Shown: positions 1 to 42,048 of the stretch, in pieces
How positions within the stretch are numbered: the first letter of the stretch is position 1
Layout: each line of letters starts with the position of its first letter
Source of the DNA: a virus
DNA length: 42,048 nt
Direction: 5' to 3' (one strand)
IMG/VR virus record: IMGVR_UViG_3300030419_006993
Span: 1 to 42,048 of that record
Program-made: the position numbers and the translations under genes
The notes under the pieces: generated by a model
What the model was told of the DNA's origin: nothing
Databases searched by the model: none
Seen by the model: only the letters and a program-made list of their open reading frames with translations

Positions 1-22
1 CTTTTCCAATTTCAAGAAAAAA

Positions 23-2443
23 TTAACCACATTTTGCAAAACCACATTTTTGACATGTAACGCAACCATCTTGATAAATCATTCCGTCCTGCTCACACTG
101 AGGACATGTCTTATCCCCGTTGGCCGCCTCGCCATCTTGAATATAATTTTTTAAAATTCTCGCGATACACTTACTGAAAGAGAACATATCACTGTCCCTG
201 TCTTTATAAAGCTGCTCCACCAAAAAACTTGGTTTAGCGCCATGGCGCAGTGCAAGCGAAATCATTCTGGTGAATGCAGAATTATTTGCATTATCAAAGA
301 CTTTAACAATATCCCTGATTACAACCTCGTCGCCGTCCTCTCCAAATTTTAAATCATAACGACTATCTTTTGTTTTAAAACTATTTTTAATTAAAATACC
401 CTCAGTGTATTTTTTAGGTATTTCCACAAGGTTGGAAAGTCCACCCATCACCTCGTAAGGTTTGCCTTCAAAGAGCCCTATCAATACAAGCCACTTTTCT
501 CCTCGGATGGTTGTATAGTGTATTGCACAAGGCAAGTCTACAGGGCGTTTTGGGGCTCCATTTTGTGGGAAGGTGTCTGCCTCCTCTTTTTTTGTAACCA
601 AAACTCCCGACCGAGAGCCGTCTACATATACTGTTATTCCTTTAAGTCCCAATTTCCAACCCAATAGATACAATTCACCCACCACTGATGGGTCAGTTCC
701 CTTGGGCAAATTGATAGTTGAACTAATGGAATGATCAATACTTCCTTGAATCGCCGCTTGAATTTCCACACGTCTTTTCCAATCAATCTGGTCGGAAGTG
801 GTGAAAAAGTCAGGTATCTCTTTGTCGGGATTCGCATCTAGCCACTCTTGCACGTTGTGGTGAAACACCTCATACTCGACCCACTTGTCCCCCAGTTCAT
901 CGATAAAGTCAGGCTCAAGGTGCTGTTCGTTGTGGCTTAGTTTTCTTCGACGGATATAGGAATTTCGGAACACCGGCTCAAGTCCGGAACTTGTCTGAGA
1001 CATTATAGAAACACTCCCAGTGGGAGCATTTGTTAAAATAGAAATATTCCTTCTTCCAAACTTCTTAATCGCCTCTTGTATTTCAGTTGGCAACCTCTCA
1101 AGAAACTTATTGCCCTCCTCTTTTGAACTGTCAAAAATTGGGAAAGCACCTCGCTCCTGGGCTAGTTTGACACTTTCACGATAAGCGCTATCTCTCAACG
1201 TCTCGTATATCCCATGAATGATCTGACAAGCAGGTTCTGAATCATATGGAACCCCCAGTCTTGCGATTGCGTCAGCCAGACCATGAGTGCCAAGGCCGGT
1301 GCGGCGTCCGTCCCGACAGGCTTTAAGAAGCTTTTCCCACAATACCTTCTCATCAGGGGTGTCGCATATATTAATAATATTTTCTAATTTTTCTATTTCC
1401 AATTCAATTAAATCATCCGACAGTCTCATCGCAACAGATGTCACACGCTCCAATTCCTCAAAATCGAAATAAGCCTCTTTAGTAAAGGATTTTTCTACAA
1501 AATGTTTTAAATTGATCGAAATAAGGCGACACGAGTCATATGCTGACAGGGGTATTTCTCCGCACGGGTTGGTTGTGAGGGTGCGGAAGCCCTCTTCTTT
1601 ATAACAATGAGCTGGCAGATTATTAATTATATTGTCCCACATGAGAAGACCCGGTTCTGCCGTTGCAGTCGCAGACGCCACGATCTTATTCCATAACTCC
1701 TCTGCCAGAACTTCCTTGGTGTGTGTGGGGTTGGGAGAACCCACAGGAAAATGCAACATGAAAGTTTCTTTATTTTCAACTGCTCTGGCGAAATCATCAC
1801 TTATCTTTACGGAAACATTAGCCCCTGTCACTTTTGTAAGGTCATGTTTCATTTCTACGAACTGTTCAATATCGGGGTGGCGCACGTCCATGGAGATCAT
1901 GAGCGCTCCCCTCCGGCCATTCTGGCCAATCATGCGGCAAACGTATGAATAAAAATCAGCAAAACTCCAAGCGCCAGTTGTAGTCCCGGCGGCATTGTTA
2001 ACAGAGGCATTTTCAGGGCGTAATTCCGATATGTCTAAACCAACGCCACAGCGTCTCTTAAAAAGATTGGCCAATTCTTTCCCCGCGTCCATAATAGAAG
2101 AAATGGTGTCAGCAGGTGAATCAACAACTACACAATTAGATAAAGAGACGTTTACATGGTTGTTACCGACACCCATCATTGGTGAACCTTGAGGAACGAT
2201 GTATTTAAAGTCTTTCAAAAAACTATAAATCTGGTCTTTGTCGAGGGCTTTTTCTCCTCCGAATTTCTTCTCCATTCTGGCAAACTCGCCGGCTAGGCGA
2301 CGGTGCATTTCATCCGGAGTTTTTTCCAGCAAATTTCCTTCTTTGTCCTTCAGACAATATTTGGTCATAAAAACATTTTTCGCTAATTCATCCCCGCCAA
2401 AATAATCTAATGTTGCGACACCCACTTCCTCTGCACTGTACAT
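23..2443 (-). CDS. nrdJ: Class II (adenosylcobalamin-dependent) ribonucleoside-diphosphate/triphosphate reductase
   Basis: Makes deoxyribonucleotides from ribonucleotides using coenzyme B12, supplying phage DNA synthesis without oxygen or a separate radical-generating subunit. The 806-residue protein has the radical-site motif NPCGEIPL at 292-299 (N292, C294, E296), an upstream SNC cysteine (C104) that probably belongs to the redox pair, and the phosphate-binding APTGS motif at 473-477. Its C-terminal Cys-rich zinc ribbon (C780, C783, C794, C797, C800, C805) is typical of the long bacterial NrdJ form. The ATG start is preceded by AAAGGA with 7-nt spacing and lies 2 nt after the helicase stop, so it is the last gene seen of a replication operon. 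No intein or frameshift is visible. A class I enzyme is excluded by the ribbon and by the lack of a nearby small subunit. Confidence 0.93.
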   Translation of the reverse strand: MYSAEEVGVATLDYFGGDELAKNVFMTKYCLKDKEGNLLEKTPDEMHRRLAGEFARMEKKFGGEKALDKDQIYSFLKDFKYIVPQGSPMMGVGNNHVNVSLSNCVVVDSPADTISSIMDAGKELANLFKRRCGVGLDISELRPENASVNNAAGTTTGAWSFADFYSYVCRMIGQNGRRGALMISMDVRHPDIEQFVEMKHDLTKVTGANVSVKISDDFARAVENKETFMLHFPVGSPNPTHTKEVLAEELWNKIVASATATAEPGLLMWDNIINNLPAHCYKEEGFRTLTTNPCGEIPLSAYDSCRLISINLKHFVEKSFTKEAYFDFEELERVTSVAMRLSDDLIELEIEKLENIINICDTPDEKVLWEKLLKACRDGRRTGLGTHGLADAIARLGVPYDSEPACQIIHGIYETLRDSAYRESVKLAQERGAFPIFDSSKEEGNKFLERLPTEIQEAIKKFGRRNISILTNAPTGSVSIMSQTSSGLEPVFRNSYIRRRKLSHNEQHLEPDFIDELGDKWVEYEVFHHNVQEWLDANPDKEIPDFFTTSDQIDWKRRVEIQAAIQGSIDHSISSTINLPKGTDPSVVGELYLLGWKLGLKGITVYVDGSRSGVLVTKKEEADTFPQNGAPKRPVDLPCAIHYTTIRGEKWLVLIGLFEGKPYEVMGGLSNLVEIPKKYTEGILIKNSFKTKDSRYDLKFGEDGDEVVIRDIVKVFDNANNSAFTRMISLALRHGAKPSFLVEQLYKDRDSDMFSFSKCIARILKNYIQDGEAANGDKTCPQCEQDGMIYQDGCVTCQKCGFAKCG

Positions 2444-2445
2444 CT

Positions 2446-3807
2446 TTACTTTCCTTTCTTAAATTGCTTGTATTTCTCTTTAAGTAGTTCTCCTTGCTCT
2501 TTAGCGGTTTTGGCCACAACACTATCCATTGTTTCACCCGTGGAAGGAAGAACTTTCATTTTAACTTTACCCGTGTCCATGAAGAGCGGATATATTAACC
2601 CATCTGGACCATTGCGATTCTTCGCTATAAAAATGCGCCCACTATTTGAATTTTTATCTTGAACTGTGCGGGATAGAGAAAAGATAAAATCAGCCACAAA
2701 ACATTTGTTAAATGCTTCAGAGATCGATTCCATTGTAATCACTTCTGCGTTCAAACCACTCCGGTTAGTCTGACTCGCCGTATAACACGGGCATTTAAAT
2801 TCTTGAGCGAGCGCTCTCAAATCCTCGTAAATAGTCTCTAGTTCGTGCCTTTTCTCTTTTCTTATTGTATTTGGACGCAACAAATCCCCATAATCAACAA
2901 TAATCATATCAATAGGAATACCACGCTGGCGTAATTTCTCCAAATGCGCCTTGATTGCGTTAGGAGAAGCAGATTTCGTGGGGTATTCTTTAATGATAAG
3001 ATTTCCCTCTAATTCTTTGACAGTGCCAAAGATCTGTTCTTTAAACGAAAACAAATCTTTCAGCGGCACACCTGTAATGCAACTGTCATAGCGAGAGGCG
3101 ATGACAGTTGACGCCAACTCTAATGTATAGTGTATAACAGTTTTCCCCGCTTTTATAGCCTCTGCCCCCAAATGAACCAAGGCCATGCTCTTGCCGGCGC
3201 CGGTGGGTGCGATAACAACTCCTAATTCGCCCTCGCCCAGGCCCCCTTTACAAATATCGTCAACTTCTTTCCAGCCTGTACTCACAGGGTTTCGAGCCTT
3301 TATCTCAAATCTCTGCTCAAAATCTACTTTATAATCGTATCCAAATTTGTTATCACTCCCCAATTTGAGAGCTTCATTAATAACTTCACTGATCTCGTCA
3401 AAGGAAGAGCTTTTCAGAAGCTTGACCGATTCAAGCATTGCCTCTTTGAGTTTCTGCTTGCGACAAAAGTCCAGAGAAGTCTCTTTGATATATTCATCGC
3501 CCTCCACTCCAAAACCAGCTTTATAAATGCGAGCAAAATAATCCCTTACTTGCTTCTTTACAGCATCATTCTCCTCATCGAGGTCAGAACGAAGTAAAGT
3601 AATCATTATCTTGTTGGTGGGATGAACTCCGTATTTATTACGATAATCAAATATCTTTTGAACAAATACTTGAAGGTATCTAAATTCAAAGAACTCAAAC
3701 TTGAGCACCTCCTGCATCTGGTCTGAGAACGACCGGTCTTCCAAGATTAGTTGCGACAAATCTTCCTGAAAGGCTTTCCCGTATTTAGAAAAATCAACTT
3801 TTTCCAT
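2446..3807 (-). CDS. 41: Replicative DNA helicase, gp41/DnaB type
   Basis: Hexameric 5'-3' helicase that unwinds the fork ahead of the phage polymerase. The RecA-fold motor is clear: Walker A APTGAGKS at about residues 200-207 and Walker B IIVDYGDLL near 302-310, followed by the SQTNRSG stretch typical of DnaB-family helicases. The N-terminal 170 residues are helical and match no primase. I chose the ATG at 3807. The frame extends upstream to 3855, but GGAG lies 5 nt before the 3807 ATG, and that ATG overlaps the stop of the exonuclease gene, which suggests translational coupling. That gives 453 residues, close to T4 gp41 (475). No primase gene (gp61 type) is visible in the window. Confidence 0.9.
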   Translation of the reverse strand: MEKVDFSKYGKAFQEDLSQLILEDRSFSDQMQEVLKFEFFEFRYLQVFVQKIFDYRNKYGVHPTNKIMITLLRSDLDEENDAVKKQVRDYFARIYKAGFGVEGDEYIKETSLDFCRKQKLKEAMLESVKLLKSSSFDEISEVINEALKLGSDNKFGYDYKVDFEQRFEIKARNPVSTGWKEVDDICKGGLGEGELGVVIAPTGAGKSMALVHLGAEAIKAGKTVIHYTLELASTVIASRYDSCITGVPLKDLFSFKEQIFGTVKELEGNLIIKEYPTKSASPNAIKAHLEKLRQRGIPIDMIIVDYGDLLRPNTIRKEKRHELETIYEDLRALAQEFKCPCYTASQTNRSGLNAEVITMESISEAFNKCFVADFIFSLSRTVQDKNSNSGRIFIAKNRNGPDGLIYPLFMDTGKVKMKVLPSTGETMDSVVAKTAKEQGELLKEKYKQFKKGK

Positions 3808-4766
3808 CATTTCTCCGTGGTGATACGCTTCATGTTTTGAAAAAGGGATGACCAATCAAAAGCGCCAAAGCCGTCCTCAGTCATCATCTTAACAGTACCT
3901 GTCTTGTTAAATTCCGGCACAAACTCGCTCACCGCGTGACGAACGGTTTGTTTCCCCTGTATGGGAATATTTGGGGAATACAATTGCATTAGCTTATAAT
4001 TCTGTTCAATGACACCCACATTCTCTTGAATGGTCTGATATACTTTGGCCTTTGATTCACTCATCTCGCCGCAATGGTCGATAAGAGTGCCTATATTATG
4101 AGCCTTTTCTTCGCTCAAAAAAGGAAATCTCTTGGCCACTGTTTTCATTCCAACGCCCCCAACGCCCTTGAGATTATCACTCTTATCACCAGAAATGGCA
4201 CGTGCGAGGGCGAAGTTCGAAGGGTGAATACCGTACTCCTCTACCACCCTCTTGGTATTCAAAAACACCTTCTGAATTGGCCGATAAAGAACTGTTTCGT
4301 GGTCACACAATTGAATAAAATCCTTGTCACTGGAAATGATAACCTTTTGCCAGCCAGCATATTGAGGCAACTGAACTGCATACGCGATCACATCATCTGC
4401 TTCGATGTTTGGCAGCATAACTTGTATAACAGGCAGACCATTTAAATACTCGGTCAGACGGGTTTGTTGCCAAATTTTATTCTCTATTTCTTCGTTCTCG
4501 GACATGTTCCGAATGTCCCGATTCAGCCGGATTGGTTTCCTTCCCGCTTTGTAATCTTTTTGGACTAATTTGCGTCGTTTGGAGCCGCCTATTCCATCCC
4601 ATGCAATAATAACACGGTCTGGCTTCATTTCCCTCACCATTTTCTGTAAAATCTTAAGAAAGCCCTTAATTCCTCCGATTGGATAACCATTGGTGGAGAG
4701 GCTGGGATCTACAATATACGCCCTGTAAAGCATGTTTAGGGCATCAATCAATATTACTCTTTTCAT
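3807..4766 (-). CDS. 5'-3' exonuclease / flap endonuclease (T4 RNase H-like, PolA N-terminal family)
   Basis: Removes RNA primers and 5' flaps during lagging-strand synthesis. The 319-residue protein carries the conserved metal-binding acids of the FEN family: D8 in LIDALN, D57 in AWDG, the EADD cluster at 122-125, SSDKD at 145-149 and GDKSDN at 193-198. A helix-hairpin-helix DNA-binding segment GVGGVGMKT follows at 201-209. It is a stand-alone nuclease, as expected in a phage whose polymerase lacks a 5' nuclease domain. The ATG has GAGG five bases upstream. The stop overlaps the helicase start. A terminator upstream separates it from the secreted-protein gene, so its own promoter is not obvious. 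Confidence 0.9.
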   Translation of the reverse strand: MKRVILIDALNMLYRAYIVDPSLSTNGYPIGGIKGFLKILQKMVREMKPDRVIIAWDGIGGSKRRKLVQKDYKAGRKPIRLNRDIRNMSENEEIENKIWQQTRLTEYLNGLPVIQVMLPNIEADDVIAYAVQLPQYAGWQKVIISSDKDFIQLCDHETVLYRPIQKVFLNTKRVVEEYGIHPSNFALARAISGDKSDNLKGVGGVGMKTVAKRFPFLSEEKAHNIGTLIDHCGEMSESKAKVYQTIQENVGVIEQNYKLMQLYSPNIPIQGKQTVRHAVSEFVPEFNKTGTVKMMTEDGFGAFDWSSLFQNMKRITTEK

Positions 4767-4779
4767 AATTCCTCTACGT

Positions 4780-4815
4780 AAAAAACCCTCCCCAGTATAA
4801 CCGAGGAGGGTTGAA
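4780..4815 (-). terminator. Rho-independent terminator after the secreted-protein gene
   Basis: An 8-bp perfect stem (AACCCTCC with GGAGGGTT, arms 4805-4812 and 4784-4791) and a 13-nt loop are followed on the minus strand by a run of T at 4785-4780. It lies 27 nt after the stop of the exported basic protein gene and before the exonuclease gene, and would isolate that gene from the replication operon. Confidence 0.85.
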
Positions 4816-4838
4816 AAGTCAATAGTAAAATTTACTTA

Positions 4839-6326
4839 TTAACGGTGGGAACGGCGGCTTTGTGGGCGCGCAGAAGCGGTTCTGCGAGCTTGGTTCCCAC
4901 GAGGGCGATGTGCTTGTCGCTTTACACTTCCTCTGCGTGAGTTGTTCACCTGTGGCCGTTGTGGGGCTTGGCGCTGGTTGCGAACCTGCGGACGCTGTTG
5001 ACGAGCCTGGGGGCGCACCTGCTGCCGCTGGGGTGTGCTGCGCCTCTGACTAACCTGTGGGCGCTGCGGGGACCGACGTTGCTGCACATGCTTCCTTTGC
5101 GTCTGACGCTGAGAAGGCCGAGCAGAGGGGCGCCTTTGCCGGTGGTTCTGCTGATAGCTCTGACGCTGACGCTGCGGAGGTCGTTGCTGTGCTCGCGCAG
5201 ATCGCTTGGGTGACCGCTGAAACTTTCGAGGCGACTGTGCCTTTTGGTGTCGTTGGTTCCCGCGTCTTTGAACATTGCCACGATTAGGCATACTCTGTCG
5301 CTTGTTGGCACCATTTCGCAAATCACTGCGCTTGGGAAGGTTCTTCCCTTGACGGTGATGACGCTTATTCTGGTTGACCCCGGACTTGCCTCTCTTGGCT
5401 GAACCGCGCTTGTTGGACCCCTTATTATTGTTATAACGCTTGTTGTCCGAACTGGTGCGAGGAGAAGTCGCAGACTGCTTCTTGCGATTTTTCTGCTGCT
5501 TATGGTGCTTGTCACCCATTCGCCCATGTTGCTTCACGTCAGAGCGCTCGACAGGAGTGGCTTTCTTGTCTTTTTTCCACTTCTTCTTGGCCACTTTGTT
5601 GTTTTTCTTCCAATCATTAGACTGATAGTGCTTACTCACGTTAACGGTGACATTGTTGTTGTTAATAACCCTGTTAACCACCACCTGCTTGTTATAACTA
5701 TTCTTTTTCCAATGACCAGTGTGCCACTGGTGCGTGTGCCATGCGTGGTTCTGATTGTTGACATATGTCACATACTGCGTATGGTGATGATGCCGCATGG
5801 TGTAAGGCTGGTGATAAATCTGGTAAGGGTTGTAGTGATGGGCATACAAATGTCCATGGTAGTGGAATTTATTATGCATCCAATTAAACGCACTCCTCCA
5901 GTGAACATGAAAGGCTGGATAAGTCAGAAACGTCTGAGTGGCTCGATGATAGGCATTGTAAGTCACACGTGTGGGACACATGCGATATCCATCGTAATGC
6001 ACATTCAAACCCCTGTTATACGCCGCAAGGACAATTTTGCCAGCGCGGAAACAACTAACAAAGTCTGTATGACTATTAACCCATGTCCACCGATTAAGCC
6101 TGTAATCGAACACGTGGTCATAAACAATGATTGGCACATTTTGAGTATTGTTATAATTGCTGTATCCATCATCATATTCATATGAATCATATCCATCGTC
6201 GTAATATTCATCATAATCATTGTCATAGTGATCGTGATCTCCACAGGCCATGGCGCTCCGAAGCAGCAAGACCGAACTCAGCAAAAATACTGTGATTGTG
6301 ATTCCTAAAATAATTGCTTTTTTCAT
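4839..6326 (-). CDS. Exported Asp/Tyr-, His- and Arg/Lys/Gln-rich low-complexity protein (moron candidate)
   Basis: Not recognised as a member of any family. The 495 residues begin with a clear Sec signal peptide: KK, a hydrophobic core at 5-22 and AMA before C28, so cleavage after A27 is likely. It is only a weak lipobox. Next come an acidic Asp/Tyr-rich stretch (29-60), an aromatic module with C92 and C117 (60-150), a His-rich stretch (138-206, with HHHH at 179-182), and a very basic Lys/Arg/Gln/Pro/Ser tail of about 280 residues with no acidic residue after D335. A strong SD (AAGGAG) precedes the ATG. It has its own promoter and terminator, and its 3' half is visibly richer in G+C than its neighbours. 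The product should act outside the cytoplasmic membrane. Possible roles are binding metal, DNA, envelope polyanions or superinfecting phage, all of which are guesses. Confidence 0.8.
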   Translation of the reverse strand: MKKAIILGITITVFLLSSVLLLRSAMACGDHDHYDNDYDEYYDDGYDSYEYDDGYSNYNNTQNVPIIVYDHVFDYRLNRWTWVNSHTDFVSCFRAGKIVLAAYNRGLNVHYDGYRMCPTRVTYNAYHRATQTFLTYPAFHVHWRSAFNWMHNKFHYHGHLYAHHYNPYQIYHQPYTMRHHHHTQYVTYVNNQNHAWHTHQWHTGHWKKNSYNKQVVVNRVINNNNVTVNVSKHYQSNDWKKNNKVAKKKWKKDKKATPVERSDVKQHGRMGDKHHKQQKNRKKQSATSPRTSSDNKRYNNNKGSNKRGSAKRGKSGVNQNKRHHRQGKNLPKRSDLRNGANKRQSMPNRGNVQRRGNQRHQKAQSPRKFQRSPKRSARAQQRPPQRQRQSYQQNHRQRRPSARPSQRQTQRKHVQQRRSPQRPQVSQRRSTPQRQQVRPQARQQRPQVRNQRQAPQRPQVNNSRRGSVKRQAHRPRGNQARRTASARPQSRRSHR

Positions 6327-6366
6327 ATTTTTTCTCCTTAAGAGTAATTTTTTATCTTACTTTTAT

Positions 6367-6395
6367 ATAATAAGCCTTTTTCTATTCAAAGTCAA
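6367..6395 (-). promoter_or_regulatory. Sigma70-type promoter for the secreted-protein gene
   Basis: On the minus strand TTGACT (6395-6390) is separated by exactly 17 nt from TATTAT (6372-6367), close to the bacterial housekeeping consensus. It lies about 40 nt upstream of the ATG at 6326 in a gene-free gap of 109 bp, with SD AAGGAG near 6340. It probably allows expression by unmodified host RNA polymerase, either early or independently of the phage programme. Confidence 0.8.
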
Positions 6396-6435
6396 GCAAA
6401 AAATGCTTTATTCTAAAAATAACTAGATTGGCTCT

Positions 6436-7266
6436 TTAAAAGTGTAGATCTGAAACTTGATGGCTGCTCGGACACGTTGTTTTTTTCACCAGATACCTCT
6501 CTATGTTGCCACCGCCGGGGTGGGTGGTGTTACATGCCATGCCAACGTAAAATCCCGCATGTTGCAACATGTGGAAGAGATCATGCTTGTGGAACGGAAA
6601 TAGGTGTCCATATCGGATTACTGGACCTTCAGGCTCAATAGGTACCTCGACATGGAAAAAGCTTTCATCTTTCATATTTTGAAAGATTTTTTCAACCAAC
6701 AAATCTGGCCTAGACACATGCTCCAAAACGTGATAGCTAATCACTAAATCAAAATCGGACAAATCACTCAAATCAACGTCGGGGTCGTTCAAATCCTTAT
6801 GTCTGGCATCATAGCCCATTTGTTTTCCAACAAGAACATTAAAATTTACAACATCGTATCCAACCGCTTTCTTGCCAGCTTGCTGATAATATTTTAAAAG
6901 TCTCGGAATCCGAAACCCCAACTCTGCGACTGAAGCTACTTCGAGCCCGGGGATTTCTCGCAAATGTTTCTCCAGTTCATTAGCGCGGACGAGATCTCCT
7001 GGATCCAGAACCATCTGATTATTGGTGACGTCATCAATCAAAGCTTCAACATCGCCGTGTTCCTCCTTAACGCTGATGCCTCGTGAACATTGCAACATTT
7101 CATAGTTATTCTGATCTGACCTCAACTTCAAAATGTATCTTTTCTCACCTAAAGCTTCTATCTGAACGTGATCTAAATCGTATTTGTCTTTTACCTCACG
7201 ATACTGATCCCAGCCCTCGGCTTCCCCCTGATACACACGCTTCATTTCTTTACTGATTACATTCAT
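6436..7266 (-). CDS. Class I SAM-dependent methyltransferase-like protein
   Basis: A 276-residue protein whose second half has a Rossmann-type methyltransferase layout: VAELGF (motif I position, about 113-118), GYDVVN (motif II region), and the post-motif DFDLVISYHVLEHV at about 171-184, followed by the strand FFHVEVPIEPEG. The VLEHV signature is typical of the Methyltransf_11/23 group acting on small molecules, sugars or lipids. Motif I is degenerate, lacking the usual GxGxG. The N-terminal 100 residues are unrecognised. I chose the ATG at 7266 because AGGAG lies 5 nt upstream; the longer GTG start at 7272 would overlap that SD. It follows uvsX directly. The substrate is unknown. Confidence 0.72.
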   Translation of the reverse strand: MNVISKEMKRVYQGEAEGWDQYREVKDKYDLDHVQIEALGEKRYILKLRSDQNNYEMLQCSRGISVKEEHGDVEALIDDVTNNQMVLDPGDLVRANELEKHLREIPGLEVASVAELGFRIPRLLKYYQQAGKKAVGYDVVNFNVLVGKQMGYDARHKDLNDPDVDLSDLSDFDLVISYHVLEHVSRPDLLVEKIFQNMKDESFFHVEVPIEPEGPVIRYGHLFPFHKHDLFHMLQHAGFYVGMACNTTHPGGGNIERYLVKKTTCPSSHQVSDLHF

Positions 7267-7274
7267 TACCACTC

Positions 7275-8390
7275 CTAAGCCGACTCAGCTTCTTCGGAAT
7301 TGTAGAATTGCTCGGCTTCGCCCTCTCTTTTATCAAACTTGAGAATCACTTCTTCATCCATAATTTCCAAAATCCTATTTTTAAATTTTTCATCTTTTAT
7401 CTTTTCAGCCCACTTGGAAGGTTGAAACTTTTCTTGCGTCCCATCTGCGTGGGTGAGTGTGTACCAAGCTCCAGAAGATGAAAGATGTTTTGAGCTTTTA
7501 ACAGCCTCGAACCAACTTTCTTCGTCCTGAACGCCGATCTCATCGCCCCACAGAATTTTAAAAGCACACTGCCTTCCTTGGGTGCCGAAGCGACTTTTTT
7601 CCAGCTTAACTTTAACCTCAGACCCCACTCGAAACCCCTTATCATCAAGGATGTAAGAAGCCTTGGCTTTGCGACCCGTCAGCCAAACGCGCAGCGAATA
7701 AGAATAGATCATCGCTTTGCCCCCCGGCGTCATATAGGGGGTTGTCAATGCCTCAGTCGGGCTCCGAGTAATATTAGTCTTCAATTGGTTAAGAACCAAG
7801 AATGTTGATTGCGTGTTAGCAATGGGAACTGTTAGCTTGGACATTCCTTTAGCTAAAATTCGTGCCTTCACGGCCATCGAGGAAAGGGGATTAAAATCCC
7901 CCTCAATATCAGAAATGGCTGGTGTCAAAGCCAGCGAATCCCAAATAAACAACATCCTGTTCTCGTTGGAGCCCAAGAGGTCCTCAATTGTTTCCAGTAC
8001 AAATTCAACCGACTGGGCCTGCACATACAGCAGAGTGTCCAGGTGACACCCAGCCCGTTCCAAAAAGCTCGGGTCAATCGCTGATTCTGAATCAAAATAA
8101 ATCACATCGATGCCCATCTTTTGAGCATTGGCTGCAACTTGTGCTGCCATATATGATTTACCAGTGGATTCAAGGCCGGCAATCTCCGTCACTTTGCCCA
8201 CTGGGATTCCTGCCAGCTTGCCTCGGCAAACAATAGAATCAAGCCATCGAGAGCCTGTTGGAATCCAATCAGTTACCTGAGTTGGGTTCTCTTCTCCCAA
8301 ATTGTGTGCCACAGGCATGCCTGCCTTGCGATTAATCAAATTACGCATATCGGCAATAGAAAGCTTGCCAGCTTTTTTTGCTTTCGCCAT
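7275..8390 (-). CDS. uvsX: UvsX-type RecA family recombinase
   Basis: Forms filaments on single-stranded DNA and catalyses strand exchange for recombination-dependent replication and repair. The 371-residue protein contains Walker A GLESTGKS (72-79), the YFDSES segment after strand 2 and Walker B MLFIWDSLA (146-154, D151). It also has a long C-terminal region with Lys/Glu-rich helices, as in T4 UvsX (391 residues). An SD (AAGGAG) lies upstream of the ATG. It sits between the ParB-like gene and the methyltransferase gene, and gp32, its usual partner, is two genes upstream. The mediator UvsY was not recognised here. Confidence 0.92.
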   Translation of the reverse strand: MAKAKKAGKLSIADMRNLINRKAGMPVAHNLGEENPTQVTDWIPTGSRWLDSIVCRGKLAGIPVGKVTEIAGLESTGKSYMAAQVAANAQKMGIDVIYFDSESAIDPSFLERAGCHLDTLLYVQAQSVEFVLETIEDLLGSNENRMLFIWDSLALTPAISDIEGDFNPLSSMAVKARILAKGMSKLTVPIANTQSTFLVLNQLKTNITRSPTEALTTPYMTPGGKAMIYSYSLRVWLTGRKAKASYILDDKGFRVGSEVKVKLEKSRFGTQGRQCAFKILWGDEIGVQDEESWFEAVKSSKHLSSSGAWYTLTHADGTQEKFQPSKWAEKIKDEKFKNRILEIMDEEVILKFDKREGEAEQFYNSEEAESA

Positions 8391-8403
8391 GTATTGTTTC
8401 TCC

Positions 8404-9507
8404 TTACACTAACACAAACTTTTTATTGGTATAATCCCAATGATAAAAAATACGCTGGGTTTCGGCCTGTTGGGGTGGTTGCAAAATTTGAGGCATAAAA
8501 GTAACTTTCTCAATAAACACCGGCACACTCTCCATACAATTATACACCGCCGCATCGTTTAAAGCAATAAGCCTATCCTCTTTAATCTTGCCCTTTTCAA
8601 GACGACTGGATCGCCCGATATACACAACAAGCTCCACTTTTAGGTCATCCAAAAGATCGTTGTATTCTTTCTCTTTCCCTGCAGCCTTATAATTTACAAA
8701 CTTTTCCTTCTGGGTTTGGATTATCGACCCAATCCCCACCCCCATTGCATGAGCCTGGATCACTTTGACCAGAGTGTTGCCGGTCTCATCCCAATAGTTT
8801 TCAACACTTGGTTTAAGTTGCAACTCCCGAAGAACGGGCGATCTTGTCCAGGGCTTAACCTTAAAATTAGCAGACTTGTCCCTCATAAATGCATTTTTTA
8901 TAGCCGTCCTGCGTTTTTGGGGCATCTCAGGAAACGATTTTCTCAGAAAAGACGCAACTGCCTTTGGTAGAGCGCCATCAGTCATTCCGGCGAATTCGCC
9001 AAAGGCGTCTTTTTGCTTCAACCACTCTAAATGTTCTTTGTCAGTAAGATTTAATTTGGGACGACTAGACCTGTTGAGGCCAATCCCACTCGTATAATCA
9101 GCTAGTATCTCTTCCCGATGATGTGTGCGACCATTCGCGTCAGCAAACGCTTTAGTTTTTATCACAAAAGAGGGGATTGTGGGCTTTCCCAACCGAATAA
9201 AAGCTTCTACTCTATGATGTGTGAGGGGAGCAAGCTTTGTCGAATCCTGCACACATGCAGTTACAATAGCGGCCTCGTCTAAGCCCATGGCATCAATATC
9301 TCTCACCAAATCGCGAACGTGCTCTTCGTTAAGGCCCTTTAGGCGAGGTTGGTTGCCCAATAGATCTTCATTTTTCTGCAGCTCTTTGGGATCAAGAAAT
9401 CGAAAATCTACCACCTCCACGCCCTCGAAAGAGTCGGGGAGATCATAGCCCGCTCTTTTGGCTAGCTGTTTCCAGTTGCGAGCGCTCTTTATGCTCCTTA
9501 CGGTCAT
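8404..9507 (-). CDS. ParB/sulfiredoxin-fold-like protein of unknown role
   Basis: Tentative assignment. The 367-residue protein has LTHHRVEAFIRLG followed by PTIPSFVI at about residues 95-114, matching the box II pattern of the ParB N-terminal domain (GHRR, amphipathic helix, then IPV strand). Upstream is an LNEEHVRDLVRDI helix like the one preceding that box. The C-terminal two thirds are unrecognised and show no HTH I can name. I prefer the second of two tandem ATGs (9507), with AAGGAG 6 nt upstream. The frame continues to 9570 through one copy of a 33-bp repeat, which is unlikely to be coding. It lies between gp32 and uvsX, so a role in DNA metabolism or nucleotide-dependent DNA binding is plausible. 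Confidence 0.55.
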   Translation of the reverse strand: MTVRSIKSARNWKQLAKRAGYDLPDSFEGVEVVDFRFLDPKELQKNEDLLGNQPRLKGLNEEHVRDLVRDIDAMGLDEAAIVTACVQDSTKLAPLTHHRVEAFIRLGKPTIPSFVIKTKAFADANGRTHHREEILADYTSGIGLNRSSRPKLNLTDKEHLEWLKQKDAFGEFAGMTDGALPKAVASFLRKSFPEMPQKRRTAIKNAFMRDKSANFKVKPWTRSPVLRELQLKPSVENYWDETGNTLVKVIQAHAMGVGIGSIIQTQKEKFVNYKAAGKEKEYNDLLDDLKVELVVYIGRSSRLEKGKIKEDRLIALNDAAVYNCMESVPVFIEKVTFMPQILQPPQQAETQRIFYHWDYTNKKFVLV

Positions 9508-9534
9508 CATCCTCTCCTTAATAGTGTTATTTGG

Positions 9535-9567
9535 TGAGACATCTGTAACCCCATGCCTCCCTGCGGG
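9535..9567 (-). repeat. 33-bp direct repeat, copy A, with hairpin
   Basis: Identical over 33 bp to 9804-9836. On the transcript (minus) strand it forms a 7-bp stem (GAGGCAT with ATGTCTC, one G-U pair) around a 10-nt loop GGGGTTACAG. The arms are at 9559-9553 and 9542-9536. It begins 6 nt after the stop of the 67-residue gene and ends about 15 nt before the SD of the ParB-like gene. Confidence 0.9.
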
Positions 9568-9573
9568 CATCTC

Positions 9574-9777
9574 TTACTTCTTCTGAACAAAGGCGTAAAG
9601 CTTCTCTGCTTCAGCGAGCACATCTTCAGTGGTAAAAGAGGGGACTGGGTTTCTCTGACCATCGGGTTTCAAGCATTCGTTATCAAACTGTCTTTGGTGT
9701 TTGCTTTCTAAAATGCCCATAGCCATTCCCAAAAGGTCGGTGCGGAGTTCATATCCGCTTTTACTAATATCACTCAT
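9574..9777 (-). CDS. Small conserved-looking hypothetical protein between repeats
   Basis: Function not recognised. The 67-residue soluble protein has an N-terminal LRTDLLGMAMGIL amphipathic helix, a central polar stretch with KPDGQRNPVPSF, and a C-terminal helix TTEDVLAEAEKLYAFV. It looks like a compact helical protein. The ATG has AGGAG 8 nt upstream. The gene is bracketed by two perfect 33-bp direct repeats, one 6 nt past its stop and one 26 nt before its start. It lies between gp32 and the ParB-like gene, all in one direction, so it is probably early and related to replication. I know similar short genes are common beside replication genes in marine myoviruses, but cannot name this one. 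Confidence 0.75.
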   Translation of the reverse strand: MSDISKSGYELRTDLLGMAMGILESKHQRQFDNECLKPDGQRNPVPSFTTEDVLAEAEKLYAFVQKK

Positions 9778-9803
9778 TATAAATTCTCCTGTGTGAAAGT
9801 GAA

Positions 9804-9836
9804 TGAGACATCTGTAACCCCATGCCTCCCTGCGGG
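9804..9836 (-). repeat. 33-bp direct repeat, copy B, with hairpin
   Basis: Identical to copy A at 9535-9567, 269 bp away. It lies in the 75-bp gap between gp32 (stop at 9853) and the 67-residue gene (start 9777). The hairpin arms are at 9828-9822 and 9811-9805. Each copy sits between an upstream stop and the next gene's SD, which suggests a repeated leader or RNA-processing element. Confidence 0.9.
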
Positions 9837-9852
9837 TTAAAGCTTAATAAGA

Positions 9853-10593
9853 CTACGACAGTAGCTCATTAAAGGCATCATCAACCGATGAGCCCTCTTT
9901 GTTGTTATACTTAGAAGTCTCCACCGAACTCTCCTCTGCTGTGCCCTCGTCGGACAAAAACTCGTCCAACATCGCACCCACTTGGTCCGAAGTTTTGCGA
10001 TCAAAAAGGCCCTCAAACTCTGGAATGTTTTCCATCATCTCAGCACACTTTTCTGGCCCGTCTTGACAGAGAGGTGATGACTGTCTTCGTGGCTGAAGCT
10101 TCGTTTGCGGAAATGCTGCTCCGGCTGGTTTGCCGTAAGTGAGAATGAGATCGGTTCCCTCTTCCGCATCAGTAATGTCACCGTATTCAGGGTTCAAAAC
10201 CAAATTGAGAAGAGACTCATACGCCATTTTTCCATATCCCCAGACGCGCACACCATCGGCCTCTTCACCACGCACAACAACTGGTGAGAAGAACCGTTGA
10301 CGGGCAAAAAGGGATTTTGCCATTTTGATGCTGTCATCGGTGCCCTCATTATAGAGTTTGGTTGCAAAGCCGCACACCGGACAGTCATCTCCGTAATTCT
10401 TTTTAGGACACAAAAAGCCAGCATTCTTGCCCACATTATAGTGGAAAAAGAAATCCTTGAAAGGATCCCCATCAGGCGTGGGAACAATACGAATTGTCTG
10501 ATCTCCGTCCTGGGGGCGCCAAAAATTGCTGTTGCCCCCTTTGTTGTCCAATGCTTGCTTTCTTGCTCGGATTTTTTTAATATCAATAGCCAT
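9853..10593 (-). CDS. 32: Single-stranded DNA-binding protein gp32
   Basis: Coats single-stranded DNA at the fork and coordinates polymerase, helicase and recombinase. The 246-residue protein begins with a basic segment (KKIRARKQ, needed for cooperativity in the T4 protein). The OB-fold core contains a predicted zinc site (H51, C62, C71, C74) equivalent to the His-Cys3 site of T4 gp32. It ends in an acidic Glu/Asp/Ser-rich tail, DDAFNELLS, the usual protein-interaction tail. I chose the ATG at 10593, with AAGGA about 10 nt upstream; the open frame extends to 10662 through the promoter region and is not likely translated. A strong promoter at 10653-10681 precedes it, fitting the high gp32 demand. 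Confidence 0.92.
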   Translation of the reverse strand: MAIDIKKIRARKQALDNKGGNSNFWRPQDGDQTIRIVPTPDGDPFKDFFFHYNVGKNAGFLCPKKNYGDDCPVCGFATKLYNEGTDDSIKMAKSLFARQRFFSPVVVRGEEADGVRVWGYGKMAYESLLNLVLNPEYGDITDAEEGTDLILTYGKPAGAAFPQTKLQPRRQSSPLCQDGPEKCAEMMENIPEFEGLFDRKTSDQVGAMLDEFLSDEGTAEESSVETSKYNNKEGSSVDDAFNELLS

Positions 10594-10652
10594 TATTTTT
10601 TTTTCCTTATTGTTAGAGTATGCACAGCAAATTTTCTGCACATCTGACACTA

Positions 10653-10681
10653 ATAGTAACACGCCTAGTCAAGACTGTCAA
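10653..10681 (-). promoter_or_regulatory. Sigma70-type promoter upstream of gp32
   Basis: Minus-strand TTGACA (10681-10676, perfect consensus) is separated by 17 nt from TACTAT (10658-10653). It overlaps the last codons of the upstream 86-residue gene and leaves a leader of about 50 nt before the gp32 ATG at 10593. It would boost gp32 above read-through level. Confidence 0.75.
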
Positions 10682-10925
10682 GAGAAAAGTTTTCAATTTG
10701 TGAAACATCTCCCTTGGTCGTGTTCCAATTAAAAACGCGAAAACCCTTCTCATCCAGGTCCCACACCAGTTCAGTTCCCTCGGTGAGTTTTCTAGTTTTC
10801 CCCCCTTTGGTTTTAGCTTCCAAAAATTCTTCTGGGAGATCTTGCAGCCGCGCAAATTTCATTGCGCGAGCTTCTCCATTCTTCTTTTCAAAAGTTCCAA
10901 CATAAGCACGAATGCGAATAGACAT
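10665..10925 (-). CDS. Small protein, possible SH3-like beta-barrel
   Basis: An 86-residue protein with alternating short strands: SIRIRAYVGTF, MKFARL, TELVWDL, GFRVFNW. The pattern, with the LPEEFL and WDLDEKGFRVFNW segments, resembles the small Sm/SH3-like barrel proteins (WYL_2 or DUF2693 type) common in myoviruses. This is recognition by eye only. I chose the ATG at 10925, which has a very strong SD (GAGGAGGAA) formed by the Glu codons and stop of the preceding gene. The frame continues to 11027 but only as an antisense-like stretch within that gene. The last codons carry the -35 region of the gp32 promoter. Confidence 0.65.
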   Translation of the reverse strand: MSIRIRAYVGTFEKKNGEARAMKFARLQDLPEEFLEAKTKGGKTRKLTEGTELVWDLDEKGFRVFNWNTTKGDVSQIENFSLDSLD

Positions 10926-10926
10926 A

Positions 10927-11793
10927 TTATTCCTCCTCGGATTGTTCAATCGAAATACCTTGAACCATGGAACAGCGAGCCACCAAAAAACCATAATTAT
11001 TCTTATAGTGAGTCGAATACACACCATAAGAAACCGCTAACTTGTCATCAATAATTTTTTCTTTCATTTGCTGCGTTATAGTATTGAATAGCTCTCTGTC
11101 GGTTTTTAGTATTTCATCGTTTACTGCATAATAATAACTCTTTTCACGCACACCTGTCAAGGGAAAAAATAATTTTTCTTCATTTTTTTTCATGTCAACA
11201 ACACCTATCGTAGTGATTCTCGCCACTTCTAATGGTTTTGCGAAAGTGTCCATAATGGAGTTTGAGTGGTGAAAAACGTTCACCATGTGTATGGCAGAAA
11301 CTAAAATTTTATTCAACTCATCATAATAGCCTATTACAGGCGCTCCACCCACAATTTTGTCCAACTCTACGTTGTCTACCAAAATAATTCTCTCAAGCAC
11401 ACCAGAACGTGCGTATTCTTGCAACACACCAAACACAATGCGCTCATGTGTCGATTTTTTCTCACTTATCAGAGAAACATCGGGCCTGACATAAAGAATG
11501 TGAATTTTACGCTTATTCAATTGTTGTAAAATAGCCAGCGAAGCCCCAGAAATAGCCCCGGAACCACCCAAGACGAACAACACATCTTCGCCCTCTGGAA
11601 TATCTTTAAAATATCCGCTCAAATCGGGCACACTTCTTTCATACTCCTCGTGTGTGCCACATTTGGGAAAAAGGAAGTGATTTGGCGCTTCATCCATTTC
11701 GCAATCAATAGTATAAGTTTTATATTGAGGGTATTTGGAAAAACATTTAGCTATATTAACCCCAGCCCGACCAAGCCCAATTACATACTGCAT
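10927..11793 (-). CDS. Divergent FtsZ/tubulin-superfamily GTPase-like protein
   Basis: The 288-residue protein follows the FtsZ/TubZ layout in order. It has a T1-like loop GLGRAGVN at 6-13, strand YTIDCEMD (T2 region, 27-34), DVLFVLGG then SGAISGAS at 70-85 in the place of the tubulin signature GGGTGTG, and IHILYVRPD (T5 region, 97-105). A long helix, then ERIILVDNVELDKIVG (134-149), matches the FtsZ SLITIPNDKL segment, and an H7-like helix YYDELNKILVSAIHM lies at 156-170. The signature loop is degenerate and the T7 catalytic NxDxxD is not intact (IMDTFAKPLEV), so hydrolysis may be lost. It overlaps the polymerase gene by 13 nt. Other Rossmann NTP-binding folds remain possible. A role in phage positioning or as a decoy of host FtsZ is only inference. 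Confidence 0.6.
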   Translation of the reverse strand: MQYVIGLGRAGVNIAKCFSKYPQYKTYTIDCEMDEAPNHFLFPKCGTHEEYERSVPDLSGYFKDIPEGEDVLFVLGGSGAISGASLAILQQLNKRKIHILYVRPDVSLISEKKSTHERIVFGVLQEYARSGVLERIILVDNVELDKIVGGAPVIGYYDELNKILVSAIHMVNVFHHSNSIMDTFAKPLEVARITTIGVVDMKKNEEKLFFPLTGVREKSYYYAVNDEILKTDRELFNTITQQMKEKIIDDKLAVSYGVYSTHYKNNYGFLVARCSMVQGISIEQSEEE

Positions 11794-12917
11794 TCTTTCA
11801 TATCTCCGTAGTTTCTGCCCTCTCTCACATTAGTCAAAAAATCTGAAAAAATTGTCCGCGAAAAAATTTGGGCAACCTCGAAAATCAAATCGCGCTCACT
11901 CTCAGCGAAATCTATAACCAGACTATCATGTATTGAAAAAGAAATAAAGGATTTTTTATCTGACAGAAATTTATCCACGGCGAGCATTCGATCCAAAAAC
12001 AAATCGCTGGTTGTACTTTGTATGATATAGTTTAATGCGTGGTGTGCATCTGCTTCGATCTTCCGGCCAAAGGGGGTCTCGATGTGTGTCCCATCCCAGT
12101 ACTTCTGCAACACCCCCTCCCTGTCATACGCTCGACTTGACAAGTAATCTTTTGAACCCGGGTTATAAAGCCATGCAAAAATTCTCTTCTTGGCCTCTTC
12201 CCGGGACTGAAGATTACGATAAACATGCTTGGCATTCCACTCATGAATGTCTTCTTGGGGCTGCTCCTTTCCTGCGAGTGCGAGAAGCGTTCTCAACTCA
12301 GCAGCATTGAAATCCAACTCTACAAAGAAATCGTTTTGAGGCTTCACAACAGAACGATAGCTTTTATCCATCGTGAGTATGGGAAAGCTGCCCTTCTTTG
12401 TTGTGAGCCGACCAGTCTTAGTCCCAAAAATATTGTAAGAAACTTTAGGAGGAGTTTTAGATATCTTTTTATAAAATTGACGCACCTTATATTCTGCAAG
12501 GCGCTCTTTCAGAGGGGACATGTCGATAATTAATCTTTTTTCTTCAAGCTGGGAGACTAGCTTGGTCAAGTCTAGTAGAAAATCGTAATTGCTGGGTCTT
12601 TCATATGTATTGAAGACATGCTCGCTTATTTTGTCTTTCATTTGTAAGTGACTAATCAAAACACTCTCTGGCAACAGTTCGTAAAAGTCATGCTCGCTCA
12701 AATCAATCTTAGCTTCCCTATAAGAGCGATAAAAAGCCTTTAATCGAGCACTATTTTGCTCCCATTCGCTCTTTAGGTGCCCAGGGCACACTTCACCCAG
12801 AGTCTTGCCGTTGCAATACAAATTAGCATACTCAAAATCATTATTCTCTAAGAAGGAATGATATTTCCATGTTTTTGATGCCTTTTCTGGGAGCCCGTCA
12901 AGCAAGGTCTGATTCAT
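11781..12917 (-). CDS. Family A DNA polymerase (polymerase domain only)
   Basis: Likely replicative or repair polymerase. The 378-residue protein shows family A motifs: TGRLTT at about 168-173, motif A ELDFNAAELR with D202 and E207, motif B REEAKKRIFAWLY at 239-251 (Arg, Lys, Phe, Tyr kept), the NYIIQSTTSDL segment, and motif C SIHDSLVID with D331. Motif C has HDS in place of the usual HDE. No 3'-5' exonuclease (DEDD) domain is present and the product starts near the thumb, so it is much shorter than T7 or E. coli Pol I. I chose the ATG at 12917, which overlaps the preceding gene by 20 nt and has a weak SD. T4 relatives normally use a family B polymerase, and none is seen here. Confidence 0.85.
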   Translation of the reverse strand: MNQTLLDGLPEKASKTWKYHSFLENNDFEYANLYCNGKTLGEVCPGHLKSEWEQNSARLKAFYRSYREAKIDLSEHDFYELLPESVLISHLQMKDKISEHVFNTYERPSNYDFLLDLTKLVSQLEEKRLIIDMSPLKERLAEYKVRQFYKKISKTPPKVSYNIFGTKTGRLTTKKGSFPILTMDKSYRSVVKPQNDFFVELDFNAAELRTLLALAGKEQPQEDIHEWNAKHVYRNLQSREEAKKRIFAWLYNPGSKDYLSSRAYDREGVLQKYWDGTHIETPFGRKIEADAHHALNYIIQSTTSDLFLDRMLAVDKFLSDKKSFISFSIHDSLVIDFAESERDLIFEVAQIFSRTIFSDFLTNVREGRNYGDMKECSM

Positions 12918-14310
12918 AAACACTCGGAAAGAGGCTGGCGATAGATGGGGGCTCTTTGTCGGGCTTGTAATGACCTGAAACAACATCCTTGGAAGTCGGC
13001 TCCTTTTCTAAATAACCTTCTTGCAACTTCTGTAAATCAGAAGCTAAAATTTTTGCGTTTGGGCTGCGAGCAATCATTTTTGCCACGTTGATGCTCATCT
13101 CTTTCTTAGCCCAGCTATTAATATACATCATCGCCGTGTCAAAGTCAAATGTTTTATACAATGTGAGTATCTGTTTTATTTTATTTTTGAATCTATACTC
13201 GGACCAGTTTACACCACTTTCATGCATACGAATTATTAAATATGTCTTTAGCCAAAACATAGGCCCATAAAACATATCAACCTGTTCCTTTGTAATTTTC
13301 TGCCTGTGTATTCTCTTAGTTAATGAACTTGCTTTTGCACCTTCGGCGCCGACGTCACTATATTCCAACACCTGTGTGGGACAATTTGTATATGGGCGCC
13401 CATTCACATATGAATTATAAAATTCTACCAAATAAGCCTTCATCGTGTCAATATCTAATGAATGGGATTTGTAAAAATAGTCGTTTATCATCTGATCAGA
13501 ATCAGACCAGCTACCATATCGTGACATGTATTCCTGCATCTTGGGGGAGGATAAATCTGCCACCAAACGCCACGGGGCGTTTCTATCAATCATAAACCCA
13601 AAATTTTTAGCGGACCTTTTAAAAAATCTAAAATTCTGGTCCTTTATAAAATTGTTTACCTTCGGGAGATCCTCGGAATGGCCTTTGCCCTGTAAGTCAA
13701 TCATCAAACCGCAAACTGTATTGGGGCATCTATTAGATAATATATATCCGCTGCGGGTGAAAGGAAAATCGAACCCAACATCGCGCACAAACAAAATAAA
13801 AACGTGTACAAAATCATTAAAGTTTCTTATTCTCCTCTCCATGTATCGGTGATTTAAATACTTCTTGACAAAGGCGCTGTAAAGCCCTGTTATATAAGAG
13901 TGGTAAATATTGTTCACACTAATCCACCCAGTTTGTGGCTCTAGAGTGTTCAACAAAGAGTTGCTTGATTGAATGGCTCGAACAAAAGAGGCTTGTGAAA
14001 AATGATTTTGTAAATCACTAAATGCATCCGCCACAAAATCAACTACAAATATTGTTTTGTCACTATCTGTGTTTAAAGCTTTTAAATTTGTCTCAGACAA
14101 GAAAATAGTATCTCCTGTCTTGTCCACCTTGCCAAAAAAAGGCTTTTCATACCATAAATCAATTACTGCTTTTCCATTTATTGCGCTGCTGGTCGATAAA
14201 TATTTATCCTTGTAAAATTTTCTAAACTTATACGACGCAATTGAATTGAGACCGTTGCGGCCTTGTGCAGTAAACACTCTATCATTGATGTGCTTTCGAG
14301 TTTTTAACAT
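12898..14310 (-). CDS. Unrecognised 470-residue protein between hub and polymerase genes
   Basis: I do not recognise this protein. It is rich in aromatic and basic residues, with many Phe/Tyr/Asn and few repeats, no signal peptide and no membrane segment. Noteworthy stretches are NGKAVIDLWYEKPFFGKVD (45-63), TIFVVDFVADAFSDLQNHF (about 85-103) and MFYGPMFWLKTYLIIRMHES (345-364). The tail has a disordered EKEPTSKDVVSGHYKPDKEP region. Its place just after the baseplate hub-like gene favours a virion-associated role, but it is also translationally coupled to the polymerase (20-nt overlap). I looked for a DEDD exonuclease signature that could complement the exonuclease-less polymerase and found none. 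ATG with AGGAAG upstream. Confidence 0.8.
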   Translation of the reverse strand: MLKTRKHINDRVFTAQGRNGLNSIASYKFRKFYKDKYLSTSSAINGKAVIDLWYEKPFFGKVDKTGDTIFLSETNLKALNTDSDKTIFVVDFVADAFSDLQNHFSQASFVRAIQSSNSLLNTLEPQTGWISVNNIYHSYITGLYSAFVKKYLNHRYMERRIRNFNDFVHVFILFVRDVGFDFPFTRSGYILSNRCPNTVCGLMIDLQGKGHSEDLPKVNNFIKDQNFRFFKRSAKNFGFMIDRNAPWRLVADLSSPKMQEYMSRYGSWSDSDQMINDYFYKSHSLDIDTMKAYLVEFYNSYVNGRPYTNCPTQVLEYSDVGAEGAKASSLTKRIHRQKITKEQVDMFYGPMFWLKTYLIIRMHESGVNWSEYRFKNKIKQILTLYKTFDFDTAMMYINSWAKKEMSINVAKMIARSPNAKILASDLQKLQEGYLEKEPTSKDVVSGHYKPDKEPPSIASLFPSVYESDLA

Positions 14311-14328
14311 CTTCCTTTCCTCCCCTTT

Positions 14329-16794
14329 CTAAGCAGCATCGACGGGGCCCTCGTTTGAAGCAGTTCCTGCTCCGCCCATAGTGGCAGGCGACCCATCTAC
14401 CGTGTCTGCCTGACGTATCGCATGAACAGTTGTGTTGTAACCTCCCGCCGACAAGTCTCCGCTTACTTTATTGACAGTATAATATCCACCCAAACCTAAA
14501 GCTTCTGTTATTTCCGTTCGCGTTTGGGGACTCCCAACCCCCATCATGGAGGGGTTGATGTATATAAATTGCCCTGGTTTAAATATGGAATTACCGATCA
14601 TCTCTATGTCGGCAGTATATTGTTCTCTGAGGTGTCTAAGATCACAAGCCTGTGACGTTGCCCGGTGAGCAGCCAGGGCCGGTTGATCTACTCTATTAAA
14701 CTTGATACTCTTTACTATTCCACTATCGCCTCCAATGTGAAGGTGGTGGATACCTCTCTGGGCGTCGGCCACGGGATCGCCTTTCAGATCCGACATACTA
14801 AACGAATATGAATATATGTAAACATATGTAAATAGGCTAGCAACTCCCTTGTTTTCAGCGTTTGGTATAATCTCCCCCACCGTTGCAGTCGAAATGCTGT
14901 CCACATTGATCCTGCCGCCTACGGGTATTCTTTCTTCCTTGCCGCCTGCTCCCGTTCCCGGAATAACTAAATTTTGAATCGTCACATTGGGTTGCGGAGT
15001 GGGGGCCCCAGTGCCCGGGAAACAATCCTCGCCCAAAGCAGCGTGTATAAGGTCTTTAATTGAGTCTTTGAGAAAGTCCTGCAACAAATATTCACTTCGG
15101 CCCATGCCAACAACATTGTTATTGAACCACTCTAAAAATTTATTCAAAGAAATTGCCACGTCAGCCAAGTTTATAATGGTCTTGGTTCCAGTATGTGGAT
15201 CTGTAAAAGAAATTGGCCCAATCATCGCTCTAATGTTGGAAGCAGCCGGGTTTTTCTTCAGCACCGAAAAAGCCACATCCAATAAGTCCCCATAGTATAT
15301 GTAATTAATTCTCTTGTCGTCCGGAGCCTTTAGAGTTTGAGTTAAGTTTTCTTTATTAAACTCATTTAGGCCCTTTTTTAAATCATCTGGATTTTCTAGA
15401 GCCCCCTCCACGGCTTTTTCCACGTTGGCACTCGTGTCTTGAATGCCCGTGTCGTCAGCATCGGCAACCTTCTTCTCTATTTGCGGACCCTGGTTCCCAT
15501 CTGCCACCTCTTTTTCGGCAGCATCTCTGTCAGCGGGACTCATTTCGGCAAGCTCTTTTTCAGTCGGACTTGTGCTCCCAGCGGCGCGACCGCTCAAAGC
15601 GGCTTTAACATCCGCATTATATTTTTCAACATCTTCAGCAGTTAAATCAATGTAATATATCTTACCACTGGTGTGTATCGCGTTCAACAACCTTTGATAC
15701 ACAAAAATCTTATTAGACGCGGCAGCTGCATCATACGCCTCTTCAGCAGCCTTGCCCTCTTTGGCTATTTCTTTCTCCTTCCCTTCAATCGCTTCAACGT
15801 CATCTTCGCTGCCGGTTCCCTCTTTCTGTGCCTTTTCGGCATCCTTTTTATCTTTCTTATTTTTATCCAACAATTGTTTGGCGTCGTCCACTTCTGCCTT
15901 TTTCATATTTAAAGTCTGCTGACGCTCATCGTCAAGCCAAAGAAGGTCCGATTCGGGCTGCTCAAGAGCGGAATCGGAATAACCATTAAACTCAGCCTCC
16001 AATATGACGGTGCCGTCTTCATTAAAATTTAAAGTATGTCGTTGGACATTGACTAATAATGTGTTGGTGGACCCCCGTATCACGTCTCTCATCTCTGGAT
16101 TGATAAATTCTGTGTCTGGATCTGCCCACCCATAAACAACCTTCATTGCAAATCTTTTTGTATCCCACAGATTAGATATGTTAAGACCACCTCCCTCTGG
16201 GCAGGTTGGAGCGGTCTTGTTAAGTTGTCCCGGCTGCGTGTTTGGTGGCAAACTAATCAAATCAACCAATGCTGGCTGACCTGGCTGCCGTTGAACCAGC
16301 ATTTCTATATTTTGAAATAGGAATCTTATATTAACTTTGGTTATGCCCTTTTTAACCATATCGGAACCACCAGATTCAGTCCCGCCTGTGAGGTCGTAAT
16401 CAAAACTCTGAATTCCAATCCCGTCTCCGCGCCCAAATCTGGTTTTAGTTATATTTTCGATTGATTGAGCGGACGTGTGATCACTAAAATTAAGTTCCTG
16501 CGTTTCTCCCTCTTCCGAGTTCGCATAAGAAACTTTAAAAATACGTATCTTTGGCACCAGAGCAGAAAGTTGATATGGCTTAATGCTAAAAATTGATTCA
16601 ATGCCCTTCTTCGCGGTCAGGCGATTGATAACGTCTGTGGGCTCTCCCATAATAACAGCAAAATTATCATAGGTCGTACTAATATTGTTCTTATTGAAGG
16701 CAGACCAGTTCCAAAGCAAGTAACATTGCTCTTCGAATCTTGGTTCCCCGGCAGGGTTCTTGGTACCATCTGGTGCAACAGTGTTGTCCTGCAT
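14329..16794 (-). CDS. Large tail/baseplate protein, hub-like candidate
   Basis: An 821-residue virion protein by context, lying downstream of the tape measure, the 272-residue baseplate protein and the gp53-like protein. The N-terminal third is beta-rich (for example ITKVNIRFLFQNIEML and HTLNFNEDGTVILEAEF). A charged coiled coil of about 80 residues (near 285-365, Lys/Glu/Asp/Ala-rich) follows. The C-terminal part contains beta segments typical of hub and late-control proteins: ADIEMIGNSIFKPGQFIYI, then GGYYTVNKVSGDLSAGGYN and TTVHAIRQ. That arrangement resembles the domain that joins tube to spike in myovirus hubs, but I cannot assign it to gp27, gp5 or gp44 with certainty. ATG start, 2 nt after the gp53-like stop. 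No lysozyme motif seen. Confidence 0.7.
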   Translation of the reverse strand: MQDNTVAPDGTKNPAGEPRFEEQCYLLWNWSAFNKNNISTTYDNFAVIMGEPTDVINRLTAKKGIESIFSIKPYQLSALVPKIRIFKVSYANSEEGETQELNFSDHTSAQSIENITKTRFGRGDGIGIQSFDYDLTGGTESGGSDMVKKGITKVNIRFLFQNIEMLVQRQPGQPALVDLISLPPNTQPGQLNKTAPTCPEGGGLNISNLWDTKRFAMKVVYGWADPDTEFINPEMRDVIRGSTNTLLVNVQRHTLNFNEDGTVILEAEFNGYSDSALEQPESDLLWLDDERQQTLNMKKAEVDDAKQLLDKNKKDKKDAEKAQKEGTGSEDDVEAIEGKEKEIAKEGKAAEEAYDAAAASNKIFVYQRLLNAIHTSGKIYYIDLTAEDVEKYNADVKAALSGRAAGSTSPTEKELAEMSPADRDAAEKEVADGNQGPQIEKKVADADDTGIQDTSANVEKAVEGALENPDDLKKGLNEFNKENLTQTLKAPDDKRINYIYYGDLLDVAFSVLKKNPAASNIRAMIGPISFTDPHTGTKTIINLADVAISLNKFLEWFNNNVVGMGRSEYLLQDFLKDSIKDLIHAALGEDCFPGTGAPTPQPNVTIQNLVIPGTGAGGKEERIPVGGRINVDSISTATVGEIIPNAENKGVASLFTYVYIYSYSFSMSDLKGDPVADAQRGIHHLHIGGDSGIVKSIKFNRVDQPALAAHRATSQACDLRHLREQYTADIEMIGNSIFKPGQFIYINPSMMGVGSPQTRTEITEALGLGGYYTVNKVSGDLSAGGYNTTVHAIRQADTVDGSPATMGGAGTASNEGPVDAA

Positions 16795-16796
16795 CT

Positions 16797-17135
16797 TTAT
16801 ACCTCAAGCATGCTTAAAATCTTGTGAAGAGGCATCGGTATATAAACAATATCACCATAAGAAAAATGAGCTTCGGTTGGCTTCTTATTGAACCATGCAA
16901 TGATCCACCAGTATTGTGAATTGCCGTAATGTTTGTGTGCCAGCTTGTAAAAGCGATCCCCCACGGTCCAAATGTGCCCGATCTTTTGAAGTTGCCTCAT
17001 TTGTTGCACCGTGGGATATGATAATTGTGGTGTTCTGAAATGTCTAATATAATTTACGTTTCTATCTTCCAAAAACTTTTTATATAGTTCATTTTTATTT
17101 CTAGTAATTTTACGGTTGCTATATCTTGAAGCCAT
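16797..17135 (-). CDS. 53: Baseplate wedge protein, gp53-like with LysM-type fold
   Basis: A 112-residue baseplate protein. After a basic N-terminus (NRKITRNKNELYKKFLEDR) it carries the motif HIWTVGDRFYKLAHKHYGN followed by YWWIIAWFNKKP and a terminal GDIVYIPMP. This is the LysM-like pattern (x-V-GD-xY-KLA-x-YG-x2-x-W-x-I...G-x-x-IP) shared by T4 gp53 and tail protein X. These proteins clamp wedges around the tail tube hub rather than bind peptidoglycan. It sits between the 272-residue tail protein and the hub-like gene, with tight 2-15 nt spacing. T4 gp53 is longer (196 residues), so this is a short form. Confidence 0.8.
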   Translation of the reverse strand: MASRYSNRKITRNKNELYKKFLEDRNVNYIRHFRTPQLSYPTVQQMRQLQKIGHIWTVGDRFYKLAHKHYGNSQYWWIIAWFNKKPTEAHFSYGDIVYIPMPLHKILSMLEV

Positions 17136-17150
17136 TTTAGTCTCCTTTTC

Positions 17151-17969
17151 CTATATGATAGTTTGGAAGTCACTTACATTTTCAGTGCTGCCAAACTCTC
17201 CGGTCATTCCTGCTGGGTCTAATAAATCATCCTGAGAGGCTTCCACCATTTCGTCAGTCCCCGATGCACCATTGTCATTTACATTTGTAACATCCTGATC
17301 GGGAAGCTCCATGCCCTCCGGTTGTTCTGCATACTGCAGCCCATATGGAAAGCCCGCGCCACCACGCCAGTTATTGCCCGACCACCCAAGGGGATGAGTA
17401 TGTAAAACTGTCAACTGAAAACTAACCTTGAGAAGTTTTGGCAGAGCGTTCCCGGGAAGATCAAAAAAACCAGCGTTGTCCGTATCTGGCGAAAAAGTAA
17501 AGCCCGATATAGCCCCCACGAGACCACCAGATTTCACACTCCCGCCATCGGGAGAGTTGATCCAATTAGAAAATCTAACTTTAACGAGAGGGGCAGTGGA
17601 AATGGTATTTGCGCCACCACCACTATACCCAGGATACAGCATAGACGTCAACAGCGAAAACTTACTAAGATTATCGGCAGCTTCTGAAACGCTCGCAGCA
17701 GGAACATCAAATCCACAGCTAATTGACCTAGACGTATTCTGAAAAGTTAATATGGGATCCATCCTGCCATACACTTCTTCCTTATTCCAATTAGAACTGA
17801 AACTATCTTCAAAATCGGTTATAAAGCCTTTAAATTTGACTGCACGACCACTGGCAACACTCATAAACTCTATGTATAGCTGGGCTTCTCGCGCATACTT
17901 GTCGCTTCCATCGCTGAATATAGACTCTGCTGTGGGGGGTCCGACAAATCCTGGTGGTTGTGGTGCCAT
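17151..17969 (-). CDS. Tail/baseplate structural protein (tube-initiator-like position)
   Basis: A 272-residue protein encoded directly after the tape measure gene and before the gp53-like gene, the place where tube-initiator or baseplate-tube junction proteins (gp48/gp54 type) lie. It contains VKFKGFITDFEDSFSSNW, then NKEEVYGRMDPILTFQNTSR with SISCGFDVPAAS. This 'built around a tube' beta pattern recurs in tail-tube-fold proteins of marine myoviruses. The C-terminal 70 residues are acidic and disordered (Asp/Glu/Ser/Gly). No catalytic motif is present. I am confident it is a virion component and unsure of its T4 equivalent. ATG start. Confidence 0.72.
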   Translation of the reverse strand: MAPQPPGFVGPPTAESIFSDGSDKYAREAQLYIEFMSVASGRAVKFKGFITDFEDSFSSNWNKEEVYGRMDPILTFQNTSRSISCGFDVPAASVSEAADNLSKFSLLTSMLYPGYSGGGANTISTAPLVKVRFSNWINSPDGGSVKSGGLVGAISGFTFSPDTDNAGFFDLPGNALPKLLKVSFQLTVLHTHPLGWSGNNWRGGAGFPYGLQYAEQPEGMELPDQDVTNVNDNGASGTDEMVEASQDDLLDPAGMTGEFGSTENVSDFQTII

Positions 17970-17989
17970 TTTCTTTTTAATACTCCTCT

Positions 17990-20900
17990 CTAGCTAATTG
18001 CTATGTTATTAACCGCGTTTAAAGCTTTTGTCGTTGCCCTTCCAAGTTCTCTTTCGCCCACCTTCAAAACAATCGTATTTCCGCCCGCGCCTGCTGCCTG
18101 CGCAGAGGCCAGTTTAGAAATCGCCGCTGTGTTCTTTTCTATAGCTGCCATAATCGCCTCCATGCCGACTGGCTTTTCTCCCTCTTCATCAGAATCAAAA
18201 AGACCACCCACCATATCAGCGATGCCGCCCAAAGGATTTTTGAAAAATCCAACATACTGGTCAATCAATTTATCAAAAGCTGTAGAGCCTTCATCTTCGG
18301 CCTTGGCTGCCATCTCTTCGGAAACCACAACCTCCCCCTCGTGAACAGCGGCAATACCATCGCTTGTAATTTTGCCGCCAGTTTCCAAATGGGGAATGGT
18401 TGACATATTAAAGCCAAAAGTTTTACCTCCCATGAATGGCACCCAGCTTGGAACGTCTATGGATATCTTATTGAGGTTTGTGACCAACCAATTGACACCA
18501 TCGATAATCACATTAATAAATGATTTAATTGTTTCCAAAGGATCAGTAAACAGGCCAACAAAAAAGTCTTTAACAGGCTCCCAATATCTAATTATGAGAA
18601 GCGGGAGGGCCAAAAATGGAACAAAGAACGCGCCGATCCCCAAAAGCCAATCCATCCATGCGCCGGCCTCGGTGAAGAAACCAACAAAGCCATCCCAAAG
18701 GTTCATTACTTGTTCCCACACCCAAATAAACCCATCGGCCACAAAGCTCAAAATTTCCGGCAAATACCACAACACAGCCACAAGGGCGACTACTGCCAAA
18801 ACAACTAAGCCGATGGGGTTGGCCAGCATGGCAGCGTTCAAAGCGGTTTGGGCGGTTGTGGCCAGCCACAAGACTCCCGTTTTAATGCCAGTTGCAGCAG
18901 TAAGAGCCCACGAAGCCGCTGTAGACGCAGTAGTTGCTGCCAAATTTTTAATTTGCACACCCAGATTCGCCCAGCCGGCTGTCGTATTCAGGCTCATGGC
19001 AAGTGTTCGTGCCCTGGTGGCTGCAGCAGTGGTGTGCCCCCACAGTGCTTGAGCTTTGCTCACGGCGATGTCTTTAGTTCTGAGGGCGATGGATTTTATG
19101 CCCATCACATAATCACCGTTGTCAAGAATTTGTTTACGGGTCTGCCTATCAATACCCAGTTTTTGCATCAGCAATGAACTTTTTTGCAACAATAAGTGTT
19201 GCTGCTTTACCGTCATATCAGCTTGAGTGGCGGTGATGCTGGCCCACATATTGCTTGCCGTAGTCGCTATTGCAGTGCTAAAAGCGGCAAATGGAGCCAT
19301 GAAGCCGGCGCCTGTCATAAAAGAAACTAGTCCAGCAAATGCAAGCGACACTCCTATAACCCCTGCGGGTCCAGAGATTTGTTGTAAAAGCCAACCTAAC
19401 CATTTAAGCGGGGCACCAAGAATGGGAATGGAATCTCCAAAATCTTCAATGGCCTCACCCGCATCAAACATTACATCCATAATTCCAAGCATGGTATTAA
19501 GCAAAAACCGTGCAACTGAAATTATTGGCATCACTGCAACCGCCATTCGTTCCATCACGAGATTAAATTTCTCTCCCATGCTCGTTGCCGCTTCGGTCAT
19601 CTCAGCCATATTGGCCTGCGCCGCCCCGGCAGCAGACGCCTTTTCAAGTGCATCATCGAAAACGCTTAAATTTTGCCCAAACAACTTATTCGCTGTATTC
19701 ATGTCCTGAATGCCGGCTGCGGCCATGATGGCTTGCTTCTCGAATCTGCCCATGCTCGTCCACGATCTGCCAGAAGCGGCAACAGATTGCTGAAGTAATC
19801 TTATCCTCTCTTCCTCGGTAGCGTTTAACATCTGCATACTGTTTAGCAAATTGCCACCCAAAATAGCATTCAATTGGCCAGACGCAGAAGCAGCCCCTTC
19901 GATTGTGTCAAACTGGCCAGCAATTCCCATAAGCTCGTTGACCTCCACACCGGCGGCCTTTGCCGTTGCAGCAAGTCCCTTAAAAACGTCAATACCTTGT
20001 GGGCCATATTTGGCCAATTCTTTCATGGCAGAGTTAAAATCTTGAGCCATCTTACCCGGGGGCACTTGGAGCGCTGTGGCTGTGGCCAACAATTCTTTCG
20101 AGACATCCTGGGCCTCGGTCATCGACATGCCCCAACCCTTCATGGCATTATCGAGAATTTGACCAGTATCAGTTCCAGCCACTCCCAATTTTGTCATGCC
20201 AGCCGTAAAAGCTGCAGTTTCCGCCTGTGCCTCTTGTGTTAGTCCGGTGAATCCGCTCATGCCGGTATACAATTCCTGAACGGCGGCTGTGGATTGTGCT
20301 ATGGATGCGCTAAAATCTCGACCTTCAAGAGTGGCTTGAAAAATAACTTCGTTATATTCTTCCCCTGCACCGGTGGCCCCTCGAAATGCACTAATTTGTT
20401 GATCTAGTTCGACAACCACTTTCGCGGTGGATTCCCCCACCTTCATCAGGGTCGAACCAACAATGTTGGCAGTTGTCAGCACCTCGCTCATCGACTTTCC
20501 AACGCTAGTAAGCGCTTCACTAAAGCTTGTTTGTTGTGCTATGTTGTAAAACTTGCCAAAGTTGGTCCCTTTCCAAGCGTCACTAATACCGAGGGTTTTT
20601 TGTAAAATATCACCAGCTATTTCAGCAGACTGCCGCTGAATGTCTAGCGCTTTTTGAGCCTCATCATTAATCTCTTTTGACTTGGCTATAATTCCATCTA
20701 AATGACCCGTTTTGGCCTCAAGGGCATCTATCTCAGTTTGCAGCGCCAGGGCTTGATCGGCACTCAAATTAGAATTGACTTCAGCGTAAGATTTAAGATC
20801 TTTTATTCGGTCTTGAAGCGCATCTTTTTGTTGCTGGGCAGATTTGAGAGCTTCCTGTGCAGCATCTGCAGCATCTCGCTGCATTGTGGCCTGTTCGCGA

Positions 20901-21046
20901 AACCCGTTAGCAACCTCTTCAGCAATTTTCCGCAGGGCCTCTTGAGAACGTTCTTGTGCTGTTCCGGCTTCAGCAATCTCGTTTTGAAGCTTTCTAGATC
21001 TTTCTAGTAAAGCATTTATTTTTCTTTGTTCGTCTGCGTTGGTCAC
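17990..21046 (-). CDS. Tail tape measure protein
   Basis: Sets tail length and is ejected ahead of the DNA. At 1018 residues it is the longest protein in the window. It starts with about 140 residues of coiled coil (Glu/Ala/Gln/Lys heptads), then Ala/Gly/Met/Thr-rich helical segments typical of tape measures, and hydrophobic segments that could insert in membranes (near 565-600, 755-790 and 810-830, the last containing LLGIGAFFVPFLALPLL). The C-terminal part includes HEGEVVVSEEMAAKAEDEG. Start is GTG at 21046, with GAGG 9 nt upstream; no ATG fits better. The position after the tail tube and chaperone genes is canonical. No lytic transglycosylase domain was recognised. Confidence 0.9.
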   Translation of the reverse strand: MTNADEQRKINALLERSRKLQNEIAEAGTAQERSQEALRKIAEEVANGFREQATMQRDAADAAQEALKSAQQQKDALQDRIKDLKSYAEVNSNLSADQALALQTEIDALEAKTGHLDGIIAKSKEINDEAQKALDIQRQSAEIAGDILQKTLGISDAWKGTNFGKFYNIAQQTSFSEALTSVGKSMSEVLTTANIVGSTLMKVGESTAKVVVELDQQISAFRGATGAGEEYNEVIFQATLEGRDFSASIAQSTAAVQELYTGMSGFTGLTQEAQAETAAFTAGMTKLGVAGTDTGQILDNAMKGWGMSMTEAQDVSKELLATATALQVPPGKMAQDFNSAMKELAKYGPQGIDVFKGLAATAKAAGVEVNELMGIAGQFDTIEGAASASGQLNAILGGNLLNSMQMLNATEEERIRLLQQSVAASGRSWTSMGRFEKQAIMAAAGIQDMNTANKLFGQNLSVFDDALEKASAAGAAQANMAEMTEAATSMGEKFNLVMERMAVAVMPIISVARFLLNTMLGIMDVMFDAGEAIEDFGDSIPILGAPLKWLGWLLQQISGPAGVIGVSLAFAGLVSFMTGAGFMAPFAAFSTAIATTASNMWASITATQADMTVKQQHLLLQKSSLLMQKLGIDRQTRKQILDNGDYVMGIKSIALRTKDIAVSKAQALWGHTTAAATRARTLAMSLNTTAGWANLGVQIKNLAATTASTAASWALTAATGIKTGVLWLATTAQTALNAAMLANPIGLVVLAVVALVAVLWYLPEILSFVADGFIWVWEQVMNLWDGFVGFFTEAGAWMDWLLGIGAFFVPFLALPLLIIRYWEPVKDFFVGLFTDPLETIKSFINVIIDGVNWLVTNLNKISIDVPSWVPFMGGKTFGFNMSTIPHLETGGKITSDGIAAVHEGEVVVSEEMAAKAEDEGSTAFDKLIDQYVGFFKNPLGGIADMVGGLFDSDEEGEKPVGMEAIMAAIEKNTAAISKLASAQAAGAGGNTIVLKVGERELGRATTKALNAVNNIAIS

Positions 21047-21063
21047 TTAGGTCATCCTCGCTT

Positions 21064-21402
21064 CTATTTGAAAGGCCACTTTATACCAGTGGCTCTTTCA
21101 AACTTACCCACTGCATTTTTCAACTCTGCTTTTGATTTGTAAGTCTTTGGATCGTTGAGGCCGTATTTATTATACGCCTCGATATAGCTTTTTTCTCGTT
21201 GAAGGGTGTTCGCGAAAGATTTAATTTGCGTTTGTGTCCCACGGATTGTTACAGGGACAGCGGGCCCGCCGAAAGCTCTGCCCAGTATTGTCTGAACCCA
21301 GCTTCCAAACATTCCTAAAAAACTTTCATTAATCTCGGTGCTTTGTGCCGCATTTAAATCAATGACGACAGAAACCATCTCTTCCTGGGTATTTTTGTCC
21401 AT
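21064..21402 (-). CDS. Small tail-module protein of unknown function
   Basis: A 112-residue protein encoded between the tail assembly chaperone pair and the tape measure gene. The N-terminal half is MVSVVIDLNAAQSTEINESF followed by a hydrophobic LGMFGSWVQTILGRAFGG segment that could be an amphipathic helix. The C-terminal half, RGTQTQIKSFANTL through ERATGIKWPFK, is helical and basic. No catalytic motif. Its place suggests an accessory of tape measure folding or tail assembly, or a minor tail protein. GGAGG precedes the ATG by a short spacer, and a CTATTTATA element lies 33 nt upstream of the start. I do not recognise the family. Confidence 0.75.
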   Translation of the reverse strand: MDKNTQEEMVSVVIDLNAAQSTEINESFLGMFGSWVQTILGRAFGGPAVPVTIRGTQTQIKSFANTLQREKSYIEAYNKYGLNDPKTYKSKAELKNAVGKFERATGIKWPFK

Positions 21403-21434
21403 CTCTTCTTACCTCCAAAGGCGCAGCTAATCAT

Positions 21435-21443
21435 TATAAATAG
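21435..21443 (-). promoter_or_regulatory. CTATTTATA intergenic element, copy 1
   Basis: Minus-strand ACTATTTATA in the 78-bp gap before the 112-residue tail gene, 33 nt upstream of its ATG. The same 9-mer occurs in three other gaps. It may be a phage late promoter variant. Confidence 0.45.
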
Positions 21444-21480
21444 TTATTATAGGAAAATAAGGAAGGAATGTTTAGCCTAT

Positions 21481-21738
21481 CTAGCGCTTCTTGCCACCTT
21501 TGGAAGATTTTTCTGCGGCTTCAGCTTCCATCTCCATTTGCTTTTTCAAGCGATGTATGAACCACAAACGAATTCTTACAGGTAAATTGTAAGCCTCTAT
21601 AAAGCTCCAGCCACCATAATATTTTAGAGCAAAAAATTGTTCGTAAACATTTTCAATATATTTATCGCTTAGGCCAAAAAAAGTCAGAGGTAAACGGTAC
21701 CTCCATCTCTTGCTCAAAGCCGCAAGAGTGGCAAACAA
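21481..21738 (-). CDS. Tail assembly chaperone C-terminal part, probably made by frameshift from the gp26-like gene
   Basis: The open frame overlaps the 3' end of the gp26-like gene by 77 nt and has no ATG. Its first possible start is TTG at 21738 with a poor SD. The protein-like part starts about residue 22 (GLSDKYIENVYEQFFALKYY, then GGWSFIEAYNLPVRIRLWF) and ends in a Lys/Glu-rich tail. That part begins exactly at a run of seven T (21682-21676), where a +1 or -2 shift from the gp26-like frame (GAC TTT TTT TGG) would join the two into about 351 residues. Position between tail tube and tape measure is that of G/GT chaperones, which use programmed frameshifting in many phages. TTG initiation or a homopolymer error are the alternatives. 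Confidence 0.65.
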   Translation of the reverse strand: MFATLAALSKRWRYRLPLTFFGLSDKYIENVYEQFFALKYYGGWSFIEAYNLPVRIRLWFIHRLKKQMEMEAEAAEKSSKGGKKR

Positions 21739-22537
21739 AGTCCTGTTTCATTTCTATGTTCGGAGCCAACTGAGCATAAATGTCTCTCAAGGCTCGGGCC
21801 TCAAACGCTGTCAGGGAAGCAACGAAAAGATTTATAAGATTCATTTCAGATGATCCGTTGACAGACGCGATGGCCAAACGCAACTGGTCAGTCAAAACCG
21901 ACTCTGGAAGATTTCTCTTTTTCTTGCTGGCAACTATTTTCGCCAATCTCTTTTCATCAATGCCGGTTAAAAGTCTTAATTCAACTTGGTGGCCCGTCTT
22001 TGGGGTTATAGCGACAAATGTTCCATTTTGCGTCTTGTCTACGCCATCAGGCACAACAGATTCCTTCTTGCTACATGTCTCTAAATCAAAAGAATTAACA
22101 GCATGTTCGCCACAACTTGGACACATGACTTTTGTCTCATAATTAGCTCCATAACCTGTGATTCTTGCCGCTACCACGAGGGCATTTTTATCCCCCACCA
22201 AAAGATCATCGACATTGATGCCTTTATTGACAATAATATTCTGCAAAAATCTATCGATTGCAATTCCCTTTTTTAAGAGTGATTTGGAAGTTAAAATATC
22301 TTCATCTCTCGCTGTCATATAGCGAATTTCAACAGAACTCTCACCGTGCAAGATGTGACCTTGTGGGTAATATAAGCCTTTAGATGGCAAATCAACAAAT
22401 TCTGTTGGAGTTGAAAAAGAAAGCGGAGGTTGGGAAACCTCTTGTTCGCTTTCTACTTTTTCGTTTTCAATGGGGGGGGCGGGATCGCTATTTTTGTGTG
22501 AGGTTCCTAATCTTGCTTCATTATTTCGAATTGACAT
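21662..22537 (-). CDS. 26: gp26-family protein (T4 baseplate/tail assembly chaperone)
   Basis: The 291-residue protein matches the T4 gp26-type family by its core VDLPSKGLYYPQGH followed by SVEIRYMTARDEDILTSKSL and GIAIDRFLQNII (residues 48-102). It also has a zinc ribbon formed by CPSC (139-142) and CHSC (269-272), with gp26-like helices between. The first 45 residues are polar and disordered. T4 gp26 is described as a baseplate hub component. Here the gene lies between tail tube and tape measure, where tail assembly chaperones are encoded, and its 3' end carries a probable frameshift site. I therefore read it as the short chaperone form. ATG start with AGGAG upstream. Confidence 0.8.
   Translation of the reverse strand: MSIRNNEARLGTSHKNSDPAPPIENEKVESEQEVSQPPLSFSTPTEFVDLPSKGLYYPQGHILHGESSVEIRYMTARDEDILTSKSLLKKGIAIDRFLQNIIVNKGINVDDLLVGDKNALVVAARITGYGANYETKVMCPSCGEHAVNSFDLETCSKKESVVPDGVDKTQNGTFVAITPKTGHQVELRLLTGIDEKRLAKIVASKKKRNLPESVLTDQLRLAIASVNGSSEMNLINLFVASLTAFEARALRDIYAQLAPNIEMKQDFVCHSCGFEQEMEVPFTSDFFWPKR
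21676..21682 (-). other. Candidate programmed frameshift site (T7 run)
   Basis: On the minus strand the gp26-like gene reads GAC TTT TTT TGG CCT AAG CGA TAA. A +1 (or -2) shift in the T run gives TTT TTT GGC CTA AGC and enters the downstream overlapping frame. A -1 shift would stop at once (GCC TAA). A GGAGGT sequence about 18 nt upstream could act as an internal SD that stimulates shifting. Confidence 0.5.
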
Positions 22538-22572
22538 AAAACACCTATTTGTTTTCTCCTAAATTATCTATC

Positions 22573-23169
22573 TTAAGCGCCTGGAAGTTGGCCCGGTCTG
22601 GGTGGTGGGGCTCCATCTTGAGCCTGTTGGGCTGCTCGGGCGGATCCGCCAAAGCCTTCTAAGATGGCATAGTCATAACGTAACGTTACAGTAATATCAA
22701 CCATATTTTCTGACTCGTAATCCAAATCGCCAAAAGCGATATCTTTGATCCATCCGTTGACCAACGTCCACTGCTCAATTACATTTGGTTCATCTGCACT
22801 AGTGGCGTTTGCTCCAAGTTGTAAAATTCTCACCTCTCCGAGACCAACAGTTGATTTAGCTTTTGAAATGGTGGAGATACTATTGCTGTAGTTATCAGGG
22901 AAATTCCATCCAGACGCCAGGAATTTACCAAACATAACATTGGCAGTATCAGGAGTAACAGGATCAGCCAAAGTTAGAGCGACCGTTTCCCAGTCTGCTC
23001 TCCCCGGATAATAGAAAGTGTGATTAAGAAACTTATGTGAAGTTTCGCTAATTGTTACTTTCGGTTTGGTCACCTTCTTGCAAAGCCAGGGGTCCATACC
23101 TCCTACATGGCATAGCCATCTATACTGTCTTTTAGGTTCTATACCTGCGTCTGTCCAAAAACCTGCCAT
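22573..23169 (-). CDS. 19: Tail tube protein gp19
   Basis: Polymerises into the inner tail tube. The 198-residue protein has the gp19-type pattern: RQYRWLCHV near the start, KVTKPKVTISETSHKFLNHT (33-52), YYPGRADWETVALTL and a late VDITVTLRYDYAIL strand. The length is close to T4 gp19 (163) with an added Gly/Pro/Ala-rich tail (GAPPPRPGQLPGA). It follows the sheath gene, as in T4. SD AAAGGAG lies 10 nt before the ATG, and a hairpin plus CTATTTATA element lies just upstream, suggesting separate regulation of this abundant product. Confidence 0.9.
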   Translation of the reverse strand: MAGFWTDAGIEPKRQYRWLCHVGGMDPWLCKKVTKPKVTISETSHKFLNHTFYYPGRADWETVALTLADPVTPDTANVMFGKFLASGWNFPDNYSNSISTISKAKSTVGLGEVRILQLGANATSADEPNVIEQWTLVNGWIKDIAFGDLDYESENMVDITVTLRYDYAILEGFGGSARAAQQAQDGAPPPRPGQLPGA

Positions 23170-23206
23170 CTCATTATATCTCCTTTCAAAAAATAAGAGG
23201 TTGTAC

Positions 23207-23215
23207 TATAAATAG
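23207..23215 (-). promoter_or_regulatory. CTATTTATA intergenic element, copy 2
   Basis: Minus-strand ACTATTTATAGT 38 nt upstream of the tail tube ATG. Its CTAT half is also the outer arm of the hairpin at 23212-23245. Confidence 0.45.
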
Positions 23216-23256
23216 TGAAGCGGATTAATTAATCCGCCGCACTATCTTTTTTTTTT
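23212..23256. terminator. Strong hairpin with T tract between sheath and tube genes
   Basis: An 18-bp perfect palindrome (23220-23237, GCGGATTAATTAATCCGC) is extended by outer arms ATAGTG (23212-23217) and CACTAT (23240-23245). On the plus strand it is followed by ten T (23247-23256), a textbook terminator for rightward transcription. On the minus (gene) strand it is preceded by ten A and followed only by TTTATAG, so leftward termination would be weaker. It may attenuate sheath read-through, block antisense transcripts, or stabilise the sheath mRNA 3' end. Confidence 0.65.
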
Positions 23257-23258
23257 GT

Positions 23259-26171
23259 TTAATCCTCAAAAGCAGCGCCGCTATTTGAAATATTAAAGTC
23301 AATAGCGATGAACTCAATAGCTCTTGTTGGCTTCAAGAAAATCTTAGCATACATGATGTTTCTATCAATCAACTCGGGGGTTGTCGTAGTCTTATCAAGT
23401 ACAACTTTAAAATCATCCAAGCCAAATCGAGCCTTGACTGATCTCAAGAACGGATTAACTCTGCTTGTAAAGCGGTTCCAAGTGGCAGGAACGTTCTGGT
23501 CAAACAGAACAGTCGAAGCCATTCTAGAAACTTCTTTCTTGATAAAGTTCATCAAGCGGCGCACGTTGATCCGATCCAAAGCAGACGGTGTAATCTGAAG
23601 TGTCTTCTGCCCAAAGACCACCAGCCCCTCATTCGGGAAAGATGCGATTGGGTTAATGTGCGACTCATACAGTTTATCTCTCTGCTTCGAAGTAAGCCTC
23701 TGTCGAACATTGACCACGGGGATCCCCGCTGCGCCAATACTCAGGCCGCCTCGATTGAATCCAGCCGGAGCAAACCAAAGTTCTGCCTTCTTTTCTGTGT
23801 TTGCCATCACACCCAAAGCGACAATTGAAGGAGGTGCCCAGAAGTGCGATCCATTTTGTGGATCTCGAATTTGAACCCACGGATAGTAAGCACACCCGTA
23901 ACTGGTGTTTTCCTGCATCTGCTCCAGTTTTTCAATTACTGTATCGATGTTGCCTTTTCTGTCCTGCTCGGTACCGACAGCCTCGGTGTTCGGCTTATAG
24001 CCTCCCGGGAGGTCAATAACTGCCAAAGAATCGGCCCTATCTTCGCAAGTACGTATAATCCTCTGATTTAAACCTTCCAGCGTCAATCCTGGCATTGTGA
24101 TGATATTACAATCCACAACTTCTGGATCTGCAACCGACTCAATAGCTCTCTTAATAGAGTTGTATTCATAACTTGTCGTCTCATTGACGTTGGCCATGTT
24201 GCTATTTCGGAACGGCTCCATCTCATGAATGTCCAAACCATCGGCACCACCAACGACAGGGACGACAAACTTATTAAACCCTCTTTGAAGGATGGCAGCA
24301 TAAGATCCGGTTCCCCTGTAGGAATGACCTTTAGCTCTGGCGCCCTCATCCCAATACATAACACCAACTGCGTCATTAGCAACGGGGGATCCAGGCCCGC
24401 CCGTGGCGTTGTTGGAAGCCGAAAGATCATCGAGCGTAAATATAAACGAAGCAGTCAAAGCGGCATTCGTAGTTCTACCAATCTGCTCTGCAATAGAAAA
24501 TGCTGCAGGCAGCGGTCGTGCATAATCATAATAGTTTTCATCAAATTTGGACGTAGAGCCGTATTGCTGTGTGGTCAGACCCCAATAGGCTTTGTCCGGA
24601 CCAGGGGCTGTTAAACTATTCACACGACAGGTGGCTCCAGGATAAACGAAAGACCAGACGCCTGCACCAGCCGGCATGCCGTCAATCAATGAGTCCTCGC
24701 CACCGTAAATTTGACTAATTTTTCCAGCACCCGTCACAGGAACAGTTGTGGCAGTCGTGCCACCATCAGTCGTATATGGCACTGCGGCTCCACTGATTGC
24801 AAACCATTGTGCATATTTCATCGGACCCTTATATCCAAAGGGCAAATATGATTCGTTTGTTAAAGCTGCGTCCACTTGCTGATCCATTTCAACTCGAATG
24901 AAATTTGATCGATTGGGGAAATTCCCATATTCTTCATACCGAGATTCCTCGTAATTCCAAACGAGATACGTATCACCAATTTTTTTAGCAATATAGTTAG
25001 TAGAATTCGGATCCAAACTACATTCGGGGAATCTTTCCAGGTACTCAATGGCTGCGTCATTGTCCTTGGAGTTTCTGATCACAACCGTGAAAGTGCCATA
25101 TGGGTTGTCTTTCGACGTCGAAGCTCGGATATCCTGAACTGCTACTTTAAGTCTCTGTCCTTCCCACAATCCACTATGCCTGTTGTGGAATCTAAACAAT
25201 TTTTGCATGTTGGTCGTAACGAAAGAGCCTGTGGCTTCGGATAAATCTTGCGAGAAAACCCATCCACTTTCTCCGCTGCGCATTTCAACTCGATGGTCTG
25301 CTTGGTCAATAGTTCCAGCAGAGTTGACGAGCGGTAAAATAACACCCAAATAGCTTGAAGCCGCCGACGAGGTGACCGAATGCTGTTTCTGGTCAGTGTT
25401 TCCAAGCCAATTTTCATATGACTCGCCAAGCCAATAGGAAGACGTTGAAGCAGCAATCCCCACATTTTGATTTGTCAAAGTGGGATTGGTGTTAAAAACT
25501 TTACGAATAAATTTGTTACTCGTCTCATTAAAGTTAAAATCAGTTGTGTAAATAACCGATCCATTAGTATCCTTGACCACGCCACGGAATCCAAAGTTTT
25601 CACCATTGGCTTTGATTGCGCGGCCAATATTACTAACAGCTTGCTCACTATCATCTGCGGCGGTACCGCTTAATTCCATCCAGCCTCTGTCCATATACCA
25701 GACCGCACCCAAGGTGCCTGTCATGCCCCACGCAGTGCCGGCGTCCGAGGCACTAGGGAAAAGGAAAAGCCCATACGCACCACCTTCGTTAGTACTGTCA
25801 TACTGATTAGCAGTTACCCATCCAGCTTTTCCCGCAGAAGTGTTGTTGTTGTTTTGAGCACCCAAAAGTCGAACTATGGTTGCCGGAGTGCTGTTTCTCA
25901 AATAAGCTTGCGCGGCATAGCCAGCGTAAGTAGGCGCAGTGTAGTTACCATATCGCCACACATCTTTGCCGCTGCCTCCCGGGATCGGATTCCCGAATAT
26001 TTGTACATATTCCGAAAAAGATTTAACTTTAATCGGCTGCATGGAGGGTCCACGCTCTGTTCGGCCAATAATGACCGGCCCAATTTTGTCAGACTCTTCC
26101 GGGATGAAGGAGTTATCTATCTCATTAACAAAAACTCCTGGTGATACAAATTTAAATTGCTTAATTGACAT
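23259..26171 (-). CDS. 18: Tail sheath protein gp18
   Basis: Contractile sheath subunit. The N-terminus FKFVSPGVFVNEIDNS, then GPVIIGRTERGPSMQPIKVKS with YVQIFGNP, is the sheath signature (residues 6-65). The C-terminal domain has VNVRQRLTSKQRDKLYESHI, the NVRRLMNFIKKEVSRMAST helix and a final FKVVLDKTTTTPELIDRN segment that knits the sheath mesh. At 970 residues it is far longer than T4 gp18 (659). The extra length lies in the middle and looks like inserted surface domains rich in Ser/Thr/Gly/Asn. ATG with AAAGGAG upstream. Followed by the tube gene after a strong hairpin. Confidence 0.93.
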   Translation of the reverse strand: MSIKQFKFVSPGVFVNEIDNSFIPEESDKIGPVIIGRTERGPSMQPIKVKSFSEYVQIFGNPIPGGSGKDVWRYGNYTAPTYAGYAAQAYLRNSTPATIVRLLGAQNNNNTSAGKAGWVTANQYDSTNEGGAYGLFLFPSASDAGTAWGMTGTLGAVWYMDRGWMELSGTAADDSEQAVSNIGRAIKANGENFGFRGVVKDTNGSVIYTTDFNFNETSNKFIRKVFNTNPTLTNQNVGIAASTSSYWLGESYENWLGNTDQKQHSVTSSAASSYLGVILPLVNSAGTIDQADHRVEMRSGESGWVFSQDLSEATGSFVTTNMQKLFRFHNRHSGLWEGQRLKVAVQDIRASTSKDNPYGTFTVVIRNSKDNDAAIEYLERFPECSLDPNSTNYIAKKIGDTYLVWNYEESRYEEYGNFPNRSNFIRVEMDQQVDAALTNESYLPFGYKGPMKYAQWFAISGAAVPYTTDGGTTATTVPVTGAGKISQIYGGEDSLIDGMPAGAGVWSFVYPGATCRVNSLTAPGPDKAYWGLTTQQYGSTSKFDENYYDYARPLPAAFSIAEQIGRTTNAALTASFIFTLDDLSASNNATGGPGSPVANDAVGVMYWDEGARAKGHSYRGTGSYAAILQRGFNKFVVPVVGGADGLDIHEMEPFRNSNMANVNETTSYEYNSIKRAIESVADPEVVDCNIITMPGLTLEGLNQRIIRTCEDRADSLAVIDLPGGYKPNTEAVGTEQDRKGNIDTVIEKLEQMQENTSYGCAYYPWVQIRDPQNGSHFWAPPSIVALGVMANTEKKAELWFAPAGFNRGGLSIGAAGIPVVNVRQRLTSKQRDKLYESHINPIASFPNEGLVVFGQKTLQITPSALDRINVRRLMNFIKKEVSRMASTVLFDQNVPATWNRFTSRVNPFLRSVKARFGLDDFKVVLDKTTTTPELIDRNIMYAKIFLKPTRAIEFIAIDFNISNSGAAFED

Positions 26172-26193
26172 CTTATTGCTCTCCTTTTACACT

Positions 26194-26202
26194 CGCAAAT
26201 AG
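26194..26202 (-). promoter_or_regulatory. Degenerate CTATTTATA-like element
   Basis: Minus-strand ACTATTTGCGAGT, 23 nt upstream of the sheath ATG in an 88-bp gap. It shares CACTATTT with the element before the tube gene but differs in the last three bases. The flanking CACT/AGTG can pair. Confidence 0.25.
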
Positions 26203-26259
26203 TGGCTTTATTTACAATAATTTTCTCTTATAATTAGTGTGCTACTTGTCCAAAACGCT

Positions 26260-27210
26260 TTAATTTTTATCGGAAAGTAAATCGCACTCTGGTGGGAAAT
26301 TAGGTGACTCTATATATTTGCCCTTCTCGGGGTTCTGTATTCTCTCGGACTTTCCAGGTGTGCCCCCTATTCTCCTACAAAAAGCTTGCCAATCAGCTTG
26401 ACTTATATTTTGCGGAAGATCACCGTATATTGTCCTCTCATTTGTGTATTTTACGTCAACTATGCTTTCCCTTATCACAATTTTAGGGGTTTCTTGGTTT
26501 TCATCGGCGCCAATAACGTACCCCAAAACGTTCACATCAAATTTTGTCTCTATAGTTCGTTCGTCAGTACCCATGGATGAAAAATTATTTTCTTGTCCGA
26601 AGGTTTGTGCCATAAAAGCTTCGTAACGATGTCCATCTCTGGAGATCGTAAAGTAGTTAATGCCTCCTGTGTCTGTCCAGAAGGGTGCCAAAGCTTGATT
26701 CATTTGTTGCTGGTATTGCGTTCTTATATTTATAGTATAGGTGATATACAAATACACCGGTATGGGAATGGAAGCATATTGATACACAGTTTTCTTAGGA
26801 GGTCTGGGGAAATTTATTTGTCCTCTCTTTTCTTTTGCCAATGCGTTTTCAAAATCACCCGTTTTAACTTGATTGATTTTTCTTGCAATAACAACGCCAT
26901 CTTTTTTCCCATCGGGATATAAGTGCTGTATATTGCCAAAAAAGCCGCCCTTCTTAGATAAGCTTTTTTCCACGGCTGTGCGCTCAATGGTCATGATGGG
27001 GAGAATAATGGTGCCATCAGAATCTCTCAAGTCCTTATTGTGTTTTGACTGGTATGATCTTTCTGCGGACGCCCAAATAATGGGCATTTTTTGCCATCCG
27101 TTATTACCTACAACATGCACGTTCATATCCTGCATATGATCCCACAAAGCACCATCAATAGTTTCGATATTTGATACTTGATATGGTATATATTCTTGTG
27201 TTGTCGTCAT
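26260..27210 (-). CDS. Tail completion / terminator candidate
   Basis: A 316-residue virion protein encoded between the connector-region genes and the sheath gene, the usual place for tail terminator or sheath-stabiliser (gp15 type) proteins. It contains DMNVHVVGNNGWQKMPIIWA (29-48) and DGTIILPIMTIERT. Near the middle are IPIPVYLYITYTINIRTQYQ, QQMNQALAPF and YFTISRDGHRYEAF, then TIETKFDVNVLGYVIG. These are tail-tube-like strands seen in tail completion proteins of T4-like marine phages. The C-terminal part is polar, with a WQAFCRRIGG segment. No enzyme motif. Assignment to gp15 rests mainly on order. ATG start; no gap problem with its neighbour. Confidence 0.6.
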   Translation of the reverse strand: MTTTQEYIPYQVSNIETIDGALWDHMQDMNVHVVGNNGWQKMPIIWASAERSYQSKHNKDLRDSDGTIILPIMTIERTAVEKSLSKKGGFFGNIQHLYPDGKKDGVVIARKINQVKTGDFENALAKEKRGQINFPRPPKKTVYQYASIPIPVYLYITYTINIRTQYQQQMNQALAPFWTDTGGINYFTISRDGHRYEAFMAQTFGQENNFSSMGTDERTIETKFDVNVLGYVIGADENQETPKIVIRESIVDVKYTNERTIYGDLPQNISQADWQAFCRRIGGTPGKSERIQNPEKGKYIESPNFPPECDLLSDKN

Positions 27211-27225
27211 CTAGCGTCTCTCTCC

Positions 27226-27744
27226 TCAAGGGTACGAATTTGGATTTCCTATTATGCCTCCCGCGTCAAACAAACTTTGACGCGCTTTAATGCACTGCGC
27301 ACTTATCTCTACTTTGTGTGCTGTCTGGCCAAACAATTCCTTTGGCTCATCTGTGGACACGATTTCGTAATAAGATTGGCCATACAAAACAAAATCTCCT
27401 TCACGCACATACAAATCTTGATCCTCTGTCAATCTCCTGTGATGGAAATGCACCACAACCGAAGATCTGCGGTGGATACCGAGATGAGTATTCTCTGTCT
27501 CGTAACCTTTCCACTCTACAAGGGCATATACTCGCACGGGCGGAAGAAAAGTTTTTCTTATCGCTTCACCATAAATATCATGAAAATTTGTGTGATCTAT
27601 GCTTATTGGATAGTATAAAACTTGTTGACCAATGACTCTCTCGATGAGTTCGTCATTGACTTGCTTAACAAGGTTCCTCTCCTTTTGTCCCATAAAAAGG
27701 GAAGGAGGTGGCTGTTCCGGTTGTGTCCATTTGTTCTGAGCCAT
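27226..27744 (-). CDS. Head-tail connector/neck protein
   Basis: A 172-residue protein from the head-tail joining region. Features are a helix QKERNLVKQVNDELIERVIG, then QQVLYYPISIDHTNFHDIYG, followed by beta segments RVYALVEWKGYET, SVVVHFHHRRL, GDFVLYGQSYYEIVS and HKVEISAQCIKAR. The beta-barrel pattern with FHHRRL fits small neck or adaptor proteins common in marine myoviruses (gp14 position). It is 6 nt after the 427-residue gene and 15 nt before the tail completion candidate. The exact T4 equivalent is uncertain. ATG start, with a weak GGGG upstream. Confidence 0.62.
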   Translation of the reverse strand: MAQNKWTQPEQPPPSLFMGQKERNLVKQVNDELIERVIGQQVLYYPISIDHTNFHDIYGEAIRKTFLPPVRVYALVEWKGYETENTHLGIHRRSSVVVHFHHRRLTEDQDLYVREGDFVLYGQSYYEIVSTDEPKELFGQTAHKVEISAQCIKARQSLFDAGGIIGNPNSYP

Positions 27745-27750
27745 TCATTA

Positions 27751-29034
27751 TTACCCCATAAAAACGCCAAAAGGAATATTCTGCATAACCTTGTTTGAAC
27801 TTTCAACCAAATTAGCGTCGGATTCAGCCAGCTTGTTGTAAGTAAGTTCATCTAGCAATGTCTTTAATTCTTCTCTTAACTTGTCCTGCTCCTCTTTACC
27901 CTCGGTAATGAGCGCAGTTCCGTTTAGTTGTACGGCTTCGCCTGGAATTGGGATTGAGCCAAATTTACTCCTTACCTGCCCCAACATTTCTTTGCTCAAG
28001 GCAAGAGAAAATCTTCGTATCCACTGTTTACCTATCGAATTAATATTTGTGTAGGGTATGTTTTCAAAGGGTAGTGTATTCATATTATTGACACCCTCTG
28101 CTCCCGTGTTCTTTTTCGATGTTTCAACCCAAGCGTCTTCTTTGACGGTGAATTCAACCCAAAATTTCTCCGGAGAGTAATTATCCGCCGGTATTGGGAA
28201 AATTCTCAAATTATTATTTTTTATCTCATATGAATAATGTGACATTCGAGTGTAAATGGCATCTTCATATGTCATAGCTTGGGCTTTATTTTGCCAAATT
28301 GGAACTATCTGGAAAGTAGAATCATCTGCAAACTGCCCATAGGTGGACATGTTGCCCACAACATTAATTCCACCATAATACCCATAAAATCTCCACATAG
28401 CCCTCGGTGTCTTATAGTACACTTTTCTAATAGTAATCTTGTTGTCGCCAACCTTAGAAAAATATGGCACTCTCCCATCGGTTGCAGCGCTGCTCGATAT
28501 TAATGTTTGTAAGTCGTAGTCCTGCACTCCTCCGGTCATATTAAAAGACCCAGAGTAAATGTTTTCAGAACCGCCCAAGCCAGCCTCAGTAGAAATCCCA
28601 TCAGCAATTCTTCGTGAATATGCATAAGAAAATTTTGGGAACCTCAAAGCCACATTCGAACCCGACAAGGCATCTCCGGAAATGATCTGCCCATCCTGGT
28701 TAAAGGAAGCTGTTGTGTTGCCCAAAATATCCGATAAAACATTTTTAGCCTGATGGGAATTAACAATATAAGAATATTCTAAAACAGATTCTTCGTAAGC
28801 TGCATATACTTGATGTTCTGTTATTTCAATATCGAGCACATCACCGCCCAACTTTTTATAAACATAAGCGACCTGATCTACTGCCCCAGAAACAAACGCA
28901 CTGGTGCCTGGACCGGACGCATATATTCCGAAAGGAAGTGGATTAGAAGTTGTATTAACATTACCGGGTGAACCTGTCACGGGCAACACGATAGCGCTAA
29001 AAGAACTCGCAGGTGTTAAGGTTGGGACTGCCAT
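27751..29034 (-). CDS. Neck / head completion protein candidate (gp13-like position)
   Basis: A 427-residue virion protein encoded directly after the major capsid gene. It has LGGDVLDIEITEHQVYAAYE with ESVLEYSYIVN (63-93), a helical segment like that of head-completion adaptor proteins. An aromatic beta region follows (KITIRKVYYKTPRAMWRFYG). NNNLRIFPIP and EKFWVEFTVKEDAW come next, then NINSIGKQWIRRFSLALSKE and a C-terminal helix that includes EELKTLLDELTYNKLAESDA. The order capsid, this gene, connector, tail completion and sheath fits gp13/gp14/gp15. The capsid terminator and a CTATTTATA element upstream suggest that it starts a new transcript. SD GGAGG before the ATG. Confidence 0.65.
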   Translation of the reverse strand: MAVPTLTPASSFSAIVLPVTGSPGNVNTTSNPLPFGIYASGPGTSAFVSGAVDQVAYVYKKLGGDVLDIEITEHQVYAAYEESVLEYSYIVNSHQAKNVLSDILGNTTASFNQDGQIISGDALSGSNVALRFPKFSYAYSRRIADGISTEAGLGGSENIYSGSFNMTGGVQDYDLQTLISSSAATDGRVPYFSKVGDNKITIRKVYYKTPRAMWRFYGYYGGINVVGNMSTYGQFADDSTFQIVPIWQNKAQAMTYEDAIYTRMSHYSYEIKNNNLRIFPIPADNYSPEKFWVEFTVKEDAWVETSKKNTGAEGVNNMNTLPFENIPYTNINSIGKQWIRRFSLALSKEMLGQVRSKFGSIPIPGEAVQLNGTALITEGKEEQDKLREELKTLLDELTYNKLAESDANLVESSNKVMQNIPFGVFMG

Positions 29035-29052
29035 ATTATATAATCCTCCAGC

Positions 29053-29061
29053 TATAAATAG
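29053..29061 (-). promoter_or_regulatory. CTATTTATA intergenic element, copy 3
   Basis: Minus-strand TCTATTTATAG between the capsid terminator and the SD (GGAGG) of the neck gene, 19 nt upstream of the ATG. Its position right after a terminator supports a promoter role. Confidence 0.5.
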
Positions 29062-29083
29062 ATTTGCGTTCTACTAATAGAAA

Positions 29084-29120
29084 TAAAAAACCCCGCTTTC
29101 GACCGAAATCAAAAGCGGGG
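29084..29120 (-). terminator. Rho-independent terminator after the major capsid gene
   Basis: A 9-bp perfect stem (CCCCGCTTT with AAAGCGGGG, arms 29120-29112 and 29099-29091), a 12-nt loop, then TTTTTT (29090-29085) on the minus strand. It begins 33 nt after the capsid stop and would set a high capsid level relative to the neck and tail genes. Confidence 0.9.
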
Positions 29121-29152
29121 CACGTATAAAGCTTAATTATTAATATTCTATA

Positions 29153-31006
29153 TTAACCTAAAAAGTTTTCTATAATAACCAAACCATACATATCAGGCCG
29201 CACCATCTTCTTAGCGTAGCGAGTCATGACACCCTTACGCGGCACGAAATCTTCCGTACCAAAGATAGTGGGAGTGACCTGAAGCGGGACATAAGGCGCG
29301 TAGACATATCCACTTTCGAGGAAGCTGCCACCTTTACGACCAACAAGGACCACATTACGAATGAAATAGGGGTCCACATAGACATCCCATTTCTTACTAA
29401 TCTGGCCAACTTTCACTGCTCCAGCGGTACCCTTGGGAGTATCGGCGGTCACGCTTGCGCGGAATCCGCTAGTAAACTCAAGGAGGTTGGCAACTTCAGG
29501 GCTACAAACCAAGAAGTTAGCTCCGCCACGGAGTGTCTTACGGTGGATATTAGCCGAAACATCATTGATTGTCTCAAGCAATGTTTCATACCATTCGGAA
29601 ACGGTACCGGTAAAACTAGTTCCACTAACACTATCGCCCGTGTCTCGATTGACAAAGACGCCAGCACGACGACTCCAATAGTAAGTCTCGGCAGAAGCAC
29701 CCTTAACAAGATCTTCCAGAATCTCACGATCAATTTCAAGAGCAATCTGCTCAGAAAGAATGCTCGTAAGTTCAACTTCGGCATCCAGATTGTGATAAGC
29801 CTGGAGGTCTTGACCAAGTTCTGGCGACCACTTAGCTTTGAGCTTTTTGGTGATTGCTGTCACAGCAATACTATCCACTTTAATATCGATCTCGGGAATG
29901 AAGTTTTTATTGCTACTAGATCCAGCTTGACCGGTTCCAGGCGTAGGTTCTTCAAGTCCCCAGGTGTCAATACCTTGAACTGCTCCAAGTGTATCAGCAT
30001 TCTCGAAATTGTCAGTAATCGGGAAGGTAAACGTCGTTGCACCAGTCGCAACATCAGTGTGAACCGATTGCGAAAGGTTAGACGTATCACCAGCGCTTCC
30101 TACGGATGCAGTACTTTCAATCACAAGAAGAATTGAAGTATTTGTTGCATCTGTCAAAGAAAGCGATGTTGCAGCAGCATCAGCTTGAGCGGCACTACGA
30201 CCAACCAAGCGTGTCAAGCGTCGGACAAGTCGTCCTGCACCTGCGATGGCGCCACCAGCCCCGACCTGAGTCAGAGAAAGAGCCACCATATCATCACGAT
30301 TAAACTGGGACAGTTCTGAATCCCCCGGAGCCGTACAAACGACAACGGATTTACCAGACAGGTCTGGATCGTATTGACACAATTTGTTAAGGTCTGTTTT
30401 GACAGATCCACCACCAAGGGAGGCGGCTGTAACAGACTCTGCTGTACAGAATTCACTTGCGTTGGCAGTCGTTCTGTCAACAACACCAGACGTAATCATT
30501 GTCAAAGCAAGACTAGCCGATCCAGTTGGCGAAGAATAACCATTATTGAGGCCGTAAAAACTTCTTTCTGCGTTAGCAGCAGTAAGAATGACACCACCAG
30601 TAATCTGCGATGCAACACGACCTCCACCATAAAGTGAAGTATCCTGACCATTATCAAGCTTTGCAGCTTGAAAAGTAAAGTCAAGAAAGAAAATGAGGCC
30701 CGATGGCAAGCTCATTGGTTGAACTGACACCAAGTCATTAGCAATAAGTGAGCCGAATACACGACGCACGATTGGGAAAGCAACTGCGGCAAAACCTTGC
30801 ACATCACTTGCTGCCATAGAACTAGCTTCACGAAGAAGCTCTTTAGCTTGATTTTCAAGCAAACGAGCCATACCCGCCTTTTGTTCACTGTTATCGCCTA
30901 ATCCCTCAAGAAGTCCGGTCTTTTCCCACTTGTTAAGTAGAGCGGTACCTTCCTTCTGGAGGTTGCGATTAACAATGCCTTCTGTTAATTTATCTAAAAC
31001 TGACAT
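29153..31006 (-). CDS. 23: Major capsid protein gp23
   Basis: Forms the head shell. The 617-residue protein carries the gp23 signature ARLLENQAKELLREASSM (47-64) and the segments FAAVAFPIVRRVFGSLIAND and LVSVQPMSLPSGLIFFLDF. It also has LKAKWSPELGQDLQAYHNLD, the ELTSILSEQIALEIDREILE helix, and a C-terminal FVPRKGVMTRYAKKMVRPDM. T4 gp23 is 521 residues; the extra length lies in the centre (Ser/Thr/Gly/Ala-rich, roughly 130-350), probably an enlarged surface domain. LLRE|A at 57-61 fits the cleavage preference of prohead protease gp21, so mature protein may begin at A61. ATG with AGGAGG upstream; a terminator follows. Confidence 0.95.
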   Translation of the reverse strand: MSVLDKLTEGIVNRNLQKEGTALLNKWEKTGLLEGLGDNSEQKAGMARLLENQAKELLREASSMAASDVQGFAAVAFPIVRRVFGSLIANDLVSVQPMSLPSGLIFFLDFTFQAAKLDNGQDTSLYGGGRVASQITGGVILTAANAERSFYGLNNGYSSPTGSASLALTMITSGVVDRTTANASEFCTAESVTAASLGGGSVKTDLNKLCQYDPDLSGKSVVVCTAPGDSELSQFNRDDMVALSLTQVGAGGAIAGAGRLVRRLTRLVGRSAAQADAAATSLSLTDATNTSILLVIESTASVGSAGDTSNLSQSVHTDVATGATTFTFPITDNFENADTLGAVQGIDTWGLEEPTPGTGQAGSSSNKNFIPEIDIKVDSIAVTAITKKLKAKWSPELGQDLQAYHNLDAEVELTSILSEQIALEIDREILEDLVKGASAETYYWSRRAGVFVNRDTGDSVSGTSFTGTVSEWYETLLETINDVSANIHRKTLRGGANFLVCSPEVANLLEFTSGFRASVTADTPKGTAGAVKVGQISKKWDVYVDPYFIRNVVLVGRKGGSFLESGYVYAPYVPLQVTPTIFGTEDFVPRKGVMTRYAKKMVRPDMYGLVIIENFLG

Positions 31007-31028
31007 ATTTTTTTAATCCTCCTATAAG

Positions 31029-32315
31029 TTATTTAATACCAGCTAAGAGCCTCATCCTATCAGAAAAATTATAGGATTTAGCTCTTTCTTCCCCCCGATG
31101 GGGAGAAAGTGTTAAAGACCTTCTCTCAACAGCCTCGCCTAGTGATTTTGGCGCTCTTCGCCTTGATACGGAAGCTTTACCCACCGTGCTTTGAAGTGCT
31201 TCGAAAATTGTCTTAGCCTCTTCTACAGAGCAAGCTTTTGAAATGGCCTCGGCAATAGTTTGTCTTTGCCGCTCATTCAAGGAGTCGTCACTTAAAGCTT
31301 GATTTGTATAGAGCAGTTTTGCATTCTGAAGATTAACTTCATTTAAAGTATCCTTCATCTGCAAAAGCATTTGTTTGTATTTCACGTTTTCTTCCATGCG
31401 TGAACTTACTTTATTCTTTAATTGTTCAATTTGTTTTTTGGCCTCTTCTAATTCCTCGGTCTCTTCTTCTCGGAGTTTGTCCATGACGTCTACTCCGATC
31501 TCTGATCCAAAAAACTTTTTCCCACCGGGCTCTCCCGGCTTTGGTCGTTCCTTTTTTCTCTTTGCTATTCTTTCTTCTTTTTCTTTTTTGTATTTCGCCT
31601 GTCTTTCGGCGCCCTGTCTGGCGTACTCGCCCTGTTGAAGAGCAAATTCATCAAATTTTTCCTTGGCTTTGCGGCCCAGGTCGCCAAAAAACCCTTCGTT
31701 CAACGCTTCGTCTTCATCTTCTTCGAGTGGCACGTCTAGCTCGACACCCGTCTTGGCTTGTAATATATCAATTTCATGCTCGACTGAGGAATCTGGTCGC
31801 TGCAGCCAGCCAGATTTGGTTGGCTCGCCGTCCACCGTCAACTCTTCTAACATGTCAATCAAGTCTTCCTCGTTAAGTTCGACTTCTTCCTCTCCTTCTT
31901 TCTTTTCCGGGTCTTCTCCCTCCATCAAAGGGGATGCAACAGCTGCCTCGCCACCCATTTCTGGCTCATCACCAGCCTTCATTTGGGCTGCTAGTTGGTC
32001 AAAATCAATTTCAATCTCCACGTCCTCCCCGGGACATGGGCAAAGTTTGTCACCCTCTGTGGCGGCCATGGGAATTTGCTGTGCCAACTCTTCATCAGTT
32101 TCTGGGACGCCTTCCTCACCGCCCAGCGGATCGCCAAGCGGATCGCCAAACGGGTCATCTGCCAGGGGGTCTTCTTCTTCCTGCTCCAAAAGACTCTCGA
32201 CAGCTTCTTTGATTTCGGCTTGATATCTTTCAATCACCATCTGCTCTGCATTTTTAAGTGCTGCATTTTTAAGTGCTTCTGCGTCTATAATCGACTGCTC
32301 TAACATTGTTGACAT
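31029..32315 (-). CDS. 22: Prohead core scaffolding protein, gp22-like
   Basis: Internal scaffold of the prohead, degraded by the protease during maturation. The 428 residues are very acidic in the first 200 (Glu/Asp/Gly/Pro with DPFGDPLGDPLGG repeats), then basic (KYKKEKEERIAKRKKERPKP). A coiled coil follows, including EETEELEEAKKQIEQLKNKV, and near the end YTNQALSDDSLNERQRQTIA with EAISKACSVEEAKTIFEAL. That last block is the conserved C-terminal part of gp22-like scaffolds. It is placed just before gp23, as in T4. T4 gp22 is 269 residues, so this one is enlarged by the acidic half. ATG with GGAG 11 nt upstream. Confidence 0.8.
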   Translation of the reverse strand: MSTMLEQSIIDAEALKNAALKNAEQMVIERYQAEIKEAVESLLEQEEEDPLADDPFGDPLGDPLGGEEGVPETDEELAQQIPMAATEGDKLCPCPGEDVEIEIDFDQLAAQMKAGDEPEMGGEAAVASPLMEGEDPEKKEGEEEVELNEEDLIDMLEELTVDGEPTKSGWLQRPDSSVEHEIDILQAKTGVELDVPLEEDEDEALNEGFFGDLGRKAKEKFDEFALQQGEYARQGAERQAKYKKEKEERIAKRKKERPKPGEPGGKKFFGSEIGVDVMDKLREEETEELEEAKKQIEQLKNKVSSRMEENVKYKQMLLQMKDTLNEVNLQNAKLLYTNQALSDDSLNERQRQTIAEAISKACSVEEAKTIFEALQSTVGKASVSRRRAPKSLGEAVERRSLTLSPHRGEERAKSYNFSDRMRLLAGIK

Positions 32316-32381
32316 TTCTTATATCGCTCCTTTGACCAATAGCTGTCTTATCAGGCTAAAAGTAAATTATTTTTCATCGTT

Positions 32382-32390
32382 TATAAATAG
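32382..32390 (-). promoter_or_regulatory. CTATTTATA intergenic element, copy 4
   Basis: Minus-strand ACTATTTATAAAC in the 119-bp gap upstream of the scaffold gene, 67 nt before its ATG. Apart from this element, the gap holds nothing else I recognise. Confidence 0.45.
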
Positions 32391-32434
32391 TTGGCTTGGT
32401 GGCAAAATGACTTGTTTTTTAAATTTCAACTTTT

Positions 32435-32869
32435 CTAACCCACACCGATTGAGCCCGACCAGTTGCCCGCACCGGCAACCATGCCTGGGATTGAGCCCGT
32501 TTCAATAGGAGTGAGCCCCGCGATGATGCTCGCAGAACAGGCGAGATTGCTCTTGTCAGCCAAAAGATAGATACGCTCTACGCGCCACGTTCCTGTGTAT
32601 GATTCTCCATTATCCAGCACGTAATAGTTGTGATTACCTTCCGCAGCATTAACGCCATTTTCACTAAAGCCGACTCTCAAGGGTGCTGAAGTGCTCCCCG
32701 TAACCGAATTATAGACGGTGACAAAATTTGTGACACGAGGAAAGCAAACCGCCACAGGCGTATGCGTCCCAGATGGGGGCACAGCAAAAGATGAAGTCAC
32801 ATATGGAATACTTGAAATTTGATATGAAGGCACATGTGCGTTGCCCGCTTTGGGTATGTAATTGACCAT
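32435..32869 (-). CDS. Small beta-rich virion protein candidate (possible capsid decoration)
   Basis: A 144-residue protein without enzyme motifs, rich in Ser, Thr, Val, Gly and Asn. Predicted strands include PVAVCFPRVTNFVTVYNSV, APLRVGFSENGV, HNYYVLDNGESYTGTWRV and ERIYLLADKS, ending in a Gly/Ser-rich tail. The jelly-roll-like pattern and the place between bS21 and scaffold in the head module suggest a head surface or decoration protein. This is inference; I do not recognise the family. ATG with AGAGG upstream, right after the bS21 stop. A 119-bp gap follows. Confidence 0.65.
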   Translation of the reverse strand: MVNYIPKAGNAHVPSYQISSIPYVTSSFAVPPSGTHTPVAVCFPRVTNFVTVYNSVTGSTSAPLRVGFSENGVNAAEGNHNYYVLDNGESYTGTWRVERIYLLADKSNLACSASIIAGLTPIETGSIPGMVAGAGNWSGSIGVG

Positions 32870-33103
32870 TTATTTTGACCTCTCTTCTAATTGTTGTCTT
32901 TGTTCTTCTTGTTTTCTTTTCGCCGCTCTTGCAAGCGCGCTCTTAACTCTTCTCTTTTTGTCGGAAGGTTTTTCATAATACATTTTTTCACGGTATTCCT
33001 CTAGAATACCTTCCTTTTTTACCTTCTTCACAAAACGTCTTAATAATTTTTCGATGCTCTCGTTCTCTCTTCTCACGACTTTAACATTAACGTTTCTAGC
33101 CAT
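32870..33103 (-). CDS. rpsU: Ribosomal protein bS21 homolog
   Basis: A 77-residue protein that matches bacterial 30S protein S21: an N-terminal strand with VKVVRRENESIEKLLRRF, then KKVKKEGILEEYREKMYY with EKPSDKKRRVK, and a Lys/Arg/Ala/Gln helix to the end. bS21 sits on the 30S platform near the 3' end of 16S rRNA and helps initiation. A phage copy could replace the host protein and favour phage mRNAs. I chose the ATG at 33103, where homology begins and GGAG lies 11 nt upstream; the frame extends to 33292 antisense-like through the preceding gene. It overlaps that gene by 8 nt. S21 genes have been reported in marine phages, including Pelagibacter phage HTVC008M. Confidence 0.92.
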   Translation of the reverse strand: MARNVNVKVVRRENESIEKLLRRFVKKVKKEGILEEYREKMYYEKPSDKKRRVKSALARAAKRKQEEQRQQLEERSK

Positions 33104-33539
33104 TACTAATTGTTCTCCATGTGTTACCAAAGACACCTGCCAAAGTAGAAATATCCACACCGGGGTCCTTGGGGTCAACGCCCGATAATGCAGAGGCCGG
33201 TGCGGATGGTGTTCCGGGTTCGCCGGCAGTGGATAAGGGGTCTGTGCCTTCAAAAAGGTCAACTCCATTAAAGGAACTAGTTCCAATGGCATCTAACATT
33301 TCCTGTCTCTGTGCTTTCAATTCTCTCATTGGCTCGCTTTCTCTAAGCTCCGAATTGTTCACCATAATCTGTTCTTGTGGTGCGGGCTTTTTGCTCTCTT
33401 TAACTAGATTGTTGCCGGAATTTAAACCCATTGCAACCTCGGAAATAACTTTAGATAGAATGCCATCTTCTAAAAGAGATTCTTGAATGCACTCTTTTAC
33501 AATCGGTTTGATAAGTTTTTTAAAATCTGATTTTTTCAT
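33096..33539 (-). CDS. Head-module hypothetical protein with Pro/Gly/Ser-rich C-terminus
   Basis: A 147-residue protein. The N-terminal SDFKKLIKPIVKECIQESLL with ILSKVISEVAMGL forms an amphipathic helical segment (4-38). A central RELKAQRQEMLDAIG helix and a disordered C-terminal half (Pro/Gly/Ser/Asp-rich) follow. No known domain seen. It lies between the ParB-like protein and bS21 genes. The Lys/Glu-rich helical start resembles small core proteins of proheads, which is only suggestive. ATG with AGGGA upstream; 8-nt overlap with bS21 suggests coupled translation. Confidence 0.7.
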   Translation of the reverse strand: MKKSDFKKLIKPIVKECIQESLLEDGILSKVISEVAMGLNSGNNLVKESKKPAPQEQIMVNNSELRESEPMRELKAQRQEMLDAIGTSSFNGVDLFEGTDPLSTAGEPGTPSAPASALSGVDPKDPGVDISTLAGVFGNTWRTISNG

Positions 33540-34457
33540 TTATTTCCCTAATAGCATTTTTCTAACAGATTCGCGAATTCGCCCTTCACTTTTTTGCGCA
33601 TTATCTCGCGCATTCCCATAAGATCTCAAGGCTGCAATTGCTTCTGGGATGTTCAATCCAGTGAGCGCTTGCACTCTGATCTGTGCTTGGGGGCCTCCAG
33701 AAATCCAGGCAGAAGACCATCGATGATGACCGTCTAAAATAAAATTTTGATCACCATCTTGAATTGCAATCAAGTTTGGATCTCCGAATGCAACGCCACC
33801 GACAGGGGTGGGTCCAAAATTTAAAATATTCCACAAACTTTTATCCAAATAAACTTCACTCTGTGTGGGAAAAGATTTGGCAACATCAATTGTGGCTTCT
33901 CCTAGTGCCACAGAACTATCGCCGTCAGGCTCGGGGCCGTCATCTCGGAGCCCTTTTGTTAAAAATGCCTCCTGTTCTTCATCGCTGGCCGTGTCTAGTC
34001 CTGTGGGGAATTTATCGGGCATATCATATGCGACTTCTTGTAAAGGTGCGAAAGGTTCTTTGACATCCAGTTCACCGCGTGATAAGCGCCCTTTCAAATC
34101 TTCCATATCTTTATCAGGATCAACCACCGGCATATCAATGCGAGCAGGGTTCTTGTCCGAACCAGCAAAATTCTTCTCCAGAGCCTTTACATTTGCTACA
34201 AGGGTTTCGGGACCGCCAATGGCGGCAAGAATTTCATCTGGATCTTTAGGCGGGCCCATGGCAGCGAGCTTATTCCATGTGTCCATAATTGTTTCCGGAG
34301 TCAACCCAGAGCCGGCTGTTATTTTTACTGTCTTGGATGGCTTAGAAGGCCAAGATCCGGCTACTTTTTCTGGGGGCGCCTCTGCGGGGGCAGGCTCTTC
34401 TTGTTCTTTTATAGCATAACGTCGCCAATCTTCCAAAATTAGTTTAAAATCTTTCAC
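33540..34457 (-). CDS. ParB/sulfiredoxin-fold domain protein in the head module
   Basis: A 305-residue protein with a disordered, acidic, Pro-rich N-terminal 200 residues and a ParB-like C-terminal domain. NLIAIQDGDQNFILDGHHRW followed by SSAW (228-250) is the box with DGHHR, close to the GHRR of ParB/Srx nucleotide-binding proteins. After it come AQIRVQALTGLNIPEAIAAL and a basic RIRESVRKMLLGK tail. ParB-fold domains in phages include nucleases and CTP-binding clamps. Between prohead protease and scaffold genes, it might be an internal head protein injected with DNA. The start is GTG at 34457, with GGGAG 7 nt upstream. The N-terminal LEDWRRYAIKEQEEP resembles a head-targeting segment, but this is a guess. 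Confidence 0.65.
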   Translation of the reverse strand: MKDFKLILEDWRRYAIKEQEEPAPAEAPPEKVAGSWPSKPSKTVKITAGSGLTPETIMDTWNKLAAMGPPKDPDEILAAIGGPETLVANVKALEKNFAGSDKNPARIDMPVVDPDKDMEDLKGRLSRGELDVKEPFAPLQEVAYDMPDKFPTGLDTASDEEQEAFLTKGLRDDGPEPDGDSSVALGEATIDVAKSFPTQSEVYLDKSLWNILNFGPTPVGGVAFGDPNLIAIQDGDQNFILDGHHRWSSAWISGGPQAQIRVQALTGLNIPEAIAALRSYGNARDNAQKSEGRIRESVRKMLLGK

Positions 34458-34459
34458 TT

Positions 34460-35059
34460 TTAATCTCCCAAAATGCTATTCAAAGCACGGTTAATCCGGT
34501 CTGCCTTGGAAAAGACCCGTTTTTCAATCCCCTCTTCCAGCGTCATATAAGCACCGGTGGTGGACGGTTCAGAAACAAAATCAAAACAGATCAACTGAAA
34601 ATCATCTTCAACCAAGGTTCTGCCATTCGCTTCAGTAACAGACCCAAGTCCGCGAGAAGAAATTCCAAGCGACACACCAGAATTGACTAACGACTTCAAG
34701 ACATTACCAGACGGTGTGTCAAGCACCCTGACCTTTCCCATGACACTGTTGCCGTCCCACCACGCTTCAGTGACAAGGTGAGAAGCATTTTTTAAATTGA
34801 TAACAGAATCGTCAGGATGGTCGAGTTCCCCAAGAGACCGACGCTCTTGAATTACTTTTTGATAGTTCTTCATTTCTCTCTTTAGAGTGGCGGCGGGATA
34901 AATTCTCCCATTTCCGTTTTGTGCTTCCGCTTCTTGCAATTTGCCTGACAAGATCATGCCCCCATTTTTGACAAATCTCTTTTCTTCTTCCGTCAATAAG
35001 TCCTGGCACACTCCGCCTTCACAAAGTTCATAATATTCTCTAAGCAATTGTTTGGACAT
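34460..35059 (-). CDS. 21: Prohead core protease gp21
   Basis: Serine protease that processes scaffold and capsid proteins during head maturation. The 199-residue protein has the herpesvirus/T4-type fold markers: GGMILSGKLQEAEAQNGNGR (33-52), IYPAATLKREM, the LGELDHPD motif with catalytic His81, and VSLGISSRGLGS with the nucleophilic Ser at 134 or 135. These correspond to the His and Ser of T4 gp21 (212 residues). It is a full-length gene with ATG and AAGGAAG upstream. A structured 82-nt leader lies between it and the membrane protein gene. Confidence 0.92.
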   Translation of the reverse strand: MSKQLLREYYELCEGGVCQDLLTEEEKRFVKNGGMILSGKLQEAEAQNGNGRIYPAATLKREMKNYQKVIQERRSLGELDHPDDSVINLKNASHLVTEAWWDGNSVMGKVRVLDTPSGNVLKSLVNSGVSLGISSRGLGSVTEANGRTLVEDDFQLICFDFVSEPSTTGAYMTLEEGIEKRVFSKADRINRALNSILGD

Positions 35060-35141
35060 AACATTCTTCCTTCAAACGGGCGCAACCCGTGCGAGCTAAG
35101 ATCCGCTACAGCAACGCCGAACAGGTTGTAACTGCCATTTT
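35060..35141 (-). promoter_or_regulatory. Structured leader upstream of gp21
   Basis: The 82-nt gap is visibly richer in G+C than its surroundings. On the minus strand it can form a stem CAG-(TTA)-CAAC with GTTGCTG (35134-35109) and a hairpin ACGGG-TTGCG-CCCGT (35090-35076) just before the SD. No promoter consensus is evident. It could attenuate or regulate protease synthesis. Confidence 0.35.
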
Positions 35142-35450
35142 TTATTCTTTGATAATTCTATGCTCATACCTTATACCTTCATCCTTTAATAACATATTAA
35201 TAAAATACGAAGTTCCAGAACTAAGCCAACTCAAAATAAAAAAATTGGCGATACTATAGTCAAATGTAAATAGTTCTGTAAATTCATTAATGCCGAACAA
35301 AAACGCACCGGTCCAGAAGCCCATGCACATAGCGCAGTGAAAAAAATGATGTTTTGGTCGAATTGTTTTAAAAACAGAGGAGTAGACTAAAATTTGTGTT
35401 AAGCCATACGCGGTTAAAATAAAATATACAAGATCCAACACGCCCTCCAT
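35142..35450 (-). CDS. Small membrane protein, DUF1360-like
   Basis: A 102-residue membrane protein with about three hydrophobic helices (4-24, 38-55, 68-88). The first loop contains the conserved-looking block HHFFHCAMCMGFWTGAFLFG, which resembles the C-x2-C/GFW motif of DUF1360 proteins found in bacteria and marine phages. It probably sits in the host inner membrane. Proheads of T4 assemble on the inner membrane, so a membrane protein in the head operon could anchor or nucleate assembly, though holin-like or exclusion roles are equally open. Its ATG overlaps the preceding stop (TAATG). Confidence 0.7.
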   Translation of the reverse strand: MEGVLDLVYFILTAYGLTQILVYSSVFKTIRPKHHFFHCAMCMGFWTGAFLFGINEFTELFTFDYSIANFFILSWLSSGTSYFINMLLKDEGIRYEHRIIKE

Positions 35451-36007
35451 TAATAATACTCATAATACAAGCCGTATGGCGCCATCCCGGGATAAATATT
35501 CCCCTTTGTCTCTTCTTGTGCAACCTCGCCAAGCTCTGTCGAATGCTCTGCATCCGGGTCGAGCAACCACTCTTCGCCCTCATCGTGATGAGCTTGAATA
35601 AACGAATAGTATGGCTTTTCTTCCTGTAGAAATTTGCCTATATTGAACAACGTTGTCTGTACAGAGTTGACACCATCTATTTTAGATTCTAAAATATCCC
35701 CCTCTAAGGAATTATAAATATGGCCACCCTGAATACTAGTAAAATCAACGATACCCTTCTTCATCAAGAAAGTAAACAATCGATCTTGAGCCTCATAAAC
35801 ATATTTGCTTGCTTGTTCCTTGGAAAAAGAGACAACTTTACTTTTTTCCGGCATCACAACGATGTTAATTTCTGGGTGGCTGAAAATCATGTAATTGCCA
35901 TCCAGAGATCTTCTTGCGTTGATAGCCATCGTGGCCTGAACCGGTTTTTTCTCCTCCTGCTCAACCCCTTCAACCGCCTCTTTTCCAACATTTATAGTAA
36001 TTGCCAT
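35450..36007 (-). CDS. Head-module protein of unknown function
   Basis: A 185-residue acidic protein. It includes ATMAINARRSLDGNYMIFSH and PEINIVVMPEKSKVVSF, then a helical SKEQASKYVYEAQDRLFTFL segment and a long acidic C-terminus ending in Tyr (GMAPYGLYYEYY). No catalytic motif. It occupies the place of gp67/gp68 core proteins between portal and protease in T4, but similarity was not recognised. ATG immediately follows the stop of the preceding gene, so translation is coupled. Confidence 0.72.
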   Translation of the reverse strand: MAITINVGKEAVEGVEQEEKKPVQATMAINARRSLDGNYMIFSHPEINIVVMPEKSKVVSFSKEQASKYVYEAQDRLFTFLMKKGIVDFTSIQGGHIYNSLEGDILESKIDGVNSVQTTLFNIGKFLQEEKPYYSFIQAHHDEGEEWLLDPDAEHSTELGEVAQEETKGNIYPGMAPYGLYYEYY

Positions 36008-36832
36008 TTAACTCTGTATCTCACTAGCTAGTTTTTGAATTTTAATAATTTTTTCAACAATTGAATTAGAAATTGGAGTTTTTTTGAACCCCTCCATCAC
36101 CTCCAACACTTGCTCACTCTTTCTACACATATTTGCATCACTTTTAATTTCGTCTGTTTGCAAACTACTTTTAACAACACTCTTCAATCTTCCCAATTCC
36201 TCGTTTAGATAGAGCTTGAACTCAAGGCCATCGTCCATAAAAGAAAAAATGTATTTTTGCAACAATTCTTTCTGCTCGGCCATTAAACTAGAATTATATT
36301 TCTGGTTGAACCTTTCAACGAACTTTTTCATCACTATACCGTCAACCGAACTGGATTTATTTTCTGAAAGTTTTTCTTTTTTGCCGGTTAGCCACTCCAT
36401 TAAAGTATCTTCCAGCAGGACTCTTTTTTTCGGCAACAATTCATCGTTGAATATTTGATAAATGGTGGCAATATTTTTAAAATTAGGGACAAAATTAGAA
36501 AATACGTCCTTAGATAGGGCGGTATTGATCTCTTTAATTAAACTGCTTTGCTCTTCAAATAATTTTTCTTTGTTTATTTTCTTATATTGTGCCCTAGTTT
36601 CGTAAATTAGTTTTTCCGCCAGATGTGGCTTTAAATCTTGGTCCCTCTGTAACGACTTGTATAGCTCCAACTCTTTTCTCAAAGCTGTTTCTTTGCCGAA
36701 CCCGTTTTTAATAATTCGCACAACTTTATTTTTTCGTCTTAGATCTTCTTTAATCACTGCTTTTGTAAGTTCTCGGATTAATGCCTCGAATAAAAAAGCA
36801 GTATTTCTTTTTTTATTATGCCTTAGCTTCAT
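36008..36832 (-). CDS. Helical basic protein next to portal (prohead core candidate)
   Basis: A 274-residue, almost entirely helical Lys/Glu/Leu-rich protein. It begins KLRHNKKRNTAFLFEALIRE, followed by LTKAVIKEDLRRKNKVVRII, and ends in EKIIKIQKLASEIQS. The helices are charged and coiled-coil-like, with no domain I can name. Next to the portal gene (17-nt overlap with its 3' end), it may be an initiator or core component. Similar long helical genes lie after portal in other marine T4-like phages, from memory only. ATG start. Confidence 0.72.
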   Translation of the reverse strand: MKLRHNKKRNTAFLFEALIRELTKAVIKEDLRRKNKVVRIIKNGFGKETALRKELELYKSLQRDQDLKPHLAEKLIYETRAQYKKINKEKLFEEQSSLIKEINTALSKDVFSNFVPNFKNIATIYQIFNDELLPKKRVLLEDTLMEWLTGKKEKLSENKSSSVDGIVMKKFVERFNQKYNSSLMAEQKELLQKYIFSFMDDGLEFKLYLNEELGRLKSVVKSSLQTDEIKSDANMCRKSEQVLEVMEGFKKTPISNSIVEKIIKIQKLASEIQS

Positions 36833-38759
36833 TACTTCTAGACTCCAGTTCTTTTATTAATCTCTCTACTTCGCGATTAACTTCAAATAGTTTTTTCTCT
36901 TGTTCTTTGTAAATAGGTTCTTTATTCTCATAAATTCCCTTTGTTATGGAAGATAACTCACCATGACCTTTGTAAATATTTCTCATGTTGCCTCCCGCCA
37001 CCTGGGCACCGGACTTACTCATGGTGCTTTTTTTTCTATCCCCAGCAGGGTTACGACTTACAACAGGCTTATAATACTTATCTTTTGCGCCGCTGGTCGT
37101 ATGCATCTTCCTTCCAAGATCATCACGTTTGCCAGGAGGCGCGGCCAGTAATGCGCCAGTCTCTTCTTCGCCAGCCCCCTCATCGCCTCCTAACTCTTCT
37201 CCGCCAAGATCCTCTCCACCAAGCTCTTCACCACCAAGTTCTTCACCGCCCAGGTCGCCACCCAGGTCGCCACCCAGCCCACCAGCGGCGGCGTCGGCGT
37301 CGGCAGTAACGTCTTCTGCAGCCTTCTCAAGGAATGCTTCAAACTTTCTATCGTGAAACATTTCTCTCTGAATTCTAACAAACTCTTCATCCGGCACGTT
37401 GAAAACGTTATGGGCAACCCATCGCTTACTAAAATACCCCTCGGTAGCAGAGCCGGCAATTTCGAACTTAGTTCTCCAGTGTTCCAACTCTTGCAACTCT
37501 GCGATTCTAGAAGGATTATTTAACTTGAGTTTGAAAGAAATCAAATCTTCTTGCCTAAATCCTATAGTATATAGGTGGATAATTCCGATCTTCTCCAACT
37601 CACTAATTACAGCGCGTTGGAGTCTCTGGATGGTTCTTGAAAAACGAATGTCTTTTTGGGCCAAAGTGGTTTTTTCTTCTTCGGCACCCTCTGTTGAAGT
37701 AAGATAAGCAGCAGGTATTTTAATAGCGGAAAATAGCTTATCTCTTAAGTATTTAACATCATCAATGTCGCCAGTATAGGTACCACCTGCCAATGATTCA
37801 ATTTTTGAACTAACCCCACCACGCACAGGGACAAAATAATCCTCTTCAACACTCATTGGGTTATAGCGCAAATCAACTCTGCCAGTGCTTGGGTCCACCA
37901 CTTGATTGCGCTTCATTTGTGACATTACTTTTTGCATATACTGCTCAACATCGGGAGGGGATATGTTTCCCACGTCAATATAGAACACGCGGCGCTCGGG
38001 AGAGCGCACAATACGATAAGCCATCATGGCGTCCTCTATAAGAGTAAGTTGGCGCCAAATCCGGCGAGCCGGTTCTAGAACAGAAGTTCCATAAGGTGCG
38101 TATTTGTCATTTCCAAGAATTCTAAAATGAGATATTTGCCAATTTTCGAATGTCATTCCGCCCGAATTCCACTGGAATTGTACATAATTTGGATTTGTTT
38201 TATCTTCGCCCTCCAATCGTTCGACTTCTTGGGTTGGCAAGCCGATCACATTAGTTATTCCACGCTGATCATCGATGTCCAGATAGAGAAAATAATCCCC
38301 GAATTTGCACATCGTTCGACACCATCCAAAAAGATTATGTTCTATATTCAAAACGTTATGATACAAAGTTTCCAAGACAGCTCTAATTTCGTCGTTGGAG
38401 CATTCTATGTGAAGAAGGGTTTGTAAGTCAGAAGATGTTGTCATCTCATCTGCATATATGTCCAAAGCTGATGCCAACTCTGGCGTGTATTCCATTTGGT
38501 CAAAATCTGTATATCTCTCCGCACGACTAATTTGCCCCATTATGCCAGCGGAAGAAAAAGCGCTTCCCATAAGTTCATATGATGTTTTCTTGAAGTTCTT
38601 ACCGCTAGCGGATGTAAAATTGAACTTGTTCAGCTGACGTCTGCGGAGGCGACGGGGCGTTTGCGCTCTGTAATTAATGATGGGGCCAGAGAACAATCTA
38701 GTTAAACGCTTAAATAATTCTGAACCTGCTTCTCGTGGGTTTTTTTGTTGATCTACCAT
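36816..38759 (-). CDS. 20: Portal protein gp20
   Basis: Dodecameric DNA entry/exit ring at the head vertex and initiator of head assembly. The 647-residue protein has the gp20 landmarks. RAERYTDFDQMEYTPELASA with LDIYADE is the N-terminal helix signature. LFGWCRTMCKFGDYFLYLDI, the segment from YAPYGTSVLEPARRIWRQLT to EDAMMAYRIVRSPERRVFY and KYLRDKLFSAIKIPAAYL follow, as in cyanophage and T4 portals. T4 gp20 is 524 residues; here a C-terminal extension holds an acidic Gly/Glu/Leu repeat and a basic tail. ATG, with SD AAAGGATAGG that contains the terminase stop. Confidence 0.95.
   Translation of the reverse strand: MVDQQKNPREAGSELFKRLTRLFSGPIINYRAQTPRRLRRRQLNKFNFTSASGKNFKKTSYELMGSAFSSAGIMGQISRAERYTDFDQMEYTPELASALDIYADEMTTSSDLQTLLHIECSNDEIRAVLETLYHNVLNIEHNLFGWCRTMCKFGDYFLYLDIDDQRGITNVIGLPTQEVERLEGEDKTNPNYVQFQWNSGGMTFENWQISHFRILGNDKYAPYGTSVLEPARRIWRQLTLIEDAMMAYRIVRSPERRVFYIDVGNISPPDVEQYMQKVMSQMKRNQVVDPSTGRVDLRYNPMSVEEDYFVPVRGGVSSKIESLAGGTYTGDIDDVKYLRDKLFSAIKIPAAYLTSTEGAEEEKTTLAQKDIRFSRTIQRLQRAVISELEKIGIIHLYTIGFRQEDLISFKLKLNNPSRIAELQELEHWRTKFEIAGSATEGYFSKRWVAHNVFNVPDEEFVRIQREMFHDRKFEAFLEKAAEDVTADADAAAGGLGGDLGGDLGGEELGGEELGGEDLGGEELGGDEGAGEEETGALLAAPPGKRDDLGRKMHTTSGAKDKYYKPVVSRNPAGDRKKSTMSKSGAQVAGGNMRNIYKGHGELSSITKGIYENKEPIYKEQEKKLFEVNREVERLIKELESRSNEAKA
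37190..37280 (-). repeat. 15-bp tandem repeat in the portal C-terminus
   Basis: About six imperfect 15-bp units encode GGDLG/GGEEL/GGEDL pentapeptides, an acidic flexible stretch after the conserved portal core. Units differ at few bases, so length polymorphism between relatives is likely. Confidence 0.75.
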
Positions 38760-38763
38760 TTAC

Positions 38764-40347
38764 CTATCCTTTATAGAGCCAGCTAAATTCCTGTTGTTCA
38801 CTTATTTTAACATTCTTTTTCACTTCTTTATAGCCATTCATTCCTGGAATTGTTGTATTTATAGTAGTTTTAGAAGTTGTCATCGCGTCTAAAAATGCCT
38901 TATTATATTCCATAGCCCTTCGATTGGCGGTGAGGGCAGTATCTTTTACCCAACATGCAATAGCAAAACTCAATGTCAAATCATCGTTGTAGCCACGCAT
39001 TGCCTCGGGGCGCCCATTGTGCCAAATAAAAGTTCTAAACTCGGCTGTTAAGCGTGAAGAGCGCAAGGTAATTAGTTTATTCCTTATGAATTCCTCTAGT
39101 TTGGCAATAATTAATGGTCTTGTTTTCATTGATGTTGTGAAACCCGCCACGGCACTAGATTTAGTCTCCGCAACTAGTTGGTCTACGTATTCGTGTGTAG
39201 ACTTAATAGAGTAGTAAAGGTTGGGATAATCATAATCATTTGCTAATTTTTCTAAAACTGAATATCCTATATTATTGTTCTCAACCACCAATAAGCAGTT
39301 ACCATATTCTCTGCCGGTTTCATTTAAAAGGTTGGAAAACATATCCAAGTTGGGCTTTCCTTGATATTCTGCAACCTGCTCCATCGTATCCACATTAATA
39401 ACATGAAATGCTGAATTGTCTTTGCCATCTCCCCTTGCGACATCGGCAACAAGCAGATAAGTGCTGTTGGAGTCATACGTTTCCCAAATCCACAAATTTC
39501 TATCAAACGCAGTTTTGTATTTTGGTACGCAACACTCATGCCCTTCTATTCTAGAAAGATCATCTGGGTGAATAACTGTTTCTCCAGACGTATTAAAATT
39601 ACATTCCAGTTCTTGTGCTATTTCGCGTCGAGACATATTCTTTGTCTCTTTCTCAAACCACAACAAATCACGATCTGGGTGGATATCCCAAGGTAATACG
39701 GTGGTTTTAAAATCGTTTTCCCCAGTTTCCGCGTCAGCATATGTCTTGTGAAACCAATTACCAACACCATTGGGGGTTGAAAGAGCGATGCATCGACCAC
39801 CAGTTGACAAGGCGGGATATAGACCGGCCCACAACTCGTCAAGACCTTCAACATGGGCAGCCTCGTCAACCACCAACAAGGAGAGCGCTTCTGAACGGCC
39901 TGCGTCTCCCGAAGTCGAAGACGCTTTAATTTGTGATCCGTTGGACAATTCAAAAGAAGCTCTATTGTCAATATTAACTTCCGCTATTCGAACCCATTCT
40001 GGCAGGTTCTTAATCATATGTTTAACTTTTTTAACTAGATTTGTTGCCGTGCCAAATTTAGTAGCCATAACAAGTATATTTTTATCACGGTGAAAAACCA
40101 TCATCCATGCAACGTATGCCGCAACAATAGTAGAGATCCCAAGCTGCCTTGCCTTTAAAATAATGTTGAAACGGTGATCATTAAAATCTGTCACTAGATC
40201 TGCCTGAAATTCGTAGGTTTTGAAGGGAATGAGACCCTCAATAGGGTGAGCGATTTTTGTATAATTGTTAATAAAATAAACAGGGTCTTTGCCGCATTTA
40301 ATTATTTCTTGAATGACTTGCTGTTTGGAAAGTTGTGGATTAGACAT
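38764..40347 (-). CDS. 17: Terminase large subunit gp17
   Basis: ATP-driven DNA packaging motor and headful nuclease. The 527-residue protein has the terminase Walker A-type KARQLGIST (65-73) and Walker B LLVVDEAAH (157-165). The coupling STPNG motif follows, and then the RNase H-like nuclease domain, with LLVADVARGDGKDNSAFHVI carrying the first catalytic Asp and GYNDDLTLSFAI carrying the last. T4 gp17 is 610 residues. ATG with AGGG 7 nt upstream. The portal gene follows by 4 nt. No gp16-type small subunit with a recognisable HTH lies next to it. Confidence 0.94.
   Translation of the reverse strand: MSNPQLSKQQVIQEIIKCGKDPVYFINNYTKIAHPIEGLIPFKTYEFQADLVTDFNDHRFNIILKARQLGISTIVAAYVAWMMVFHRDKNILVMATKFGTATNLVKKVKHMIKNLPEWVRIAEVNIDNRASFELSNGSQIKASSTSGDAGRSEALSLLVVDEAAHVEGLDELWAGLYPALSTGGRCIALSTPNGVGNWFHKTYADAETGENDFKTTVLPWDIHPDRDLLWFEKETKNMSRREIAQELECNFNTSGETVIHPDDLSRIEGHECCVPKYKTAFDRNLWIWETYDSNSTYLLVADVARGDGKDNSAFHVINVDTMEQVAEYQGKPNLDMFSNLLNETGREYGNCLLVVENNNIGYSVLEKLANDYDYPNLYYSIKSTHEYVDQLVAETKSSAVAGFTTSMKTRPLIIAKLEEFIRNKLITLRSSRLTAEFRTFIWHNGRPEAMRGYNDDLTLSFAIACWVKDTALTANRRAMEYNKAFLDAMTTSKTTINTTIPGMNGYKEVKKNVKISEQQEFSWLYKG
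38856..38863 (-). promoter_or_regulatory. TATAAATA match upstream of portal gene
   Basis: Exact match to the T4 late promoter core on the minus strand, inside the terminase 3' end and about 100 nt upstream of the portal ATG. Since it is an 8-mer inside coding sequence, chance is a real alternative. Confidence 0.25.
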
Positions 40348-40361
40348 GTGATGACCCTGCG

Positions 40362-40979
40362 TTATTTATAGGTCTTATACATATCTTTAAGTCGTTTAAA
40401 CGCCTTGTCTTTAGCGTTGGCGGTGCTCTTCACATTTTTAGACTTTTTAGCTCCCGGGTAACTTTGTTGGCCAGTGGCCATGAATTTTTTAGTTGCAGCA
40501 GCAGTATTCTTGATATGGGGATCTTGTTCTCTGCCGACGTCTTCAACGCCCAAAACACCGGTCATCTTTCCAATCTTATAATACTGATTTGCAGTAACAT
40601 CCGTTCTCTTCATGGAGATCGGCTGAACTGTTACTTGTATTTCCCCGTCTTTTGTAAGAGATAGTGAATCGCCAGTAACTTTTTTATACTCCTTAGCAAT
40701 AAAATTTTTGATTTTATTGATTTTCGATTCAATTTCACCCTCAAACTTGTTGTGATTATGTACTTCTTTTATATTACACTCAGAATGATAACTAATCCTC
40801 AAACGATTGCCAGAGATAGTATACCCGAATCCGTCTATAACACGACTATCAGTTATGGGGTTGCCCTCTTCTCTATCCAATCCAATGCTAATTGGTTCGC
40901 CGTTTTCGTCCAATGCCCCGTCGTGAGCATACGCCATCACCTGTGAAATGCCTCTAACTATTTCTAATGCGGTCGCCAT
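40362..40979 (-). CDS. Unrecognised protein upstream of terminase
   Basis: A 205-residue protein. The N-terminal part has MATALEIVRGISQVMAYAHD and the short hairpin RVIDGFGYTISGNRLRISYH. FEGEIESKINKIKNFIAKEY follows as a helix, then EIQVTVQPISMKRTDVTANQ, and a Lys-rich disordered tail ends in FKRLKDMYKTYK. No HTH typical of small terminases is obvious, but its position just before the large subunit makes it a candidate for a terminase partner or a head-joining protein. ATG start. It overlaps the 3' end of the zinc-ribbon gene by 26 nt. Confidence 0.7.
   Translation of the reverse strand: MATALEIVRGISQVMAYAHDGALDENGEPISIGLDREEGNPITDSRVIDGFGYTISGNRLRISYHSECNIKEVHNHNKFEGEIESKINKIKNFIAKEYKKVTGDSLSLTKDGEIQVTVQPISMKRTDVTANQYYKIGKMTGVLGVEDVGREQDPHIKNTAAATKKFMATGQQSYPGAKKSKNVKSTANAKDKAFKRLKDMYKTYK
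40363..40370 (-). promoter_or_regulatory. TATAAATA match just before terminase gene
   Basis: Exact T4 late-promoter core on the minus strand, 15 nt before the terminase ATG. It also encodes the last codons (Tyr-Lys-stop) of the preceding gene, and the leader would be very short, so it may be coincidence. Confidence 0.25.
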
Positions 40980-41391
40980 TATTTTCTCCTCGTGTGTAGT
41001 AGGAAACTAAAAGATCAACTCTTTCGCTCAAATCAAACCAGCGATCTTCATACCCTCTAACAAATGACATATAACATACATGACAACAATCATATTTATT
41101 CATGTATAGGTCATCTATCGGCTTAAAAGAATATTTAAAACAAGCTGGGCAAGTTCTATCCTCTCTTTTACTAAGTAGTTTTTTGGACACTAAAAAACCA
41201 TCTTTTTGAACTTTCTCGTCTTTAATGCGATGTCTAGTTTCTTTTTTGTGTAATATTTTGATTTGTTCTAGATAATCTGCTTCTTTGTCATCGTCCCAAT
41301 TTGCTCTTGGATTTTGAATAGCTTCTTCACCATACTTTTTGGCGATAGCTTTTTCAACTTTGACGATGTGGTTTAAGTCTTTATCATTCAT
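40954..41391 (-). CDS. Zinc-ribbon protein of unknown function
   Basis: A 145-residue protein with a helical charged N-terminal half (including VKVEKAIAKKYGEEAI) and a four-Cys zinc ribbon: CPAC (81-84), then CCHVC (102-106). The spacer includes YSFKPIDDLYMNKY. A C-terminal ERVDLLVSYYTRGENNGDR segment follows. The ribbon could bind DNA or RNA. Its place two genes before the large terminase makes a packaging or small-terminase-like role possible but unproven. I chose the ATG at 41391, overlapping the preceding stop by 8 nt (ATGAATGA); the frame to 41436 lacks a better SD. Confidence 0.7.
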   Translation of the reverse strand: MNDKDLNHIVKVEKAIAKKYGEEAIQNPRANWDDDKEADYLEQIKILHKKETRHRIKDEKVQKDGFLVSKKLLSKREDRTCPACFKYSFKPIDDLYMNKYDCCHVCYMSFVRGYEDRWFDLSERVDLLVSYYTRGENNGDRIRNS

Positions 41392-41650
41392 TTTCAATGG
41401 CCGCGTTATGTTCGTCAATGATTGCTTGAACCTCATTCACAATTTCATCAATATACGTTTCCGTGATAGGATCACCCTCTTCATCATAACGCGGCAAAAG
41501 AGCTATCAACTCCCCATCTTTGGCCTCCCATCCAAGATATAGACTGTGGTGGCCCTCGTCAACCTGATGTTTCAATGTCCGCTTTTGATTCGGGGCGAGA
41601 GCGAGATCTGTTCTTATGCCTATCTTAACCTGTGCCTTAATACTTTTCAA
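41384..41650 (-). CDS. Small acidic hypothetical protein
   Basis: An 88-residue protein whose start is TTG at 41650, supported by a strong SD (GGAGGG) 6 nt upstream and by the lack of a suitable ATG. It has IKAQVKIGIRTDLALAPNQK and a mixed stretch HSLYLGWEAKDGELIALLPR, followed by an acidic helix YIDEIVNEVQAIIDEHNAAI. No family recognised. It is translationally coupled to the zinc-ribbon gene. Together with that gene and the 205-residue gene it forms the small cluster ahead of the terminase. Confidence 0.7.
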   Translation of the reverse strand: MKSIKAQVKIGIRTDLALAPNQKRTLKHQVDEGHHSLYLGWEAKDGELIALLPRYDEEGDPITETYIDEIVNEVQAIIDEHNAAIENE

Positions 41651-41671
41651 TTTATCCCTCCATAGAAAAAA

Positions 41672-42048
41672 TTATGTTGTTTGAAATTCAACAGTAACTG
41701 TGGTATAGGTGTTCCCTAAAGTACCTCCGTCTGGAACAAGACCTAAAAGAACAACGTCTCCTTTCGCAAACGTGTTATTGCTCCCGTCTTCCGTAAAAGA
41801 ACCAGAAAACGTCTGAACATTATTAGCACTGCCAATATCCACATCTACATAAGCACACCTCGTTACACCAACATGCGTAGTATTGCCTATACCATCAGCG
41901 GGGAATGAAGCGGTGCATTTGTAAACACCAAATCTATAGGTGCTAGAAGCGTTGCCAAACCTCCCCGCAACCAAAATATTGCTTATTTCACAAGCAACCG
42001 GAATAATAAAGTTTGCGCCATAATAACCTATCACGTTATTTACATCCA
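41672..42048 (-). CDS. C-terminal part of a fibre or surface virion protein (partial)
   Basis: Only the last 125 or so residues are in the window; the frame stays open to the right edge (DVNNVIGYYGANF at the border), so the GTG at 42034 is unlikely to be the true start. The sequence is beta-rich: IPVACEISNILVAGRFGNAS, YRFGVYKCTASFP, CAYVDVDIG, VVLLGLVPDGG and a terminal TVTVEFQTT. The pattern resembles C-terminal beta-sandwich domains of tail fibres or head fibres in marine phages. No catalytic motif. The assignment rests on composition and context. Confidence 0.55.
   Translation of the reverse strand, partial: DVNNVIGYYGANFIIPVACEISNILVAGRFGNASSTYRFGVYKCTASFPADGIGNTTHVGVTRCAYVDVDIGSANNVQTFSGSFTEDGSNNTFAKGDVVLLGLVPDGGTLGNTYTTVTVEFQTT

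Follow-up and report, generated by a model that had tools for sequence, protein, structure and literature searches.

An exported polycationic protein in the variable interval after uvsX of uncultured T4-like phages, with a possible role at the envelope of the infected cell

Background

Why does the replication region of a T4-like phage carry a gene for a large, exported and very basic protein with control signals of its own? The question is raised by gene X of a 42-kb uncultured virus record (the window, i.e. the whole stretch of DNA analysed), the gene content of which is that of a T4-like myovirus of bacteria. The major genes of the window all lie on the minus strand: those for NrdA, a DnaB-like helicase, a 5'-3' exonuclease, UvsX and a gp32-like SSB, and further on those for the tape measure, sheath, major capsid and portal. 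An earlier note, made from the sequence alone, had described X as a self-contained moron cassette for a protein outside the known phage families.

Results

Gene X and its composition

Gene X is flanked by a methyltransferase gene and the 5'-3' exonuclease gene, and it does lie, as had been claimed, amid replication genes of the same strand (nrdA, dnaB, exonuclease, methyltransferase and uvsX, all minus). The gene call is based on the open reading frame, on the homologues in the related loci L002, L003 and L004, and on purifying selection. The layout is as follows:

3807-4766, minus strand: 5'-3' exonuclease, landmark downstream of the slot
4839-6326, minus strand: gene X, exported polycationic protein of 495 aa
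6436-7272, minus strand: methyltransferase-like gene between uvsX and X, missing from this interval in L002-L004
7275-8390, minus strand: uvsX (RecA-like recombinase), landmark upstream of the slot
6246-6326, minus strand: signal peptide of X, residues 1-27, junction AMA-C with Cys at +1
6141-6245, minus strand: Asp/Tyr-rich block, residues 28-62, pI 4.05
5877-6140, minus strand: conserved aromatic core, residues 63-150, with C92 and C117
5697-5876, minus strand: His-rich block, residues 151-210, with 16 His
4842-5696, minus strand: polycationic low-complexity tail, residues 211-495 (285 aa), length-plastic among relatives

Residue counts bear out the block architecture that had been read from the translation (Sec signal, Asp/Tyr, Cys-containing aromatic, His and basic blocks). 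Residues 28-62 hold 12 Asp or Glu and nine Tyr and not a single Lys or Arg; the tail, residues 211-495, has 85 Lys or Arg versus 7 Asp or Glu. The last acidic residue of the 495 is D335, which leaves the final 160 without any, and the computed pI of the mature protein is 11.25. The 3' half of the gene is indeed richer in G+C than the adjoining stretches (0.576 versus about 0.36-0.48), because of its Arg, Gln and Pro codons and a raised GC3 of 0.58.

Where it could be measured, omega in X is about 0.04-0.17, which indicates purifying selection in core and tail. For the pair L002 and L003 the core gives about 0.04 and the tail 0.08-0.10, from which it follows that the low-complexity frame is translated and subject to selection. 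With an omega of about 0.1, the tail cannot be a spurious ORF or one read in the wrong frame. Moreover, gene X evolves faster than its neighbours. Between the window and L002, dN of X amounts to 0.145 for the core and to 0.317 for the tail, compared to 0.057 in the exonuclease and 0.034 in uvsX.

Direct homologues of X

Homologues of X were found in L002, L003 and L004 only, all from uncultured close relatives and always between uvsX and the exonuclease gene. The flanking genes of these relatives (uvsX, exonuclease) are 86-93% identical to those of the window, and X is 40-66% identical overall. The homologue in L004 has 246 residues and lacks most of the tail, whereas the tail in L002 contains three exact 30-bp repeats; the tail thus grows and shrinks. 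The Cys at +1 is invariant in all four proteins. It is preceded by AMA or ADA in three of them (AxAC, which is not a consensus lipobox) and forms part of the consensus lipobox LTSC in L004. In spanins, AWAC has been verified experimentally as an unusual lipobox (PMC6139136).

The neighbourhood of X is itself variable. The window has the methyltransferase gene, L002 and L004 have a gene for an exported DUF3108 protein between uvsX and X (L002:5555-6304, PF11306, 9e-24; L004:4153-4914, 1e-19), and L003 has neither. According to the literature, DUF3108 proteins adopt the YmcC fold and form barrels in the outer membrane (PMC4364669).

No significant match to X was found in Pfam, PHROGs or the PDB sequences, nor to its N-terminal part with the tail masked, in agreement with the earlier view that the protein stands outside known families. 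Cultured phages gave no tblastn match, and two scans of prokaryote genomes (about 85,000 species genomes) returned no relative, although distant relatives may escape these scans, which relied on short exact peptide patterns.

Control signals

The promoter, Shine-Dalgarno sequence and terminator that the earlier note had ascribed to X were all located. The relevant elements are:

6367-6395, minus strand: sigma70-like promoter of X, TTGACT-N17-TATTAT; hexamers and 17-nt spacing identical in L003
6334-6339, minus strand: Shine-Dalgarno sequence AAGGAG, 7 nt ahead of the ATG of X, read from the sequence
4784-4812, minus strand: rho-independent terminator of X, 13-bp stem, fold z = -3.4
4794-4822, minus strand: sigma70-like promoter TTGACT-17-TATACT of the exonuclease operon; same sequence in L002, L003 and L004
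6419-6427, minus strand: TCTAGTTAT element, a degenerate leader or late-promoter-like motif

Promoter-like forms also occur upstream of X in L002 (TTGACT-17-TATTCT) and L004 (TTGACT-17-TATACT), where they sit inside the end of the upstream adjoining DUF3108 gene. Promoter-like matches are no more common in the region than in shuffled sequence (5 observed, 6.1 in shuffles), and the promoter call therefore rests on conservation. The terminator hairpin is kept in L004 through a change of a C-G to a T-A pair. Strong terminators are rare in positions 1-40000 of the window, where we found two, that of X and one after the major capsid gene. In all four contigs the terminator of X and the promoter-like sequence of the exonuclease operon overlap (4822-4784). 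The degenerate TCTAGTTAT is retained upstream of the sigma70-like promoter in the window and in L003.

Two properties of an autonomous cassette were thus found: a promoter and terminator of its own, from sequence signals and their conservation, and presence or absence between the same flanking genes, from the loci of relatives. The insulated cassette is a trait of the small clade of the window (4/4 contigs).

A positional class after uvsX

Comparison of the locus across relatives confirmed that X is confined to four contigs and that elsewhere the slot is empty or otherwise filled; a gene with the same boundaries in all relatives and devoid of separate transcript signals, which had been named as grounds for rejecting the cassette, was not what we found. 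Sequence beyond uvsX is available for 81 distinct relatives. By a strict filter, 28 of these encode an exported, basic and usually His- and Tyr-rich protein immediately after this gene; the thresholds of the filter were set after seeing the data, and signal peptides were called by a home-made rule instead of SignalP. The proposal of a moron consequently stands in part. X has its own signals and occupies a variable slot, but it is not a lone moron, since 28 of the 81 loci host exported basic proteins.

The analogues are shorter than X and differ in sequence between groups; they are like X in position, export signal and basic, His/Tyr-rich composition. No clear exported basic gene other than that of the slot is present in G001, G002 and G006, all near-complete or long relatives. 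G005 has a weak exported basic gene at the same place, and G003 and G004 have none. In L022, L065 and L092, uvsX and the exonuclease gene nearly abut. For one group of analogues an identity as WXXGXW-repeat proteins was considered; no Pfam match supported it.

An invariant motif, CGTCTAA, closely precedes the slot gene in 20 of the 28 loci that have one and occurs in 1 of the 53 others (Fisher p = 1e-11, a value that overstates independence because these loci share ancestry, though their leaders and proteins differ). The lone exception, L028, has after the motif a basic ORF, missed by the filter, whose N-terminus is hydrophobic. In most of the 28 slot loci neither a sigma70-like promoter nor a terminator was found. 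A conserved RNA hairpin around CGTCTAA was hinted at by single-sequence folds and gained no support from the alignment. We favour the reading of CGTCTAA as a putative promoter-like or operator-like DNA motif. Its TCTAATTA core resembles an ACTA(A/T)TTAT element upstream of structural genes (sheath, tube), and by analogy with T4 this element may be a late promoter.

Elements of the form CTATTTATA occur upstream of structural genes at 21442, 23214, 29060 and 32389 of the window (minus strand) and are enriched across the group. They are a candidate late promoter that differs from the TATAAATA of T4.

Predicted structure and possible kinship of the analogues

The core of X is predicted, at low confidence (pLDDT about 55), to fold as beta-beta-alpha-beta-beta-beta, and the short proteins of the L048 group as beta-beta-alpha-beta-beta, with a pLDDT of 73-90 over the first 50 residues. 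A Cys stands at the start of the helix in both predicted folds. A common beta-beta-alpha-beta topology of the X core and a short analogue is suggested by these models and hints at a possible common descent. In a comparison of core sequences, L004 versus L059 gave p = 2/4000, the best of nine pairs, of which the other eight were not significant; a profile comparison of the X core with three analogue groups was not significant either. Fold searches gave no credible match for the X model (best E 0.31) or for the short analogue (Z at most 3.3), and a known fold may escape a model as poor as the former or as small as the latter.

Other observations in the group

A conserved H-type pseudoknot, NNCCGCAGGGAGGCAYGGGNNACAGRTGYCTCA, with compensatory changes (C-G / A-T / T-A and T-A / C-G) occurs twice in the window (9570-9533 and 9839-9802, minus strand) and in relatives G001 (51741), G002 (141300), G005 (19009) and G006 (37066). 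In four relatives it follows the gp32-like ssb gene at a distance of 8-23 nt, and it has no match in Rfam; possibly it is an RNA through which the single-strand binding protein regulates its own synthesis.

In G001, the contig of L002 and closest relative of the window, adjacent genes for malate synthase (PF01274, 5e-109) and isocitrate lyase (PF00463, 3e-101), a glyoxylate-shunt pair, lie downstream of nrdA (61035-63790; L120:1035-3790). An aceBA operon is known from a T4-like marine virus genome (PMC5332604). The phage genomes G002 (176247-178409), G005 (145237-147348) and G006 (152405-154519) encode a number of large exported lipoproteins, among which those of about 700 aa in G005 and G006 look alike.

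Discussion

X is very probably an exported protein of the cell envelope. It would be exported by Sec and is probably lipid-anchored via the invariant Cys at +1, presenting a small beta-rich core that could form a disulphide and, with it, a His block on a long polycationic tail, which may grip anionic polymers of the envelope of the infected cell (LPS, peptidoglycan) and so coat or occlude it, such that further phages could not adsorb or inject. We put the specific assignment to superinfection exclusion at somewhat less than an even chance. An exclusion protein made from its own promoter fits the promoter and terminator, which are conserved in four contigs and consistent with early or constitutive expression, and exclusion agrees with an insulated sigma70-like cassette, with rapid divergence and with the turnover of the slot; T4 Spackle and T5 Llp are precedents for it. 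Also in its favour, two of the four members of the clade have an exported DUF3108 protein in the X slot. Against it stand the lack of homology of X to any exclusion protein in Pfam or PHROGs and its large size compared to Spackle, Llp or Cor, and the analogues, which mostly lack a sigma70-like promoter and have a seemingly late-promoter-like motif instead, argue against a role that is early only.

The strongest rival is a function in lysis, which we consider fairly unlikely for X. In phages without spanins, an exported polycation might build up at the envelope and, when the wall has been cut by the endolysin (here an SLT transglycosylase), destabilise the outer membrane in a disruptin- or spanin-like manner. 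In the six relatives, five of which have an SLT transglycosylase, spanins were not found by a home-made scan for lipoproteins and C-terminal TM segments nor with phrog_456, and the leader motif of the relatives resembles late-promoter-like elements. Among phages that infect Gram-negative hosts, about 13% have no spanins, and endolysin C-terminal domains that are highly positive have been proposed as a substitute (PMC6139136, PMC12819732). However, G003 and G004 have neither an exported basic gene nor a recognisable spanin, a membrane disruptor driven by a sigma70-like promoter in the replication region would be set free early, X with its 495 aa is unlike the short amphipathic helices of disruptins, and in G001 about 11 kb separate the SLT gene from the slot gene, with no spanin pair found near the latter. 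A complementary distribution of slot gene and spanins was not seen among the six relatives, in none of which a spanin was recognised. The wider proposal, that a locus-bound, fast-diverging class of exported polycationic proteins under CGTCTAA effects the outer-membrane step of lysis in a large uncultured T4-like group that lacks spanins, with X as an extreme member that has a tail of 285 residues and acquired its own promoter, we judge unlikely.

Two further readings are weaker. That X scavenges metal, haem or polyanions in the periplasm by means of its His and Asp/Tyr blocks is quite improbable. The 16 His of residues 151-210, and the recurrence of His-rich stretches in unrelated slot analogues, would suit the binding of metals or of free periplasmic nucleic acid; yet no known metal-binding domain was found in X, metal binding has no support beyond the His content, and the most constant feature of the analogues is the basic tail, for which metal binding has no need. 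That X is a virion-associated or morphogenetic protein with an incidental signal peptide is very improbable: the late-promoter-like motif of the relatives would agree with it, but the analogues carry export signals, the gene sits among replication genes, and it is missing from relatives whose major capsid protein is closely related.

Exported phage proteins of the envelope are already known; the positional class and its control motif are the more interesting part. Within a widespread uncultured T4-like group, the slot after uvsX repeatedly holds differing exported basic proteins under a shared motif, a turnover indicative of strong, changing selection at the host envelope and suggestive of a fast-changing weapon or shield on the surface of the infected cell. 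The slot proteins are thereby named candidates for two tasks, i.e. the breach of the outer membrane by spanin-less phages and the exclusion of competitors by uncultured T4-like phages.

Comparison with known systems

The disruptin of the phage phiKT type is, like X, phage-encoded and cationic, and it acts on the outer membrane. It is a short amphipathic helix (PMC12819732), whereas X combines a signal peptide with a folded core (mostly beta, at low confidence) and a long tail. The o-spanins and u-spanins are outer-membrane lipoproteins, as is predicted for X, and their AWAC lipobox is close to the AMAC of X (PMC6139136). Unlike spanins, X has no linked i-spanin, C-terminal TM segment or coiled coil that we could find.

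T4 Spackle (gp61.3) resembles X in being phage-encoded and exported; it is an early gene product, and its gene, like that of X, lies near replication genes. Spackle acts early, in the periplasm, to exclude other phages and inhibits the gp5 lysozyme (PMC7677548); in contrast to X, it is small and compact and has no polycationic tail. No family match connects the two, and the X model is too poor for a comparison of folds. T5 Llp, an outer-membrane exclusion lipoprotein made early (PMC9586334), and T1 Cor share with X a signal peptide with Cys at +1, lipidation being predicted in the case of X. Sequence homology to Llp or Cor was not found, nor a PHROG or Pfam match. Llp and Cor are short and receptor-specific, and the llp gene adjoins that of the receptor-binding protein, whereas X is basic, is encoded beside uvsX and, at 495 aa, by far exceeds Spackle, Llp and Cor in size.
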